DNA of 64,000 nt from an uncultured Pelagibacteraceae bacterium (GTDB lineage: Bacteria > Pseudomonadota > Alphaproteobacteria > Pelagibacterales > Pelagibacteraceae), in the NCBI GenBank assembly GCA_902534465.1, contig CACAPU010000003.1:1-64000 (forward strand), read 5' to 3'. Position 1 is the first letter of the stretch; each line of letters begins with the position of its first letter. The translations under genes and the position numbers were made by a program. The notes beneath the pieces are model-generated. The model ran no database searches. It was not told the DNA's origin and was given only the letters and a program-made list of their open reading frames with translations. Below are positions 1 through 64,000 of the stretch, piece after piece.

Positions 1-225
1 GTAGAGATACTCCCAGCTTATTGTAATTGGACACTAATTCAAGCTATGAAATTTGATAAAAAAAACCAAACTTTTGTTGAACCATATTTACCAAATCATG
101 AGATAGGCATTATTCACTTAGCTGGTAAACATAATGATAATATTAGAAACAATAAAAAGTTTTTATCTAAAATAAAAAGTTTGGATGGAGATATAATTGA
201 AAAATCATTAAGGTTTGAGAATTAA
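1..225 (+). pseudogene. C-terminal fragment of an ORF entering from the left window edge (possibly nucleotide-diphospho-sugar transferase-like)
   Basis: Frame 1 is open from base 1 to TAA at 223-225 (VEILPAYCNWTLIQAMKFDKK...SLRFEN). It ends exactly where the icd repeat begins. Whether it is intact upstream cannot be seen. Confidence 0.4.
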
Positions 226-728
226 TTGAAAAAAACAAAATTATTTATGAACATAGATTAATTGATGATATGGTTGCCTGTGCAATGAAATGGCACGGTA
301 AATATATTTGGGCTTGTAAAAATTATGATGGGGATGTTCAATCAGATACTGTTGCTCAAGGGTATGGATCCTTGGGTTTAATGACAAGTGTACTTCTTGC
401 TCCAGACGGAAAAACAATGGAAGCAGAGGCTGCTCATGGTACAGTGACCAGACATTTTAGAATGCATCAACAAGGAAAAGAAACATCCACAAATCCTATT
501 GCTTCTATTTTTGCCTGGACAAGAGGTTTGTCTCATAGAGGAAAACTAGATGGAAACGAAGAATTGATAAAATTTGCAGAAACTCTTGAAAGAGTTTGTG
601 TTAATTGCGTTGAAGAGGGTTCGATGACAAAAGACTTGGCTATTTTAATAGGTCCTTCAACCAAGTATCTTACTACTAATCAATTCTTAGATACAATTGA
701 TGGTAAGTTGAGACAAAAATTAAATTAG
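226..728 (+). pseudogene. Truncated duplicate of isocitrate dehydrogenase C-terminus
   Basis: ORF 270-728 is identical to the last 152 aa of the full icd at 2461-3675. Confidence 0.9.
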
Positions 729-878
729 AGTAACGATTTTTTCAAAGGCTTCATCAATTTTGTCATTAAACTGTCCACCAGCTTGTGCAAAATCTTTTCT
801 TCCACCAACACCTTTACCACCTATTACTTCAGAACCTGTTTTTGCAAATTTAACAGCATCATATTTATCAACCAATTC
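226..878. repeat. 653-bp direct repeat, copy 1 (icd 3' end + alaS 3' end); copy 2 at 3173-3825
   Basis: Base-by-base match at offset 2947 with one mismatch seen (808 A vs 3755 C). Confidence 0.95.
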
Positions 879-935
879 GTTTAATAGATTGAAATAATTT
901 GAGTCTGCTAAGGAAATTATTGTATTTTGCTTCAT
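720..935 (-). pseudogene. Truncated alaS C-terminus joined to 22 unrelated N-terminal codons
   Basis: Residues after MKQNTIISLADSNYFNLLNE match the AlaS C-terminus; one substitution GKGVGG vs GKGGGG. Confidence 0.85.
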
Positions 936-1751
936 TTATAACACGTCTTCATGATGATCTATATCATCCATGATATTTTTATGATTTTTTTTAATCATGA
1001 AATAATGCATCGAACTTATTGGCACCATTAGCAAATATATTAATCCTGAAACAACAATTGTATTAAATGTATAAACTAATATTAAACCAAAATATAAAAT
1101 GATACCAAATAGTAAAAATATTGAAGTACTTCTTGGAACAGCTATTCTTTTAAAAGAATAAGTAGGTATTTTACTTATTAGTAATATTGAAACAATTATA
1201 AACATAATAGGTACAATAATTTGATAATTTAAATTTAAAAATTCAAATTCACTAATACTTAAAATTAGAGGCATTAAAACTAAAACTCCACCTGCCGGTG
1301 AAGGTATCCCCTCAAAAAAATTATCCTTCCATGAACTCTCTTCATTTGATGAAACATTAAATCTTGCAAGTCTTAACGCAACACAAACAACATAGATTAA
1401 TGAAATTAACCAACCAATTCTGCCTATTTCAGATAATGCCCAAAAATACATTATAAAAGCTGGAGCAACACCAAAACTAATTACATCGGTAAGTGAGTCT
1501 AGCTCTTTACCAACTTTAGAAGTTCCTTTTATTAATCTTGCAATTCTACCATCCAGTCCATCAATAATGGCAGCAATTATTACTGCAATAATTGATAGTT
1601 CAAATTTTCCGTCGAATGCAAATTTGATTGATGTTAATCCAATACAAACTCCAAAAAGTGTCAAAATATTTGGCAGAATAACTCTAGTCTTTTTATTTGA
1701 AACCAATTTAATATCTTTATTCTGAGACTGCATAAAATTATCTTTTTGCAA
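936..1751 (-). CDS. pssA: CDP-diacylglycerol-serine O-phosphatidyltransferase
   Basis: CDP-alcohol phosphatidyltransferase motif (DGLDGRIARL...GKELDSLTDVISFGVAPA), multiple TM segments, next to psd. Confidence 0.9.
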   Translation of the reverse strand: MQKDNFMQSQNKDIKLVSNKKTRVILPNILTLFGVCIGLTSIKFAFDGKFELSIIAVIIAAIIDGLDGRIARLIKGTSKVGKELDSLTDVISFGVAPAFIMYFWALSEIGRIGWLISLIYVVCVALRLARFNVSSNEESSWKDNFFEGIPSPAGGVLVLMPLILSISEFEFLNLNYQIIVPIMFIIVSILLISKIPTYSFKRIAVPRSTSIFLLFGIILYFGLILVYTFNTIVVSGLIYLLMVPISSMHYFMIKKNHKNIMDDIDHHEDVL

Positions 1752-2382
1752 TTAGAGTTTCACCCGCTATTGTTTTTTGGTCAACTTTTACCAAAGGTGT
1801 ATAGTCTTCAAAATACATATCTGCCCTACTTCCAAATCTGATCATTCCAATTCTTGAACCTTGATCTACGAGCTCATCTTTGGAGACCTCAGTCACAATT
1901 CTTCTTGCAACAAGTCCTGCTATTTGTACAACAATTATATCTTTTCCATCAGAGTTTCTTATTCTGTAATAGTTTCTTTCATTATCCTCACTTGCTTTAT
2001 CTAATGATGCATTAAAAAATTTTCCTGGTTTGTATAGTATCTCAGATATTGCTCCGGAACATGGCGATCTATTAACATGGCAATCAAATACATCCATAAA
2101 AATACTTACTTTTTTCATTTGTCTATTTTCTAAACCAAGTTCTTTTGGGCCATTGGTATCTTTTACTTGCAGAACAACACCATCAGCTGGACTAGTTAGA
2201 TAGTTATCATCTCCAATCGATGTTCTTTCAGGATCACGAAAAAAATAGTAACACCAAATTGTTAGTAGCAAGCCGATAAAGCCAAGAAAACCATTTATGA
2301 AATAAAGAATTATAGTTGCGATTGCAAAAATAATAATAAATTTGTATCCTTCATTGTGTAGTTTTGGAAAAATTTTATTCAT
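1738..2382 (-). CDS. psd: Phosphatidylserine decarboxylase
   Basis: SPADGVV, FMDVFDCHVNRSP and RIGMIRFGSRADMYF motifs. Confidence 0.9.
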   Translation of the reverse strand: MNKIFPKLHNEGYKFIIIFAIATIILYFINGFLGFIGLLLTIWCYYFFRDPERTSIGDDNYLTSPADGVVLQVKDTNGPKELGLENRQMKKVSIFMDVFDCHVNRSPCSGAISEILYKPGKFFNASLDKASEDNERNYYRIRNSDGKDIIVVQIAGLVARRIVTEVSKDELVDQGSRIGMIRFGSRADMYFEDYTPLVKVDQKTIAGETLIAKR

Positions 2383-2460
2383 GACAATCCTATAATTGAT
2401 AATTTTGAATTAATATGTATACAAAAAAGATAAATTCAACTATTAAGATACATCAAATAA

Positions 2461-3675
2461 ATGAGTAAAATAAAGGTTAAAAATCCCATTGTCGAGCTTG
2501 ATGGTGATGAAATGACTAGAGTCATATGGGACTTCATAAAAAATAAGCTAATCCTTACTTACCTTGATCTAAAAATTGAATATTACGATTTAGGGATGGA
2601 AAGTAGAGATAAGACTGAAGATAAAATCACGATAGAATGTGCTAATGCAATAAAAAAAAATGGTGTTGGCATCAAATGTGCAACTATCACACCAGATGAA
2701 GCTAGAGTAAAAGAATTTAATCTAAAAAAAATGTGGAGATCACCAAATGGAACAATAAGAAATATTATTGGAGGGACTGTTTTTAGAGAACCTATCATTT
2801 GTAAAAATATACCAAAACTTGTGCCATCTTGGACTGATCCGTTAATTATTGGAAGACATGCTTTTGGTGATCAATACAGAGCAACAGATTTCACCGTTCC
2901 AGGTAAAGGCAAATTAGAAATTAAATGGACTGCAGAGGATGGAACAGATGAAAGAAAGTATGAGGTATTTAATTTTCCTGGTCCAGGAATTGCTTTATCT
3001 ATGTATAACTTAGATAAATCAATAGAAGATTTTGCAAGATCTTGCTTTAACTATGGTTTAATAAAAAAATGGCCCGTGTATCTATCCACAAAGAATACGA
3101 TTTTAAAAAAATATGATGGAAGATTTAAAGATATCTTCCAAGAAGTTTTTGATAAAGAATTTAGAGATAAGTTTGAAAAAAACAAAATTATTTATGAACA
3201 TAGATTAATTGATGATATGGTTGCCTGTGCAATGAAATGGCACGGTAAATATATTTGGGCTTGTAAAAATTATGATGGGGATGTTCAATCAGATACTGTT
3301 GCTCAAGGGTATGGATCCTTGGGTTTAATGACAAGTGTACTTCTTGCTCCAGACGGAAAAACAATGGAAGCAGAGGCTGCTCATGGTACAGTGACCAGAC
3401 ATTTTAGAATGCATCAACAAGGAAAAGAAACATCCACAAATCCTATTGCTTCTATTTTTGCCTGGACAAGAGGTTTGTCTCATAGAGGAAAACTAGATGG
3501 AAACGAAGAATTGATAAAATTTGCAGAAACTCTTGAAAGAGTTTGTGTTAATTGCGTTGAAGAGGGTTCGATGACAAAAGACTTGGCTATTTTAATAGGT
3601 CCTTCAACCAAGTATCTTACTACTAATCAATTCTTAGATACAATTGATGGTAAGTTGAGACAAAAATTAAATTAG
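2461..3675 (+). CDS. icd: NADP-dependent isocitrate dehydrogenase
   Basis: Full-length 404 aa; [16 protein letters not shown] start and typical IDH motifs. Confidence 0.95.
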
Positions 3676-3825
3676 AGTAACGATTTTTTCAAAGGCTTCA
3701 TCAATTTTGTCATTAAACTGTCCACCAGCTTGTGCAAAATCTTTTCTTCCACCACCACCTTTACCACCTATTACTTCAGAACCTGTTTTTGCAAATTTAA
3801 CAGCATCATATTTATCAACCAATTC
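3173..3825. repeat. 653-bp direct repeat, copy 2 (parental icd/alaS junction)
   Basis: See copy 1 at 226-878. Confidence 0.95.
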
Positions 3826-6330
3826 CTCTGTTACACCAACTGCAAGGCCCACTTTTCCATCAAGACTGGCAAATACAACAATTATCCCATTTTTTAATTC
3901 CTTTTTTCCTATATCAACTAATTTTCTAAGTTCTTTTGGTGGAAGACCCTCAACTTTTTGAAATCTAATATTAATATCTTTAATTTTCTTATTTTGAATT
4001 TTATTTAAAGAATTATCATTTAAAATTGAGCTAAATTGTAATTGCTCTAATTGTTTTGATAAATCCTTAATTAAGTTTTTATTATCCTCATTCTCTAAAT
4101 TTGGTTTACCACCTAAGTTAATAATTCGTTTTGATAAATCTTTTATTAATTCCTCATCTTTTTGTGCGGATAGATCAGATAATTTTTCTTTATTTTGAAG
4201 AAAGTTATTTAGTTGATTATCTCTAAGGGCTTCAACTCTTCTAACACCAGCAGCTATTGATGACTGGCTTATAATTTTGAATTTTCCAATGTCACCAGTA
4301 TTTCTCACATGTGTTCCTCCACATAATTCTGTAGAAAAATATTTTTCATTTTCATCACCCATGGATAAAACTCTTACTTCTTCTCCGTATTTTTCTCCAA
4401 AAAGTGCAAGTGCTCCATTATCAACTGCTTCTTTAGGGGTCATGATTCTCGTTTTGACTTCTGATTTTCTCTCTACCATAGAATTCACATGACTTTCAAT
4501 ATTTTCAATCTCTTGTTCAGAAATTGGTTTCATGTGACTAAAATCAAATCTTAGTCTGTCTGGTGCAACCAGTGATCCCTTTTGAGTAACGTGTGTCCCT
4601 AATACTCTTCTAAGGGACTCATGAAGAAGGTGTGTTGCTGAATGGTATGCCCTTATATTATTTCGTCTCTCAACGTCAATTTTCATTTCAACATTATCTT
4701 TAATTTTAATGTTTCCAGATTTTACTTTTCCGTAATGTACAAATAAATCTCCTAATTTCTTTTGCACATCAGATATTTCAAATATGAAATCACCAGAAGT
4801 TATTTCTCCAGTATCCCCAACTTGTCCACCAGACTCACCATAAAAAGGGGTTTGGTTGACAATAATTATTCCCTCATCATTTTCTTTAAGCTCGTCTACC
4901 TCTTTATTATCTTTTAATAATGAAAGTATAATTCCCTCGGCCTGGTCTGTCTCATATCCCAAGAACTCTGAGGGTCCTAGTCTATCTTTAATTGAAAACC
5001 ATATATCATCAACAGCACTATCTCCTGATCCTTTCCAATTTTTTTTGGCTAGCTCTTTACTTTCTTTCATTAAACTCTGAAATTTTTCGATATCTATTGT
5101 TAAAGATTTGTTTTTTAAGATGTCTTGAGTTAGGTCTAGTGGAAAACCATAAGTGTCATATAATTTAAAGGCTACTTCTCCAGGCAATATTTTATCAATT
5201 TTTTCTATTTCATCATTTAAAATTTTAATACCTCTGTCTAACAATACTAAAAATTTCTCTTCCTCCATCTTTAATGTTTCTTTAATTAAAGACTCTGCTC
5301 TTTCTATTTCAGAATAATTTCCTTTCATTTCATCTTTGAGCGTTTTAAATATGTTATAAAAAATAGGTTCTTTTGAACCTAGTAAATGAGAGTGTCTCAT
5401 TCCTCTTCTCATTATTCTTCTCAGAACATAACCTCTACCTTCATTTGATGGCAAAACCCCCTCAGCAATTAAAAAAGAGCTTGCTCGCAAATGATCAGCA
5501 ATTACTCTAAAGCTCGCTAAATTGTCATCATTTGGTTTTACTTTCAAAATTTCTGCTGCTGAGTTTATTATTTTTTTGAAATGATCAGTTTCGTAATTAT
5601 CATGAGTTCCTTGAAGTAGTGCAGCAATCCTTTCAAGGCCCATGCCTGTATCTACTGAAGGTTTTGGTAGATTTATTCTTTTATCTTTTGAAATCTGTTC
5701 AAATTGCATAAAGACCAAATTCCAAATTTCTATGTATCTATCACCATCCTCATTTTTTGTTCCAGGCAAACCACCTTCAAGGTGATCTCCATGGTCATAA
5801 AAAATTTCAGAACATGGTCCACATGGCCCTGTTTCGCCCATAGACCAAAAATTGTCTGAAGTTGCTATTCTAATAATTCTATCATCACTTAAACCAGCAA
5901 TTTTTTTCCAATAATTAAATGCTTCATCATCTTCATGGAACACAGTTACATACAGTCTATTTTTGTCTAAACCAAAGTCCTTAGTTATTAAATTCCAGGC
6001 AAGCTCAATAGCTCTTTCTTTGAAGTAATCTCCAAAAGAAAAGTTACCTAGCATTTCAAAAAAAGTATGGTGTCTTGGGGTGTAACCTACATTTTCTAAG
6101 TCGTTATGTTTTCCACCTGCTCTCACACATTTTTGTGAAGTTGTAGCTCTTAGATAATCTCTCTTTTCTAGCCCAGTAAAAACATTTTTAAATTGAACCA
6201 TCCCCGAATTCGCAAACATCAATGTTGGATCGTTATTTGGAACTAAATTGCTAGACTCTACAATTTTATGGTCATTTTTTTCAAAATATCCTAAGAAAGC
6301 GGATCTTATTTCATTTAATGTTTTAGCCAT
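3667..6330 (-). CDS. alaS: Alanyl-tRNA synthetase
   Basis: 887 aa; class II motifs, HSATHLLH and CGGTHV editing-domain motifs. Confidence 0.97.
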
Positions 6331-6380
6331 ATTTAATCAAAATACAGCATTTTATTATGATGTCTACACTTCTGAAGGGA

Positions 6381-6410
6381 AAAAAGGCGCCCAATTGAGC
6401 GCCTTTTCTT
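6381..6410 (-). terminator. Rho-independent terminator downstream of recA
   Basis: Stem AAAAGGCGC/GCGCCTTTT with T tract on the minus strand, just after the recA stop. Confidence 0.75.
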
Positions 6411-6429
6411 AATAACTAAAAGTTATCTG

Positions 6430-7554
6430 CTAATTTTTTTTAGTTGGAACTTCTTCCTCTTTTTTCTGAGCCTCAACCTTTTCCTCGCTTAAAGGGTTTC
6501 CCTCTATCTTTTTTGAAATAACACCTGCTTTTTCTCTAATAGCCATTTCAATCTCAGCTGCAGCTTTTGGGTTTTGTTCAAGGTAAAGTTTAGCGTTCTC
6601 TCTACCTTGACCAATTTTTTCTCCTTTATAAGCGTACCAAGCTCCTGATTTTTCTACAATCTCGGCTTTAGCACCAAGGTCGATTAGTTCCCCTACTTTA
6701 CTAATTCCTTTTCCATACATTAAGTCAAATTCGACTACTTTAAATGGTGGAGCAACTTTATTTTTAACAACTTTAACTCTTGTTGTATTTCCAATAATTT
6801 GTTCTTTATCTTTGATTGCACCAATTCTTCTAATATCCATTCTAACTGAAGAATAAAATTTTAGAGAGTTTCCTCCAGATGTTGTTTCTGGACTTCCAAA
6901 CATAACACCAATTTTCATTCTAATTTGGTTAATGAAAATAACCATTGTATTAGTTCTTGATATTGATCCTGTTAATTTTCTTAGTGCTTGTGACATTAGT
7001 CTTGCCTGAAGACCAACATGGTGATCTCCCATGTCTCCTTCAATTTCAGCTCTTGGGGTTAATGCAGCAACTGAATCAACAACAAGTACTGACATTGAGC
7101 CAGACTTGATTAAAGTATCAGTAATTTCTAAAGCTTGTTCACCTGTATCTGGCTGTGAAATAAGTAGTTCTTCAGTATTAACGCCCAATTTTTTTGCATA
7201 AACTGGATCTAATGCATGTTCTGCATCAACAAATCCACAAATTCCACCAGCTTTTTGCGCTTCAGCGACTACTTGTAAAGCTAAAGTAGTTTTTCCAGAT
7301 GACTCTGGTCCATAAATTTCAATAATTCTACCTTTTGGTAGTCCTCCTATCCCGAGCGCTAGATCAAGACTTAAAGATCCAGTTGAAACAGACTCAACAT
7401 CCATAGCCTTTTGCTCTCCAAGTTTCATTACAGAGCCTTTTCCAAAGCTATCTGTGATTTGGCTAATTGCTGCGTCTAATGCTTTATTTTTCTCTTTATT
7501 TTCCAATTCTTTATCTTTAGCGGTTTTAACCACTTTTAAGTTATTTTTTGTCAT
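6430..7554 (-). CDS. recA: Recombinase A
   Basis: [13 protein letters not shown] Walker A and RecA-wide conservation. Confidence 0.98.
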
Positions 7555-7662
7555 TTTTTGCCTCTTTTTTTGCGTTTTTTAACAATCGAATCATGCAAAT
7601 AAATGTACACATTTTGTTCTCATTAGCAATATCTTTTTAGAATTAAGTGAAAAAGACTTTAT

Positions 7663-8961
7663 TTATCTAAGTTTTAGGTATTCGCTGTTTAACAAGCCAG
7701 CTGACTTCAATAATCTATATTGCGCTAATAAGTAATTTCTCTCAGCTTCTGCAAGATTTATTTTTGCATTAATTAAATTTGATCTAGATTGAAGCACATC
7801 AAAGGTAGATCTGTTTAAACCACTCTCATATTCAAAACTAATTCCCTCATTTGCAATTTCAGCAGCCTTAACTTGAGATTGAACAGCTCTTAAAAGGCTT
7901 TTAGATGACTCTAAAGTAGACCAGGCTGCTGTGACACCCTGAGTATTATTTCTAAAAGCATTTTCAAGTAACAATTTTTTCATTCCTTTTACTTGAAGAT
8001 TTTTATTTATATTAGACTTATTTTTTCCACCAAATTGAAAAGGCCAACTGACTGTTGCTTGAAGAACATCTTTTTCTCTTTCATCATATGTTGCACTCAG
8101 ATCATCTGTATACGATCTCTCGAGTGAAAGTTTAGCCGTTGGTGATAAATCTGATCTTGCTATTTTTACATCTAATTCAGACTGTCCATACTCTATTTCT
8201 GCAATTATAAGATCCGGACTTTTTTGTTCAGATATTTTTTTTGCTTCAATCAAACTTGACGGAATTAGAACTTCTGAATTATATATTTTTTTTAATTTTT
8301 CGTTAGTATTGATTGGCCCAATAATATTTTCATAAGCTAATTTACTTGTTATAATATTATTTTGTGCTCCGATGTAGCCAGCTTGTGCTCCTGATAAGGA
8401 AGATTGAGACTGTGCTAAGTCAGTTGCAGTTATTTGAGCTCTTGATAATCTAGCATTATCTATTTCAAACTGTCTTTGAAGCAAATTTACATTTTCTTCA
8501 TTAATACTTAGTTTTTCATAAGCAAGGATTAAACCTGTATAAGCTTCGATTGCTTTCATAAAAACATCTTGTTCTTTCTTAATAAGTTTTGCTTCGGAAA
8601 GGTTAAGTCCCAATTTACTTTTTTCATACTTGTTACTTCTAGCACTACCATCAATTAAAGTTTGTTCTAATTTAACAGATGAAGTCGTTGTATCTGTATC
8701 TGTAATCGATGCATCAGATCCATCTTGATTTGTTAGTTCATTTGTATTTTCGAAATTTTTAGTACCGGACAAAGTTAATGTTGGAAAAAAATCACTTTTT
8801 GAAATATTTAAGACTTCTATTTGAACTTCTAAATTTTTTCGCTCAGCTTTTAGCTCTAAATTATTTTGAAAAGTAATTTTTAGTGCATCAGTCAAAGATG
8901 CTGCACTTGCTGAAAATGTAAAAGCAAATAGAGAGAGTGTTGTTAATAATATTTTTTTCAT
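7663..8961 (-). CDS. TolC-family outer membrane efflux protein
   Basis: Signal peptide and OEP coiled-coil repeats (TDLAQSQSSLSGAQAGYIGAQNN...; FDVLQSRSNLINAKINLAEAERNYLLAQYRLL). Confidence 0.85.
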   Translation of the reverse strand: MKKILLTTLSLFAFTFSASAASLTDALKITFQNNLELKAERKNLEVQIEVLNISKSDFFPTLTLSGTKNFENTNELTNQDGSDASITDTDTTTSSVKLEQTLIDGSARSNKYEKSKLGLNLSEAKLIKKEQDVFMKAIEAYTGLILAYEKLSINEENVNLLQRQFEIDNARLSRAQITATDLAQSQSSLSGAQAGYIGAQNNIITSKLAYENIIGPINTNEKLKKIYNSEVLIPSSLIEAKKISEQKSPDLIIAEIEYGQSELDVKIARSDLSPTAKLSLERSYTDDLSATYDEREKDVLQATVSWPFQFGGKNKSNINKNLQVKGMKKLLLENAFRNNTQGVTAAWSTLESSKSLLRAVQSQVKAAEIANEGISFEYESGLNRSTFDVLQSRSNLINAKINLAEAERNYLLAQYRLLKSAGLLNSEYLKLR

Positions 8962-9884
8962 TTATTATATTTTATTGATTTAATTTCATGATTTCTATTT
9001 AAATTTAATACAATTGAAGAATATTTTGGAGCAAATTTAAACATATTTTGAGTAATCCTCTGATATGTCTGCATAAATGTTAATACTTCATTTTTACTCA
9101 TTACTTTATTATTAGCCTTATTTTTCGAATTTAATTTTAACAAGGACTCCTGTTTAAGCCGCCAACTCTGCAATAATTTAAAACTACCAGCTTTTAAGAA
9201 TAGCATGCAGTCTAATTTTGAAAACAATTTTTTATATTTGTTCTCTAATTGGCCATTTACAAATTTTCTCCATTTTAAATTTTTATCCTCTTTTTTTTCT
9301 AGAGGGTTAATAGATTTTTTTAAAGTATTTTTTTTTTCAGCTCTAGCTCCTACACACCAACCCTCAAAAATTATTACATCTGGTATTCTTTTAATCAAAT
9401 ACCAGGACTTTCTTTTAAGTCTATCGTCTATAGCTTTATTAAATTTAGGAATTCTATGATATTTAAATCTTTTTTTTTTAATTTTTTTTAGAAAATCAAA
9501 CATAAAATTTACATCATGTGTTCCTGGAACACCTCTGGTCTTTAACAAGGGATGTATTTTTTTAGATAAGCTTATTCTATCTTTTCTAGTTTTATATAAA
9601 TCATCAATTGAGATTTTAAAAACGTCTAATCTAAAATATTTAGTTAGAATAATTTTTAAAATAGAGCTTATAGTTGTTTTGCCAGTTCCTTGTCCCCCTG
9701 ATAAACCTATCAAATAAGGTTTTGATTTTTTTGCTCTATTTGCAATCCAAAAACTGATTGGAATTAAAAAAGATTTTATCATCTTCTCTTTATTTTTAAA
9801 TTTTTCTTTAGATGTTTCTTGAGATCTAATAAATTTAATACAGTTTTTTCTTACTTTTCTATAACAATCGGCAATTGGTTGCAT
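8958..9884 (-). CDS. P-loop kinase, D-glycerate 3-kinase/uridine-kinase-like
   Basis: GLSGGQGTGKTT Walker A, ISIDDLYKT, GVPGTHD and FEGWCVG motifs. Confidence 0.65.
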   Translation of the reverse strand: MQPIADCYRKVRKNCIKFIRSQETSKEKFKNKEKMIKSFLIPISFWIANRAKKSKPYLIGLSGGQGTGKTTISSILKIILTKYFRLDVFKISIDDLYKTRKDRISLSKKIHPLLKTRGVPGTHDVNFMFDFLKKIKKKRFKYHRIPKFNKAIDDRLKRKSWYLIKRIPDVIIFEGWCVGARAEKKNTLKKSINPLEKKEDKNLKWRKFVNGQLENKYKKLFSKLDCMLFLKAGSFKLLQSWRLKQESLLKLNSKNKANNKVMSKNEVLTFMQTYQRITQNMFKFAPKYSSIVLNLNRNHEIKSIKYNK

Positions 9885-9895
9885 AAAAAATTCTA

Positions 9896-10261
9896 TTATT
9901 TTTGATCAAGAGGATGGTTTTTTCCATCATTCACCGGAACATCCTCGATTTCAAATGGCTCTACACCCTCTATACATGCTATATTTACACCATATATTTT
10001 TGGATTACTTCTAGGTCTATTATGAGTATGAATTCCACAGATAGAACAAAAGTAATGTTTAGCGGTATTAGTATAAAACTGATAAAGTGTTAATTTATCT
10101 TCTCCTTTTGTAAGTTTAAAATCATCAGGTCCAAGTACTCCTATAATGTAACCTTTTTTTTTGCAGATTGAACAATTACAACGCATAATCTTTTCAACAC
10201 CACCTATAGGAATTTTAACTTCGGCTTCAATTGCCCCACAGTGACAAGTCAATTTTTTCAT
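9896..10261 (-). CDS. GFA/CENP-V domain protein
   Basis: CHCGAIEAEV...MRCNCSICKKKG...HYFCSICGIHTHNR cysteine pattern. Confidence 0.8.
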   Translation of the reverse strand: MKKLTCHCGAIEAEVKIPIGGVEKIMRCNCSICKKKGYIIGVLGPDDFKLTKGEDKLTLYQFYTNTAKHYFCSICGIHTHNRPRSNPKIYGVNIACIEGVEPFEIEDVPVNDGKNHPLDQK

Positions 10262-10281
10262 ATTTTAATCTCCTAATAAAA

Positions 10282-10764
10282 TTATTTGTTAATAACTTTT
10301 AAATATTCTCCGTATCTTTTTAAACTTTCCTCTGGCCATGTTTTTTTTGGATCATACATCTTTTCAAAACAAATTACATCATCTGTAAGTTTTAGCCATG
10401 GATCTTTATCTTTTGTAAAAATATGCACTTGTGGTGGAAAACTTTCTGAATTATCTAAAGTTTTAGTTCTAACTGTTAATCTACCAACAGCTGAGGCATA
10501 ATCAGTATAAATATAAGTTCCACATTTGGTACAAAAATGTGCATTGGAAGTGGCGCCGCTTCCTGCTTTAAGTTCTGTCGATGCAACTTCTCCTTCTATA
10601 ATTAAAGTGTTATCTAAGACGCTTGTATTAATAACGTATGAAGACCCAGTTATAATTTTACAATCTTTACAATGACAAGCTTGGGTGAATAGAGGCTTTT
10701 CTGTAATTTTATATTTAACCTGACCGCAAATACATCTTCCAGTTAAGCTTTCGTTTTTTTCCAT
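10282..10764 (-). CDS. GFA/CENP-V domain protein
   Basis: GRCICGQVKYKI...QACHCKDCK...HFCTKCGTYIY pattern. Confidence 0.8.
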   Translation of the reverse strand: MEKNESLTGRCICGQVKYKITEKPLFTQACHCKDCKIITGSSYVINTSVLDNTLIIEGEVASTELKAGSGATSNAHFCTKCGTYIYTDYASAVGRLTVRTKTLDNSESFPPQVHIFTKDKDPWLKLTDDVICFEKMYDPKKTWPEESLKRYGEYLKVINK

Positions 10765-10798
10765 TTATTATCTTCAAACTACTTATGGTTAAAGTTAT

Positions 10799-10819
10799 CC
10801 ACATGTATACAACATGTGG
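10799..10819. promoter_or_regulatory. Perfect inverted repeat CCACATGT-ATACA-ACATGTGG overlapping a DnaA-box-like TTATCCACA (10795-10803)
   Basis: Read directly; 8-bp perfect arms in the intergenic region between a GFA gene and umuDC. Confidence 0.6.
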
Positions 10820-10833
10820 TTTCGATGTTCACG

Positions 10834-10855
10834 TTTTGATTCACTTTTGATTCAG
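10834..10855. repeat. Tandem 11-bp direct repeat TTTTGATTCA(C/G) x2
   Basis: TTTTGATTCAC at 10834-10844 and TTTTGATTCAG at 10845-10855. Confidence 0.75.
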
Positions 10856-10911
10856 TTACAGACTCAAAATACAACCTGATTGACACTATTGAATAACTTA
10901 GATATTAATTA

Positions 10912-10926
10912 GAACAAAATAAGAAC
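10912..10926 (+). promoter_or_regulatory. Alphaproteobacterial-type LexA box GAAC-N7-GAAC upstream of umuD
   Basis: GAAC AAAATAA GAAC, ending 4 nt before the umuD ATG; reverse complement of the known alphaproteobacterial GTTC-N7-GTTC operator. Confidence 0.7.
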
Positions 10927-10930
10927 ATTT

Positions 10931-11326
10931 ATGAAGCTAACTATACCTTACTATTTACATAAAGCTGGCGCGGGTTTTCCGTCCCCTGCCACAGACTATA
11001 TTGAGGAAGATATTGATTTAAATGTTCATTTAATCAAAAACGTTCCGGCAACTTTCATCATAAGAGTCCAGGGGAAATCAATGGTGGATGTGGGAATTAA
11101 TGATGGTGATCTATTAGTTGTTGATAAGAGTTTAACACCAAAAAATTTCTCAACAGTTATTGCAAATGTTCATGATGAACTAGTTGTTAAAAGTTTAGTT
11201 CAAGAAAGAGATAAAAAATTTTTAACATCAGGTTCTAAAGAATTTACAGATCGAATTTTAATTAATGAAGATGAAGATATATTTATTTGGGGAGTTGTAA
11301 CTTATGTCATCCATTCAGTATACTAA
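10931..11326 (+). CDS. umuD: UmuD-like S24 peptidase (SOS mutagenesis)
   Basis: AG cleavage region ([11 protein letters not shown]), GKSM serine motif, VVKSL lysine region; overlaps umuC. Confidence 0.9.
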
Positions 11327-12581
11327 AAAAATAGCACTTATTGATTGTAACTCTTTTTATGTTTCTTGCGAAAGATTATTTAATCCTAAAATAAGAAAAA
11401 AACCTGTTGTAGTTTTATCTAATAATGATGGTTGTATAATTTCAAGATCAACAGAAGCAAAGGCCTTAGGTATTAAAATGGGAGAGCCTTACTTCAAAGC
11501 AAAAGATATTATTATTAAAAATAAAGTTAACGTTTTTTCATCTAATTATTCTTTATATGGAGATTTATCCAGAAGAGTAATGAGAACATTAAAAAGATTT
11601 AACTCTGCTATCGAAGTATATTCTATCGATGAAGCATTTCTAGATTTATCAAATTTTTCAGATGATGAAGTTGAAAATGTCGGAAGAGAAATCAGAGAAA
11701 CAGTTTTAAAATGGACAGGTATTCCAACTAGTATTGGTATTGCTAAGACAAAAACTTTAAGCAAAGTTGCAAATCATATTGCAAAGAAAAAAAAGTCAGG
11801 TGTAACAAGTTTGATAGGAATTGAAAATATTGATCCAATACTAGAAAAAGTTGAAATTAATGATGTATGGGGTGTGGGAAGACAGTTAACAAAATTTTAT
11901 CACAAAAACGGAATTTATAACGCAAAACAATTAAAAAATAAGTCAAACACATGGATAAAGAAAAACTCTAATGTTTTGGGTTCAAGAACTGCAATGGAGT
12001 TAAGAGGAGTTCCTTGTATTGATTTAGAGACAACACAAACAAAAAGAAAAAGTTGCGTAGTATCTCGTTCTTTTGGTCAAAGAATTGAAAAATACCAAGA
12101 ATTAAAAGAAGCAGTTGCAAATTATTGTTTGAATGCGTCTGAAAAAATTAGATCTGAGTCTTTAATTGCAAAATCAATTACAGTTTTTGTTAGAACGAGT
12201 CCTTTTCAAAGTAGATTTGGATATTATTCAAACTCAAAAACAATAGATTTTGCAATTTCAACAAATAATAGTATTGAAATAGTTAAAACTGCTTTAGTTG
12301 CTTTAGACTCTATCTTTAAAAATGGTTACCGTTATCAAAAAGCAGGTGTGATGCTTACAGGTTTATCCAATGAAGATGGTAGTAAGAACCTATTTTCTTG
12401 TGAAAAAGACGAGAAAATAAAAGGTTTAATGAGGTCTATTGATAATACCAACTATCGATACGGAAGATCTACGCTAAGTCTTGCTAGTGCTGGTGTTCAA
12501 AAAAGATGGAACATGAGAAGAGAGCATTCTTCTAAAATAGATACAGCTGATTTTTACTTACTCCCAACGATTAGAGCCTAA
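11304..12581 (+). CDS. umuC: Y-family DNA polymerase V subunit UmuC
   Basis: [18 protein letters not shown] and [10 protein letters not shown] motifs, 425 aa. Confidence 0.95.
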
Positions 12582-13589
12582 TTAAAAAGGTCTAGGATTA
12601 TTTGGATAGCCAAGATTTTCACAAGTACCATCGTTATCTGCATCAGCTGGTTTGCAAAGTACAACTGCTGAAGCACCATGTACTTGGGATTGATTTTTAA
12701 GCTGGCCTGTTATTTCATCACATCCACTCCATAGTTCATCACAGGAATTTGCTTTACCCACATTAGAATAACGAATAATTGCGTCTTTTATTGTTAAACC
12801 TGCATCAGTAGCATATGTCATATAATTTCTATAAGGTCCAAATTTAAATCTCACACTAGTAGCACCACCTAAAACATCTCCGAAGTAACTAGATCTGAGC
12901 TTACCATCTATCCAAAAATGTAAAAATCCATCTTTAGACCATTTAGCATTAATCAAAATATTTACCCATTTACCTTTCAACGGAGAAAATTTTTGATCCA
13001 AATTAACTACATAATGATCAAAGAAAAATTGTTCATCAACTTCATTTTTTGAAACTCTATAATTTGGCCCATTGAACAACCAAGCAAAACTATTGTTATT
13101 TAAGTTATAAGAAGGGCCAACTGTTTTTTCACCTTTTCCATAAAGCATTTTAAAATCAAATAATGAGATATTATGTTTCTCGGTATCTACTTCATTTGGA
13201 ATAAAATAACCAACTCTATACCACTTTGTTTTTCCTTTTTTTGTAGTTTGCTTATATGGCTCCATAATTTGAAATCTCTGAGCAAAACCTGGGCTTCCCC
13301 ACCTACTCCAGTCCATTTCATCCCCTACATCTGAATAACTTAAATTAAATTCAATTCCTTTTTCCGCAACACCCATTCTATCTTCTAATTTATCAAAAAA
13401 TTTTATTAGACCTGGACGATTTGGAACATTTCTAAGATTAAAAACCATTTTATTTTTAGATTGATTTCTAAGAACATAATTTGCAAAATCTTTCCTCTCT
13501 TGCTTTTTCATATTTGTATGCCATTTACCAGCGTACGAATATGATGGAATTAACAAGAGAGATAGAAGAATGATTAAAATTTTTTTCAT
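12582..13589 (-). CDS. Secreted polysaccharide-lyase-like protein (heparin-lyase-type jelly-roll)
   Basis: Signal peptide; GKWVNILINAKWSKDGFLHFWIDGKL pattern. Confidence 0.6.
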   Translation of the reverse strand: MKKILIILLSLLLIPSYSYAGKWHTNMKKQERKDFANYVLRNQSKNKMVFNLRNVPNRPGLIKFFDKLEDRMGVAEKGIEFNLSYSDVGDEMDWSRWGSPGFAQRFQIMEPYKQTTKKGKTKWYRVGYFIPNEVDTEKHNISLFDFKMLYGKGEKTVGPSYNLNNNSFAWLFNGPNYRVSKNEVDEQFFFDHYVVNLDQKFSPLKGKWVNILINAKWSKDGFLHFWIDGKLRSSYFGDVLGGATSVRFKFGPYRNYMTYATDAGLTIKDAIIRYSNVGKANSCDELWSGCDEITGQLKNQSQVHGASAVVLCKPADADNDGTCENLGYPNNPRPF

Positions 13590-13592
13590 AAA

Positions 13593-14513
13593 TTATTTTG
13601 GTAAATTATTACAATCATGAAATAAGGCTGTTTTCTTACATTTTTTTCCACTTCTAAAAGAATCATAATAAGCAACTTGTGTTTTTACAGGAATTTTTCT
13701 TTTTCCATTGTAAATTCCAAAACGAAAACTAGGTCCCATTTTTTTTCCATCTTTTTTTCTTTTGAGCAACTTACCAAATGTTTTGCCTTTTGATTGATAA
13801 ACTAATTTATCATTAATCCATAAATCAATGAAACCATCCTCTTTATCAGTCCAATTTACGTTCATTAAAAAATCATGCCATTTGTTGTGCAAAGCCTTTG
13901 TAGGTATAATTAATTCTCTTCCATACCCTTCGCATTGGAGCACTCCATCTTTTTCAATTGTAACTCCTTCTCTTTCTAATTTGAACACTATTGGTATTTC
14001 GGGACAATCTTCATCAAAACCAGAAGAATTAACTCTATTCAATTGCTTAGTATAGTCACTTGGCATTTTAAATTGTCCTAAGATTGTATAGGCAGGTCTA
14101 ATATGATTTGTACCTTCGGGGATATACATAGACCATGCATACCAAACATTTCCTATATGCCCTTTTGCACTAGATGGATAATTTCCTTCAAAAATAACTT
14201 CACTCCGTCCAGCTTTATTAGATCTATCACAATCTCGTCGATGGCAATCACCATCTCTCATTTCAAAACGTAATGAATATTTTCCATCTCTAACAATTTT
14301 TGTCTCATATCTTAAATTCCAAGGATTTGGCGCAATACGTCCATGTGTTTCAATTTTACCCCATGATCCTGTTTTCTCTGGCCATTTTATAAATTTCGAG
14401 TGTTTAAAAACATAATTTTCATCTAAATATTTTTTAGGCGGATCTTTTGCTTGAGCAAAAGATGATAAAATTAAAATAAAAAAGATAATTAAAAGTTTTT
14501 TCATTTTATACAA
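13593..14513 (-). CDS. Secreted polysaccharide-lyase-like protein (heparin-lyase-type jelly-roll)
   Basis: Signal peptide; RSEVIFEG..., KWHDFLMNVNWTDKEDGFIDLWINDKLVYQSKG. Confidence 0.65.
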   Translation of the reverse strand: MYKMKKLLIIFFILILSSFAQAKDPPKKYLDENYVFKHSKFIKWPEKTGSWGKIETHGRIAPNPWNLRYETKIVRDGKYSLRFEMRDGDCHRRDCDRSNKAGRSEVIFEGNYPSSAKGHIGNVWYAWSMYIPEGTNHIRPAYTILGQFKMPSDYTKQLNRVNSSGFDEDCPEIPIVFKLEREGVTIEKDGVLQCEGYGRELIIPTKALHNKWHDFLMNVNWTDKEDGFIDLWINDKLVYQSKGKTFGKLLKRKKDGKKMGPSFRFGIYNGKRKIPVKTQVAYYDSFRSGKKCKKTALFHDCNNLPK

Positions 14514-15634
14514 TTAGCATTAAATCCAATTAGATTGTCTATGCCATACTTTGGTCTTTTGGCTAAATAAGTAATATCTTTTTCATGTTTTATTCCAGTT
14601 ACCATTTCCATTAAGGTATCAATAGCTAAAGCCTCTTGATGTGTGTGCTTTCTAGCATTATGTTTTTTATATTGATTATTTTTTTGCTTACCATCGTATT
14701 TTCTTGAGGAGAAACTTTCATAATCAGTGATCCCTAAATTTAATACTTCTGCTGCTTTAGTAATTCTATTCATAACTAAGTCTGGAACTTTAGCCCCCCA
14801 ATTTTTAGCTAAATAGATGTAACCTAAAGCTGAATTTAAACCATAAGAGTGATACCATAAGGCTCGAAACCCTCTAAAAGAATTATTATTGATATAGCCA
14901 TCATCATAAAACACTTCCTCTATATTTTTAAATCTAAAATTGAATTCTTTTGCTGCTAGTTTTTTATTGTTTGTCCAATGAGCATAAGCTAAGTTTGGAA
15001 TTCCTCCGTTTCCCATTGCATAAAATCCTTTTTCTTTCTCTAAAAATTCTTCAGGCTTAATAAATTTTTTATGCATTTTTTTAATATACTTGTTAACAAT
15101 TTTAATTTCTTTATCACTTAAGTAATCTTTAAGATAAATTGCTATCAGCAAATAATTTGTAAAAGCATCCCTTGCAAATTCATATGCATGATACCAGCAA
15201 GGTGCCTCGGGATTTCCATCTTTCCAACATTTTGGTTTCTTTTTTAACTCTTCTTTACCGATTGTATCTAGTAAAACATTTGCTTTAGCTATTTTAATCA
15301 ATATTCCTTTAGCGGCATCAATGTCAGTTTTATCATTATTACCAATTGCATTATGGGTAGCAACAGCATATGAGCTCATTGGACCAGTTAGATTTAGGTG
15401 ATTTACACTTCTAGAATTACCCAGCGCCCATTCACTCATCCAATCTAAACGTATTAAGCTTTCAATTCTAGCTTTTTTATACTTAGATTTAAAAGTCTCA
15501 CCACCCACATATGAGCATGATTTAATCTTATCTATATAAAAATGTTTAGGAAAAGATATATCTTTAGATTTAACTTTTGCTTCAGCAGATAAACATAAAA
15601 ATATACTAAATAAAATTAAGAAAATTTTTTTCAT
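14501..15634 (-). CDS. Secreted alginate-lyase-like (alpha-helical barrel) protein
   Basis: Signal peptide; NHLNLTGPMSSYAVATHNAIGN, NNNSFRGFRALWYHSYGLNSALGYIYLAKNWG; family assigned by resemblance only. Confidence 0.5.
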   Translation of the reverse strand: MKKIFLILFSIFLCLSAEAKVKSKDISFPKHFYIDKIKSCSYVGGETFKSKYKKARIESLIRLDWMSEWALGNSRSVNHLNLTGPMSSYAVATHNAIGNNDKTDIDAAKGILIKIAKANVLLDTIGKEELKKKPKCWKDGNPEAPCWYHAYEFARDAFTNYLLIAIYLKDYLSDKEIKIVNKYIKKMHKKFIKPEEFLEKEKGFYAMGNGGIPNLAYAHWTNNKKLAAKEFNFRFKNIEEVFYDDGYINNNSFRGFRALWYHSYGLNSALGYIYLAKNWGAKVPDLVMNRITKAAEVLNLGITDYESFSSRKYDGKQKNNQYKKHNARKHTHQEALAIDTLMEMVTGIKHEKDITYLAKRPKYGIDNLIGFNANCIK

Positions 15635-16791
15635 TAAATTTTAAATAATTTGTCAGATAAATCTTGGAGTTTATCTCCCCAGAAAACTTCTTTTTGGACT
15701 CTTTTAAAATCTGTATCAAAAACTGTAGACATAGCTGATGCATAGACAGATCTAGCATCAATTGTTGAATTTAAATCTCTTCCTTCAAATAATTCCTTTC
15801 GCTTAAGTCCTGGCCAGTCTGTATAAACTTGAGATTTTTTTAAAAGACCACCTGCCATAAAAATTGCAGATCCATAACCATGCTCTGTTCCACGTCCTCC
15901 ATTTTGTTCGATTGTTCTGCCAAATTCTGTTAGGGTTAAGACTAAAGTATTTTCAATTTCTGGTCCTAGACCTTTCTCTAAACTTTTAAAAATTGAGTCC
16001 ATTTCAATTAAGCTATCTGAATGAGAACCATTTACTCCGCCTTGTGCAGCATGTGTATCGAAACCATCAACTTCAAAAACAGCAACTCTTGGACCATTAA
16101 TTTTTTTTAATTCTAAACCTGCTTTATAAGCTAAAGACGAATTTTTACGAGACATCGAAGTACCACCGCTACTCATCATAGATCTATTAGCAATTATTTC
16201 CATCATGTTAGCTAAATCATGTTCGGATTTATCTGCATAAACTGATTTCAAAAGTTGCAAAAGTTCTGTTCTTGGAAGTCTTTTTTTTGAAGGGTAAAAA
16301 TTATCGTTACTAGGAATTCCTCTAAGAAGTAAAGGCATTGGTAAAGCTAATGCTAGACCATCACCTTTTAATTCTGCTAATTTCATTCCTCTTCCCAACC
16401 AACCAGATTTTATGGAGTAAGGTATATGACCTCCTGTTTCCATTAAATTTTGACCGTCAAAATGTGATCTTTTTGTATATGGAATATTGGTTGCATGAAC
16501 TATTGCTCCCAGATTATTTTGCCACAAATTATGAAAATTCTTTAGTTTGGGATGAAGTGCGAAATCAGAATTTAACTTTATTGTTTCATCTAAAATCAAA
16601 TCTTTTCTTCTTTTCTCAAAATTCTTATCTCCTATTATCGGAACAGCACATAAACCATCCATTCCACCTCTTAACATTATAACTACAAGATTTTTTTTCT
16701 TGTCTGTATTTGCTAAAACTGGAAAATTAAAACCAGCCAAAAATAACGTAGTGGCTGATCCTTTTAAAAAATTTCTTCTTGATATCTTCAT
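15634..16791 (-). CDS. DUF1501 protein with Tat signal
   Basis: MKISRRNFLKGSATTLFLAGF twin-arginine leader; VVIMLRGGMDGLCAVPI; EFGRTIEQNGGRGTEHGYG. Confidence 0.85.
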   Translation of the reverse strand: MKISRRNFLKGSATTLFLAGFNFPVLANTDKKKNLVVIMLRGGMDGLCAVPIIGDKNFEKRRKDLILDETIKLNSDFALHPKLKNFHNLWQNNLGAIVHATNIPYTKRSHFDGQNLMETGGHIPYSIKSGWLGRGMKLAELKGDGLALALPMPLLLRGIPSNDNFYPSKKRLPRTELLQLLKSVYADKSEHDLANMMEIIANRSMMSSGGTSMSRKNSSLAYKAGLELKKINGPRVAVFEVDGFDTHAAQGGVNGSHSDSLIEMDSIFKSLEKGLGPEIENTLVLTLTEFGRTIEQNGGRGTEHGYGSAIFMAGGLLKKSQVYTDWPGLKRKELFEGRDLNSTIDARSVYASAMSTVFDTDFKRVQKEVFWGDKLQDLSDKLFKI

Positions 16792-18215
16792 GATTTAAGC
16801 GTCTCCGGTAAATTAAATAAAATAACATGTTTATGAACAAGCTCTTTATGCTGATTTATAATTTGTAAAATTTCACTTGGATTATCATAATTTTTTTCAA
16901 TCATTTCTTCATAAAATTCAGTTGTCTGTGACTTGCCTGACTTTTTGTAATAAGCTTCTCTTGCATAAACCAGTCTTCTAATTAGTAATTCTGGTGACAT
17001 CCAATCCTCTGAAATATCTGACCATCCATTTGGTTGTTTTGCTAAATAAGGATGTTGTCCAAGCTCATCCATCAATCTTTCTAAGGCTCTTTGATCTTTA
17101 ATCGGTTTATTTCCAAGTTGATAAAGATCCATAAATGAAGGAGATGGGATTAAATCAACATCAGCCATTTTGCTCATTTGCAATAACCAGTTTTCTGGAT
17201 TCTGAAATTTATTATATTTATCAGAATAATTAAAAGCAACTTCTATAGCAGCTTTGTGAACCTCTGGTAAAAAACCATCTGATTTTTCCCAAGCTTTTAT
17301 AATTGGTTCCATCATTTCTTGAGTTGGGTTATCTGTAATTAAATATCTACATAACTTCATTGCAATAAATTTTCTACAAGAAGGGTGATTAACAAGATCT
17401 GTAATTGCAACTGATAAACTTTTTCTACCTCTTTTATATTTTTTACCTAAAACTATTTTAGTACCTGGCTCATGGGCGTCAGGGTTGAAATGGACATCGC
17501 CAGTCTCTAATCTTCTCTTTCCCCACTTAGGTCTCCAACCACTCATTATATATGCCATTTGGATTACATCTTCTTGTGTATATCCACAATCTGGGGAAAC
17601 AGTGTGAAGTTCAAGAAGTTCCCTTGCATGATTTTCATTTACACCTTTCGTCTTCCCCTTCTCTCTGGCCCATTGAGCCTCTTGGCTCTTGGGTCCTATG
17701 TTCTGTTCATTGTCTAAATGATGTATCATAGACCAACCAATGGTTGCCTCTTGAGCCATTTTTTCAAAATTTTGATTCATGTTGGCTCTAATTATCTCTC
17801 TCTGATATGCACCTGTAGTATATTGTGCTAAAAAATCTTTTTCACTGATTGCGAAATGATTACCCCAAAAATACCAAAGTTTTGCTAAAACTGGTGATGT
17901 ACTTTTTAATGCTTCAGAATATCTAATACAAAGTTCAAGGTTCCACCAAAATTTTTGTCCAGTTGCATGCCTTAACTTATTTTTTTCTCTTTTGTAGCCA
18001 TCTTTATCATTTTTAAATTTTTTTCTTAAAACTTTTCTATCTCCATAAACGTAATCTCGATAATAATTTCTAAGTTCTTTCTCTGGTAAAATTTTTCCCT
18101 TCCAAGAAAATTCCGGAATATCGTTCAATTGGTTCTTGGCCCATTCTAATGGATCAGAGGGTACTTTTTCATCAGGTCCTAAACCAAAAGCAACTTTACG
18201 ATAAAAATTTTTCAT
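16788..18215 (-). CDS. DUF1800 protein
   Basis: NQNFEKMAQEATIGWSMIHHLDN...NENHARELLELHTVSPDCGYTQEDV; 4-bp overlap with the DUF1501 gene. Confidence 0.85.
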   Translation of the reverse strand: MKNFYRKVAFGLGPDEKVPSDPLEWAKNQLNDIPEFSWKGKILPEKELRNYYRDYVYGDRKVLRKKFKNDKDGYKREKNKLRHATGQKFWWNLELCIRYSEALKSTSPVLAKLWYFWGNHFAISEKDFLAQYTTGAYQREIIRANMNQNFEKMAQEATIGWSMIHHLDNEQNIGPKSQEAQWAREKGKTKGVNENHARELLELHTVSPDCGYTQEDVIQMAYIMSGWRPKWGKRRLETGDVHFNPDAHEPGTKIVLGKKYKRGRKSLSVAITDLVNHPSCRKFIAMKLCRYLITDNPTQEMMEPIIKAWEKSDGFLPEVHKAAIEVAFNYSDKYNKFQNPENWLLQMSKMADVDLIPSPSFMDLYQLGNKPIKDQRALERLMDELGQHPYLAKQPNGWSDISEDWMSPELLIRRLVYAREAYYKKSGKSQTTEFYEEMIEKNYDNPSEILQIINQHKELVHKHVILFNLPETLKS

Positions 18216-19282
18216 TATTTGTCTTTTTTTTCTATCAATTTAAAAAGTTTTTCTTTTGTTTTTGCAATAGCAACTGCATCAGCCCAAACGGTTGAATCTT
18301 GGGAAGTATTTTTATCAATTGCCGTTTGAGCACCATTTATATAAAGTCCAGAGGCAATAAAACAATTTAACCTTTTTTTTGTAGCTGTTCGCCCTGTATA
18401 ATCAACTATTGGTTTCTCATTACCGTCAATCCAAACTCTAAATCTTCCTTTTTCACTTTTTGTAGAGTTTATCAAATGTATTGTGACACTTGTCCATTCA
18501 TCTGCACCGTTATATTCATTAACTTTAAATCTTTTTAGTAACCAATGTTTTTCATATGGTTCTGAAAATTGTAAATTTGCTTTTAGTTGACCTTTTTTAT
18601 AGGTAATCATAAAAGTTATAGTGTCACCTTTGGGATGACATTGCATTATATGGAAATTTCTTGATTTGTTGAATGGGAATAAAATATTTCTTACTGGTTT
18701 AGTTGCAAAATGTATCCAGGCTTCTCCACCTTCTTTTGATAAAAGCTTAGTCCATTTTCGTTTATCTCTAGATTCATTATGTATTGAACCCATATGATGA
18801 TCACACTCTCTAAATTCCCAGTATTGTGGATTACAATTTTCATATGAACCTGTAATTTGATAAAATTCTTCTCCATGCCACGCATGATTTTTTGATTTTA
18901 TCAATCCCATTTCACCATTCTCTATAATATCTCCTCCAATTACAGAAAAGGCAGCCTGGTTAAGTTTTTTCTTACCACTTTTCCAATTCCAATTTCCACC
19001 TACTTTAATTCCAAGAATTGGCATTTGCTTTTTTTTTATTCTTAAACCATCAATTCCTGTATGGAATGCAGCTATATTGTGATAAAAATTTTTCTTGTCT
19101 TTGATCCAATATTTTTTATCAATCCAATCTTTCCCGCTAACTCCAACTTTTTTCATTTGTTTAATTTCTTTATATTGCTTTTGCTCTTCTTTAGAATAAT
19201 CACTTAAATTTATTGCCAGGGATTTGTTAAATTGAAATAAACAAAAAAAGAAAATTAAAAAAAACGAATATACTGGTTTCAT
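18215..19282 (-). CDS. Secreted polysaccharide-lyase-like protein (third jelly-roll paralogue)
   Basis: Signal peptide; DEWTSVTIHLINSTKSEKGRFRVWIDGNEKPIVDYTG; AFHTGIDGLR. Confidence 0.55.
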   Translation of the reverse strand: MKPVYSFFLIFFFCLFQFNKSLAINLSDYSKEEQKQYKEIKQMKKVGVSGKDWIDKKYWIKDKKNFYHNIAAFHTGIDGLRIKKKQMPILGIKVGGNWNWKSGKKKLNQAAFSVIGGDIIENGEMGLIKSKNHAWHGEEFYQITGSYENCNPQYWEFRECDHHMGSIHNESRDKRKWTKLLSKEGGEAWIHFATKPVRNILFPFNKSRNFHIMQCHPKGDTITFMITYKKGQLKANLQFSEPYEKHWLLKRFKVNEYNGADEWTSVTIHLINSTKSEKGRFRVWIDGNEKPIVDYTGRTATKKRLNCFIASGLYINGAQTAIDKNTSQDSTVWADAVAIAKTKEKLFKLIEKKDK

Positions 19283-19318
19283 TAAATTAAATTAATTTCA
19301 GAATTATTATAAAATAGC

Positions 19319-20191
19319 CTACTTTAAAATGTCAATATCTGAAATATTTGTTAAAGAATTATTAAACTCAGCCATATTTTCTCTTCCTGATATTTTTAAA
19401 ATAACTAGACCAAAAATAATGATTAGCGCTAAAGGTATAGCTGTAATTACACTTAAATATTCAGCAATTATTACCAAATATATTGCATAAAATGCTATTG
19501 ATCTAAAAATCACTGAAGATTTAAATACTGCAATAATTGCTAGGGAATGTTTTATTAAATTAATGAAACTCATTTTTGAGGGACCAAAATATCTAGAACC
19601 TCTTATTGATGGAGAATTAATTAAATTATTTTCTATTTTTGCTAATGATCCAGAAAAACTACTCCAAGTTGCTTTCTCGTCAATTAATTTCTTAACAGTT
19701 TCTTTTGTAAGACATGTGAAATTTCCAAATTTTATAAATTTTCCTGTAAATGTATATGTAATTATTTTGTGTAAAAAATAACAAATTTTAAAAATTAAAC
19801 CCTCTGATCTTTTAACTCTTTCTCCAACAATACTTTTGTGAGGATTATCCTTAATCTTTTCTACAAAGTTTTTTATCTCTTCTGGCCTGTCTTCTCCATC
19901 ACCATCCATAGGTATTACATAATCAAAATCCTCATTTTCTGAAATATGTTTTAGTCCAGCAGCAATGCATCTTGCGTGACCCTTGTTATTTCTCATATTT
20001 ATTAACTTTATTGACTTAATCTTATTTAAATTTTTATTTTCTAAATTTTTTTCTTCAGTTGATGCATCATTAATTAAAATAATTGAAAATGAAGCATTTA
20101 AATCAGAAATATTGCTATTAATTTCTTCAAGTAATATTGATGTAGATCTAAAGTCATTAAATACTGGAATTAATATTATAATATTCATCAA
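19319..20191 (-). CDS. Family 2 glycosyltransferase (DPM-like)
   Basis: IIILIPVFNDF...ILINDAS...VIPMDGDGEDRPEEI plus C-terminal TM helices; ATG at 20188 is the likelier start. Confidence 0.85.
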   Translation of the reverse strand: MMNIIILIPVFNDFRSTSILLEEINSNISDLNASFSIILINDASTEEKNLENKNLNKIKSIKLINMRNNKGHARCIAAGLKHISENEDFDYVIPMDGDGEDRPEEIKNFVEKIKDNPHKSIVGERVKRSEGLIFKICYFLHKIITYTFTGKFIKFGNFTCLTKETVKKLIDEKATWSSFSGSLAKIENNLINSPSIRGSRYFGPSKMSFINLIKHSLAIIAVFKSSVIFRSIAFYAIYLVIIAEYLSVITAIPLALIIIFGLVILKISGRENMAEFNNSLTNISDIDILK

Positions 20192-20313
20192 CTTACTGAG
20201 CCTATTAATCTAAACAAAGAGGCAAAAAAACCATATCCTGAAAGTTCTATTAAAGCAATTATTCCAATAATGAATAAAAGTTTTTTATTTTTTTCGTTTA
20301 ATTGAAATTTCAT
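20188..20313 (-). CDS. 41-aa single-TM small protein, TGATG-coupled to the glycosyltransferase
   Basis: Manual translation MKFQLNEKNKKLLFIIGIIALIELSGYGFFASLFRLIGSVS*; absent from the ORF track (all listed ORFs are 60 aa or longer). Confidence 0.55.
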   Translation of the reverse strand: MKFQLNEKNKKLLFIIGIIALIELSGYGFFASLFRLIGSVS

Positions 20314-21623
20314 TTATATTTTATGCACTCCATATCACTATTACACATGTAAAGATCCTTTGAGCTATAAATCCACTTTGGTCTTTCTGGAAGATGATAA
20401 GATATATTTCCTGCAATCCACTCATTACCCTTTACATATTCCATTTTTCCAAGGTCATTTGCCTCTGTTTGATAAAAATTTTTAGCCTGTATAGCTAAAT
20501 TTTTTCCATTAAAATCAGTCCTTTTGTCAGTTTTTGAAATAGAAACATATGCATATAATATTGGTGAAATAAAAAATAAGACTAAAAAGACAGAAGTAAA
20601 AGCTTTCATTTTTTCAAATTTAATTTCAGACTTAAAAATATAAATAAAAAGCAAACCAAAACTTATATAGAATGGAGTCATCCACATAGTTCTTATTTTA
20701 ACACCCATAGTAAAAGATGTTAAAAAAATAAATAAAATAGGAATTAAGTTTATCGATAACAAAAATAATAGTTTATCATCATTTAAGTTAATATTTATTT
20801 TAAATTTATTAATTAAAATAAAAATCATTAATAAGAATGGAATCAATATTCCAATTTGTTTAAGTAAAAATATAAATGGATTTTTTAAATGACCCAAAAT
20901 ACTTGCTTCTTCTGACCCAGTTCTCATTAGCCCATATGTTATAGTTACATACTCATTCTCAGATAGCCAAATAATATGGGGAGACAAAATTAAAAAAAAA
21001 GGAATTAAGGATATCAGACACTTAAAATTTATTTTTTTGTTAATAATTAAGTAAATTAAAAGGACAGCTATTGCTAAACCTAAGTAAACAAATAAATATT
21101 TTGAAAGGAAACCAAAACCAGCAAATAATCCAAGTAATATCCAATCTTTGATTTTGTTATTTGTAATTCCTTTCCATAAATAAAAGATAGAAAGTGACCA
21201 AAAAGGAATAAGACATACGTTTACATTAAATTCAGGCGTTGTGAAGTTATAGAAATAAATACCCTCTAATAATAAAACAGATAGAAAACAATAAATCTTA
21301 TTTTCAAAAAAATCCTCTGCTAACTTAAAAATAATAAAGAATGAAACTAAAATACAAATTTGACTTAATAGATAATACGCCCAATCTTGTGGCCCAAAAA
21401 TAAAATAAATTATTTCTGGTAAAAAAGCACTCATTGGAGGATGTTTATTAAATCCCCAATCTAAGTTGCTTCCCCACGCCAGGGCTTCAATAGTATCTAA
21501 TGGCAAATTATGATTTGTAAGAGTTGGAATCAATGTCCAGATCAACAGATGTGATGTAATGAAAATATAAAATATATTGTTTATATTCTTTTTATAAATG
21601 GCCATTTTTATTAATTTATACAA
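20310..21623 (-). CDS. GT39/ArnT-like membrane glycosyltransferase
   Basis: Polytopic; LPLDTIEALAWGSNLDWGFNKHPPMSAFLPE loop typical of PMT_2 family. Confidence 0.75.
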   Translation of the reverse strand: MYKLIKMAIYKKNINNIFYIFITSHLLIWTLIPTLTNHNLPLDTIEALAWGSNLDWGFNKHPPMSAFLPEIIYFIFGPQDWAYYLLSQICILVSFFIIFKLAEDFFENKIYCFLSVLLLEGIYFYNFTTPEFNVNVCLIPFWSLSIFYLWKGITNNKIKDWILLGLFAGFGFLSKYLFVYLGLAIAVLLIYLIINKKINFKCLISLIPFFLILSPHIIWLSENEYVTITYGLMRTGSEEASILGHLKNPFIFLLKQIGILIPFLLMIFILINKFKININLNDDKLLFLLSINLIPILFIFLTSFTMGVKIRTMWMTPFYISFGLLFIYIFKSEIKFEKMKAFTSVFLVLFFISPILYAYVSISKTDKRTDFNGKNLAIQAKNFYQTEANDLGKMEYVKGNEWIAGNISYHLPERPKWIYSSKDLYMCNSDMECIKYK

Positions 21624-21648
21624 TTAATGCATTCTTGACACTCTATAA

Positions 21649-22101
21649 ATGATGAATATATTCACCAGATTTGAAAAATTGAGTATGGTTAAGATCTCTA
21701 AAAAATATATTCCAAAAGAAACTGAAAAATACATGTGCGCAAAACATCTTGCATATTTTAAACAAAAATTAATGGATTGGAAAAAAGATCTTAAGAGAAC
21801 AAATAATGAAGCAATATTCAATGCTTCAATGGATGATAACAGTGCTTCAGCAGATATTGTAGATCAAGCAAGTTCATATACGGAAAAAAATGTTGAAATG
21901 AGAGCGATCAACAGACAAATAAAATTAATTTCAAAAATTGATGGTGCTTTGAAAAAAATTCAGGATGGAACGTATGGTTTTTGTGAGGAAACTGCTGAGC
22001 CAATTGGTCTTAAAAGATTAATGGCGAGACCAGTTGCAACCCTGTGTATATCAGCTCAAGAGAAACACGAAAAAGAAGAAAAAGTTTACGCTGATATTTA
22101 A
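21649..22101 (+). CDS. dksA: DksA/TraR-family regulator with C-X2-T-X17-C-X2-A in place of the zinc finger
   Basis: DKSA coiled-coil sequence; FCEETAEPIGLKRLMARPVATLCISAQE. Confidence 0.85.
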   Translation: MMNIFTRFEKLSMVKISKKYIPKETEKYMCAKHLAYFKQKLMDWKKDLKRTNNEAIFNASMDDNSASADIVDQASSYTEKNVEMRAINRQIKLISKIDGALKKIQDGTYGFCEETAEPIGLKRLMARPVATLCISAQEKHEKEEKVYADI

Positions 22102-22724
22102 GGATAGTCTATTTCAGCATCTTTATTTAATACTTTAAATCCTTTGATAACGGCTGGACGTTTTGCAATATCAACGAACCATCTAGATAATCCTTTAAAG
22201 TTTTCTAATCCAATGTCATGTCTTTTGTGACGTGCTATCCAAGACCATGTAGCGATATCAGCAATAGAGTATTCTTTTCCAGCTAAATAATCACTTGTTG
22301 ATAGTCTTGCTTCTAAATCTTCGTATAACTTTCTAGTTATTTTAAAATATCTTTCCTCTCCCCACTCACTTTTTCCTTGATGATAATAATGAAACTGATG
22401 ATGTTGGCCTATCATTGGACCAATCAAACCCATCTGGGCCATCAACCATTGATTTATCTCTAATCTATTATTTTCTGGATAAAACATTTTACTTTTTTCA
22501 CCTAAGTACATCAATATTGCTCCTGACTCGAATATTGATTTTTTATTTTCGTGATCTGTAATCACAGGTATCTTATTAAACGGACTAATTTTTTTAAATT
22601 CAAGTTCGTGTTGTTCACCTTCGTTTAAGTTTACTTTGGTAATTTTATAATCAAAGTTTATCTCTTCTAACATAATACTAATTTTCCAACCATTAGGAGT
22701 ATCGGCTGTAAATAACTCGATCAT
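22098..22724 (-). CDS. Glutathione S-transferase (YfcG/Ure2-like)
   Basis: ELFTADTPNGWKISIMLEE N-terminal thioredoxin fold, GST C-terminal domain. Confidence 0.85.
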   Translation of the reverse strand: MIELFTADTPNGWKISIMLEEINFDYKITKVNLNEGEQHELEFKKISPFNKIPVITDHENKKSIFESGAILMYLGEKSKMFYPENNRLEINQWLMAQMGLIGPMIGQHHQFHYYHQGKSEWGEERYFKITRKLYEDLEARLSTSDYLAGKEYSIADIATWSWIARHKRHDIGLENFKGLSRWFVDIAKRPAVIKGFKVLNKDAEIDYP

Positions 22725-23736
22725 TATTTCACACCTAATCTGTCTTTTATAGTGTTTGATGCTGTAGTAAATTCAAACCTATATTTCTCATTAGGTCTTG
22801 CATGTTTAAAGCAACCTCTTGCAGCTAGAGCTCCTTCATGGAAACCAGAAAGAATTAATTTGAGTTTCCCTGGATATGTACAAATATCGCCGATAGCAAA
22901 AATACCCTTTTTATTAGTTTCAAAATTTTCTGTATTAACTGGTATTGTTTTTTTATCTAAATTTAGTCCCCATTCAGCTATTGGTCCAAGTTGCATTATT
23001 AAACCGAAAAATCCCAAAACATAATCAGTCTTTAAAGTTTTGCTTTCACCATCTTCGCTTTTAATCTCGACTTCCTCTAGAGAGCCATTACCTTTTACAT
23101 CTTTAATTGAGTACTTTGTAAATAAATCAATTTTTTTATTTTCACTTAGTTCTTTTATTTTTTGAACACTTGCTGGCGCACCTCTAAACTCATCTCTTCT
23201 ATGTATAAGAGAAACTTTTGAAGTACTTGATAGTTCAATTGCCCAGTCAAGCGCACTATCTCCACCTCCAAAAATGGCTACTGACTTATCTTTAAAAATA
23301 CTTTTGTCTTTAATTGAGTATAAAACTGTTTTGCCATCAAACTTTTCTGCACTCTTTGTTGGAAATTTTCGTGGTTCAAAAGATCCCACTCCCCCAGCTA
23401 TTACTACATTTGGTGTATTAAACTCTTTACCATTACTTGTTTTTACTATCCAACTTTCATTTTCTTTGCTTAGTTCTTGAACTCTATCATTTAAATGAAA
23501 GTTAAAATTAAAAGGTTTTATTTGTTTAATTAAATTGTTAGTAAGCTCTTCCCCGGTGCATTCAGGAACTGCGGGTATATCATAAATTGGTTTATCTGGA
23601 TAAAGTTCTATACACTGGCCACCAATTTTATCTAGGTTGTCAACTATTTCACATTTCAAACCAATGATTCCTAATTGATGGGCACAAAACAATCCTGTTG
23701 GGCCTGCACCAATTATTACAACATCTGTTTTAATCA

Positions 23737-23737
<1 letters not shown>
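22724..23737 (-). CDS. Thioredoxin-reductase-like ferredoxin-NADP(+) reductase
   Basis: VVIIGAGPTGLFCAHQLG FAD site; GGGDSALDWA; no CxxC redox pair seen in the catalytic region. Confidence 0.8.
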
Positions 23738-24057
<320 letters not shown>

Positions 24058-24080
24058 TCAATTTATATAAGCACAAAAAA

Positions 24081-24115
24081 AAATAGGGCAAGTAATTAAA
24101 CTTGCCCTATTTTAT
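24081..24115 (-). terminator. Rho-independent terminator of proteorhodopsin
   Basis: AAATAGGGCAAG-N8-CTTGCCCTATTT hairpin with T tract on the minus strand. Confidence 0.8.
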
Positions 24116-24132
24116 ATCGTAACTAACTGTTA

Positions 24133-24897
24133 CTATGCTCTTCTTGTAGAGTTAGAAACTGCGCAAGACCAGATAATTAAACCAAATGCGATTTTATTAA
24201 CAAAGTCTGCTAAGTTATAGATAACGTTCAGTGCGTTAGCATCAATTCCACCTGTTAGGTAACCAAAAATGTAACCTAATGGGTAAATTGCCCAACCTAC
24301 AGTAACAATCATTCTTAAAGCTCCAAATGCAGTTACTAAAGCTTTATTTCCAGATTTAGCAGCAACTTTTCCTGCTTCTCCTGAAAAGATTTCATAAAGA
24401 ATGTAAATCCATCCAGCCATACCGATTATGAAACCTAGTGTAGCATTGATGAATCCAGCTTCTCCAAGATATCCACCTATTAACATAACTAGTGAACCAA
24501 TTAAGATTCTCCAGAATATGTTTGTGTCAACTTTTCTTACTGCTGAAAGAATTAAGTAAAATTCTACTAGCTGTAGCGGTACAGTAATTAACCAGTCAAT
24601 GTATCTGTATACAGTTGGAGTATCACCTGTTTCAACCCATACTGCTCTCATATACATATAGTGAATAAATGCTATACCAGTTACTAATCCAGCTACGTTT
24701 ACTGATTTTCTCCATTGAGAACCGACATTAGCCTGTTCCATAAAGAAAAACGCTGTAGCTGCTAACATACCCATTGAAATTAACCAAAACGAAATACCTA
24801 CGAAATCGTCTGTAGCTAAAAAGGCTGTTGCTGCGTTAGCTGCCGTAGTTGCTCCGAAAAGCACTGCCGCTAAAGCTAACATTTTCATTGTCTTCAT
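24133..24897 (-). CDS. Proteorhodopsin, blue-type
   Basis: RYIDWLITVPLQLVEFYLIL (D97, Q105, E108 equivalents) and NLADFVNKIAFG (Schiff-base Lys). ORF track starts at 24912, but GAGGGAG upstream of MKTMKML favours the start at 24897. Confidence 0.96.
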   Translation of the reverse strand: MKTMKMLALAAVLFGATTAANAATAFLATDDFVGISFWLISMGMLAATAFFFMEQANVGSQWRKSVNVAGLVTGIAFIHYMYMRAVWVETGDTPTVYRYIDWLITVPLQLVEFYLILSAVRKVDTNIFWRILIGSLVMLIGGYLGEAGFINATLGFIIGMAGWIYILYEIFSGEAGKVAAKSGNKALVTAFGALRMIVTVGWAIYPLGYIFGYLTGGIDANALNVIYNLADFVNKIAFGLIIWSCAVSNSTRRA

Positions 24898-24928
24898 AAA
24901 AAACTCCCTCATAGTTAGTTTTTTTTAT

Positions 24929-24946
24929 TAGTTTAAATTTAAACTA
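24929..24946. promoter_or_regulatory. 18-bp perfect palindrome TAGTTTAAATTTAAACTA upstream of proteorhodopsin
   Basis: Self-reverse-complementary by direct reading. Confidence 0.5.
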
Positions 24947-25112
24947 CAGACTAACCTAATGATTAGCCTAAAGTTAGGGTTAGATAGCAAAAAAAATTAC
25001 TTTATTGAAGAGTTTTTGACCTCTAAAAAGTATTGATTTTACTTACTTTTTAAAATTAAATACAACCTGTTACATAAAATCATAATAAAAGTGGGTCAAA
25101 AAACAAATCACT

Positions 25113-27011
25113 ATGACAGTTAAATTTAACAAAATTTATCAAGAATCAATACAAAATCCTGAGAAGTTTTGGCAAAATGTGTCTGAGGATATTTTTTGGT
25201 TTAAAAAACCAAAAAAAATTTTAAATAAATCTAAACCTCCATTTTATAAATGGTTCGAAGATGGAGTAACGAACACCTGTTACAACGCAATTGATACTCA
25301 TATTGATCAAGGCAAGGGTGATAGGACAGCCTTAATTTATGATAGTCCAATTACAAACAACAAATCAAAGTTCACTTATAATGAATTGAGAGATAGAGTT
25401 TCGAAATTTGCGGGTGCACTTGATAATCAAGGAGTCAAAAAAGGTGATAGAGTAATTATTTACATGCCAATGATACCAGAAGCAGTTATTGCTATGCTTG
25501 CATGTGGAAGAATTGGGGCAATACACTCAGTTGTCTTTGGTGGTTTTGCATCAAATGAGTTGGCAAGTAGGATTGATGATAGCAAAGCAAAGATTTTGAT
25601 TACTGCCTCTTGTGGATTTGAGCCAGGCAGAACAGTTGAGTACAGACCATTAGTTGATGGAGCTCTTAAACTTGCGAAACATAAAGTTGAAAAAGTAATC
25701 TTCTTTCAAAGGAAGGGAAATGAAGTGAAACTTAATTCTCCTCTTGAGATTAGTTGGGAAGAGTTTATCGTAAATGCAAAAGATAAAGACTGTGTTGAGA
25801 TAGGAGCAAATGAATTTGCATACATTTTATACACATCAGGAACTACTGGAATACCAAAAGGTATAGTAAGAGATGTTGGTGGTCACATTGTTGCTCTCAA
25901 GTGGACAATGAAAAATATTTACAATGTAGATGAAAATGATGTTTGGTGGTCTGCAAGTGATATTGGATGGATAGTAGGGCACTCATATATTGTTTATGCT
26001 CCTTTGTTCAAAGGATGTACAACAGTATTGTTTGAGGGTAAACCAGTTGGGACACCTGATGCGGGTGTTTTTTGGAGAATAATTTCTGAATACAAAATAA
26101 AGTCTTTGTTCACTGCCCCAACAGCTTTCAGAGCTATTAAAAAAGAAGATCCGGATGGAAAATTTTTTTCTAAATATGACTTAAGTTCGTTTGAGTCATT
26201 GTTTTTAGCTGGAGAAAGAGCTGATCCTGATACTTTAAAGTGGGCAGAAAATCTTTTGAATGTTCCTGTCATTGATCACTGGTGGCAAACTGAAACAAGT
26301 TGGGCCATAAGTTCAAATTGTACTGGAATAGAAATGCAAAAAACTAAATATGGATCAGCATGTAAAGCAGTTCCTGGTTATGATGTAAAAATAATTAAAC
26401 CAGATCACTCAATCGCAAAACCAAATGAAATGGGAGACATAGTTGTAAAATTACCTTTACCTCCAGGAACATTTCCTACTCTTTGGAATGCAGATAAAAG
26501 ATATCAAGAAAATTACATGTCTAATTATAAAGGTTATTATCAAACATATGATGCAGGACACATTGATGAAGATGGTTACATTTGGATTATGTCTAGAACA
26601 GATGACATCATTAATGTTGCTGGACATAGATTATCTACTGGAGCAATAGAAGAGGTTTTATCTGAACATCAATCGGTTGCAGAGTGTGCCGTTCTTGGAA
26701 TTGCAGATAAATTAAAAGGACAGTTACCAATAGGTCTAGTTGTTCTAAAAACTGGAGTTGAAAAGGATAATGATACTGTCTCAAAGGAATGTATTAAAAT
26801 GGTTAGAGATAAAATTGGACCAGTAGCAGCTTTTAAAGTTGTAATCGTAATAAAAAGATTACCCAAAACAAGATCTGGTAAAATTTTAAGGGGAACAATT
26901 AGAAAAATAGCTGATGGGGAAGATTATAAAATGCCAGCGACAATTGATGATCCAGCAATTCTAGGTGAGATTACTCAAAGTTTAATTGATAATAAAATTC
27001 TTACCAAATAA
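25113..27011 (+). CDS. prpE: Propionyl-CoA synthetase-like acyl-CoA synthetase
   Basis: YTSGTTGIPKGIVRDVGGH, WWQTETSW, KTRSGKILR. Confidence 0.85.
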   Translation: MTVKFNKIYQESIQNPEKFWQNVSEDIFWFKKPKKILNKSKPPFYKWFEDGVTNTCYNAIDTHIDQGKGDRTALIYDSPITNNKSKFTYNELRDRVSKFAGALDNQGVKKGDRVIIYMPMIPEAVIAMLACGRIGAIHSVVFGGFASNELASRIDDSKAKILITASCGFEPGRTVEYRPLVDGALKLAKHKVEKVIFFQRKGNEVKLNSPLEISWEEFIVNAKDKDCVEIGANEFAYILYTSGTTGIPKGIVRDVGGHIVALKWTMKNIYNVDENDVWWSASDIGWIVGHSYIVYAPLFKGCTTVLFEGKPVGTPDAGVFWRIISEYKIKSLFTAPTAFRAIKKEDPDGKFFSKYDLSSFESLFLAGERADPDTLKWAENLLNVPVIDHWWQTETSWAISSNCTGIEMQKTKYGSACKAVPGYDVKIIKPDHSIAKPNEMGDIVVKLPLPPGTFPTLWNADKRYQENYMSNYKGYYQTYDAGHIDEDGYIWIMSRTDDIINVAGHRLSTGAIEEVLSEHQSVAECAVLGIADKLKGQLPIGLVVLKTGVEKDNDTVSKECIKMVRDKIGPVAAFKVVIVIKRLPKTRSGKILRGTIRKIADGEDYKMPATIDDPAILGEITQSLIDNKILTK

Positions 27012-27017
27012 GATTAA

Positions 27018-28328
27018 CTAATCCTCAAATCTAATTGGTTTTCCAGAAGGTTCTCCAATGATCTCGCCATCTTTCATTTTAATCTCTCCGTTTATAATTG
27101 TATAAACTGGGGTTCCCTTAAACTTATATCCATTAAAAGGCGACCAACCGCACTTACTTTCTATTTTATCATTTTTAATCTCAATAATTTTGTTCATGTC
27201 CACAATTGTAAAGTCTGCATCATACTCTTCCTTTATGAAACCTTTTCCTATAATTCCAAAAATTTTTGCAGGGTTCTCACATACAAGATTCATTAATTGT
27301 TCAAGCGATAATTTACCATCATTTACATGATTAAGCATTACAGGCATTAAAGTTTGAACTCCTGGCATTCCAGACGGCGTATCAGGATACTCTTTGTCTT
27401 TATTCTCTTTTAGATGTGGAGCATGATCAGAGCCAATTGTATCATTATAATTATTTCTTACTGCATACCATAAACGATCATAATGACTTTTATCTCTTAA
27501 GGGCGGATTCATTTGAGCATAAGTTCCAAGTTTATCATAGCAGTCAGGTGCATATATGGTTAAATGTTGTGGAGTAATCTCAAAAGTAATATTGCCTTTA
27601 TTCTGAGATAAAAAATCTATTTCTTGTTTAGTAGTGATATGTAAGATGTGAGCTTTTTTACCTAGTCTTTTTGCAATTTTAACAATTTTTCTTGTCGATG
27701 AAATTGCACATTCTTCATCCCTCCAAATAGGATGAGAATGAACGTTACCTTTTTCTCTTAATTTTTTTCTTAAATTTAATATATCTTCATCCTCTGAATG
27801 GACTGCAACAATTTTTGACGTGCTTTCAAATACTTTTTCTATATCTTCTTCTTTATGAACTAAAAGGGTACCTGTTGAAGAACCAGCAAATAACTTAACT
27901 CCACAACACCCCTCTAACCCTTTAAGACTCGCTAATTCACTTTGATTGGTAGGAGTGGCACCAAAATAAAATGCGTGATTACAATACATTCTATTTTTTG
28001 CTAGATCTATTTTTCTTTGAAATTCTTTCTGATTTGTAGTTGCTGGATTAGTGTTTGGCATTTCAAAAACTGAAGTGATACCGCCAGCTATTGCTGCTCT
28101 ACTGCCTGTGTGCAAATCCTCGGTATCTGTTGAACCAGGTTCTCTAAAATGTGTTTGAGTATCTATGCAACCAGGTAGAACTGTAAGTCCATTTGCATCT
28201 ATTGTTTGACTAGCCTTTTCTGCTAGTTTTCCAATTTTTGTAATCTTGCTATTTTGAATGCCTATATCAACATCTTTCAGATCTTTATCAATATAGCATT
28301 TTCCATTTTTAATAATAAGATCTAACAT
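27018..28328 (-). CDS. Dihydroorotase-family amidohydrolase
   Basis: GCIDTQTHFREPG, FEMPNTNPAT, GSDHAPH. Confidence 0.85.
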   Translation of the reverse strand: MLDLIIKNGKCYIDKDLKDVDIGIQNSKITKIGKLAEKASQTIDANGLTVLPGCIDTQTHFREPGSTDTEDLHTGSRAAIAGGITSVFEMPNTNPATTNQKEFQRKIDLAKNRMYCNHAFYFGATPTNQSELASLKGLEGCCGVKLFAGSSTGTLLVHKEEDIEKVFESTSKIVAVHSEDEDILNLRKKLREKGNVHSHPIWRDEECAISSTRKIVKIAKRLGKKAHILHITTKQEIDFLSQNKGNITFEITPQHLTIYAPDCYDKLGTYAQMNPPLRDKSHYDRLWYAVRNNYNDTIGSDHAPHLKENKDKEYPDTPSGMPGVQTLMPVMLNHVNDGKLSLEQLMNLVCENPAKIFGIIGKGFIKEEYDADFTIVDMNKIIEIKNDKIESKCGWSPFNGYKFKGTPVYTIINGEIKMKDGEIIGEPSGKPIRFED

Positions 28329-28370
28329 TATTAGAAAAAGTACTTATATCATTTGTTATAATATTACAAT

Positions 28371-29249
28371 ATGAATAGAAAAGTTTACATATTAGAAGAT
28401 AGAGGGCTTCTCTATATAAATGGAGATGACGCAAAAGAATTTTTACAAAATATAATTACAAACAATATTGAAAACGTATCAGAAGATAGAAGTTGTTTTT
28501 CAGTTCTTTTAACTCCACAAGGAAAATATCTTTACGATTTTATAATTATTAAACATAAATCAGGGTTTCTTTTAGATTGTGAAAAAAAAATTATTGATGA
28601 TTTATATAAAAAATTAAATCTTTACAAACTAAGGTCAAAGGTAGAAATATTAAATCTTAGCAATGAGTTCATTGTAGCAAGCTTAAGTAAAGAAAAATTT
28701 TTAGAAATAGAAAATTCTAAAAATAAAGAAGGCTCAACAATTAAATTTAGAGAAGATCCTATCTTTTTGGACCCAAGATCTAAAGAATTAGGAGCTAGAC
28801 TAATAATTAATTTAGAAAAATTATATTTATCATTGAAAAAATTAGGATTAGAAATTTCAGGAGTTGATGAATACTACAATCATAGTCATTTATTAGGGAT
28901 CCCCCAAGTTGATACAAAATTTTTACAAGATAAAATTTTTGGAATTGAGTGTAACTTTGAGGAATTGAATGGGATTGATTTTAGAAAAGGATGTTATGTT
29001 GGACAAGAGAATACTGCAAGAATTAAACTTAAAGATAAACTTAACAAAAGATTGTTTGCAATCAAAGTTTTGGAAGGTCAAATCAATAGTGAGGAAATAA
29101 CTTTTAAAAATAAAAATATTGGAAGGTTATTAATAAATAATAAATATCCATTTGCTCTATTTAAGCTAGAAAATAAAAAATTTGATTTTGATGTTGATCT
29201 AAAATGTGGAGATGCAAAAATTAAAGCACTTAAACCATGCTGGTTTTAA
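28371..29249 (+). CDS. ygfZ: YgfZ/GcvT-like folate-binding protein
   Basis: KGCYVGQENTARIK signature. Confidence 0.88.
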   Translation: MNRKVYILEDRGLLYINGDDAKEFLQNIITNNIENVSEDRSCFSVLLTPQGKYLYDFIIIKHKSGFLLDCEKKIIDDLYKKLNLYKLRSKVEILNLSNEFIVASLSKEKFLEIENSKNKEGSTIKFREDPIFLDPRSKELGARLIINLEKLYLSLKKLGLEISGVDEYYNHSHLLGIPQVDTKFLQDKIFGIECNFEELNGIDFRKGCYVGQENTARIKLKDKLNKRLFAIKVLEGQINSEEITFKNKNIGRLLINNKYPFALFKLENKKFDFDVDLKCGDAKIKALKPCWF

Positions 29250-29250
29250 A

Positions 29251-29622
29251 TTATTTTATAAATTTTGATAAATCCGGTTTAAAATAATCAGGTCCTTTCA
29301 TAACTTTTCCAAATTCGTTAAATATAGGTTTTCCATCTTTTCCTAATTTACTCATGTTAGATTTTTGAACTTCATCAAAACATTTATCTAAATTAATACC
29401 AAATGCATGACCTGCTCCATAGGTGACATACAATATATCTGTTAAAGCATCTGCAACTTCAGTTAAATTTTTATCTGATATAGCTTGTTTGAGTTCCTCT
29501 AATTCCTCATTAATAAGTGATATTCTTAATGAATTTATTTTATCTGTACTTAAGCTTGATGAAACTTTAACATCTTGATTAAAAGTTTTCATAAACAAAC
29601 CAACCTTTTCAAAATTTGTCAT
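29251..29622 (-). CDS. MazG-like / PRA-PH-fold nucleotide pyrophosphohydrolase
   Basis: EELEELKQAISDKNLTEVADALTDILYVTYG. Confidence 0.8.
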   Translation of the reverse strand: MTNFEKVGLFMKTFNQDVKVSSSLSTDKINSLRISLINEELEELKQAISDKNLTEVADALTDILYVTYGAGHAFGINLDKCFDEVQKSNMSKLGKDGKPIFNEFGKVMKGPDYFKPDLSKFIK

Positions 29623-29689
29623 TTTGCTCCTATATGATTTTAATATTTTTTAATGTATAGTTGTTACAATATACTCTCAAAATAATATT

Positions 29690-31078
29690 ATGAAATTTAG
29701 AAAAGAATATGACAGTATTGGCTTTATTAATGTGCCTGTGGATAAGTATTGGGGAGCATCTACTCAAAGATCAAAGAAATACTTTGATATTGGCGATGCT
29801 TTAGTTAGACCAAAATTAATAAAGTCTATAGCTATAATAAAAAAGGCTGCAGCTATTACAAACTTTAAAAATAAAGATATTAGTTCAAAAATATATAAAT
29901 CAATTATTAAAGCCGCCAGTGAAGTAATTAATGGAAAATTAGATAGTCATTTTCCACTTAAAGTTTGGCAAACTGGTTCGGGTACTCAAACAAATATGAA
30001 TGTAAATGAAGTAATATCGAATAGGGCTATTGAAATACTAAAAGGAAAAAAAGGAACAAAAAAACCCGTACATCCAAACGATCATGTAAATAAATCTCAA
30101 TCTACCAATGATGTATTTCCAACTGCAATGCATATTGCTATAGCTATGGAAACTAGAGAAAAACTATTACCAAGTTTAAATCTATTAAATAAAGAATTAA
30201 TAAAAAAAGTAAGAGAATTTAATAAAATTGTAAAAATAGGACGTACTCACCTTCAAGATGCAACTCCCTTGTCATTAGGACAAGAATTTTCGGGTTATCA
30301 GACACAATTGAAAGAATGTATAAAAAGAATTGAGTCATCTTTAAGTGAAATTTACTTTCTTGCTCAAGGTGGTACCGCCGTTGGTACTGGAATAAATACA
30401 AAAAAGAATTTTGATAAGAAAATAGTTAATGAAATAAAAAAAATTACAAAGTTACCTTTTAAGCCAGCTAAAAATAAGTTTGCTGCATTGGCTGCTCATG
30501 ATGCGATTGTAAATTATTCAGGTACACTAAATACAACTGCAGTATGTTTAATGAAGATTGCAAACGATATACGATTTTTAGGATCTGGTCCTAGGGCAGG
30601 ATATGGAGAATTAATACTTCCAGAAAATGAACCAGGATCTTCTATAATGCCTGGCAAAGTAAACCCAACTCAATGTGAAGCGGTGACAATGGTTTGTGTA
30701 AAAGTAATAGGAAATCACAATGGAATTACTATGGCAGGATCACACGGTCATTTTGAACTTAATGTTTTCAAGCCTTTAATAATTCATAATGTTCTTCAAT
30801 CAATTCAGATATTATCAGATAGTACAAAAAGTTTTGCTAAATATTGTATATCAGGGCTAAAGGCAGACAAAAATAGAATTAAACATTTGGTTGATAATTC
30901 ATTAATGTTAGTAACTGCTTTATCTCCAAAAATTGGTTACGATAATGCTGCAAAGATTGCAAAAAAAGCATTAAAAAATAAAACCACTCTAAAAATTGAA
31001 GCGATGAAAACAGGTCTAATTAATGAGAGGGAATACGATAAAATTGTAGATCCATATAAAATGATTAAACCTAATTAA
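29690..31078 (+). CDS. fumC: Fumarate hydratase class II
   Basis: [16 protein letters not shown] signature; 462 aa. Confidence 0.95.
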
Positions 31079-32466
31079 TCATTGAGAAACCTTTTAACCA
31101 ATGATTTAAGCTCCTGAGTGTTTTTTACATTATAAATTAGTTTTTCCTTACTTTTATCTAAAAAATTCCTTTTATTTATTTTTATATCAAATAATGAAAT
31201 TGAGTTTTTGGTAATATTTTTTTTTATTTTAAAAGATATTTTATCTAAGTCGTTTACTTTCTTTCTGTTTAATTGGAATTTTTTAGCAAAATTTTTATTG
31301 TTTTTAATTTTCATAATATTATATGAATTAAAAATCATTTCACCATCTTCCTCTTTATAATAAATTTCTGACTCAATAACACCTATGTCACTTAAATTAA
31401 ATACTACTTTGTCTGCATTAATAGAATTTTCTCTAATATTAAAACTAATATAACCATCTCTTAAAAGTTCATGTTCAATATTAGATAATGATAATTTTAA
31501 AAATCCATTTAAATTCCCTATTAAATCAGATTTTAAATTTAGTATTGAGAAAACTAATTCATCTATCAAAAAATTTAACTTTTGCTTATTTAAAATTATA
31601 TTGGAATTTAAATAGAATGGTTTTAATTCAATTTTTGTATCAATTTTTATGTCATTATTATTATCAGGAGATTTTAAAAAAATTTTATTATTTTGTAGTT
31701 GATAGTCAATCTCAACATTATTATTTAAAAAGTTTATAAATGTTGATCCTTTAAAATCTGAACTATTATCAAAATTCAACTTATTTTTAATCGAAATATT
31801 AGGTATTTTAAAATCTATTTCGATCTGAGAATTAAGTTGAGAATTAAATTCTTTTTTCCAAATAGATTTAAAATTTAAATCAAAAATATTTCCATAAATA
31901 TGTAACTTTTTAAAATTATCTTTATTTGAGGTTGTGAAAATTATTTTTTCGATAGGAGATATTACTAAAGTTTCGTTTTTTTCATCCAATATAAATATTT
32001 TACTTTTTTTAATATAGATTGGTTTACTTTCGCTATAGTGAAAATAATGTCTTAAAACTTTATATTCTTTTTTTTTTAATAAAAAATTGTTATTTTGTAT
32101 TTCAACCTTTTGGAAATTTAATTTCGATTTCGGGTACAAATTTTTTGAGTCCAAAAAAACTCTCAATTTATCGATATCAACCAACATTGCTTCCCCACTA
32201 CTTTTATCAATTGATAATGATGAATTAGTAATTAATAAATGAGGCTTAGGTAATAATTGGTACTTTATGTCACCATTAATATTTAGTTTAATATTAAAAT
32301 CAGAATAAAATTTTTCCTCAATATTGTTTTCTATACTTTTATAATTAAATAAAACTGGTATTGATAAATAAATGCCAAATGAAAAAAATAATACGATTAT
32401 TAAAAATATGCTTTTAACAAAGTTTGATAGTTTGTTATTTTTTTTCATAAATTCAATATCGCTCAA
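31075..32466 (-). CDS. AsmA-like protein
   Basis: N-terminal TM anchor; [24 protein letters not shown] typical AsmA N-terminus. Confidence 0.6.
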
Positions 32467-32484
32467 ATTAAAAAAAAATAAACG

Positions 32485-34512
32485 ATGAATTTAGACTATT
32501 TAACAAAACTCAATAAAAATCAGGAGGAAGCAGTTTTACATTTAAACGGACCGCTTTTGATAGTTGCTGGTGCAGGTTCAGGAAAAACAAGGGTCCTAAC
32601 AGCCAGAATTGCCCATATTGTTAAGCAACACAAAGCATTTCCTAATCAAGTTTTAGCTGTAACATTTACAAATAAAGCTGCAAAAGAAATGCAGTTGAGG
32701 GTATCAAAATTTTTAAGAAAAGAAGCAACAGGTTTACCATGGCTAGGCACTTTCCACTCAATAAGCGCAAAAATATTAAGAAAACATGCTGAAGCAGCCG
32801 GTTTAAAATCAAATTTTTCGATAATTGATCAAGATGATCAAGTAAGATTAATAAAAAATATCTGCAAATCTGAGAATATAGACACAAAAAAAATATCACC
32901 TAAATATATTTTGGCCGTAATTGATAAATGGAAAAATAAAGGGTTTTACCCTAATGAAGTAGTACTGAAACGTAAAGATATTTTAGAAAAAAGTTTCCTA
33001 GGTATTTATAAAATATATCAACAGAAATTGATTGATTTAAATGCTGCTGATTTTAGTGACTTAATACTTCATACAGTCAAAATTTTTGAAAAACACAATG
33101 ATATATCAAAAATGTATTCTAAAAAATTCAAATATATTTTGGTAGATGAATATCAAGATACAAATTATATACAAAGTGAATGGCTAAAATATTTAGCTGA
33201 ATATAATCAAAATATTTGTTGCGTTGGAGATGATGATCAATCCATATACAGTTGGAGGGGTGCTGAAATTAAGAATTTTCTTCAATTCGAAAGTATTTAC
33301 AAAAATACTAAAATTATCAGATTAGAAAAAAATTATAGATCTACTCAAAATATTTTGAATGTTGCATCAAATATAATTGAAAATAACCAAAATAGAGTGG
33401 GAAAAAAACTTTTTACTGATCAAGAAGAAGGTGAGCTAGTATCTTTAAACTGCTTTAGAAATGTTAAAGATGAAGCAACTGAGATTAGTTCTAATATAGA
33501 AGAGTTTAAAAAAAAATTTTCATTAAATGAAGTTGCAATACTTGTCAGGGCAATATTTCAAACAAGAGAGTTTGAAGAAAGATTTTTGAAAATAGGCATA
33601 CCTTACAGAATTATTGGAGGAATAAAATTTTATGAAAGAGCCGAAGTAAAAGATTGTGTTGCCTATTTAAAAACAGTGTACCAACCACAAGATGATTTAT
33701 CATTTGAGAGAATTTTAAATGTTCCGAGAAGATCTATTGGGGATACAACTGTAAAAGCAATTAATAATTTTGCTAAATTAAATAAATGTTCTTTAGAAGT
33801 TGCTTCAAAAAAATTAATTGAACAGAACAAAATTAAGCCCAAAACAAAAATAGGTTTGAATTCATTGTTAAATCTTTTAGCCAAATGGAGAAATGATTTA
33901 AATGAAAGAATGAGTCACAATAAACTTTTACAAACAATTTTGGATGAATCTGGATATAGTGAAATGCTTAAGAATAAAAAAGATTTAGAAAATGAAAATA
34001 GGTTAGAAAATATAAAAGAATTACTAAATGCGATGAAAGAATTTGACAATTTAGAGAGTTTCTTGGAGCATGTTGCTCTCGCAACATCGTTAGACCAAGA
34101 CTGGCAAAGCGAAAAGGTTAATTTAATGACAATTCATGCTTCTAAAGGTTTGGAGTTTGATGTTGTGTTTCTTCCAGGATGGGAAGAAGGTTTGTTTCCA
34201 CATCAAAAAAGCATTGAAGAAAAAGGCGAAAGTGGACTGGAAGAGGAGAGAAGATTAGCTTACGTGTCTATTACTAGAGCAAAAAAACTTGCAAAGATAT
34301 CATTCTCTATGAACAGATTTTATCAGGGTGACTGGATTGATAGTATGGCATCAAGATTTGTTGATGAACTTCCTGACGAGTATATAAAAAAAAACAATAA
34401 CTTTATAGACGAAAGAGAAGATGATTTTGAGTTCAACCAGGATATAAATTTTGATAATGATAGCGAAATTAGAAGTCCAGGTTGGTTAAGATATCAAAAA
34501 AAATTAAAATGA
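32485..34512 (+). CDS. uvrD: UvrD/PcrA-type superfamily I helicase
   Basis: LNKNQEEAVLHLNGPLLIVAGAGSGKTRVLTARIAH; VDEYQDTN; GDDDQSIYSWRGAE. Confidence 0.93.
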   Translation: MNLDYLTKLNKNQEEAVLHLNGPLLIVAGAGSGKTRVLTARIAHIVKQHKAFPNQVLAVTFTNKAAKEMQLRVSKFLRKEATGLPWLGTFHSISAKILRKHAEAAGLKSNFSIIDQDDQVRLIKNICKSENIDTKKISPKYILAVIDKWKNKGFYPNEVVLKRKDILEKSFLGIYKIYQQKLIDLNAADFSDLILHTVKIFEKHNDISKMYSKKFKYILVDEYQDTNYIQSEWLKYLAEYNQNICCVGDDDQSIYSWRGAEIKNFLQFESIYKNTKIIRLEKNYRSTQNILNVASNIIENNQNRVGKKLFTDQEEGELVSLNCFRNVKDEATEISSNIEEFKKKFSLNEVAILVRAIFQTREFEERFLKIGIPYRIIGGIKFYERAEVKDCVAYLKTVYQPQDDLSFERILNVPRRSIGDTTVKAINNFAKLNKCSLEVASKKLIEQNKIKPKTKIGLNSLLNLLAKWRNDLNERMSHNKLLQTILDESGYSEMLKNKKDLENENRLENIKELLNAMKEFDNLESFLEHVALATSLDQDWQSEKVNLMTIHASKGLEFDVVFLPGWEEGLFPHQKSIEEKGESGLEEERRLAYVSITRAKKLAKISFSMNRFYQGDWIDSMASRFVDELPDEYIKKNNNFIDEREDDFEFNQDINFDNDSEIRSPGWLRYQKKLK

Positions 34513-36194
34513 GTACTGAAATTAATAATATAATTGTAACAAATAATTTAGATGGATACATTCTGCCAAAAAATGATAACTATTTTACAGAGTATTCTAA
34601 AATTAACCATCTAAAATCTAATACAAATTTTTCTGGCTCAGCGGGATTTGCAATTTTTTTAAAAAATAAAAAATTTTTATTTGTTGATGGAAGGTATACT
34701 ATTCAAGCAGAAATTGAGGCTGGAAAAAAATTTAAAGTTTGTGAAATTCCTTATGTTTGGCCAAAAAATATTATAAAGAAAAAAAGTAAAATTGGTTTTA
34801 ATCCAAACCTCTTTACAAAGGAAACCTTAAATAAATATTTTGGAAATGAATACTGCTTAGTACCTGTAAATTTTGATTTTAATAATAAATATAAATATAA
34901 ATATAAAAATAAAAATCAATTTTTTTCTTTGAATTCTATTGTGGCAGGTGAAAGTGTGAATAAAAAAATTAATCGATTAATAAACATCATGAAAAAAAAA
35001 AGAATTGATTATAACTTCATAAGCTCAGGTGAAAATATTTGTTGGCTTCTAAATATAAGAGGTAAGGATTTGCCTAATTCCCCTGTTGCTAATTGTAAAA
35101 TAGTATTAACAAAAAATAAAAAAATATATTTTTTCTCTGATCGTGATAAAATTAATAAAATAAAATTTAGTCTAAAAAAATTTAAAATATATTTTTTTGA
35201 TGAAAATAGTATTTTGAAATGTTTAATTAATCTTGAAAAAGGAAATTTTTGTATTGATAGCAAAACCTGTTCAGTTTTCGAAGAGAGCTTAATAAGTTAT
35301 AAATTTAAAATTATTGAAAGAAAAGATCCTATTTATATTTTGAAATCTTTAAAAAATAGAACAGAAATAAAGAATATGATTAAAGCTCACATTGAAGATG
35401 GTATCGCTCTAACAAAATTTTTATATTGGGCAAAAAATCAAAAATTCAATAATCTCACAGAAAAAAAAATTGAAAAAAAACTAGAAAGTTTTAGAAAAAG
35501 AAGTGAGAATTATTTATACCCAAGTTTTGATACAATTGCTGGATCTGGACCGAATGGAGCAATTATACACTATAGGTCAGATAAATTTTCAAATAGATTA
35601 ATAAAAAAAAATGATTTACTACTAGTTGATTCTGGAGGCCAATATAAATGGGGAACTACGGATGTGACAAGGACAATATGTTTTTCTAAAGCCAAAAATA
35701 AAATCAAAGATATATTTACAAGAGTATTAAAAGGTCATATTGCTGTAGCTCTATCAAATATAAATCAAATGAAAAATGGACATAATATTGATAGATTAGC
35801 CAGAAAAAGTCTTAATTCTATTGGCTTAGATTATCGTCACGGCACAGGGCATGGAGTTGGAGCATTTCTTAATGTTCATGAAGGACCTCAAGGAATATCG
35901 AAAAATAATTATGTGCGATTAAAAGAGGGAATGGTTTTAAGTAATGAGCCTGGATTTTATAAAAAAAACGACTTTGGAATAAGAATTGAAAATTTAGTTT
36001 TTATAAGAAAGAAAAAATCAAAACTTTTTTTTGAAAATTTAACATTTGCACCAATAGATTTAGACTTAATTAATTATAAACTAATGACTAAAATAGAAAA
36101 AAATTATTTATTTAAATATCATTATGATGTTTATAAAAACCTTTCATCATTTTTAAATGATAATGAAAGAAAATGGTTAGCTAGTTTAATCTAA
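34509..36194 (+). CDS. pepP: Xaa-Pro aminopeptidase (M24)
   Basis: DSGGQYKWGTTDVTRT; HGTGHGVG; ATG at 34509 is a likelier start than the track's 34482. Confidence 0.85.
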   Translation: MSTEINNIIVTNNLDGYILPKNDNYFTEYSKINHLKSNTNFSGSAGFAIFLKNKKFLFVDGRYTIQAEIEAGKKFKVCEIPYVWPKNIIKKKSKIGFNPNLFTKETLNKYFGNEYCLVPVNFDFNNKYKYKYKNKNQFFSLNSIVAGESVNKKINRLINIMKKKRIDYNFISSGENICWLLNIRGKDLPNSPVANCKIVLTKNKKIYFFSDRDKINKIKFSLKKFKIYFFDENSILKCLINLEKGNFCIDSKTCSVFEESLISYKFKIIERKDPIYILKSLKNRTEIKNMIKAHIEDGIALTKFLYWAKNQKFNNLTEKKIEKKLESFRKRSENYLYPSFDTIAGSGPNGAIIHYRSDKFSNRLIKKNDLLLVDSGGQYKWGTTDVTRTICFSKAKNKIKDIFTRVLKGHIAVALSNINQMKNGHNIDRLARKSLNSIGLDYRHGTGHGVGAFLNVHEGPQGISKNNYVRLKEGMVLSNEPGFYKKNDFGIRIENLVFIRKKKSKLFFENLTFAPIDLDLINYKLMTKIEKNYLFKYHYDVYKNLSSFLNDNERKWLASLI

Positions 36195-38198
36195 TAAATT
36201 AAGCCATTCTTTTTGGGATATAATTCTAATTCCTAAATTTTTAGCTTGTTCTATTTTTTTACTTGTGGGTTTTTCTCCAACTATTAAATATTTTAATTTT
36301 TTATTTACCGAACTTACTACTGATCCAGAATTTTTTTCTATTAAAGATTTTGCCTCAGCTCTACTCATATCTGATAGCTTACCTGTAAACATAAATGTAT
36401 TATTTAAAAGTTTACCATTTTTATTTAATTTGAGATCAGAAATATTTAAAATTAAAGATAGCTTTTCAATCACACTATAGTTTAATTTATTTTTAAAAAA
36501 TTTTTTTAAAGAGTTTATTTGCGTATCTCCAATTCCGTCTATATTTAAAAATTCATTCAACTTATTTTTATCAACAAAACTCATGAAATTTTTTAAAGAC
36601 TTGGTATAATCTGCTAAAAGTTTTGCATTTTCTATACCGATATGTCTTATCCCAATAGCATATAAAAATCTTTCAAATGAAACTTTTTTGGATTGATCTA
36701 TTGAGTATTTTAAATTTGATACTGAAAGATTTCCCCAACCATCCAAGTTTGAAATTTTGTTATAGTCTAAATTATATATATCTTGTGGAAATCTAATTAA
36801 GTTTAGGTCCCAAAAATTTTCTACTACTTTTTTTCCAAGACCATCAATATTCATTGCTTCTTTAGATATAAAATGCTTAATTTTTTCAATTGCAATTTTT
36901 TCGCAATCATAACCTTCATTAGTGCATCTTCTTACAGCATCATATTTTTTTGTTATTCTGTTAAGCTCTTTAATAGTTTCTGATCCGCAGGAGGGGCATT
37001 TACTAGGAAATATAAATTTATTTGATTTTCTATTTCTTTTTTTTAAATCTACATGTATGACATGTGGAATCACATCTCCAGCTCTCTCTATTTTGACTGT
37101 ATCTCCAATTCTTATATCTTTTCTAATTATTTCATCTTCATTGTGAAGTGTAGCATTTGAGACCACAACTCCTCCAATATTTACTGGTTTTATTCTTGCA
37201 ACTGGTGTTAACGCACCAGTTCTACCAACTTGAACACTTATATCCGTTATTTGAGAATATGCGCTATCTGCAGAAAATTTATGAGCTATTGCCCACCTAG
37301 GCGAATTTGCAGTAAAACCTAATCTTTTTTGAAGTTCAAGACTATTAATTTTATAAACTAAACCATCGACATCATATTCTAAATTAAATCTATTGTTTTC
37401 AAATTTTTTGTGAAAATTAACTAAATCATTAATAGTTTTTAATATTTTATTATGCTCGTTAATCTTAAATCCCCATTTTTTTAATGAAATTAAAAAATCT
37501 GATTGTTTCGTTATTGTATCATTATTGAAATAACCATAAGTGTATGCAGTAAAATTTAATGGAATTTTTTTTGTTTCTTCAGGGTTTTTTTGTCTTAATG
37601 AGCCAGATGCTGCATTTCTTGGATTTGCAAAATTATTTTTTAATTTTTTAAAATCATTTTTTTTTATAAAAACTTCTCCTCTTATATCAATATCTTTCGG
37701 GAAATCCTTGTAAGAAATTTTCTTTGGTATATCCTTAATCGTTTTTAAATTTTCTGTGATAACTTCTCCTGAGGAACCATCTCCTCTTGAAGTACCCATA
37801 ACCAATAAGCCATTTTTATAAGTTAATGATGCTGAAATACCATCTATTTTTGGCTCAACACTATACTCAATTTTTATTTTTTTATTTAAATAATTAAAAA
37901 TTTTTTTTTCAAAATTTTCTAGGTCTTCCGTGCTAAAAGCATTTGACAATGATAACATTTTTACTCTGTGATTAAATTTAATAAAATTTTTGGAAGGTTC
38001 GTAGCCTAGAGAATTTGATGGGGACAAATCACTTTTTAAAAATATGTATTTTTTTTCAAGATCTAATATTTCTTTTTTAATCTCATCATAATCTTTATCT
38101 GATATTTCAGGTGAACTATTTTCAAAGTATAACTTATTGTGTTTGGTTAATTCTTTAATTTTTTTTTTATAATATTTTTGAATTTCCTTATCAGTCAT
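36186..38198 (-). CDS. ligA: NAD-dependent DNA ligase
   Basis: VEPKIDGISASLTY (KxDG), Zn-finger, HhH and BRCT domains. Confidence 0.97.
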   Translation of the reverse strand: MTDKEIQKYYKKKIKELTKHNKLYFENSSPEISDKDYDEIKKEILDLEKKYIFLKSDLSPSNSLGYEPSKNFIKFNHRVKMLSLSNAFSTEDLENFEKKIFNYLNKKIKIEYSVEPKIDGISASLTYKNGLLVMGTSRGDGSSGEVITENLKTIKDIPKKISYKDFPKDIDIRGEVFIKKNDFKKLKNNFANPRNAASGSLRQKNPEETKKIPLNFTAYTYGYFNNDTITKQSDFLISLKKWGFKINEHNKILKTINDLVNFHKKFENNRFNLEYDVDGLVYKINSLELQKRLGFTANSPRWAIAHKFSADSAYSQITDISVQVGRTGALTPVARIKPVNIGGVVVSNATLHNEDEIIRKDIRIGDTVKIERAGDVIPHVIHVDLKKRNRKSNKFIFPSKCPSCGSETIKELNRITKKYDAVRRCTNEGYDCEKIAIEKIKHFISKEAMNIDGLGKKVVENFWDLNLIRFPQDIYNLDYNKISNLDGWGNLSVSNLKYSIDQSKKVSFERFLYAIGIRHIGIENAKLLADYTKSLKNFMSFVDKNKLNEFLNIDGIGDTQINSLKKFFKNKLNYSVIEKLSLILNISDLKLNKNGKLLNNTFMFTGKLSDMSRAEAKSLIEKNSGSVVSSVNKKLKYLIVGEKPTSKKIEQAKNLGIRIISQKEWLNLLD

Positions 38199-38207
38199 TT
38201 ATCTCAA

Positions 38208-39047
38208 TTACTTTAATAATTCTTTAAATTTATTAAGTAAAGATTTTTGCTTTTTGAAATCTTTGTCCAGTTTAGGGTTTTTATAATTTTTATTTAAAAT
38301 TTTATATGACCTTTCATACCATTCACTTGATTGGTAATTATAACCCAATAAAACTGTATATTTTTTTGCCTCATCTACGAGGCCTAACTTGTAGTTTAAT
38401 TCAACTAATCTATATAAAGCTTCTTCCACGTAAATAGTAGTATCGTATTCATTTACTATTTTTTTATATCTATTCATTGCTGGTATCCATTTCTCTCGAT
38501 CTAAATAATATTTTGCAAGATATAACTCTTTAGATGCTAAAATTTCCTCAATAAGTTCAAGTTTAAAATTCGCATCTTCAGCAAATTCGGTATTAGGAAA
38601 ATCTTTAATAATTAAATTAAAATATTCTTTTGCCTTTATGATCTCCCCAAGATCTTTTTTCTCATCTATAATCTGATTATAATGGCATATAGCCAAAAGA
38701 TAGTAAGCATAATCAGTATTTGGGTGGTTTTTGTATTTGTCTAAAAATCTTTCTAATTCTAGTATTGAGTCATCAAAATATAGTTGAGAATAATATGCAT
38801 AGGCAGCCATTAAAGTTGATCTGGGTGCCCAAACTGACTGTGGGTATAATAACTCAACCTCATTAAATTTTTTTACAGCAAAAAATATATCTCCTTTGTT
38901 AAACTCTTTCATTCCTTCGTTATAAGCTTCTATCATTTGCATTTCTAAGTTATCTTCTTTAATTATAGAAATTCTTTCCTCTTTTTCTGAACAAGAACTT
39001 AAAATTATTAGTATAAAAAATAATTTTAAAAAGTTACAAATTTTCAT
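38208..39047 (-). CDS. bamD: Outer-membrane assembly lipoprotein BamD
   Basis: Lipobox (ILSSC), TPR repeats. Confidence 0.85.
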   Translation of the reverse strand: MKICNFLKLFFILIILSSCSEKEERISIIKEDNLEMQMIEAYNEGMKEFNKGDIFFAVKKFNEVELLYPQSVWAPRSTLMAAYAYYSQLYFDDSILELERFLDKYKNHPNTDYAYYLLAICHYNQIIDEKKDLGEIIKAKEYFNLIIKDFPNTEFAEDANFKLELIEEILASKELYLAKYYLDREKWIPAMNRYKKIVNEYDTTIYVEEALYRLVELNYKLGLVDEAKKYTVLLGYNYQSSEWYERSYKILNKNYKNPKLDKDFKKQKSLLNKFKELLK

Positions 39048-39085
39048 TGAAGAATCTTAACAGAATTTTTTTAAAATTCTAATTT

Positions 39086-40012
39086 TTATGCAATTGATTT
39101 TAAATTATGACGGTTACTTACAATCGAGTGAGGTAAGCTTTTACCCTTTATCTCAAGCAAAGAATAATTTCTATTATCGCTAAAAACCTTTCTTAATAAT
39201 TTGTTTGTCAAACTGTGACCACCATATCTACATTTAACAGATCCAATTATTCTATAGCCAACTAAATATAAATCACCCATACAATCAAGTATTTTATGAT
39301 TTACAAATTCTTTTTCATTTCGGAGACCTCCTTGATTTAAAATTTTATCATCTTTTACAACAATCGCATTATCTAGTGATCCACCTTTACCTAAACCTAA
39401 CTTTTTGAGTTTCTCTATATCTTCATAAAGACAAAATGTTCTTGAATTAAAAACATCATTTAAATCGTCTTCAAAAACGTTAACTTTATTCTTTTGACTT
39501 TTGATTAATTGGTTTTTGAAATTAACTTCATACTCTATCTCTAAAGTTGTATTAGATTTATCGATAGATATATATTTATCTCCTTCTACGAATTCTATAA
39601 AATTATTTATCTTAACTAGTTTAATAGGTACATCACTACTTTTTAGACCAGTTTCTTTTATAATCTTTATAAAATCTTTAGCTGAACCATCTAATATTGG
39701 TACTTCTTGTGAGTCTAACTCCACTATTGCATTATCTAATCCAATGCCAAAAAATGCTGCCATTAAGTGTTCAATTGTTGAAACTTTAACACCATACTTA
39801 TTTGATATTGTTGTACAAAGATTTGCATCACTCACATTTTCAAAGTTTGGAATAACTATGTTGTTTAATTTTAAATCTGTTCTTTTGAATATAATACCTG
39901 AATTAGGAAATGATGGTAAGATATTTAAGTTTACATTTTTACCAGTGTGAATACCAACACCAGATAACGAAATTTTATTTGAAATGGTTGTTTGTGATAA
40001 TACTGACATCAC
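39086..40012 (-). CDS. lpxC: UDP-3-O-acyl-N-acetylglucosamine deacetylase
   Basis: SGVGIHTGK, STIEHLMAAFFGIGLDNA, HKILDCMGDL. Confidence 0.96.
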   Translation of the reverse strand: MMSVLSQTTISNKISLSGVGIHTGKNVNLNILPSFPNSGIIFKRTDLKLNNIVIPNFENVSDANLCTTISNKYGVKVSTIEHLMAAFFGIGLDNAIVELDSQEVPILDGSAKDFIKIIKETGLKSSDVPIKLVKINNFIEFVEGDKYISIDKSNTTLEIEYEVNFKNQLIKSQKNKVNVFEDDLNDVFNSRTFCLYEDIEKLKKLGLGKGGSLDNAIVVKDDKILNQGGLRNEKEFVNHKILDCMGDLYLVGYRIIGSVKCRYGGHSLTNKLLRKVFSDNRNYSLLEIKGKSLPHSIVSNRHNLKSIA

Positions 40013-40071
40013 TAAAATATACAGAAATCAGTTTTAGTTTAATATTCAAGTAATATTACAAGAAAATACAA

Positions 40072-41238
40072 CTATTTTGAAAATAGGTTGAAAAAACTTT
40101 CAAAAATCCCTGATTTTTTATACTTTTTTTTTGTTTGTGTGTAAGAACTTTCGTTACTTTTAAAATAATTTAGACCAGACTCACATATTAATGAATCTTT
40201 CTCATCAAAAAATATTAGTTCTGAAAGTACTTTTTGTTCATTAAAATTGAATGAATTTGACAATATTTTAGAACCACTGCCAATAAATATTACATGAAAT
40301 TTATGAATTGTATTTGTATTTATATAAGGATTATTTGAATAAATCGATAAATTTATTATTTCTTTAACTCTTTCTTCTATTACTTGTTTCAATAATTGAA
40401 CTGAATTTTTTCTATTTAAAATTTTTTTAAATGGATTCATATTATTTAAAATACTTTTATTTAAATATAGTTGATCCTCATTTTTATTAAAATTTATTTT
40501 TAACTCTTCGGAATATTTATAATCTAAATTTAAAATTTTTGAGATATCTTTGGTAATTGTATTACCTCCGATTGCTATTGTATTAAAATATTTAAATTTG
40601 TTATTATTTAAAATAACACAACAAGTTTTATTAAAACCGATATCCAAAAATATTAAATTCTTTTTATTTCTAAATTTTTGATTATAGAAAAATGTCTTCA
40701 CATAGGTTGAGCAATATAAATTTGATATATTTAAATTATTTTTTTTAAAAACATCATAAATTTTTTTTGTAATGTTTTTGCTTAAACAGAGAAATTTAAT
40801 TTCAAGAATTAAAGATTTAATTTTTAATTCTTTATTAATTTCCTCCAATTTTTTTTTTTCATCGATAGTGATACTATTAATTTTAAGATGAATTACTTGA
40901 TCTTTGAAATAATTTTGTGAAACTATAAAATGAGCCTCTTCAATTAAATTTTCATAAACTAATTCTAATTTGGTCTGTTGATCAAAAACTTTTTTTATAC
41001 TTACATCAACAGAATAATAATCAGTCGAATCATACAATACGATGACATTTTCAATGTGAGTAGATAAGTACTTCTCAGCATTTTTAATCAATTTTATTAA
41101 TGAATTTTCTATACTTGCACCTTCAAGGTTATTAATAATTGTTTCGGTTGAAGAATAAACATTTTTTGACTTTTCATTGTATACCTCTAATCTAAGATTT
41201 TTTGATCCAAAATCTATTATAGTCTCTAAATTACTCAT
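40072..41238 (-). CDS. ftsA: Cell division protein FtsA (divergent)
   Basis: Actin-fold motifs (IDFGSKN, FLDIGFNKTCCVI, IGSGSK), C-terminal amphipathic tail GIFESFFNLFSK, downstream of ftsQ. Confidence 0.8.
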   Translation of the reverse strand: MSNLETIIDFGSKNLRLEVYNEKSKNVYSSTETIINNLEGASIENSLIKLIKNAEKYLSTHIENVIVLYDSTDYYSVDVSIKKVFDQQTKLELVYENLIEEAHFIVSQNYFKDQVIHLKINSITIDEKKKLEEINKELKIKSLILEIKFLCLSKNITKKIYDVFKKNNLNISNLYCSTYVKTFFYNQKFRNKKNLIFLDIGFNKTCCVILNNNKFKYFNTIAIGGNTITKDISKILNLDYKYSEELKINFNKNEDQLYLNKSILNNMNPFKKILNRKNSVQLLKQVIEERVKEIINLSIYSNNPYINTNTIHKFHVIFIGSGSKILSNSFNFNEQKVLSELIFFDEKDSLICESGLNYFKSNESSYTQTKKKYKKSGIFESFFNLFSK

Positions 41239-41926
41239 TACGATTTGTTAATACAATTTGATTATTTACTCGTAAGTCAACAATTTTAATTTTTCCTAAT
41301 TTATTATTATTTAATAATTCTTTATAAATAAATATTGATTTCTCAATTTTTTTTGATGGAAGTTTCACCAAAAGCCCATCTGAAAATGATAAATCCCATC
41401 TTTTATTTTTAAAATAATAATATTTTTCGATTTTATTTACTTCTAAACCATTAATATTTAAAATTTTCTGTAAATTTAAAAACTCATTTATTTCAAAATT
41501 TCCAAATATTTCGGGTATTTTATTTTTTTCTATAATTTGATTTGAATTAATAAACTTTCCATTTTGGCCTATAAAAAAATTTTCTCCTTCTTTAAAAGTT
41601 TTTCCGAGTATTACTGTTTTAGATAAATTGATATTTATTGTGGAAGGTATAACTTTATTTACATATATATTTTCTAAAAATTTATATTTACTTAATTTTT
41701 CTAAAACTCTATCTTCGCTTAATTTAAAAATATTAATATTTTGAAAATTTTTAAGATCAATTTCTATCATTTTTTTTTCATTACTAGATAGCCCATTTAT
41801 ATTTATTATCTTTAAACCAAACAGATCATGATAATTTTTTAAGAATTGAAAATTAAATACTGAACTTAAAAAAATAAAAAAAAACAAGTATAAATATATT
41901 CTATATTTACTTATTGATTGAAGCAT
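41231..41926 (-). CDS. ftsQ: Cell division protein FtsQ
   Basis: Single N-terminal TM, POTRA-like region, between ddl and ftsA. Confidence 0.75.
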   Translation of the reverse strand: MLQSISKYRIYLYLFFFIFLSSVFNFQFLKNYHDLFGLKIININGLSSNEKKMIEIDLKNFQNINIFKLSEDRVLEKLSKYKFLENIYVNKVIPSTININLSKTVILGKTFKEGENFFIGQNGKFINSNQIIEKNKIPEIFGNFEINEFLNLQKILNINGLEVNKIEKYYYFKNKRWDLSFSDGLLVKLPSKKIEKSIFIYKELLNNNKLGKIKIVDLRVNNQIVLTNRNE

Positions 41927-42827
41927 CTTCCATTATTTCCTCTATAAGTCTTTTAAAACTAATTTTTTGGTGACTTGCAATTTCTGGGACCAAAGAAAGT
42001 GAGGTCATGCCAGGTTGAGTATTAAGTTCCAATAAATAAAATTTGTTATTGTAAAACCTAAAATCAGACCTAGATACGCCTCTACATTTTAATAGTTTAT
42101 GTGCTTTCATAGCTATAGAGTTAACTTTCTTAAAATTTTCATGACTTATATTTACTGGTATAATATGTTCTGTTTTAGCACTTGCACTATATTTTGCTTT
42201 GTAATCGTAAAATTTTCTTTTTGGTTTTAGCTCTATAATTCCAAGTTTTTTATTTCCTAGAATTGCTGCCTGGATTTCTCTTCCTGGAATATATTTTTCT
42301 ATTAAAATTTCTTTAAATTTTTCTAGTTTATTTAAATTAGAAATAAAATTTTTTTTATAAGTTATATATACTCCAACACTTGAGCCTTCATTAATTGGTT
42401 TTAAAACAACTGGAAATTTCAACTTTTGATCAACTTTTTTAATAATATTTTTAAAATTGATATTATTTTTAAATTGAAATTTAATATATGGAGGTGTCAG
42501 AATTTTATTTTTAATAAATATTTTTTTAGATATTTCTTTATCAATTGCAAGTGATGAAGATAGCACACCTGAATGAGTATATTTAATTTCTTCAGACTCA
42601 AGTATCGCCTGAATAAAACCATCCTCTCCATATCTACCATGCAAAAGATTTAAAACCAAATCTGGTCTGAATTTTCTTAATTTTTTTACAAAATTTCCAT
42701 CAGGTTCAGTTAATAAAATATTATATTTTCTATCTTTTTTTAATTCTTTAATAACGCTTTTTGCTGTTATTAAACTAATCTCTCTTTCATTTGAGTATCC
42801 ACCAGCTAAAGTTAATATCTTAATCAC
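41907..42827 (-). CDS. ddl: D-alanine-D-alanine ligase
   Basis: GGYSNEREISL, LHGRYGEDG, LNTQPGMTSLSLVPE. Confidence 0.95.
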   Translation of the reverse strand: MIKILTLAGGYSNEREISLITAKSVIKELKKDRKYNILLTEPDGNFVKKLRKFRPDLVLNLLHGRYGEDGFIQAILESEEIKYTHSGVLSSSLAIDKEISKKIFIKNKILTPPYIKFQFKNNINFKNIIKKVDQKLKFPVVLKPINEGSSVGVYITYKKNFISNLNKLEKFKEILIEKYIPGREIQAAILGNKKLGIIELKPKRKFYDYKAKYSASAKTEHIIPVNISHENFKKVNSIAMKAHKLLKCRGVSRSDFRFYNNKFYLLELNTQPGMTSLSLVPEIASHQKISFKRLIEEIMEDASINK

Positions 42828-43735
42828 TATTCAACTACCACAATTTCTAGTTCTAATTTTACGCCTGTTTTTTTTTCAACTTTTTCTTTTACAAAATTAA
42901 TTAAAGACTTCATATCTTTAGATTTTGCATTTTTTTTATTTACGAAAAAGTTTGCATGTTTTTCAGAAATAAATGCATCCCCATAATTTTTTTCGATAGA
43001 GACGCTTGATCTAATCAACTCCCATACTTTTTTATCAGTTTGATTGATTGGATTTTTAAAAGTACTTCCACTAGTCTTTATTTTGGTTGGTTGAGCTATT
43101 TCTTTTTTTTTAATTAATTCATTCATATATTTATTTATTTCTAAGCTATCTTTTCCTTTTCCTTTGAAAGTAGCGCTCAAAAAGATTAAATCTTTCGATA
43201 AGTCAATTGATCTATAATTAAAATTAATTTTATTTGCTGGTATACTTTTTACAACTCCTTGAAAATCTACTAATTGGATTGAAACAAGAACATCTTTAAA
43301 TTCTTTTTTAAAACAACCAGAATTCATTCTAATACCACCACCAATAGACCCTGGTATACATGACATAAATTCTAACCCTGAAATATTGTTGTCCTTGGCA
43401 AATTCTGAAACTTTTTTTTGAGAAACAGCAGTTCCAGCAATAATTGTAGTTTCATTTAACAATGAAATCTTGGAAAAATTTTTTCCTAACTTTATTATAG
43501 TTCCTTGATAGGTTTCATCACTAAATAACACATTAGAACCATTACCTAAAATAAATATTTTCCCTCGTAAAGCATATAATTTGAGATATTCTATTAAACC
43601 TTTTAAAGAATTTGGTTTGAATAAAATTCTCGTTTTTCCACCTATATTAAACCAATTTAAATTTTTAATACTTTGATCGAAAAAGATATTTCCATCTAAT
43701 AATAACGCAGACTTTTTTAAATCTTCAATTTCCAT
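42827..43735 (-). CDS. murB: UDP-N-acetylenolpyruvoylglucosamine reductase
   Basis: NWFNIGGKTRILFKP, CIPGSIGGGIRMNSGC, SGSTFKNP. Confidence 0.95.
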   Translation of the reverse strand: MEIEDLKKSALLLDGNIFFDQSIKNLNWFNIGGKTRILFKPNSLKGLIEYLKLYALRGKIFILGNGSNVLFSDETYQGTIIKLGKNFSKISLLNETTIIAGTAVSQKKVSEFAKDNNISGLEFMSCIPGSIGGGIRMNSGCFKKEFKDVLVSIQLVDFQGVVKSIPANKINFNYRSIDLSKDLIFLSATFKGKGKDSLEINKYMNELIKKKEIAQPTKIKTSGSTFKNPINQTDKKVWELIRSSVSIEKNYGDAFISEKHANFFVNKKNAKSKDMKSLINFVKEKVEKKTGVKLELEIVVVE

Positions 43736-45125
43736 TAAAAAAATCTTTTAAATTTTTCATCCAGTTAGATATTGATCCTGCTCCCATTCCTATATAAATT
43801 TTTCCTCCAAATGCGTTTTGTTTTACAAATCTTTTTAAATAAAATTCATCTTCAATTTGTATTAATTTAACTTTAGAGTTTTTTATTATTAGCTTAGCAA
43901 AAGAATTATAGGTAAAATTCAGTTTTATTTTTTCGTTAGCAGTATAAATTGGGCACAACAAAACAGTATCTGCCATATTAAAGCACTTTGAAAACTCATA
44001 TTTTAAATTTTTTACTCGTGAAATTCTATGGGGTTGAAAAATACAGACAATTTCTTTGTTTTTATATACACTCTTTACTCCACTTAATACTGAACTTATT
44101 TCTGTTGGGTGATGAGCATAATCATCATAAAAACTTACTTTTAAATAATCAAATAAGTGAGTAAATCTTCTTTGAACACCTTTGAAATTTAAGAGACCAA
44201 GTTTTATATATTTCTCAGGTAGACCAATTGTAAACGCAAGTGCTGCTGCCGCTGCTGCATTCCTTATATTGTGAATTCCAATCATTGGAAGCTGAATATT
44301 TTTAATGATTTTTTTTTTACTTGGTATATTTATTTTCATATCAAAACTGGAGATTTTAAAGTTTTGTTTAATATTTTTGATTTGAAAATTTGATGCTTTA
44401 TCCACACCATAAGTATAAAAATTTTTATTTTTTGATTTAACTAAAACACCTTTCAAATTTTTATCATCATTACAAATAAAACCTTTGCCCAAAGAAGGTA
44501 TTTTTTCTATAAATTCTAAAAAACTTCTTTTAAGGTTTGATATATTTTTATAATAATCCAAATGCTCATAATCTAAATTTGTTACAATAGAATATAGAAA
44601 AGGTATTTTTAAAAAACTACCATCTGACTCATCAGATTCTGTCACACACCAATTGCTTTTTCCTAATTTAGCTGAATTACCAAATGAATTTAAAACACCA
44701 CCATTAATTATAGTTGGATCTAAATTACTAATCGAAAAAATATTTGATACTAAAGATGTTGTAGTGGTTTTTCCATGCGAACCAGTAACAACAACATTTC
44801 TCATGAAGGAAACTATATGACCCAACATATCTCCTCTTGTATAAATTGGTAAATTTTTTTTTATTGCTTCCTGGATTTCAGGATTACTTTTTTTGATTGC
44901 TGATGAAATAACCAGAACAGTAGTTTTTTTTATATTTTCTTTTTTATGATTTAAAAATATTTTAATTTTTTTATCATTTAGTCTCTCAATATTTTTATTA
45001 TAAGCAATATCGCTGCCTTGAACTTTATAACCTAAACCATTCATAATTAATGCTAAACCACTCATACCTATACCGCCAATACCGACAAAGTGAATAAGTT
45101 CGTTTTTTCCTAAATCAATTTTCAT
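43725..45125 (-). CDS. murC: UDP-N-acetylmuramate-L-alanine ligase
   Basis: HFVGIGGIGMSGLA, VVTGSHGKTTTTSLV, YDDYAHHPTEI. Confidence 0.96.
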   Translation of the reverse strand: MKIDLGKNELIHFVGIGGIGMSGLALIMNGLGYKVQGSDIAYNKNIERLNDKKIKIFLNHKKENIKKTTVLVISSAIKKSNPEIQEAIKKNLPIYTRGDMLGHIVSFMRNVVVTGSHGKTTTTSLVSNIFSISNLDPTIINGGVLNSFGNSAKLGKSNWCVTESDESDGSFLKIPFLYSIVTNLDYEHLDYYKNISNLKRSFLEFIEKIPSLGKGFICNDDKNLKGVLVKSKNKNFYTYGVDKASNFQIKNIKQNFKISSFDMKINIPSKKKIIKNIQLPMIGIHNIRNAAAAAALAFTIGLPEKYIKLGLLNFKGVQRRFTHLFDYLKVSFYDDYAHHPTEISSVLSGVKSVYKNKEIVCIFQPHRISRVKNLKYEFSKCFNMADTVLLCPIYTANEKIKLNFTYNSFAKLIIKNSKVKLIQIEDEFYLKRFVKQNAFGGKIYIGMGAGSISNWMKNLKDFFNGN

Positions 45126-46188
45126 TTATTAGTCTAGTAAGCTTAACTTTATTTTTTTTCCAATTATCTTCTTTGGTTAATTGAATTAAATTATTTTTTT
45201 TGGAAAAGTATTCATTTTGATTTTCAAATATATTATTTAGCAAGTTTATAAAATTATTTTCATTAATATCTTTTTGCATAATTAACCAACAACAATTTTT
45301 TTTTTTGTAAAAATCTGCATTATAGTATTGATGATTATCTTTAGCATACGGAAATGGAATTGCCACAAATGGAATATTCAGATAACTTAATTCTGAAACT
45401 ACTGACGCGCCAGAACGAGTAATAGCTAAATCATAATTTACAGCTTTTATTAATAATTTATCATCAAAATCAAATAAATCGTGATCTATTTGATTTTTTA
45501 TATATAAATTTTTTAGATTTTCTCTCGATTTTTGATCAGTTACCTGCTGTAAAACTTTTATATTTTGAGTTTTGGAAAGTTTTATTATCATCTTTGAAAT
45601 AAAAACATCAAAAAATTTAGCACCTTGACTTCCTCCTATAATTAAAATTTTTTTTTGATGTTCAAAATTTTTTTTAACATTTTTTTGATATTCATAAATT
45701 TCCTTTCTAAGTAATGGCTTAATTAAATATACTTTTTTATCTTGTTTTTTAGGAACTTTTTTTAAATTCATATCATAACAAATAATTTTTTTTGCAAAAT
45801 ATGAAGTTAATCGATTTGCTCTTCCTAAAATAGAGTTAGGTTCAAAAACAAAAATTTTGATTTTCATTAAATGCGATGCCAAAGATAAAGGTATAGACAT
45901 ATACCCCCCTGTGCTAATTAAAATATTAAAATTATTTTTTTTGAGATATCTGTAGGATTTAAATATTGAATAACAGAATTTTATTAAATTGTACGGTATT
46001 AAAAATAAATTTGATAATATATTTGGCACATCGATTAATGAAAAATTATAACTACTATTGATGTACCTAGATCCTCTTATATCTGTTACAATGTGAACTT
46101 CAAAATCATCTTTTAGAGAGTCATATAAACTTAGTGAAGGAATCACATGACCACCAGATCCGCCAGTTGCAATAAGTATTTTTTTCAT
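45115..46188 (-). CDS. murG: UDP-GlcNAc:undecaprenyl-PP-MurNAc-pentapeptide transferase
   Basis: ATGGSGGHVIPSL, ITRSGASVVSEL. Confidence 0.95.
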   Translation of the reverse strand: MKKILIATGGSGGHVIPSLSLYDSLKDDFEVHIVTDIRGSRYINSSYNFSLIDVPNILSNLFLIPYNLIKFCYSIFKSYRYLKKNNFNILISTGGYMSIPLSLASHLMKIKIFVFEPNSILGRANRLTSYFAKKIICYDMNLKKVPKKQDKKVYLIKPLLRKEIYEYQKNVKKNFEHQKKILIIGGSQGAKFFDVFISKMIIKLSKTQNIKVLQQVTDQKSRENLKNLYIKNQIDHDLFDFDDKLLIKAVNYDLAITRSGASVVSELSYLNIPFVAIPFPYAKDNHQYYNADFYKKKNCCWLIMQKDINENNFINLLNNIFENQNEYFSKKNNLIQLTKEDNWKKNKVKLTRLINEN

Positions 46189-46192
46189 AAAA

Positions 46193-47302
46193 TTAATCTA
46201 ATTTTCTTTTTGTTAAATTTAAAATTATACCTGAGATAATCGCTGTACTAATTATTGATGATCCGCCATAGCTTAAGAACGGAAGTGTCATGCCTGTTGT
46301 TGGAAGTATTCTTATGTTAACACCCACATGTATAAAAGTTTGTAGCAATATTAAAGAGATACAACCAATCAAAATTAATTTATAAGTATCTTCATTTAAT
46401 AAATTTATTTTTTGGATAACCTTATAAGAAAAAATCAGATACAAAAATAGAATACCAATGACAATAATTGCTCCAAACTCTTCTGATATAACAGATACTA
46501 TATAATCTGTATGAGCTTCAGGAACTCTTGAGTTCAAAGTACCTTCGCCAATACCTTTGCCAAAAAAACCACCATTTATAATTGCATCACTCGCTTTTTC
46601 TGCTTGATAATTATTGCCAGAATTTGAGTCTAAAAACGCTATAAGTCTAATTTTTATATATTCGAACTTAGGAACAAAAATCACTAGATAACTCACAATA
46701 GAACCTGCCAATAGAAAAAATACAAAAAATATAAAAATATTAATGCCAGATACAAAAATTAGAGCTAGCCAGATCATTGTTATTAAAAGTGTTTGCCCAA
46801 TGTCAGGTTGATAAATTAGCAACAGTAAAATAGGAAGAATAAATAAAGTACTTAAAAAATATTTAAAATATAGTCTTCTACTCTGAATAGTTAGCATTAA
46901 AGATAATGTCACTATAAAAAATGGCTTTATAATTTCAACAGGTTGAAACCTTGGTAAAAAAAACAAATCTAGCCATCTTTTTGATCCTTTTACTTCAACA
47001 CCTATAAAAGGAACTAATAACAAACTTAAAAACGTAACCAAAAATAAAATAAACGAAAATTTTGTTAAGATTTTTTGATTCAAGAATGAGAAAAGTATCA
47101 AAATTAAAATAGCCAGAGTTATATAAACAGAATGTTTAAAAAAAAAATAATATGATTTTGTATCTAATTTATCTGAAGCTATTAGAGAAGTAGAGACCAA
47201 TGAAAAAAAAAGACCTAATAAAAATAATCCTAAAATTAAAAATAAAAGAAATTTATCTATATTTTTCCACCAATGATAGAAGCTATCTAAATAATTACTC
47301 AT
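46193..47302 (-). CDS. ftsW: SEDS-family peptidoglycan glycosyltransferase FtsW
   Basis: RWLDLF...QPVEIIKP, LPTTGMTLPFLSYGGSSII. Confidence 0.95.
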   Translation of the reverse strand: MSNYLDSFYHWWKNIDKFLLFLILGLFLLGLFFSLVSTSLIASDKLDTKSYYFFFKHSVYITLAILILILFSFLNQKILTKFSFILFLVTFLSLLLVPFIGVEVKGSKRWLDLFFLPRFQPVEIIKPFFIVTLSLMLTIQSRRLYFKYFLSTLFILPILLLLIYQPDIGQTLLITMIWLALIFVSGINIFIFFVFFLLAGSIVSYLVIFVPKFEYIKIRLIAFLDSNSGNNYQAEKASDAIINGGFFGKGIGEGTLNSRVPEAHTDYIVSVISEEFGAIIVIGILFLYLIFSYKVIQKINLLNEDTYKLILIGCISLILLQTFIHVGVNIRILPTTGMTLPFLSYGGSSIISTAIISGIILNLTKRKLD

Positions 47303-48603
47303 TTTCTTACTTCTTTAATTATATATTTAATATTTTTATTAAAAAATTTTCCTCTTTCCTCAAAGTTTTTAAATTGATCAAAAGATGCAGCTGAAGGACT
47401 AAAAAGGATTACTTTTTTGCTATCGTCATTTTTAATATTATTTTTTAAATTTTTTAAAATTTTTTTAAGTGTTAGAGAGCTTTGACAAAAAATTTTACTT
47501 GGTAATGAATTAATCAAAAGATTTCTATCTTTACCATAAACAAAAGCTTTAATATTTGAGGAATACTTTTTATTTAATTTAAATTTATCACCTTTTTTTG
47601 CAAGTCCTCCCAGAATCCAATAAATATTTTTATAACTTTCCAGCAATGGCACTGAAGAAGAAAAACTTGTAGATTTTGAGTCGTTAATGATTAATAATTT
47701 TCTCGATTGATATATTATTTGTTGTCTAAAATCCAATCCTTTAAATTTATTAGCCGTATTTATTACTTTTTTAAAATTTATCTTTAAGACCTTAGCAATA
47801 TTGAAAATGAAACAAAGATTTTTTCTATTACTAGAATTTTTAAAATAAATATTGTCTATTAGTCTAAAATATTTTTTATATTTAAAGTAATCTATTTTTA
47901 TAACTTTAGATTTTATTTTTCGTTTTTTTATTAATTCATTAAGAATTTTATTTTCGCTGTCTATAAAAGTGTAGTCATTTTTAGTTTGCAATTTTACGAT
48001 TTTAAATTTTGCATTTACATAGTTTTTGAAAGTTCCATGTCTTTCTAAATGATCTGGATTTAAGTTAAGTATAACAGAATATTTTGACTTAAAATACCGA
48101 CTATAATCAAGTTGATATGAAGACGCCTCAATTACAAATATTGTATTTTTTTTTATTTTTTTTTCCATTAAAATTGGATAGCCAATATTGCCGGTTAATC
48201 TTACATCCATTTTATTATTTTTTAGAAGATCATGTAAAAGTTTTGAAGTGGTCGATTTACCATTTGTTCCAGTGATTGTTATTTTATTTATTTTTGGATA
48301 ACTGATTTCAAATATATCAAGTTCTGTGATAATTTTAGGCCTATTTCTGCTCAGATAAGCAGAAATTCTACATTTATTGATATCTATTCCTGGACTTAAA
48401 ACAATGAAATCAAAGCTTATATTTAATAATTTCTTAATATTAATTAATTTTTTTTTAAACCTAGTTGGAATATTTTTTGTGTTATCGTCATATATTTTAC
48501 AGGTATTATTGCCTTTTAAAAAATTAAAACAAGAAATACCAGATTTTCCAAAACCATAAATTAAAATTTTTTTGTTTTTAAAATTAATCTTTCTTTCATT
48601 CAT
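47299..48603 (-). CDS. murD: UDP-MurNAc-L-alanine-D-glutamate ligase
   Basis: GFGKSGISC, TGTNGKSTTSKL; likely start at 48603 (MNERKINF) rather than the track's 48660. Confidence 0.93.
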   Translation of the reverse strand: MNERKINFKNKKILIYGFGKSGISCFNFLKGNNTCKIYDDNTKNIPTRFKKKLINIKKLLNISFDFIVLSPGIDINKCRISAYLSRNRPKIITELDIFEISYPKINKITITGTNGKSTTSKLLHDLLKNNKMDVRLTGNIGYPILMEKKIKKNTIFVIEASSYQLDYSRYFKSKYSVILNLNPDHLERHGTFKNYVNAKFKIVKLQTKNDYTFIDSENKILNELIKKRKIKSKVIKIDYFKYKKYFRLIDNIYFKNSSNRKNLCFIFNIAKVLKINFKKVINTANKFKGLDFRQQIIYQSRKLLIINDSKSTSFSSSVPLLESYKNIYWILGGLAKKGDKFKLNKKYSSNIKAFVYGKDRNLLINSLPSKIFCQSSLTLKKILKNLKNNIKNDDSKKVILFSPSAASFDQFKNFEERGKFFNKNIKYIIKEVRK

Positions 48604-49688
48604 TATCTTAATTTTAAAGTTGCAAGACCTATCATCGCCAAAATAATTGAAATGATCCAAAATCTAATTACCACAGTTGACTCAGGCCAACCTTTTTTTT
48701 CAAAATGATGGTGAATTGGTGCCATTTTAAATATTCTTCTACCGGTTAGTTTAAATGATATCACTTGTGCAATTACCGAAACTGCCTCTAAGACAAATAG
48801 ACCACCCGTAACTGCAAGAACAATTTCGTGTTTGGTAATTATTCCAACTGCTCCCAGTGATCCTCCTAAAGCTAAAGACCCTGTGTCACCCATAAAAATC
48901 TTTGCTGGTGGTGCATTAAACCATAAGAAACCGAGACAGGATCCTATTATTGCTCCACAGAAAATAGATGCCTCTCCTACACCATCAATATAAACAATTT
49001 TTAAATATTCTGAGAAAACTATATTTCCTGTAACATAACTAATAAAAGCAAAACATGCTGCAACTAATATAACAGGAACTGTAGCTAAACCATCCAGTCC
49101 ATCAGTCAAGTTAACAGCATTAGATGAACCTACAATAACAAATAAATAAAATGGAATAAAAAACCAGCCCAGGTTAATTACTAAATTTTTAAAAAATGGA
49201 AAATATAAATTTTCAAGTTCATTTGATCCACCAAAAAGATAAAGAAGATAAATTCCACCTAATGCTAAAACGATCTGAATTATAATTTTTAATTTTGATG
49301 AAATACCATTTGAATTATTTTTTTTTATCTTTTGAAAGTCATCATATGCCCCAAGTAATCCAAAAGATCCTGCTATATATATTAAGAACCAATTGTAAGG
49401 ATTTGACAAATCACCCCACAATAATACTCCAGAGAAAATACCAAGTAGTATCATTAAACCTCCCATAGTGGGAGTTCCTATTTTTTTGACTATATGCTCG
49501 CTCGGTCCATCTTCTCTAATTGGATCATGAATTTGATGTGAAGAAAAATAATTGATTAATGGTCCCCCAACTAGAAAAACTACCGTCATCGAAGTAAACA
49601 TTGATAGACCTGTTCGTACAGTCAAATATTTAAAAACATTTAGAAAACTAAAAATTTCGACTAAGTTCGAAAAAAGACTAAAAAGCAT
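48603..49688 (-). CDS. mraY: Phospho-N-acetylmuramoyl-pentapeptide transferase
   Basis: KIGTPTMGGLMI, NAVNLTDGLDGLA, MAPIHHHFEKKGWPE. Confidence 0.97.
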   Translation of the reverse strand: MLFSLFSNLVEIFSFLNVFKYLTVRTGLSMFTSMTVVFLVGGPLINYFSSHQIHDPIREDGPSEHIVKKIGTPTMGGLMILLGIFSGVLLWGDLSNPYNWFLIYIAGSFGLLGAYDDFQKIKKNNSNGISSKLKIIIQIVLALGGIYLLYLFGGSNELENLYFPFFKNLVINLGWFFIPFYLFVIVGSSNAVNLTDGLDGLATVPVILVAACFAFISYVTGNIVFSEYLKIVYIDGVGEASIFCGAIIGSCLGFLWFNAPPAKIFMGDTGSLALGGSLGAVGIITKHEIVLAVTGGLFVLEAVSVIAQVISFKLTGRRIFKMAPIHHHFEKKGWPESTVVIRFWIISIILAMIGLATLKLR

Positions 49689-52524
49689 TTAGTTTACCTT
49701 TTTTCAAATTTTGACTTATTCTGTTTAATCCAGTTGAATTTGAACCTTTGATCATTAGATATTCGCCATTCTTAATGTCTTTTATCATAAAATTTAATAT
49801 ATCCTCTTTTGAATTTAATATTTTTCCTCTTTTTTGTGGTCTAATTTTGTTAAATGTTTCGATTACATCTTTGCCATAAACATAAACTTTATCAATTTCA
49901 GTATGATTAATAAATTCAGCAGCTTTCCTATGAAATTTTTTAGAATGTTTACCAAGTTCTAACATATCTCCTAATAAAATTAATTTTCTTTTTGAATAAG
50001 CATTTAAATTATTTAGTTTATTTAAAGCGAATTTTAGAGATAAGGGATTAGAATTATAACTCTCATCAATTAGATTGATTTTTTTTTCTTTTAAATTAAT
50101 TAATTTTATATCTCCTCTTCCCTCTGGAAATTTATAGTCATTGAAAAAAAATTTGTTTAGTTCATGCAAATCGAAGAAAACTGAAATTACAGCTAAAGTT
50201 GATAAAATATTATAAATATAATTTTCTAAATTCTTTTTAATTGAAAATATTAATTTTGAATTATTATAATTTATGAAAAGAATACAATTGTTTTTTTCAT
50301 TTTTTATTTTAATTAAACTTAAATTCGACTTATTTTTTATTCCAAAAGAAATTATTCTTAACTTTTTTTTTTTAGCTTTTGATTTAAAAAAATTAAAAAA
50401 CTGATCATCAGCATTCAATATGATTGTTCCATTTTCTACTATATTATTTATTATTTCTGATTTTGCTTCGGCTATACTCTTTAAATTTTTAAAATTTTCA
50501 ATGTGAGCATAAGATATATTTGTAATCACTCCAATGTTAGGTAATATGTTTTTTGTTAGAAGATCAATTTCCCCTTTTTTATTCATCCCTACTTCGAAGA
50601 TACCTATTTTATCTCCCTCATTTATATTAAATAAAGAAATTGGGACCCCATATTTATTATTAAAAGATCTTTTTGAATAAGATGTTTGACATAATTTACT
50701 TATCATTTGACCCAGCATCTCTTTTAAGGAAGTTTTGCCCGCAGATCCTGTGATTGCTACAGAAGAAATACTGGATGATATTCTTACTAATTTAGCAATT
50801 TTAGAAAATATTTTTAAAGAATTTTTAACATATATTTTATTTTTGTTTTTATTCCTTAATTTACCTTCAATGATTGAGATTGATGCCCCGTTTCGTAAAG
50901 CTTTATCAGCAAATTTATTACCATCAAAATTTTTTCCTTTTATGCCAAAGAAAATATTATTTTTTTTTATTTTTCTTGAGTCAATTGAAGCTTCATTAAT
51001 CTTAATATTTTTTTCAATTTTTTTTTTTGTGACTTCTGAAATAATATTAGACTTCCAATTCTTATTTGAGGTTTTATTTCTCTCTTTAATATATTTTTTG
51101 ATACAATTCTTATCTGAAAAGTATTTTATAGAGGTATATTCTTGGTAGACCTCGTGCCCCTTTCCTGCAATAATAACTACCTCGTTTGACTTAATATCCA
51201 TAATCGCAGATTTTATTGCTTTTTCTCTTGAAGGGATCTCTAATAATTTATTTTTTAAAATATTAGATTTCACATCTCTTCTTATTATTTTTGGATCTTC
51301 ATTTCTTGGATTGTCATCTGTTAAATATATTTTGTTACAATATTTATTGGCAATTCTACCCATTATTTTTCTTTTGGGTTTGTCTCTATCACCTCCACAT
51401 CCGAATACTAAATTAATTTTTCTTAATTTAAATTGTTCCTTAATATCTTTTATGCAGGTTTCTAAAGCATCAGGTGTATGTGCATAATCAAGAATGACAA
51501 TTCCATTATTGTTAAGTCTTCCAATTTTTTCTAATCTGCCCTTTACTGGTTTAATTTTTTTAGTGATTTTTAAAATTTTTTCTAAAGATATTTTACTATT
51601 TATTGCCGCCATAATAGCCATTAGTAAATTTTTAATTTGTACTCTTCCAATTAATTTTGTTGAAAAAGAATATTTCTTATTATTAAATTTAAATATTACT
51701 TTCTGTTCATCTTTTAAAAATTGATGATTTAAGATTACAAAACTTGATGCAGAGCTTCCTATTGTTAATTTTTTGATTTTATTTGATTTTGTAATTCTAT
51801 TTAAATTTGAGGCAATTTTTAACTTATCATCGTAAATAGCACATGAATTTTTTTTCATCAATTTCCTGAATAATATTAATTTTGAGTTCAAATAATTTTG
51901 AAATGTTTTGTGGTAATCTAAATGATCTCTTGATAAATTTGTAAATATACCAACATCAAATTTTAATCCATATAATCTATTCTGATTTAATCCATGGCTT
52001 GAAGCTTCCAAAATAACATTATCAATTTTTTTTTGTTTTAATTTTTGTAAAATATTATTTATTTCAATTGGATCAAAAGTAGTATTTGAAAAATTTTTTT
52101 TTATTTTCAAGCCATTAATTCCTAATGTTCCAATTGAAGCTGCCTTTACTTTATTTAAACTTGCAATTTGGAAATAAAAATTTGCTACTGAAGATTTTCC
52201 ATTTGTTCCGGTAACTGCTATCAAGTTATTTGGTTTTTTATAAAAAATTCTTGAGCTAAAATGAGCTAGTAGTTTTCTAGGGTCTTTAAAATTCAAAAAT
52301 AAAATATTATTTTTCCATCCATTTTTTTTTAATTTGTCAGAAATTATTATTTTTGATCCATTTTTAATTGCATCGTCTATAAATAAATTTCCATCTGTAT
52401 TATTTCCTTTAAATGCAAAAAAAATATATCCCTTTTTAATTTTCCTAGAATTAAACGCTATCCCTTTAAAACTAACTTTTTGATATTTTTTATTTAAATT
52501 TGGAAAGTAGTCTTTCAACAACAT
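49678..52524 (-). CDS. murE-murF: MurE-MurF fusion protein (948 aa)
   Basis: N-terminal MurE (VTGTNGKSSVANF, LDYAHTPDAL, DNPRNEDP) followed in frame by MurF (SIDSRKIKKNNIFFGIKG, ITGSAGKTSLKEM, DESYNSNPLS). Confidence 0.93.
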   Translation of the reverse strand: MLLKDYFPNLNKKYQKVSFKGIAFNSRKIKKGYIFFAFKGNNTDGNLFIDDAIKNGSKIIISDKLKKNGWKNNILFLNFKDPRKLLAHFSSRIFYKKPNNLIAVTGTNGKSSVANFYFQIASLNKVKAASIGTLGINGLKIKKNFSNTTFDPIEINNILQKLKQKKIDNVILEASSHGLNQNRLYGLKFDVGIFTNLSRDHLDYHKTFQNYLNSKLILFRKLMKKNSCAIYDDKLKIASNLNRITKSNKIKKLTIGSSASSFVILNHQFLKDEQKVIFKFNNKKYSFSTKLIGRVQIKNLLMAIMAAINSKISLEKILKITKKIKPVKGRLEKIGRLNNNGIVILDYAHTPDALETCIKDIKEQFKLRKINLVFGCGGDRDKPKRKIMGRIANKYCNKIYLTDDNPRNEDPKIIRRDVKSNILKNKLLEIPSREKAIKSAIMDIKSNEVVIIAGKGHEVYQEYTSIKYFSDKNCIKKYIKERNKTSNKNWKSNIISEVTKKKIEKNIKINEASIDSRKIKKNNIFFGIKGKNFDGNKFADKALRNGASISIIEGKLRNKNKNKIYVKNSLKIFSKIAKLVRISSSISSVAITGSAGKTSLKEMLGQMISKLCQTSYSKRSFNNKYGVPISLFNINEGDKIGIFEVGMNKKGEIDLLTKNILPNIGVITNISYAHIENFKNLKSIAEAKSEIINNIVENGTIILNADDQFFNFFKSKAKKKKLRIISFGIKNKSNLSLIKIKNEKNNCILFINYNNSKLIFSIKKNLENYIYNILSTLAVISVFFDLHELNKFFFNDYKFPEGRGDIKLINLKEKKINLIDESYNSNPLSLKFALNKLNNLNAYSKRKLILLGDMLELGKHSKKFHRKAAEFINHTEIDKVYVYGKDVIETFNKIRPQKRGKILNSKEDILNFMIKDIKNGEYLMIKGSNSTGLNRISQNLKKGKLNAF

Positions 52525-52535
52525 GTTTTACGCTC

Positions 52536-54191
52536 TTAATATTTTGTGGCTAAAATTGGCCCAATTTTATCAATTATCTGACCTGTTACCCAAACAGTAG
52601 TCCAACCTGCTGTATTCCTCCAGTTACCTTTGTAGGGATATCTGTCATCTCTATAATGATAGACAAATTCTCTGTTTGCTTTTGGCTCATCTAGCATTAC
52701 GGCTAATACAAATTTTGGATCCGATGTAGGAAAAACTGAAGTAAAAGTATTAATTTTTTTTTTAGAATAGCCACCCTCAGAAGGTTGATCCGCAGTACCA
52801 GTTTTTCCTCCTACTTCATAACCTTTTACATTTGCAAAACCTGCTGTTCCTTCTTTTGTTGATACAATTTTTCTGAGAATAGGGTTAATAGTTTCTGATA
52901 AATTGTCATTGAGTATTCTTTGTCTTTTTAATCTATCTTTCTTTATTAATGTAGGAGTTATATCGTATCCTCCATTACTAATAATGGAATAAGCTTTAGA
53001 AAGTTGTAATAAAGTTGTAGCTATCCCATGACCAAACGAGACTGTCGCAAGTTTACATTTACCCCATCTTCCTATTTGAGTTGATCCCACCTCCTGAATA
53101 TCAAATTCTAAATTAGATATAATTCCAATTTTTTTTAAAAACTCATTATAATTTTCTATGCCAACTTTTTCAGCTATTCTCACAGAGCCAATATTTCCTG
53201 ATCTTATTAAAATCTCCTCAGCAGTTAAATCTGATGGTATTTTGTCATCATATTCAGATATAGAATTTCCTGCACATGTTATCCTTTTTTTAAGATCCCT
53301 AAACTCTGTATCCGGTTCTATAACATTGTATTGTAAGCCTGCAGCTAATGTAAAAGTTTTAAAAACAGATCCAAATTCATAGACACCTTTTGTTGCTCTA
53401 TTAATATATTTTTTATCAATAATTTTTTCTCTTTTATTAAGATCAAAGTCAGGAAGAGAAATCATTGATAAAATATTGCCATTGTTAATATCCATTAAAA
53501 CCGCAGCACTCCCAATATTTTGAAATATATCTCTAGATTTTAACAATTCCTCTTTAATTAAATATTGTAAGTCTTTATCAAGTGTTAATTTTAAAGGCTC
53601 TTTAGAAGTTGTTAGTTCATAATCAAAAGTTTTTTCAATTCCTGATATACCATTATTATCATTATCAATTTGTCCAATTACGTGGCTGAACAAATTTCCA
53701 TTGGGATAAACTCTTGCTATACTATCCTCTTGAATAAATGATTTATCTCCTAAAAGTAGGACTTGTTCAAGTTTTTTTGGACTAATTTTTTTTTTTACAT
53801 AAAAGAATTTTTTTCCATACATTTCTTTTTGAAAATTTTTGTTTGGAAATATTAATTTTAAAGAAATCAATAATTTTTTTTTATTTATTACTAAATTTGG
53901 ATTTATACCCAAATTAATAATTGGGACACTTTTTGCTAAAATATTTCCATCTTTATCCAAAATACTAGATCTAAAATTCTCTTTTTTTATTACTTTCTTA
54001 ATTTCTGGAATTTTTTTAACACTTAGTAATATTACTTTTGAAGAAAAAATAACTGCCAAAATAAAAAATACAAAAAAAATAAATGCTATTCTCTCAAAGG
54101 AAATTTTCAAATATGACTTATTTTCGTTAAATGAAAAGCCCTCATTATATTTAACTGGATTTTGAGAGTTTTGGCTTGTTTCACTCATCAA
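52536..54191 (-). CDS. ftsI: FtsI/PBP3-type transpeptidase
   Basis: GSVFKTFTLA, SGNIG, KTGTADQP. Confidence 0.94.
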   Translation of the reverse strand: MMSETSQNSQNPVKYNEGFSFNENKSYLKISFERIAFIFFVFFILAVIFSSKVILLSVKKIPEIKKVIKKENFRSSILDKDGNILAKSVPIINLGINPNLVINKKKLLISLKLIFPNKNFQKEMYGKKFFYVKKKISPKKLEQVLLLGDKSFIQEDSIARVYPNGNLFSHVIGQIDNDNNGISGIEKTFDYELTTSKEPLKLTLDKDLQYLIKEELLKSRDIFQNIGSAAVLMDINNGNILSMISLPDFDLNKREKIIDKKYINRATKGVYEFGSVFKTFTLAAGLQYNVIEPDTEFRDLKKRITCAGNSISEYDDKIPSDLTAEEILIRSGNIGSVRIAEKVGIENYNEFLKKIGIISNLEFDIQEVGSTQIGRWGKCKLATVSFGHGIATTLLQLSKAYSIISNGGYDITPTLIKKDRLKRQRILNDNLSETINPILRKIVSTKEGTAGFANVKGYEVGGKTGTADQPSEGGYSKKKINTFTSVFPTSDPKFVLAVMLDEPKANREFVYHYRDDRYPYKGNWRNTAGWTTVWVTGQIIDKIGPILATKY

Positions 54192-54489
54192 TATTAACCA
54201 TTTTCTCTATTTTTAATTTATCATTTACAATTGTAATTATGTTCAAATTTTCTATTTTTTTTTGTATTAATTTTTCTTCAAAATAAAATTTTTGATACTC
54301 GATTAATTTTTTTGGTGAGGTGAGGATATTATAATCAAGTAAATTGAGTTCATAACGATCCTCTAAAATTCTTATATTTTCATTAATTTCAAAAATTTGT
54401 TTATCAAGTTTTTTTGTTGAGTTTTTTGTTAACGTTGTAGCAAAAATTAGAATTATTATTGGGGTAAAAAAAAATATTTTTTTCATCAA
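54181..54489 (-). CDS. ftsL: Small FtsL-like TM/coiled-coil protein
   Basis: Position between rsmH and ftsI, N-terminal TM, coiled coil. Confidence 0.65.
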   Translation of the reverse strand: MMKKIFFFTPIIILIFATTLTKNSTKKLDKQIFEINENIRILEDRYELNLLDYNILTSPKKLIEYQKFYFEEKLIQKKIENLNIITIVNDKLKIEKMVNIDE

Positions 54490-54490
54490 A

Positions 54491-55486
54491 TTATCTTAAC
54501 TCCTCAACATCAGTCAGATATTTAAATTTTTCTCTTAAGTCATTAAAATCACATTTTTGGTTTATTTTTATTGCATATCTAAGTTTAGCAGATCTTGATG
54601 GTGGATTTTGGTTTACCTCTTTTAAGCTAGGTAAGATTGGTTTTTTATTAATTAATTTAAAACATTTTTCTAATACTTCTTCATTTGGCATATATCTAGA
54701 AGAATTTCTTTCCTCTGAATAGTGTTTAAAGAAAAATTTGACAATTTTATCTTCTAATGAATGAAAAGTGACTACAGCAATTACACCACCAACAGGAATT
54801 AAGTGAAACGAATTTATTAAAGCATTTATTAATTCGCTTATTTCTTTATTAACTAAAATTCTTAGTGCTTGAAAGATTTTAGTTGAATTATGAATTTTTG
54901 TTTTTTGGTATTTTTTTACACTATCAATAATTTGAACTAAATCTTCAGTTTTAATAGTTTTAAGTTTTCTTATTTTGACAATTTCTCTAGCAATTTTTTT
55001 TGAATATCTTTCATCACCTAATATTTTAAAAACTCTTGAAAGATTATTTTCATCCATGGTTGATATAAAATCGTTTGCTGAAAACTCATTTATTCCCATT
55101 CTCATATTTAGTTCACCTGTATCATTAAATGATAATCCTTTTTTAGAATTTTTAATTTGGTTAATAGAGTATCCTAAATCGAAAATTATACCTCTTAGAT
55201 CATTATTTTTTAGTTTTATTTTATTTAATTTAGAAAATTTAATATTATAAAATTTGAATCTATTCCTATACTGTTTTTCAAATCTTGATGCACTGTTCAA
55301 AACATCTTTATCTCGATCTATTGCGATTATTTTATTTTCTTTATTTTCTAGAATTTTTTTTGAGTATCCTCCCTGCCCAAAAGTGCAGTCGATAAATGTG
55401 CCACCATAAAAAGGGGAAATAATGCTAATTAATTCATTTAGCAGCACTGGAAAATGTTTTTTTTCCAGATTTATGGTGGCATTCAT
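54491..55486 (-). CDS. rsmH: 16S rRNA m4C1402 methyltransferase RsmH (MraW)
   Basis: FPVLLNELI, DCTFGQGGYS, AVVTFHSLEDKIVK. Confidence 0.96.
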   Translation of the reverse strand: MNATINLEKKHFPVLLNELISIISPFYGGTFIDCTFGQGGYSKKILENKENKIIAIDRDKDVLNSASRFEKQYRNRFKFYNIKFSKLNKIKLKNNDLRGIIFDLGYSINQIKNSKKGLSFNDTGELNMRMGINEFSANDFISTMDENNLSRVFKILGDERYSKKIAREIVKIRKLKTIKTEDLVQIIDSVKKYQKTKIHNSTKIFQALRILVNKEISELINALINSFHLIPVGGVIAVVTFHSLEDKIVKFFFKHYSEERNSSRYMPNEEVLEKCFKLINKKPILPSLKEVNQNPPSRSAKLRYAIKINQKCDFNDLREKFKYLTDVEELR

Positions 55487-55504
55487 TTATTTTTTTGAAG
55501 ACCA

Positions 55505-56959
55505 TTAATTTTTTTGTCTTCTCAAAAATGCTGGGATTTCTAAATCATCTTCTTCTTCTTTTGTTTCACTTATTTCTGGTGTTAAAGAAGTTTGATCTTC
55601 AGTTTCTACATCAGAATTAAATAGTTCAGGTGTTTCCTCATCAAAATTAAAGTTTTCTAGTCCATTTGATGGAGAAGATTCAGTTTCTTGTGTTACAATC
55701 GTTTGTTCAGAAACTTTAGATATTTGATCTTCAACTGAGTTATTTTCCTGCTCAACAATAGGTGAACTTGCAGCTTCCTCAGCAGAACTTATTGTGGATG
55801 ACTCTTGACCCTCAGTTTCAGTTTTTACCTCTTCCTCAAATTTAAGCGCATTTGCACCACTGGTCATTATTGAGTTATTTTGATTAGAGAAAGAGAAAGA
55901 TTGATTTGCAACATTATTAGAAAAATCAGAATATCCAGGATTTCTATTCTGTATTCTATGAACCATATTAATTACTGATTTTGGTTCTGGCTGTTGACCA
56001 TCTAATGAGGTAGCTACAATGGAAACTCTCATTAAGCCGTCAAGTTTTTCGTCAGTAATCGCACCAATTATAAGTTCAGCCTCTGGATCTACCTCAGCTC
56101 TTACTTTATTAACTGCCTCATCGACTTCAAAAAGTTTCAGATCTTTACCTCCAGTTATATTTATTAAGAGACCTTTAGCTCCCTTTAATGTATAGTCATC
56201 AATTAATGGATTGCTAATTGCCATTTCAGCTGCTTTAACAGCTCTACCTTCACCTTCGGCTTGACCCGTTCCCATCATAGCCTTGCCCATTGAACTCATA
56301 ACAGTTTCAACATCAGCAAAATCTAAATTAATTAACCCAGGTCTTACCATTAAATCTGTAATACTCTGAACTCCATGAAGTAAAACATCATTTGAAAGCT
56401 CAAAAGACTCCTCAAATGTAGTTTGTTCGCTAGCTATTTTGAATAGATTTTGATTTGGAACTACTATGATAGTATCTACATGTTTTCTTAATTCTTCAAG
56501 ACCTTGATTTGCTTTTCTCATCCTAGAAGGACCCTCATACAAGAAAGGTAAAGTTACTACTCCGATTGTAAGTATATTTAATTCCTTAGCGGCTCGAGCG
56601 ATAACATGTGCAGCACCAGTTCCAGTTCCGCCACCCATTCCTGCAGTTATGAAAACCATATTTGCACCTTGAAGGACATTTATTATCTCATTAAGTGATT
56701 CATCTGCAGCAGCTTCACCAATATCTAATTTTGCACCAGCACCTAATCCTTTTGTCAAATTCAAACCCATTTGAATTTTTGTTTGTGCGTGGCTTAATCT
56801 CAAATCTTGTGCATCCGTGTTTACTGCTATGAACTCAACTCCTTGTAAACCTGCCTCTATCATTCCATTTATTGCGTTTCCTCCAGCTCCTCCAATTCCT
56901 AAAACTAGTATTCTAGGTTTCAACTCTTTTATATCTGGTGTTTTAAAGTTAATTGTCAT
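55505..56959 (-). CDS. ftsZ: Cell division GTPase FtsZ
   Basis: [26 protein letters not shown]-terminal tail EIPAFLRRQ. Confidence 0.98.
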
Positions 56960-56970
56960 TTATCCCCCGT

Positions 56971-57426
56971 TTAGTTATTAAGTTTTTGCTCCCATTTAAG
57001 GTTAGCCCTATTCATATTAGATTTTTTTCTAGCAGTGACCCTAAATTTTTCAAAGCTTGTTGGCTCCCATATTTGGAAAGTTTTTCCCTGACCAACAAAA
57101 AACATGCGATTTTTTATTTTTGCATGTTTTAATAATTTTTCTGTAATGAGAATTCTACCCTCACTATCAAATTGTAAGTTAATACTTTCTGAAAGTATTG
57201 AGGTTGCAAAATAATCTTTCTTATCCTCAAATGGATTTAAAGAGTCTATTGCATTTGAAATTTTTTCAATTCTATCTTGAGGCCAAGCCTCAATAGATTG
57301 ATTATTAAATGATGGAAAACATATGATTCCATTATATCCCAAGTTTGAGAGATAGCTTCTGAAGCTAGCTGGCACTGACACCCTTCCTTTTTTGTCCAAC
57401 TTGTTTTCGTAAATCGATAAAAACAT
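56971..57426 (-). CDS. mraZ: Transcriptional regulator MraZ
   Basis: NKLDKKGRVSVPASFRSYL and second AbrB-like half; first gene of the dcw-type cluster. Confidence 0.93.
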   Translation of the reverse strand: MFLSIYENKLDKKGRVSVPASFRSYLSNLGYNGIICFPSFNNQSIEAWPQDRIEKISNAIDSLNPFEDKKDYFATSILSESINLQFDSEGRILITEKLLKHAKIKNRMFFVGQGKTFQIWEPTSFEKFRVTARKKSNMNRANLKWEQKLNN

Positions 57427-57445
57427 AATCCATTAATTCCATATT

Positions 57446-57470
57446 TGGGATATTATGGGATATTATGGGT
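57446..57470. promoter_or_regulatory. Probable MraZ operator: three TGGGN repeats with 10-bp period
   Basis: TGGGA TATTA TGGGA TATTA TGGGT on the + strand, 20-44 bp upstream of the mraZ start. Confidence 0.7.
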
Positions 57471-57597
57471 TTTAAATATAATCGTCAATACTTAATATTA
57501 TAAATAAATATTCTTTATTTGTTCCAAATCTACAAAGTTAGAAAATAAAAAATGATTTAACTTACAAATATATAAGAATTACAAAGGTACAATTTTT

Positions 57598-57953
57598 GCC
57601 AGATAAAATATAAGCCGGGTTCTGTCTTTTAAACTTATCATTTCTCTAGACCTTAAATCACTTTAAGGCTCAAGCAACTAACCCAGATGACTAGCCAAAG
57701 ACTGCTTTTTGTTATTTCTAACTTTGTCATCTCTACTCAGTCTTGCTCTCAGTGGGGTTTTCCATGCGCTAGTTGTTACCAACTTAGCCGGTGTGCTCTT
57801 ACCACACCTTTTCACCCTTGCCTTGATAAGGCGGTTTATTTTCTGTGGCACTATCCCTAGGGTCGCCCCCGCCAGCCATTAACTGGCACTGTGTCTTTGT
57901 AGAGCCCGGACTTTCCTCTTTAAAAAATTAAAGCGATAAGTCTTTTATCTGGC
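57598..57953 (-). ncRNA. rnpB: RNase P RNA (bacterial A type)
   Basis: Minus strand carries GAGGAAAGTCCGGGCTC near the 5' end and AGAACCCGGCTTA near the 3' end; outer GCCAGATAAAA/TTTTATCTGGC pairing sets the ends. Confidence 0.93.
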
Positions 57954-57994
57954 AAATGGACATTATAAATTTTTTAATAAAATTCAATTATTTA

Positions 57995-58729
57995 TTATTT
58001 AAGATTTTTAAGGGATTTTGCTATTTCATAACATTCTAAATCGCATTTTCCATTAATTAACTCAGGTCTAAATCTCATTTGAAACATTTGAATTAGTCTA
58101 TTTAATTGTCTGCTATTTGAGTATTCAATTCTATATCCAATTCTTTTTAAAAAATTTACAAAATTATCTAAACCGAAATCTGACATGTTGCCTCTTAAGT
58201 TTTTAATTCTTGTGGACTTTAAATTATGCCAAATACCAATTTTATTTTGGTATAAAAATTTCCAAGGGAATTTTTCACCCGGATCTTTTTTTCTCAAGGG
58301 GGCAATATCTGAATGGCCTAAAATATTTTTTTTATTAATTTTATATTTTTTAATTATTTTTTTTGAAATATTAATTAAAGCATGTATTTGTCTATCATTA
58401 AATTTTCTGTAACCATGTTCATGGCCTGGATTTGAAATTTCGATACCTATTGAATATTTATTTAAAGAAATATGATTTCCCCAACTTGATTTACCTGCAT
58501 GCCAAGCTATATATAAATCTGGAATCATTTGAATAACTTTACCTGATCCTGTTATATAATAATGACAACTTACATTAGAATTAAAACTTGTTAATTTTTT
58601 AATAGCTGATTTGTCGTTTTTCATTCCTGTGTAATGAAAAATTAAGTATTTTATTTTACTTTTGTCTCTTTTTTTGGGATTAAAATTTGGAGAGTAATTA
58701 ACAGTCATTTTTTGAACATTTTTCTGCAT
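57995..58729 (-). CDS. ampD: N-acetylmuramoyl-L-alanine amidase (AmpD-like)
   Basis: LIFHYTGMKN, HYYITGSGKVIQMIPD, ILGHSDIAPLRKKDPGEKFPW. Confidence 0.9.
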   Translation of the reverse strand: MQKNVQKMTVNYSPNFNPKKRDKSKIKYLIFHYTGMKNDKSAIKKLTSFNSNVSCHYYITGSGKVIQMIPDLYIAWHAGKSSWGNHISLNKYSIGIEISNPGHEHGYRKFNDRQIHALINISKKIIKKYKINKKNILGHSDIAPLRKKDPGEKFPWKFLYQNKIGIWHNLKSTRIKNLRGNMSDFGLDNFVNFLKRIGYRIEYSNSRQLNRLIQMFQMRFRPELINGKCDLECYEIAKSLKNLK

Positions 58730-58784
58730 TATTTAAAACATTTAAATCTTTAAATAAGTAGAGGATATAATATAAACTGCATTA

Positions 58785-59588
58785 ATGAAAAAGATTTTAA
58801 AACTATTTATTATTTCAGCTATTTTTCATGTTTTAACATTAAATGTTTTTGCTGGTTCGGATGGTACTTTAGAAATAAAAAATAAATCTAATAATCATAA
58901 TGCAGAGGTAAAAGATTGCTTTGAAACTATAAATAGAGGTATTTTTGCTTTTAACCAAGGATTAGACAAAATTTTTTTTAAACCAGTAGCTAAAGGATAC
59001 AGATTCTTGCCTAAACCTCTTAGGTCAGGCACAAGTAATGCCCTAAATAATTTAAGTAATGTTGTTACTATCCCAAATAATATTTTGCAAGGTCAGTTTA
59101 AAGAGGCTGGAATTAACACTTTGAGATTTTCGATTAATTCAACTCTAGGTATTGCTGGGATTTTTGATGTTGCCTCATACTATGGACTAAATAAATTAGA
59201 TAAAGAGGATTATGGCCAAACCCTTGGGACTTGGGGGGTAAAAGAAGGATGTTACTTTGTTTTACCAGTGCTTGGACCAACAACTGTTAGAGATAGCTTA
59301 GGCTCTCTCGCTAATTTCAGTGGCGGTGATGCTTGGTACAATGTAACTATAGCAAATGATACTAAATACTTTAAAAATTCTGACTATTATTATTCTAGAC
59401 TAACTGCAGGTGTTGATTTTAGAGCTAAAAACTTGGAAGCATTTGATAGTCTTGAAAAAAATTCTATGGACTTATACGCTTCTGTTAGGAGTTTATACTT
59501 ACAAGACAGAAAGAGAAAAATTCTAAATTCAAGTGAGACTACTGAGACTATGAGCGATGATGATTGGGAAGAAATTGATACTCAATAA
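58785..59588 (+). CDS. mlaA: MlaA/VacJ-family lipid asymmetry protein
   Basis: NRGIFAFNQGLDKIFFKPVAKGYRFLPKPLR; GTWGVKEGCYFVLPVLGPTTVRDSLG. Confidence 0.92.
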   Translation: MKKILKLFIISAIFHVLTLNVFAGSDGTLEIKNKSNNHNAEVKDCFETINRGIFAFNQGLDKIFFKPVAKGYRFLPKPLRSGTSNALNNLSNVVTIPNNILQGQFKEAGINTLRFSINSTLGIAGIFDVASYYGLNKLDKEDYGQTLGTWGVKEGCYFVLPVLGPTTVRDSLGSLANFSGGDAWYNVTIANDTKYFKNSDYYYSRLTAGVDFRAKNLEAFDSLEKNSMDLYASVRSLYLQDRKRKILNSSETTETMSDDDWEEIDTQ

Positions 59589-59594
59589 CTATGA

Positions 59595-60185
59595 ATGATT
59601 AAATTAAAATTATTTTATTTTTTTTTATTTCTTACTTTAATAATAAGTCCTTCAAAAGCAAAAGAGCCAAGTGAATTAATTACTGAAATTGTAAATGAAG
59701 CCTCAAAAATTTTATCTAGCAAAGACCCTGTTGAGTCTAAAATTATAAAACTAAATAATATTGCAGAAACAAGTGTAGATATTGATGGGATTAGCATGTA
59801 CGTACTGGGAAAGTATCGTAAAAATCTTAATGAAGATGAAAAAATAAAATATAAAAAGCTATTTAAAAGTTATTTTTTAAAAAGTTTTTCAAGTAGATTA
59901 GTTGACTATTCAGATCCAAAAATTAATGTAATTTCAGAAAAAAAAATTAATGATAAATACACCATAGTAAATACTATATTAGAAGAAACATCAAAAAATC
60001 CAGAAATAAAAATAGACTGGAGAATCTATACAAAAAATCCTGAGAGACCAATTATTAGAGACCTTATGGTTGAGGGTTTAAGTCTAGCCAGAACACAAAA
60101 AGAAGAATTTAAGTCAATTATACAAAATAATAATGGTGATATAAATTTTTTATTTAAATCTTTAGAAGAATTTATAATAAAATAA
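59595..60185 (+). CDS. mlaC: MlaC-like ABC transporter auxiliary protein
   Basis: Signal peptide; Tol_tol_Ttg2-like sequence; follows mlaA. Confidence 0.85.
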   Translation: MIKLKLFYFFLFLTLIISPSKAKEPSELITEIVNEASKILSSKDPVESKIIKLNNIAETSVDIDGISMYVLGKYRKNLNEDEKIKYKKLFKSYFLKSFSSRLVDYSDPKINVISEKKINDKYTIVNTILEETSKNPEIKIDWRIYTKNPERPIIRDLMVEGLSLARTQKEEFKSIIQNNNGDINFLFKSLEEFIIK

Positions 60186-60230
60186 TGGTGGGCCCGCCAG
60201 GACTCGAACCTGGGACCAATACATTATGAG
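60186..60230 (-). repeat. Partial tRNA copy (positions ~32-76 of the CAU tRNA at 62278-62353)
   Basis: 45/45 bp identity with 62278-62322, ending at the 5' edge of the anticodon loop. Confidence 0.95.
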
Positions 60231-60349
60231 AGTCCTGAGAGAACACTTTTTAACGTTGTAGTATCTAACTAATTTAATAATAGCAATTTCATTTACACAA
60301 TATGGAATACAATAAAAAAACCTGATAAAGTAAATTATTGTGTACGTGT

Positions 60350-60901
60350 TTAATTTTGTTTTTTTTGAACAATATAAAAAGTACCAGAAAATATTGCAAA
60401 ATAAGTAATTAAAATTACTGTTTGATTATGATCTTCAATACTTGAATACAGAGCACCTGTCACCAATGCAATAATAACAAAAGAGAATTTGAATAATTTT
60501 TTATTGAAATTTTTAAATAATATTTTTATCGAAAAAAAAATACTTATTATGGCGTTCGCTCCTATCCAGATAGGACTTAACGCACCTATGGATTTGTTTG
60601 AAGGAAGTTTTATATTTGCATAGCCGTACCAATTCCAGTTCTTAGGGTGGAGATCTGCTGATAAATGAAGCCCAATTCCTAAAAAAACTCCTATAATAAA
60701 AATATTAATTAAAATCTTTGGTTTAAATGAATTAATTAAAATTAATAACAATGGTAACAATATGCTGTGGGTAATTATTGATCTGTGGCCGAGTGATTTT
60801 TGAAACATCTGGTCTTTATCAGGGAATTCAAGACCAACATACAATCCCAACAAAAATACAATTAGATATTTTAAATTATTGTTTAGATTTTCAGTCCTCA
60901 A
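60350..60901 (-). CDS. YdjM-like membrane-bound metal-dependent hydrolase family protein
   Basis: LGHRSIITHSILLP, GIGLHLSADLHPKNW; several TM segments. Confidence 0.55.
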   Translation of the reverse strand: MRTENLNNNLKYLIVFLLGLYVGLEFPDKDQMFQKSLGHRSIITHSILLPLLLILINSFKPKILINIFIIGVFLGIGLHLSADLHPKNWNWYGYANIKLPSNKSIGALSPIWIGANAIISIFFSIKILFKNFNKKLFKFSFVIIALVTGALYSSIEDHNQTVILITYFAIFSGTFYIVQKKQN

Positions 60902-60952
60902 TTAATTTACCTTCTCAAAAAAACCAAAAAACCACAATCCCTAAAAGTTTTT

Positions 60953-61318
60953 TCATTTAAATTCATCATCTTCAAGAAACTCATCTAGGGAATTTACCAT
61001 TTCCTCGTTATTTTTATTTGTCTCTTGTTTAAGTATTTCTTTATCTTCTTTAATTGATTTTTTTGCTTTATTTAAAAATAAAAAAAAATAAAAATATCCT
61101 CCTGCAATAAGAAGGATTAAGGTATTTTTAATTATAAAAGATAATCCTATATAACTTTTTTCAAATTTAGTTTTATATTCGACATAGTTTAAATACTCAC
61201 TATGAATATAAAAGATCAGAAATATTGATATTGCCAATAATAGAATTCCACCAATTCTCTCTTTTAACCAGAGATATAATCGTCCGTATAAAAACTGTTT
61301 TGTTAAAAATTTAAGCAT
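60953..61318 (-). CDS. Hypothetical protein with two TM segments
   Basis: ORF abutting 61318-61593; two hydrophobic stretches. Confidence 0.6.
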   Translation of the reverse strand: MLKFLTKQFLYGRLYLWLKERIGGILLLAISIFLIFYIHSEYLNYVEYKTKFEKSYIGLSFIIKNTLILLIAGGYFYFFLFLNKAKKSIKEDKEILKQETNKNNEEMVNSLDEFLEDDEFK

Positions 61319-61593
61319 TAGAAATTCACTATCCCAAACATTGCTAAAATTGTTGTCAATCCTCCTCTTAAGCCAAGGCTTTTGATAATTTTCTTTTCTT
61401 CCTTGGCAATCATTTTTCTCATTTCTTCTTTAGTAAAATCACTTTCCTTTTTTTGAGCAAACTCTAACTTTTCTCTTATGGCCTCTAATGCTTTTTTGCG
61501 TATAAGTTTTTTACCATACTTTATAGATGCATCAGTTGCCTCTTTTGATTTATCTATTGTTTTATTTGCTGTTTTTTTAATTTTATCAAGCAT
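61318..61593 (-). CDS. Hypothetical small charged protein with C-terminal hydrophobic segment
   Basis: 91-aa ORF whose stop overlaps the next start. Confidence 0.55.
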   Translation of the reverse strand: MLDKIKKTANKTIDKSKEATDASIKYGKKLIRKKALEAIREKLEFAQKKESDFTKEEMRKMIAKEEKKIIKSLGLRGGLTTILAMFGIVNF

Positions 61594-61616
61594 AAATAAT
61601 TTTTTTCCTCATATTT

Positions 61617-62129
61617 TTATTTTTCAAGTATATTCCAATTATTTAAATATCTATTCCATTTTCTTCTCCAGCCACACCAATAATGATCTTTGCTTTCCTG
61701 AAGAAATATAGCTCTATGAGATGTTACTTTACGTTTAGATCCATCTCTTTTCTTACCTAGATGGTAAATTCTATTTGACTCTTTAAGTGTTTTATCAACA
61801 ACCAACGTAGGTACAATAAAATATTCTTTAACTTTGCCATTGCTTACTCCACAAAGAATTACAAAGTCATCTTTATTATCTTTAAGTAAATCTAAAAATA
61901 TTTCACCTGTCTTTCTTGATGAATACTGAATAGTACCCTTATCACCATCAAAAAGACTATAAGATTTTACTCTAATGAGTTTTTTATTATTTTTTTTTAC
62001 AGCAAATAGATCATAAACTGCTGCGTTCTGAATATTAGAATTGAAATTCCCTACTAGCCAGTTCCTACTAGTTAGTTCTAACTCAACTGATAATTCTCCT
62101 ATACGTCCTATAGTTTGTGCTTTCGCCAT
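61617..62129 (-). CDS. PD-(D/E)XK endonuclease-like protein (homing-endonuclease-like)
   Basis: GRIGELSVELEL...AAVYDLFAVKKNNKKLIRVKS matches E...D...xVK core. ORF track starts at 62144; MAKAQTIG at 62129 likelier. Confidence 0.65.
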   Translation of the reverse strand: MAKAQTIGRIGELSVELELTSRNWLVGNFNSNIQNAAVYDLFAVKKNNKKLIRVKSYSLFDGDKGTIQYSSRKTGEIFLDLLKDNKDDFVILCGVSNGKVKEYFIVPTLVVDKTLKESNRIYHLGKKRDGSKRKVTSHRAIFLQESKDHYWCGWRRKWNRYLNNWNILEK

Positions 62130-62277
62130 ATAAAAACATACCACTCAAGCTTTTAAGTGACCAGTACATTGCCAAAAAAGATTGGAATCAATTTGGTATA
62201 CAATGAAAATATTTTTAGGGGGTTTTTTGCTAAAATTATAAAAAAGCAAATTTTCTAAACGTTGATTTTACTGGATT

Positions 62278-62353
62278 TGGTGGGCCCGCCAGGACTCGAA
62301 CCTGGGACCAATACATTATGAGTGTACTGCTCTAACCAACTGAGCTACAGGCC
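62278..62353 (-). tRNA. tRNA with CAU anticodon (elongator Met; Ile2 not excluded)
   Basis: Minus strand GGGCCTGTAGCTCAGTTGGTTAGAGCAGTACACTCATAATGTATTGGTCCCAGGTTCGAGTCCTGGCGGGCCCACCA folds as a canonical cloverleaf with encoded CCA. Confidence 0.95.
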
Positions 62354-62415
62354 CAAAAATCTACTCTTGTTATAACATTTTTCAACAGTTATCAATTACA
62401 GATAATCCATTAAAC

Positions 62416-62490
62416 TGGTGGGCCGTGTTGGTTACGCTCCAACTACCCCTGCAATGTCAATGCAGTACTCTACTATTGAGCTAACGGCCC
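62416..62490 (-). tRNA. tRNA-Val(GAC)-like gene with non-canonical D and T loops
   Basis: GGGCCGTTAGCTCAATAGTAGAGTACTGCATTGACATTGCAGGGGTAGTTGGAGCGTAACCAACACGGCCCACCA; all four stems pair, anticodon GAC. Confidence 0.8.
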
Positions 62491-62494
62491 TATA

Positions 62495-64000
62495 TTAACT
62501 TTCTAAGAAACTTTTAAGTTGTTTTGATCTACTAGGGTGTTTTAATTTTCTAAGTGCTTTGGCCTCTATTTGTCTAATTCTTTCTCTTGTTACGGAAAAC
62601 TGTAAGCCAACCTCCTCTAGAGTGTGATCTGTGTTCATTCCAACTCCAAATCTCATTCTCAAAACTCTCTCTTCTCTAGGAGTTAATGTTGATAATATTT
62701 TTGTAGTAGCTTCACTTAGATTTGACTTTATTGCTTGTTCAAGAGGAGCTAGGGCTTTAGTGTCTTCAATAAAATCTCCCAAACTACTATCTTCTTCGTC
62801 TCCAACAGGTTTTTCTAAAGATACAGGTTCCTTTGAGATTTTTAAAACTTTTCTTACTTTCTCTAATGGCATTCTCAGTTTTTTTGAAAGTTCCTCAGGA
62901 GTTGCCTCTCTGCCAAATTCGCTTAAAATTAACCTTTGAGTTCTGACAATTTTATTTATAGTTTCAATCATATGTACAGGAATTCTTATTGTTCTAGCTT
63001 GATCCGCAATTGATCTTGTAATTGCTTGTCTAATCCACCACGTAGCATAAGTGGAAAATTTATAACCTCTTCTATACTCAAATTTATCAACTGCTTTCAT
63101 TAAACCTATATTTCCCTCTTGAATTAAATCTAAAAATTGCAAACCTCTATTTGTATACTTTTTAGCTATAGATATAACTAATCTTAGATTAGCTTCGACC
63201 ATTTCTTTTTTTGCAATTCGTGACTCCTTTTCACCTTTTTGTATTCTGCTTACCATTGATTTATAATCAGTAACTGAGATACCAAGTTTATTACTTATCT
63301 CGATGAGCCTATCTCTAATATTCTTAAATTCAATCTTATGTTTTTGAAAAAATTTCTTCCATACGTCATTTGTATCTAAAAAGTTTTTTAAATTCGGATT
63401 AATTTCATTACCAACATAAAATTTAATAAATTCATCCCTAGAAATTTTTTCATTTAAAGCAAGCCTTAACAAATTACCTTCTAATGAAATTATTTTTCGG
63501 TTTTCGACATAATGTTTTTGTACTAAATCCTCTAATACCGAAGGTGAAAGTTGTAAAGTTTTTATATTTTCTAATATATCTTCAACAATTTTTTTATAAT
63601 TTTTTTCCTTCGATGGTGAGAATTGTTTTGAATTTAGTAAACAATTTAGTTTTTCGTTTTGATATTTTATTAATTTATTATATTCTTTTGTTAGATTATT
63701 TACTGTCTGTAAAACTTTAGGCTTAATTTCAGTCTCCATAGCCGCAAGAGTTGGATTAAATTCATCGTCCTCAGAAGTGTTAGTGCCATCCTCATCATTT
63801 TGATTATTGCTATTATCGTCTGATTTTTTTTGTTTTGCACTTTGACCAGTATCCTCATCTTCCATATAATTTGTATCAATATCTATAATTTCTCTTACCA
63901 ATATTTCGTCATTATGGAGCTTTTTATTCCACTCAAAGAACTGTTGTGCTGTTATTGGGCTCTGTGAAAGAGCATTTAACATTACATCTTTTCCAGCCTC
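62495..64000 (-). CDS. rpoD: RNA polymerase sigma-70 factor RpoD, 5' end beyond window
   Basis: [44 protein letters not shown]; frame stays open to base 64000 (EAGKDV upstream of the track's Met). Confidence 0.97.

Follow-up and report, generated by a model that had tools for sequence, protein, structure and literature searches.

The anticodon loop of tRNA genes is the usual crossover point of tyrosine integrases, and a stem repeat around a 7-bp core is the usual layout. An anticodon loop, that of a cyanobacterial tRNA-fMet, also houses the group I intron of I-Ssp6803I, a PD-(D/E)XK homing endonuclease. Few cell types on Earth are as abundant as SAR11 bacteria, whose tiny genomes are thought to be poor in mobile elements. 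Several kinds of element have been described that are relevant to the locus reported here. CIMEs are decayed ICE or IME derivatives that are moved in cis after accretion (PMC7563491). Tycheposons (Hackl et al. 2023) are described as spanning 4-200 kb and as marked by a tyrosine recombinase (PMC10872708). Phage satellites (PICI/PICMI) carry their own integrase, regulator, and primase (PMC10803314). Islander, which requires an integrase and a length of at least 2 kb, recovers an anticodon-centred crossover as the larger class of islands, with 2083 of 3919 (PMC4383910).

We analyzed the window, the whole 64,000-nucleotide stretch of DNA from an uncultured Pelagibacteraceae bacterium. ARAGORN placed an intact tRNA-CAU at 62278-62354 and a tRNA-Val(GAC) at 62416-62490, both on the minus strand. 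The preliminary description had reported a 45-bp copy of the 3' part of the tRNA-CAU, broken at the edge of the anticodon loop, and this proved correct: 60186-60230 and 62278-62322 are identical at 45/45 positions, the match extends to 52 nucleotides at 96%, and the copy reaches from the CCA end to the 5' edge of the anticodon loop, where it breaks, so that it includes the entire loop. The ORF list and profile searches likewise bore out the report of four minus-strand ORFs without an integrase between the copies; the ORFs encode 183, 121, 91, and 170 amino acids (the last counted from ATG), and searches of the window ORFs against Pfam, PHROG, and NCBIfam found no integrase between the tRNA copies. 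The sole tyrosine recombinase found in the source genome (77% complete) lies on another contig and is an Xer-like protein of 325 aa. We propose that 60186-62277 is very probably a non-autonomous integrative cassette inserted by an integrase supplied in trans, a reading that draws on sequence comparison. Its features are as follows.

60186..60230, minus strand: orphan 3' part of a tRNA-CAU gene, left att; absent from empty-site relatives
60294..60313, plus strand: left paired arm-type repeat TACACAATATGGAATACAAT, with the A of the motif at att nucleotide 110
60337..60345, minus strand: possible third, inverted arm site ATTGTGTAC (equal to GTACACAAT reversed), read from the sequence
60350..60901, minus strand: cargo, 183-aa YdjM-like membrane protein with a TTG start (PF04307 E 3.5e-5, under the curated cut-off)
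60953..61318, minus strand: cargo, 121-aa membrane protein (ORF), unique to the window cassette among 32
61318..61593, minus strand: cargo, 91-aa small protein (ORF), unique to the window cassette among 32
61617..62129, minus strand: cargo, 170-aa nuclease-like protein with an E..D..xVK motif (PHROG 5018 E 1.3e-5, function unknown)
62184..62204, plus strand: right paired arm-type repeat GGAATCAATTTGGTATACAAT, 92 nucleotides before the tRNA (arm-pattern scan and offset test)
62257..62269, plus strand: conserved right-end block AAACGTTGATTTT
62278..62354, minus strand: intact tRNA-CAU, right att, regenerated with the cassette-borne 3' part (77-nt gene identical among the carriers compared)

The anticodon stem of the target tRNA, TACA/TGTA, forms an inverted repeat around the 7-bp loop TTATGAG, which we infer to be the crossover core. 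Because it has a paired G1-C72, the target is not an initiator tRNA, and the parallel drawn earlier with the tRNA-fMet of I-Ssp6803I falls away. The source genome has another CAU tRNA that resembles elongator Met, and the target is therefore probably tRNA-Ile2(CAU). We located mlaC in 118 of 151 genus genomes. In the loci of the eight closest relatives (L012, L013, L015, L016, L020-L023), the mlaC stop lies 1-25 bp from the tRNA and the gap holds no gene, so that the empty sites envisaged in the preliminary description, with mlaC abutting the tRNA, do occur; members of a more divergent mlaC group have at least one other gene between mlaC and the tRNA. The segment at 60186-60230 is the original 3' end of the host tRNA, displaced to beside mlaC, and, in line with the earlier proposal, each insertion regenerates the tRNA, which stands intact beside the cassette. 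Nothing beyond the view from a single genome speaks for a chance segmental duplication in which a tRNA fragment was copied beside ordinary core genes. The empty sites already refute it, and the 31 or more other cassettes that share the ends but differ in content leave it a negligible probability.

Other insertions lie near the same tRNA. On its 5' side, elements with 40-42-nt copies of the 5' half were seen at L163:2894-2935, L166:5695-5734, and L185:1082-1121 (coordinates in the orientation that places the tRNA on the minus strand). The L163 and L166 elements lack an integrase and bear paired repeats of their own (GTGAGTACCTG-type or GTTGGTAAA-type), while the 5'-half copy in L185 is just 188 bp from the tRNA and adjoins a GTTGGTAAA pair. 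The gap between tRNA-Met and tRNA-Val is a second variable spot, holding insertions of 0.9-2.3 kb without detected tRNA copies (L045, L046, L049, L066, L067, L069, L072). We rejected the insertions in this gap as members of the same cassette family, as most have no tRNA copy, the exceptions being the three 5'-side elements.

The same altered junction as in the window was found with different cargo in L018, and the junction pattern occurred in 13 of 399 genus genomes, against 0 for a reversed control pattern; a junction match in G482 was dropped as there is no tRNA there. The right-end block together with the tRNA end was found at 42 loci among 84,980 species genomes, all of them Pelagibacteraceae, and was not found in IMG/VR. 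From contigs that are mostly single-cell assemblies, we obtained 32 distinct complete cassettes at tRNA-CAU, exclusively in Pelagibacteraceae and ranging from 1,061 to 3,323 bp (median about 1.8 kb, n=32). Each is bounded by an orphan tRNA 3' part on one side and an intact tRNA on the other; their interiors are unrelated, their ends are conserved, and none of the 32 contains an integrase gene. Along with the empty sites, these at least 31 other cassettes with the same ends substantiate the earlier suggestion of a tRNA-bounded mobile cassette. Tandem arrays also occur, with two cassettes in G402 and a cassette plus an integrase island in G523.

Most cassettes have a pair of direct repeats at both ends, of the form TACACAAT-N4-TATACAAT (TACACAATTTGGTATACAAT-like). 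On the left, 28 of 32 cassettes have their best consensus match starting at nucleotides 107-110 from the start of att; on the right, the repeat lies 91-92 nucleotides before the right att (the tRNA) in 24 of 32. Across 200 shuffles, neither the left nor the right count rose above 4/32. Among the 27 cassettes of the main type, end columns average 0.4-1.9 bits per site compared with 0.13 in the interior. A scan for the arm pattern gave 26 matches, 25 of which adjoin the tRNA; a reversed control pattern also gave single matches, so it is the pairing, the offset, and the position beside the tRNA, rather than the count, that carry the claim of arms. Such paired repeats at fixed offsets look like the arm-type sites expected of an integrase. 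Other cassettes carry a weaker GTGTAC as the counterpart of the possible third, inverted site. Three cassettes (L157, L171, G387) have a different, GTGAGTACCTG-like repeat and two (G575, L168) fit the repeat pattern poorly, and thus more than one integrase specificity would be needed.

Two larger islands at the same tRNA may supply such an enzyme. The island in G523 lies behind a type-A cassette and adjoins a 53-nt tRNA copy. Its first gene encodes a phage-type integrase of 322 aa (PF00589 E 4.7e-14; PHROG integrase); DNA methyltransferase and restriction-type genes, so named from sequence, come after it. G304 has a 322-aa integrase (L228:1527-2495), 93% identical to that of G523, at the same site, beside a 52-nt tRNA copy. 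Both islands show the paired repeat TACTCACTCTCGTACTCA at att nucleotides 108-109, at most 2 nucleotides from its position in the cassettes, and in both the integrase gene starts at att nucleotide 142, right after the repeat; as the islands run off their contigs, one end and one arm pair are seen in each. Each of the two islands has a tyrosine integrase of phage type and matches the cassettes in target tRNA and in the repeat and its offset; the islands are therefore candidate helpers, and we infer that their integrase would act on the cassettes. The carrier genomes mostly have an Xer-like protein only, including G156, which is 96% complete. An apparent island with a 56% identical integrase was seen in G406 (L212:4064-12348), running from tRNA-Gly(GCC) to the integrase and carrying cargo of the same kinds as the cassettes (GIY-YIG and MKKLLGI-type secreted proteins).

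Helpers were also sought among viruses. The tRNA att core was absent from the phage and IMG/VR contigs scanned (att-core, right-end pattern, and GenBank phage searches). A loose arm pattern occurred in 32 viral contigs; these showed no notable tRNA copy, and the pieces examined contained no integrase motif. A viral contig with the type-B repeat was rejected as a helper because its repeat is a minisatellite. SAR11 genomes contain islands of about 6 kb that resemble phage satellites, at L229:6259-12399 (tRNA-Gly) and L233:3277-9787 (tRNA-Asn); besides small genes, they encode an integrase and a large primase-like protein. One may ask if the cassettes are minimal satellites, mobilized and packaged by a helper phage that provides both integrase and capsid. 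The resemblance of those islands to satellites and the match of some cargo to candidate defence families favor this; the cassettes, however, have no primase, regulator, or recognizable packaging site, and their att core is in no IMG/VR or GenBank phage, which makes a satellite nature unlikely.

Cassettes have been exchanged between divergent hosts. The cassettes of L191 and L180 are 99.3% identical over 1,507 bp while rpoD is 84% identical, and blocks shared by G000 and G472 are 97.5% and 88% identical compared with 78% for rpoD and 71% for mlaC; the 183-aa YdjM-like gene of the window is 97.6% identical in nucleotides to its G472 copy. With cassette genes up to 99% identical where rpoD is at 84%, we conclude that cassettes move horizontally, and since shared cassettes are far more alike than the flanking mlaC and rpoD, they are not simply transferred with their flanks. 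This bears on the possibility that the cassettes are dead remnants (decayed CIMEs), deletion products of integrase islands that spread only by homologous recombination via flanking genes. The CIMEs described as decayed ICE or IME derivatives measure 1.2-13 kb and lie at tRNA as well as other sites (PMC7563491), and the tandem of integrase island and cassette in G523 fits such an origin. Yet both att ends and the repeat offsets are conserved despite highly diverged interiors, the greater similarity of cassettes than of flanks does not fit spread through flanking genes, and tandem stacking represents repeated insertion, so we regard decay as distinctly improbable. Modules within cassettes are exchanged as well: the first and last gene are common to G000, G472 (L179), and G527 (L182) with a differing middle, and L184 consists of the left part of L191 and the right part of L170. 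A 45-bp stretch coding for the signal peptide MKKLLGIVVLGLLLS begins many cassette genes (L191 interior 529-573 and 1367-1411) and is a possible recombination foothold for module swaps.

The cargo includes T5orf172/MUG113 GIY-YIG proteins, an HNH protein, a NucS-like nuclease, a GHKL ATPase, and hydrolases, as well as secreted and membrane proteins. Two cargo proteins match PADLOC candidate defence families (PDC-S57, E 3e-68; PDC-S02, E 7e-44), and some of the cargo is probably anti-phage. The preliminary description had assigned a PD-(D/E)XK core to the 170-aa protein and proposed it as the possible engine of the element. The motif residues are indeed present (E12 or E18, D40, R53-V-K55), but the fold found no support, with no match for it in Pfam, NCBIfam, or PDB searches; an AlphaFold model had a pLDDT of 51.5 and was not usable. 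Under the endonuclease scenario, this protein cuts the anticodon loop of an empty tRNA gene and repair copies the selfish cassette in, for which one can cite the nuclease-like motif, the position of the gene next to the tRNA, and the recurrence of nuclease genes as cargo (GIY-YIG, HNH, NucS-like). However, the gene is present in 3 of 32 cassettes (the window's and two others) and missing from the remaining 29, and homologues 97% and 76% identical lie away from any tRNA, beside lpd and groES in G708 and G719, each adjoining a GIY-YIG gene. The tRNA 3'-half copies for which a search beside homologues had been suggested are absent at these two loci, as are the repeats. Homing has no need of paired repeats at fixed offsets, the tRNA-CAU is intact and without a match to an intron family, so that no group I intron is detected, and homology of the protein to I-Ssp6803I, or to any chain in the PDB, is not detectable. 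Given its presence in few cassettes and its close homologues at other loci, a homing-endonuclease mechanism is not supported and seems highly improbable; the 170-aa protein is cargo, not engine. The nuclease-like gene is repeatedly found beside a T5orf172 GIY-YIG gene (PADLOC PDC-S57), at L202:3204-4329, L203:2812-3946, and L179:1604-2728, and the pair is a possible two-gene defence unit.

Insertion by an integrase acting in trans is supported, as judged from the sequences, by the anticodon-loop core within a stem repeat, the arms at fixed offsets, and the matching integrase islands. An island or an unseen phage would supply the integrase, which would bind the arm repeats and the anticodon-stem core. 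Recombination of a circular cassette with the tRNA gene would restore the tRNA at every insertion, and newcomers would enter at the intact tRNA, so that cassettes could form tandem stacks. The nuclease-like, membrane, and secreted proteins would be exchangeable cargo.

More tentatively, and with somewhat less than even confidence, we suggest that SAR11 bacteria share a communal pool of integrase-less cassettes at a tRNA anticodon loop, with several repeat specificities that would each be served by a trans-acting integrase of its own, inserting 3' or 5' of one tRNA gene, shuffling modules, and carrying anti-phage and cell-surface genes. Such a pool, if real, would be for tyrosine integrases the counterpart of MITEs or integron cassettes and would pass cargo through genomes that otherwise shed mobile DNA. 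The cassettes may explain how small defence and surface genes spread without a visible mobility gene, and elements of this kind would escape searches that demand an integrase or a minimum length of 2 kb. The target and the recognition code of the cassettes are defined and a candidate integrase is named, which makes the gain of accessory genes in SAR11 directly testable.

Among known systems, I-Ssp6803I is similar in that a nuclease-like gene lies near the anticodon loop of a CAU tRNA, but the cassettes have no intron, do not occupy a tRNA-fMet, show no detectable homology to it, and mostly do not carry the gene. The integrase, regulator, and primase genes of phage satellites are absent from the cassettes and partly present in other SAR11 islands. 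Islander-type tDNA islands likewise combine a tRNA with a displaced fragment and include the anticodon-centred crossover class; the integrase and 2-kb requirements of that method would filter the cassettes out, a possible reason for their being overlooked. In keeping with tyrosine-integrase elements, the cassettes show attL/attR duplication of the tRNA end with regeneration of the gene and paired arms at a fixed distance from the core. The passages of SAR11 and marine literature searched, a set that excludes the tycheposon paper of Hackl et al. 2023 itself, make no mention of such cassettes. By setting, tycheposons are closest, being tRNA-bounded cargo islands of streamlined marine bacteria; going by the description in PMC10872708, the cassettes differ in their size of 1.06-3.3 kb and in having no tyrosine recombinase. 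By structure, the closest are CIMEs, which are also att-flanked, free of an integrase, 1-13 kb long, furnished with cargo genes, and accreted in tandem at a tRNA 3' end; the cassettes keep their flanking att sites and have no integrase or other recombination gene. Unlike CIMEs, many cassettes occur singly without a resident partner, and no conjugation module stood out in a non-systematic look. Integrase islands do occur at the same site, but no backbone common to them and the cassettes emerged. Whereas CIMEs are moved in cis, the conserved arms and high identity of the cassettes point to mobilization in trans. MITEs and CALINs ('hitchers', PMC11389934) are likewise short and have only recognition ends, with the enzyme encoded elsewhere; they use transposases or integron integrases, whereas the cassettes would use a tRNA-targeting phage-type integrase.
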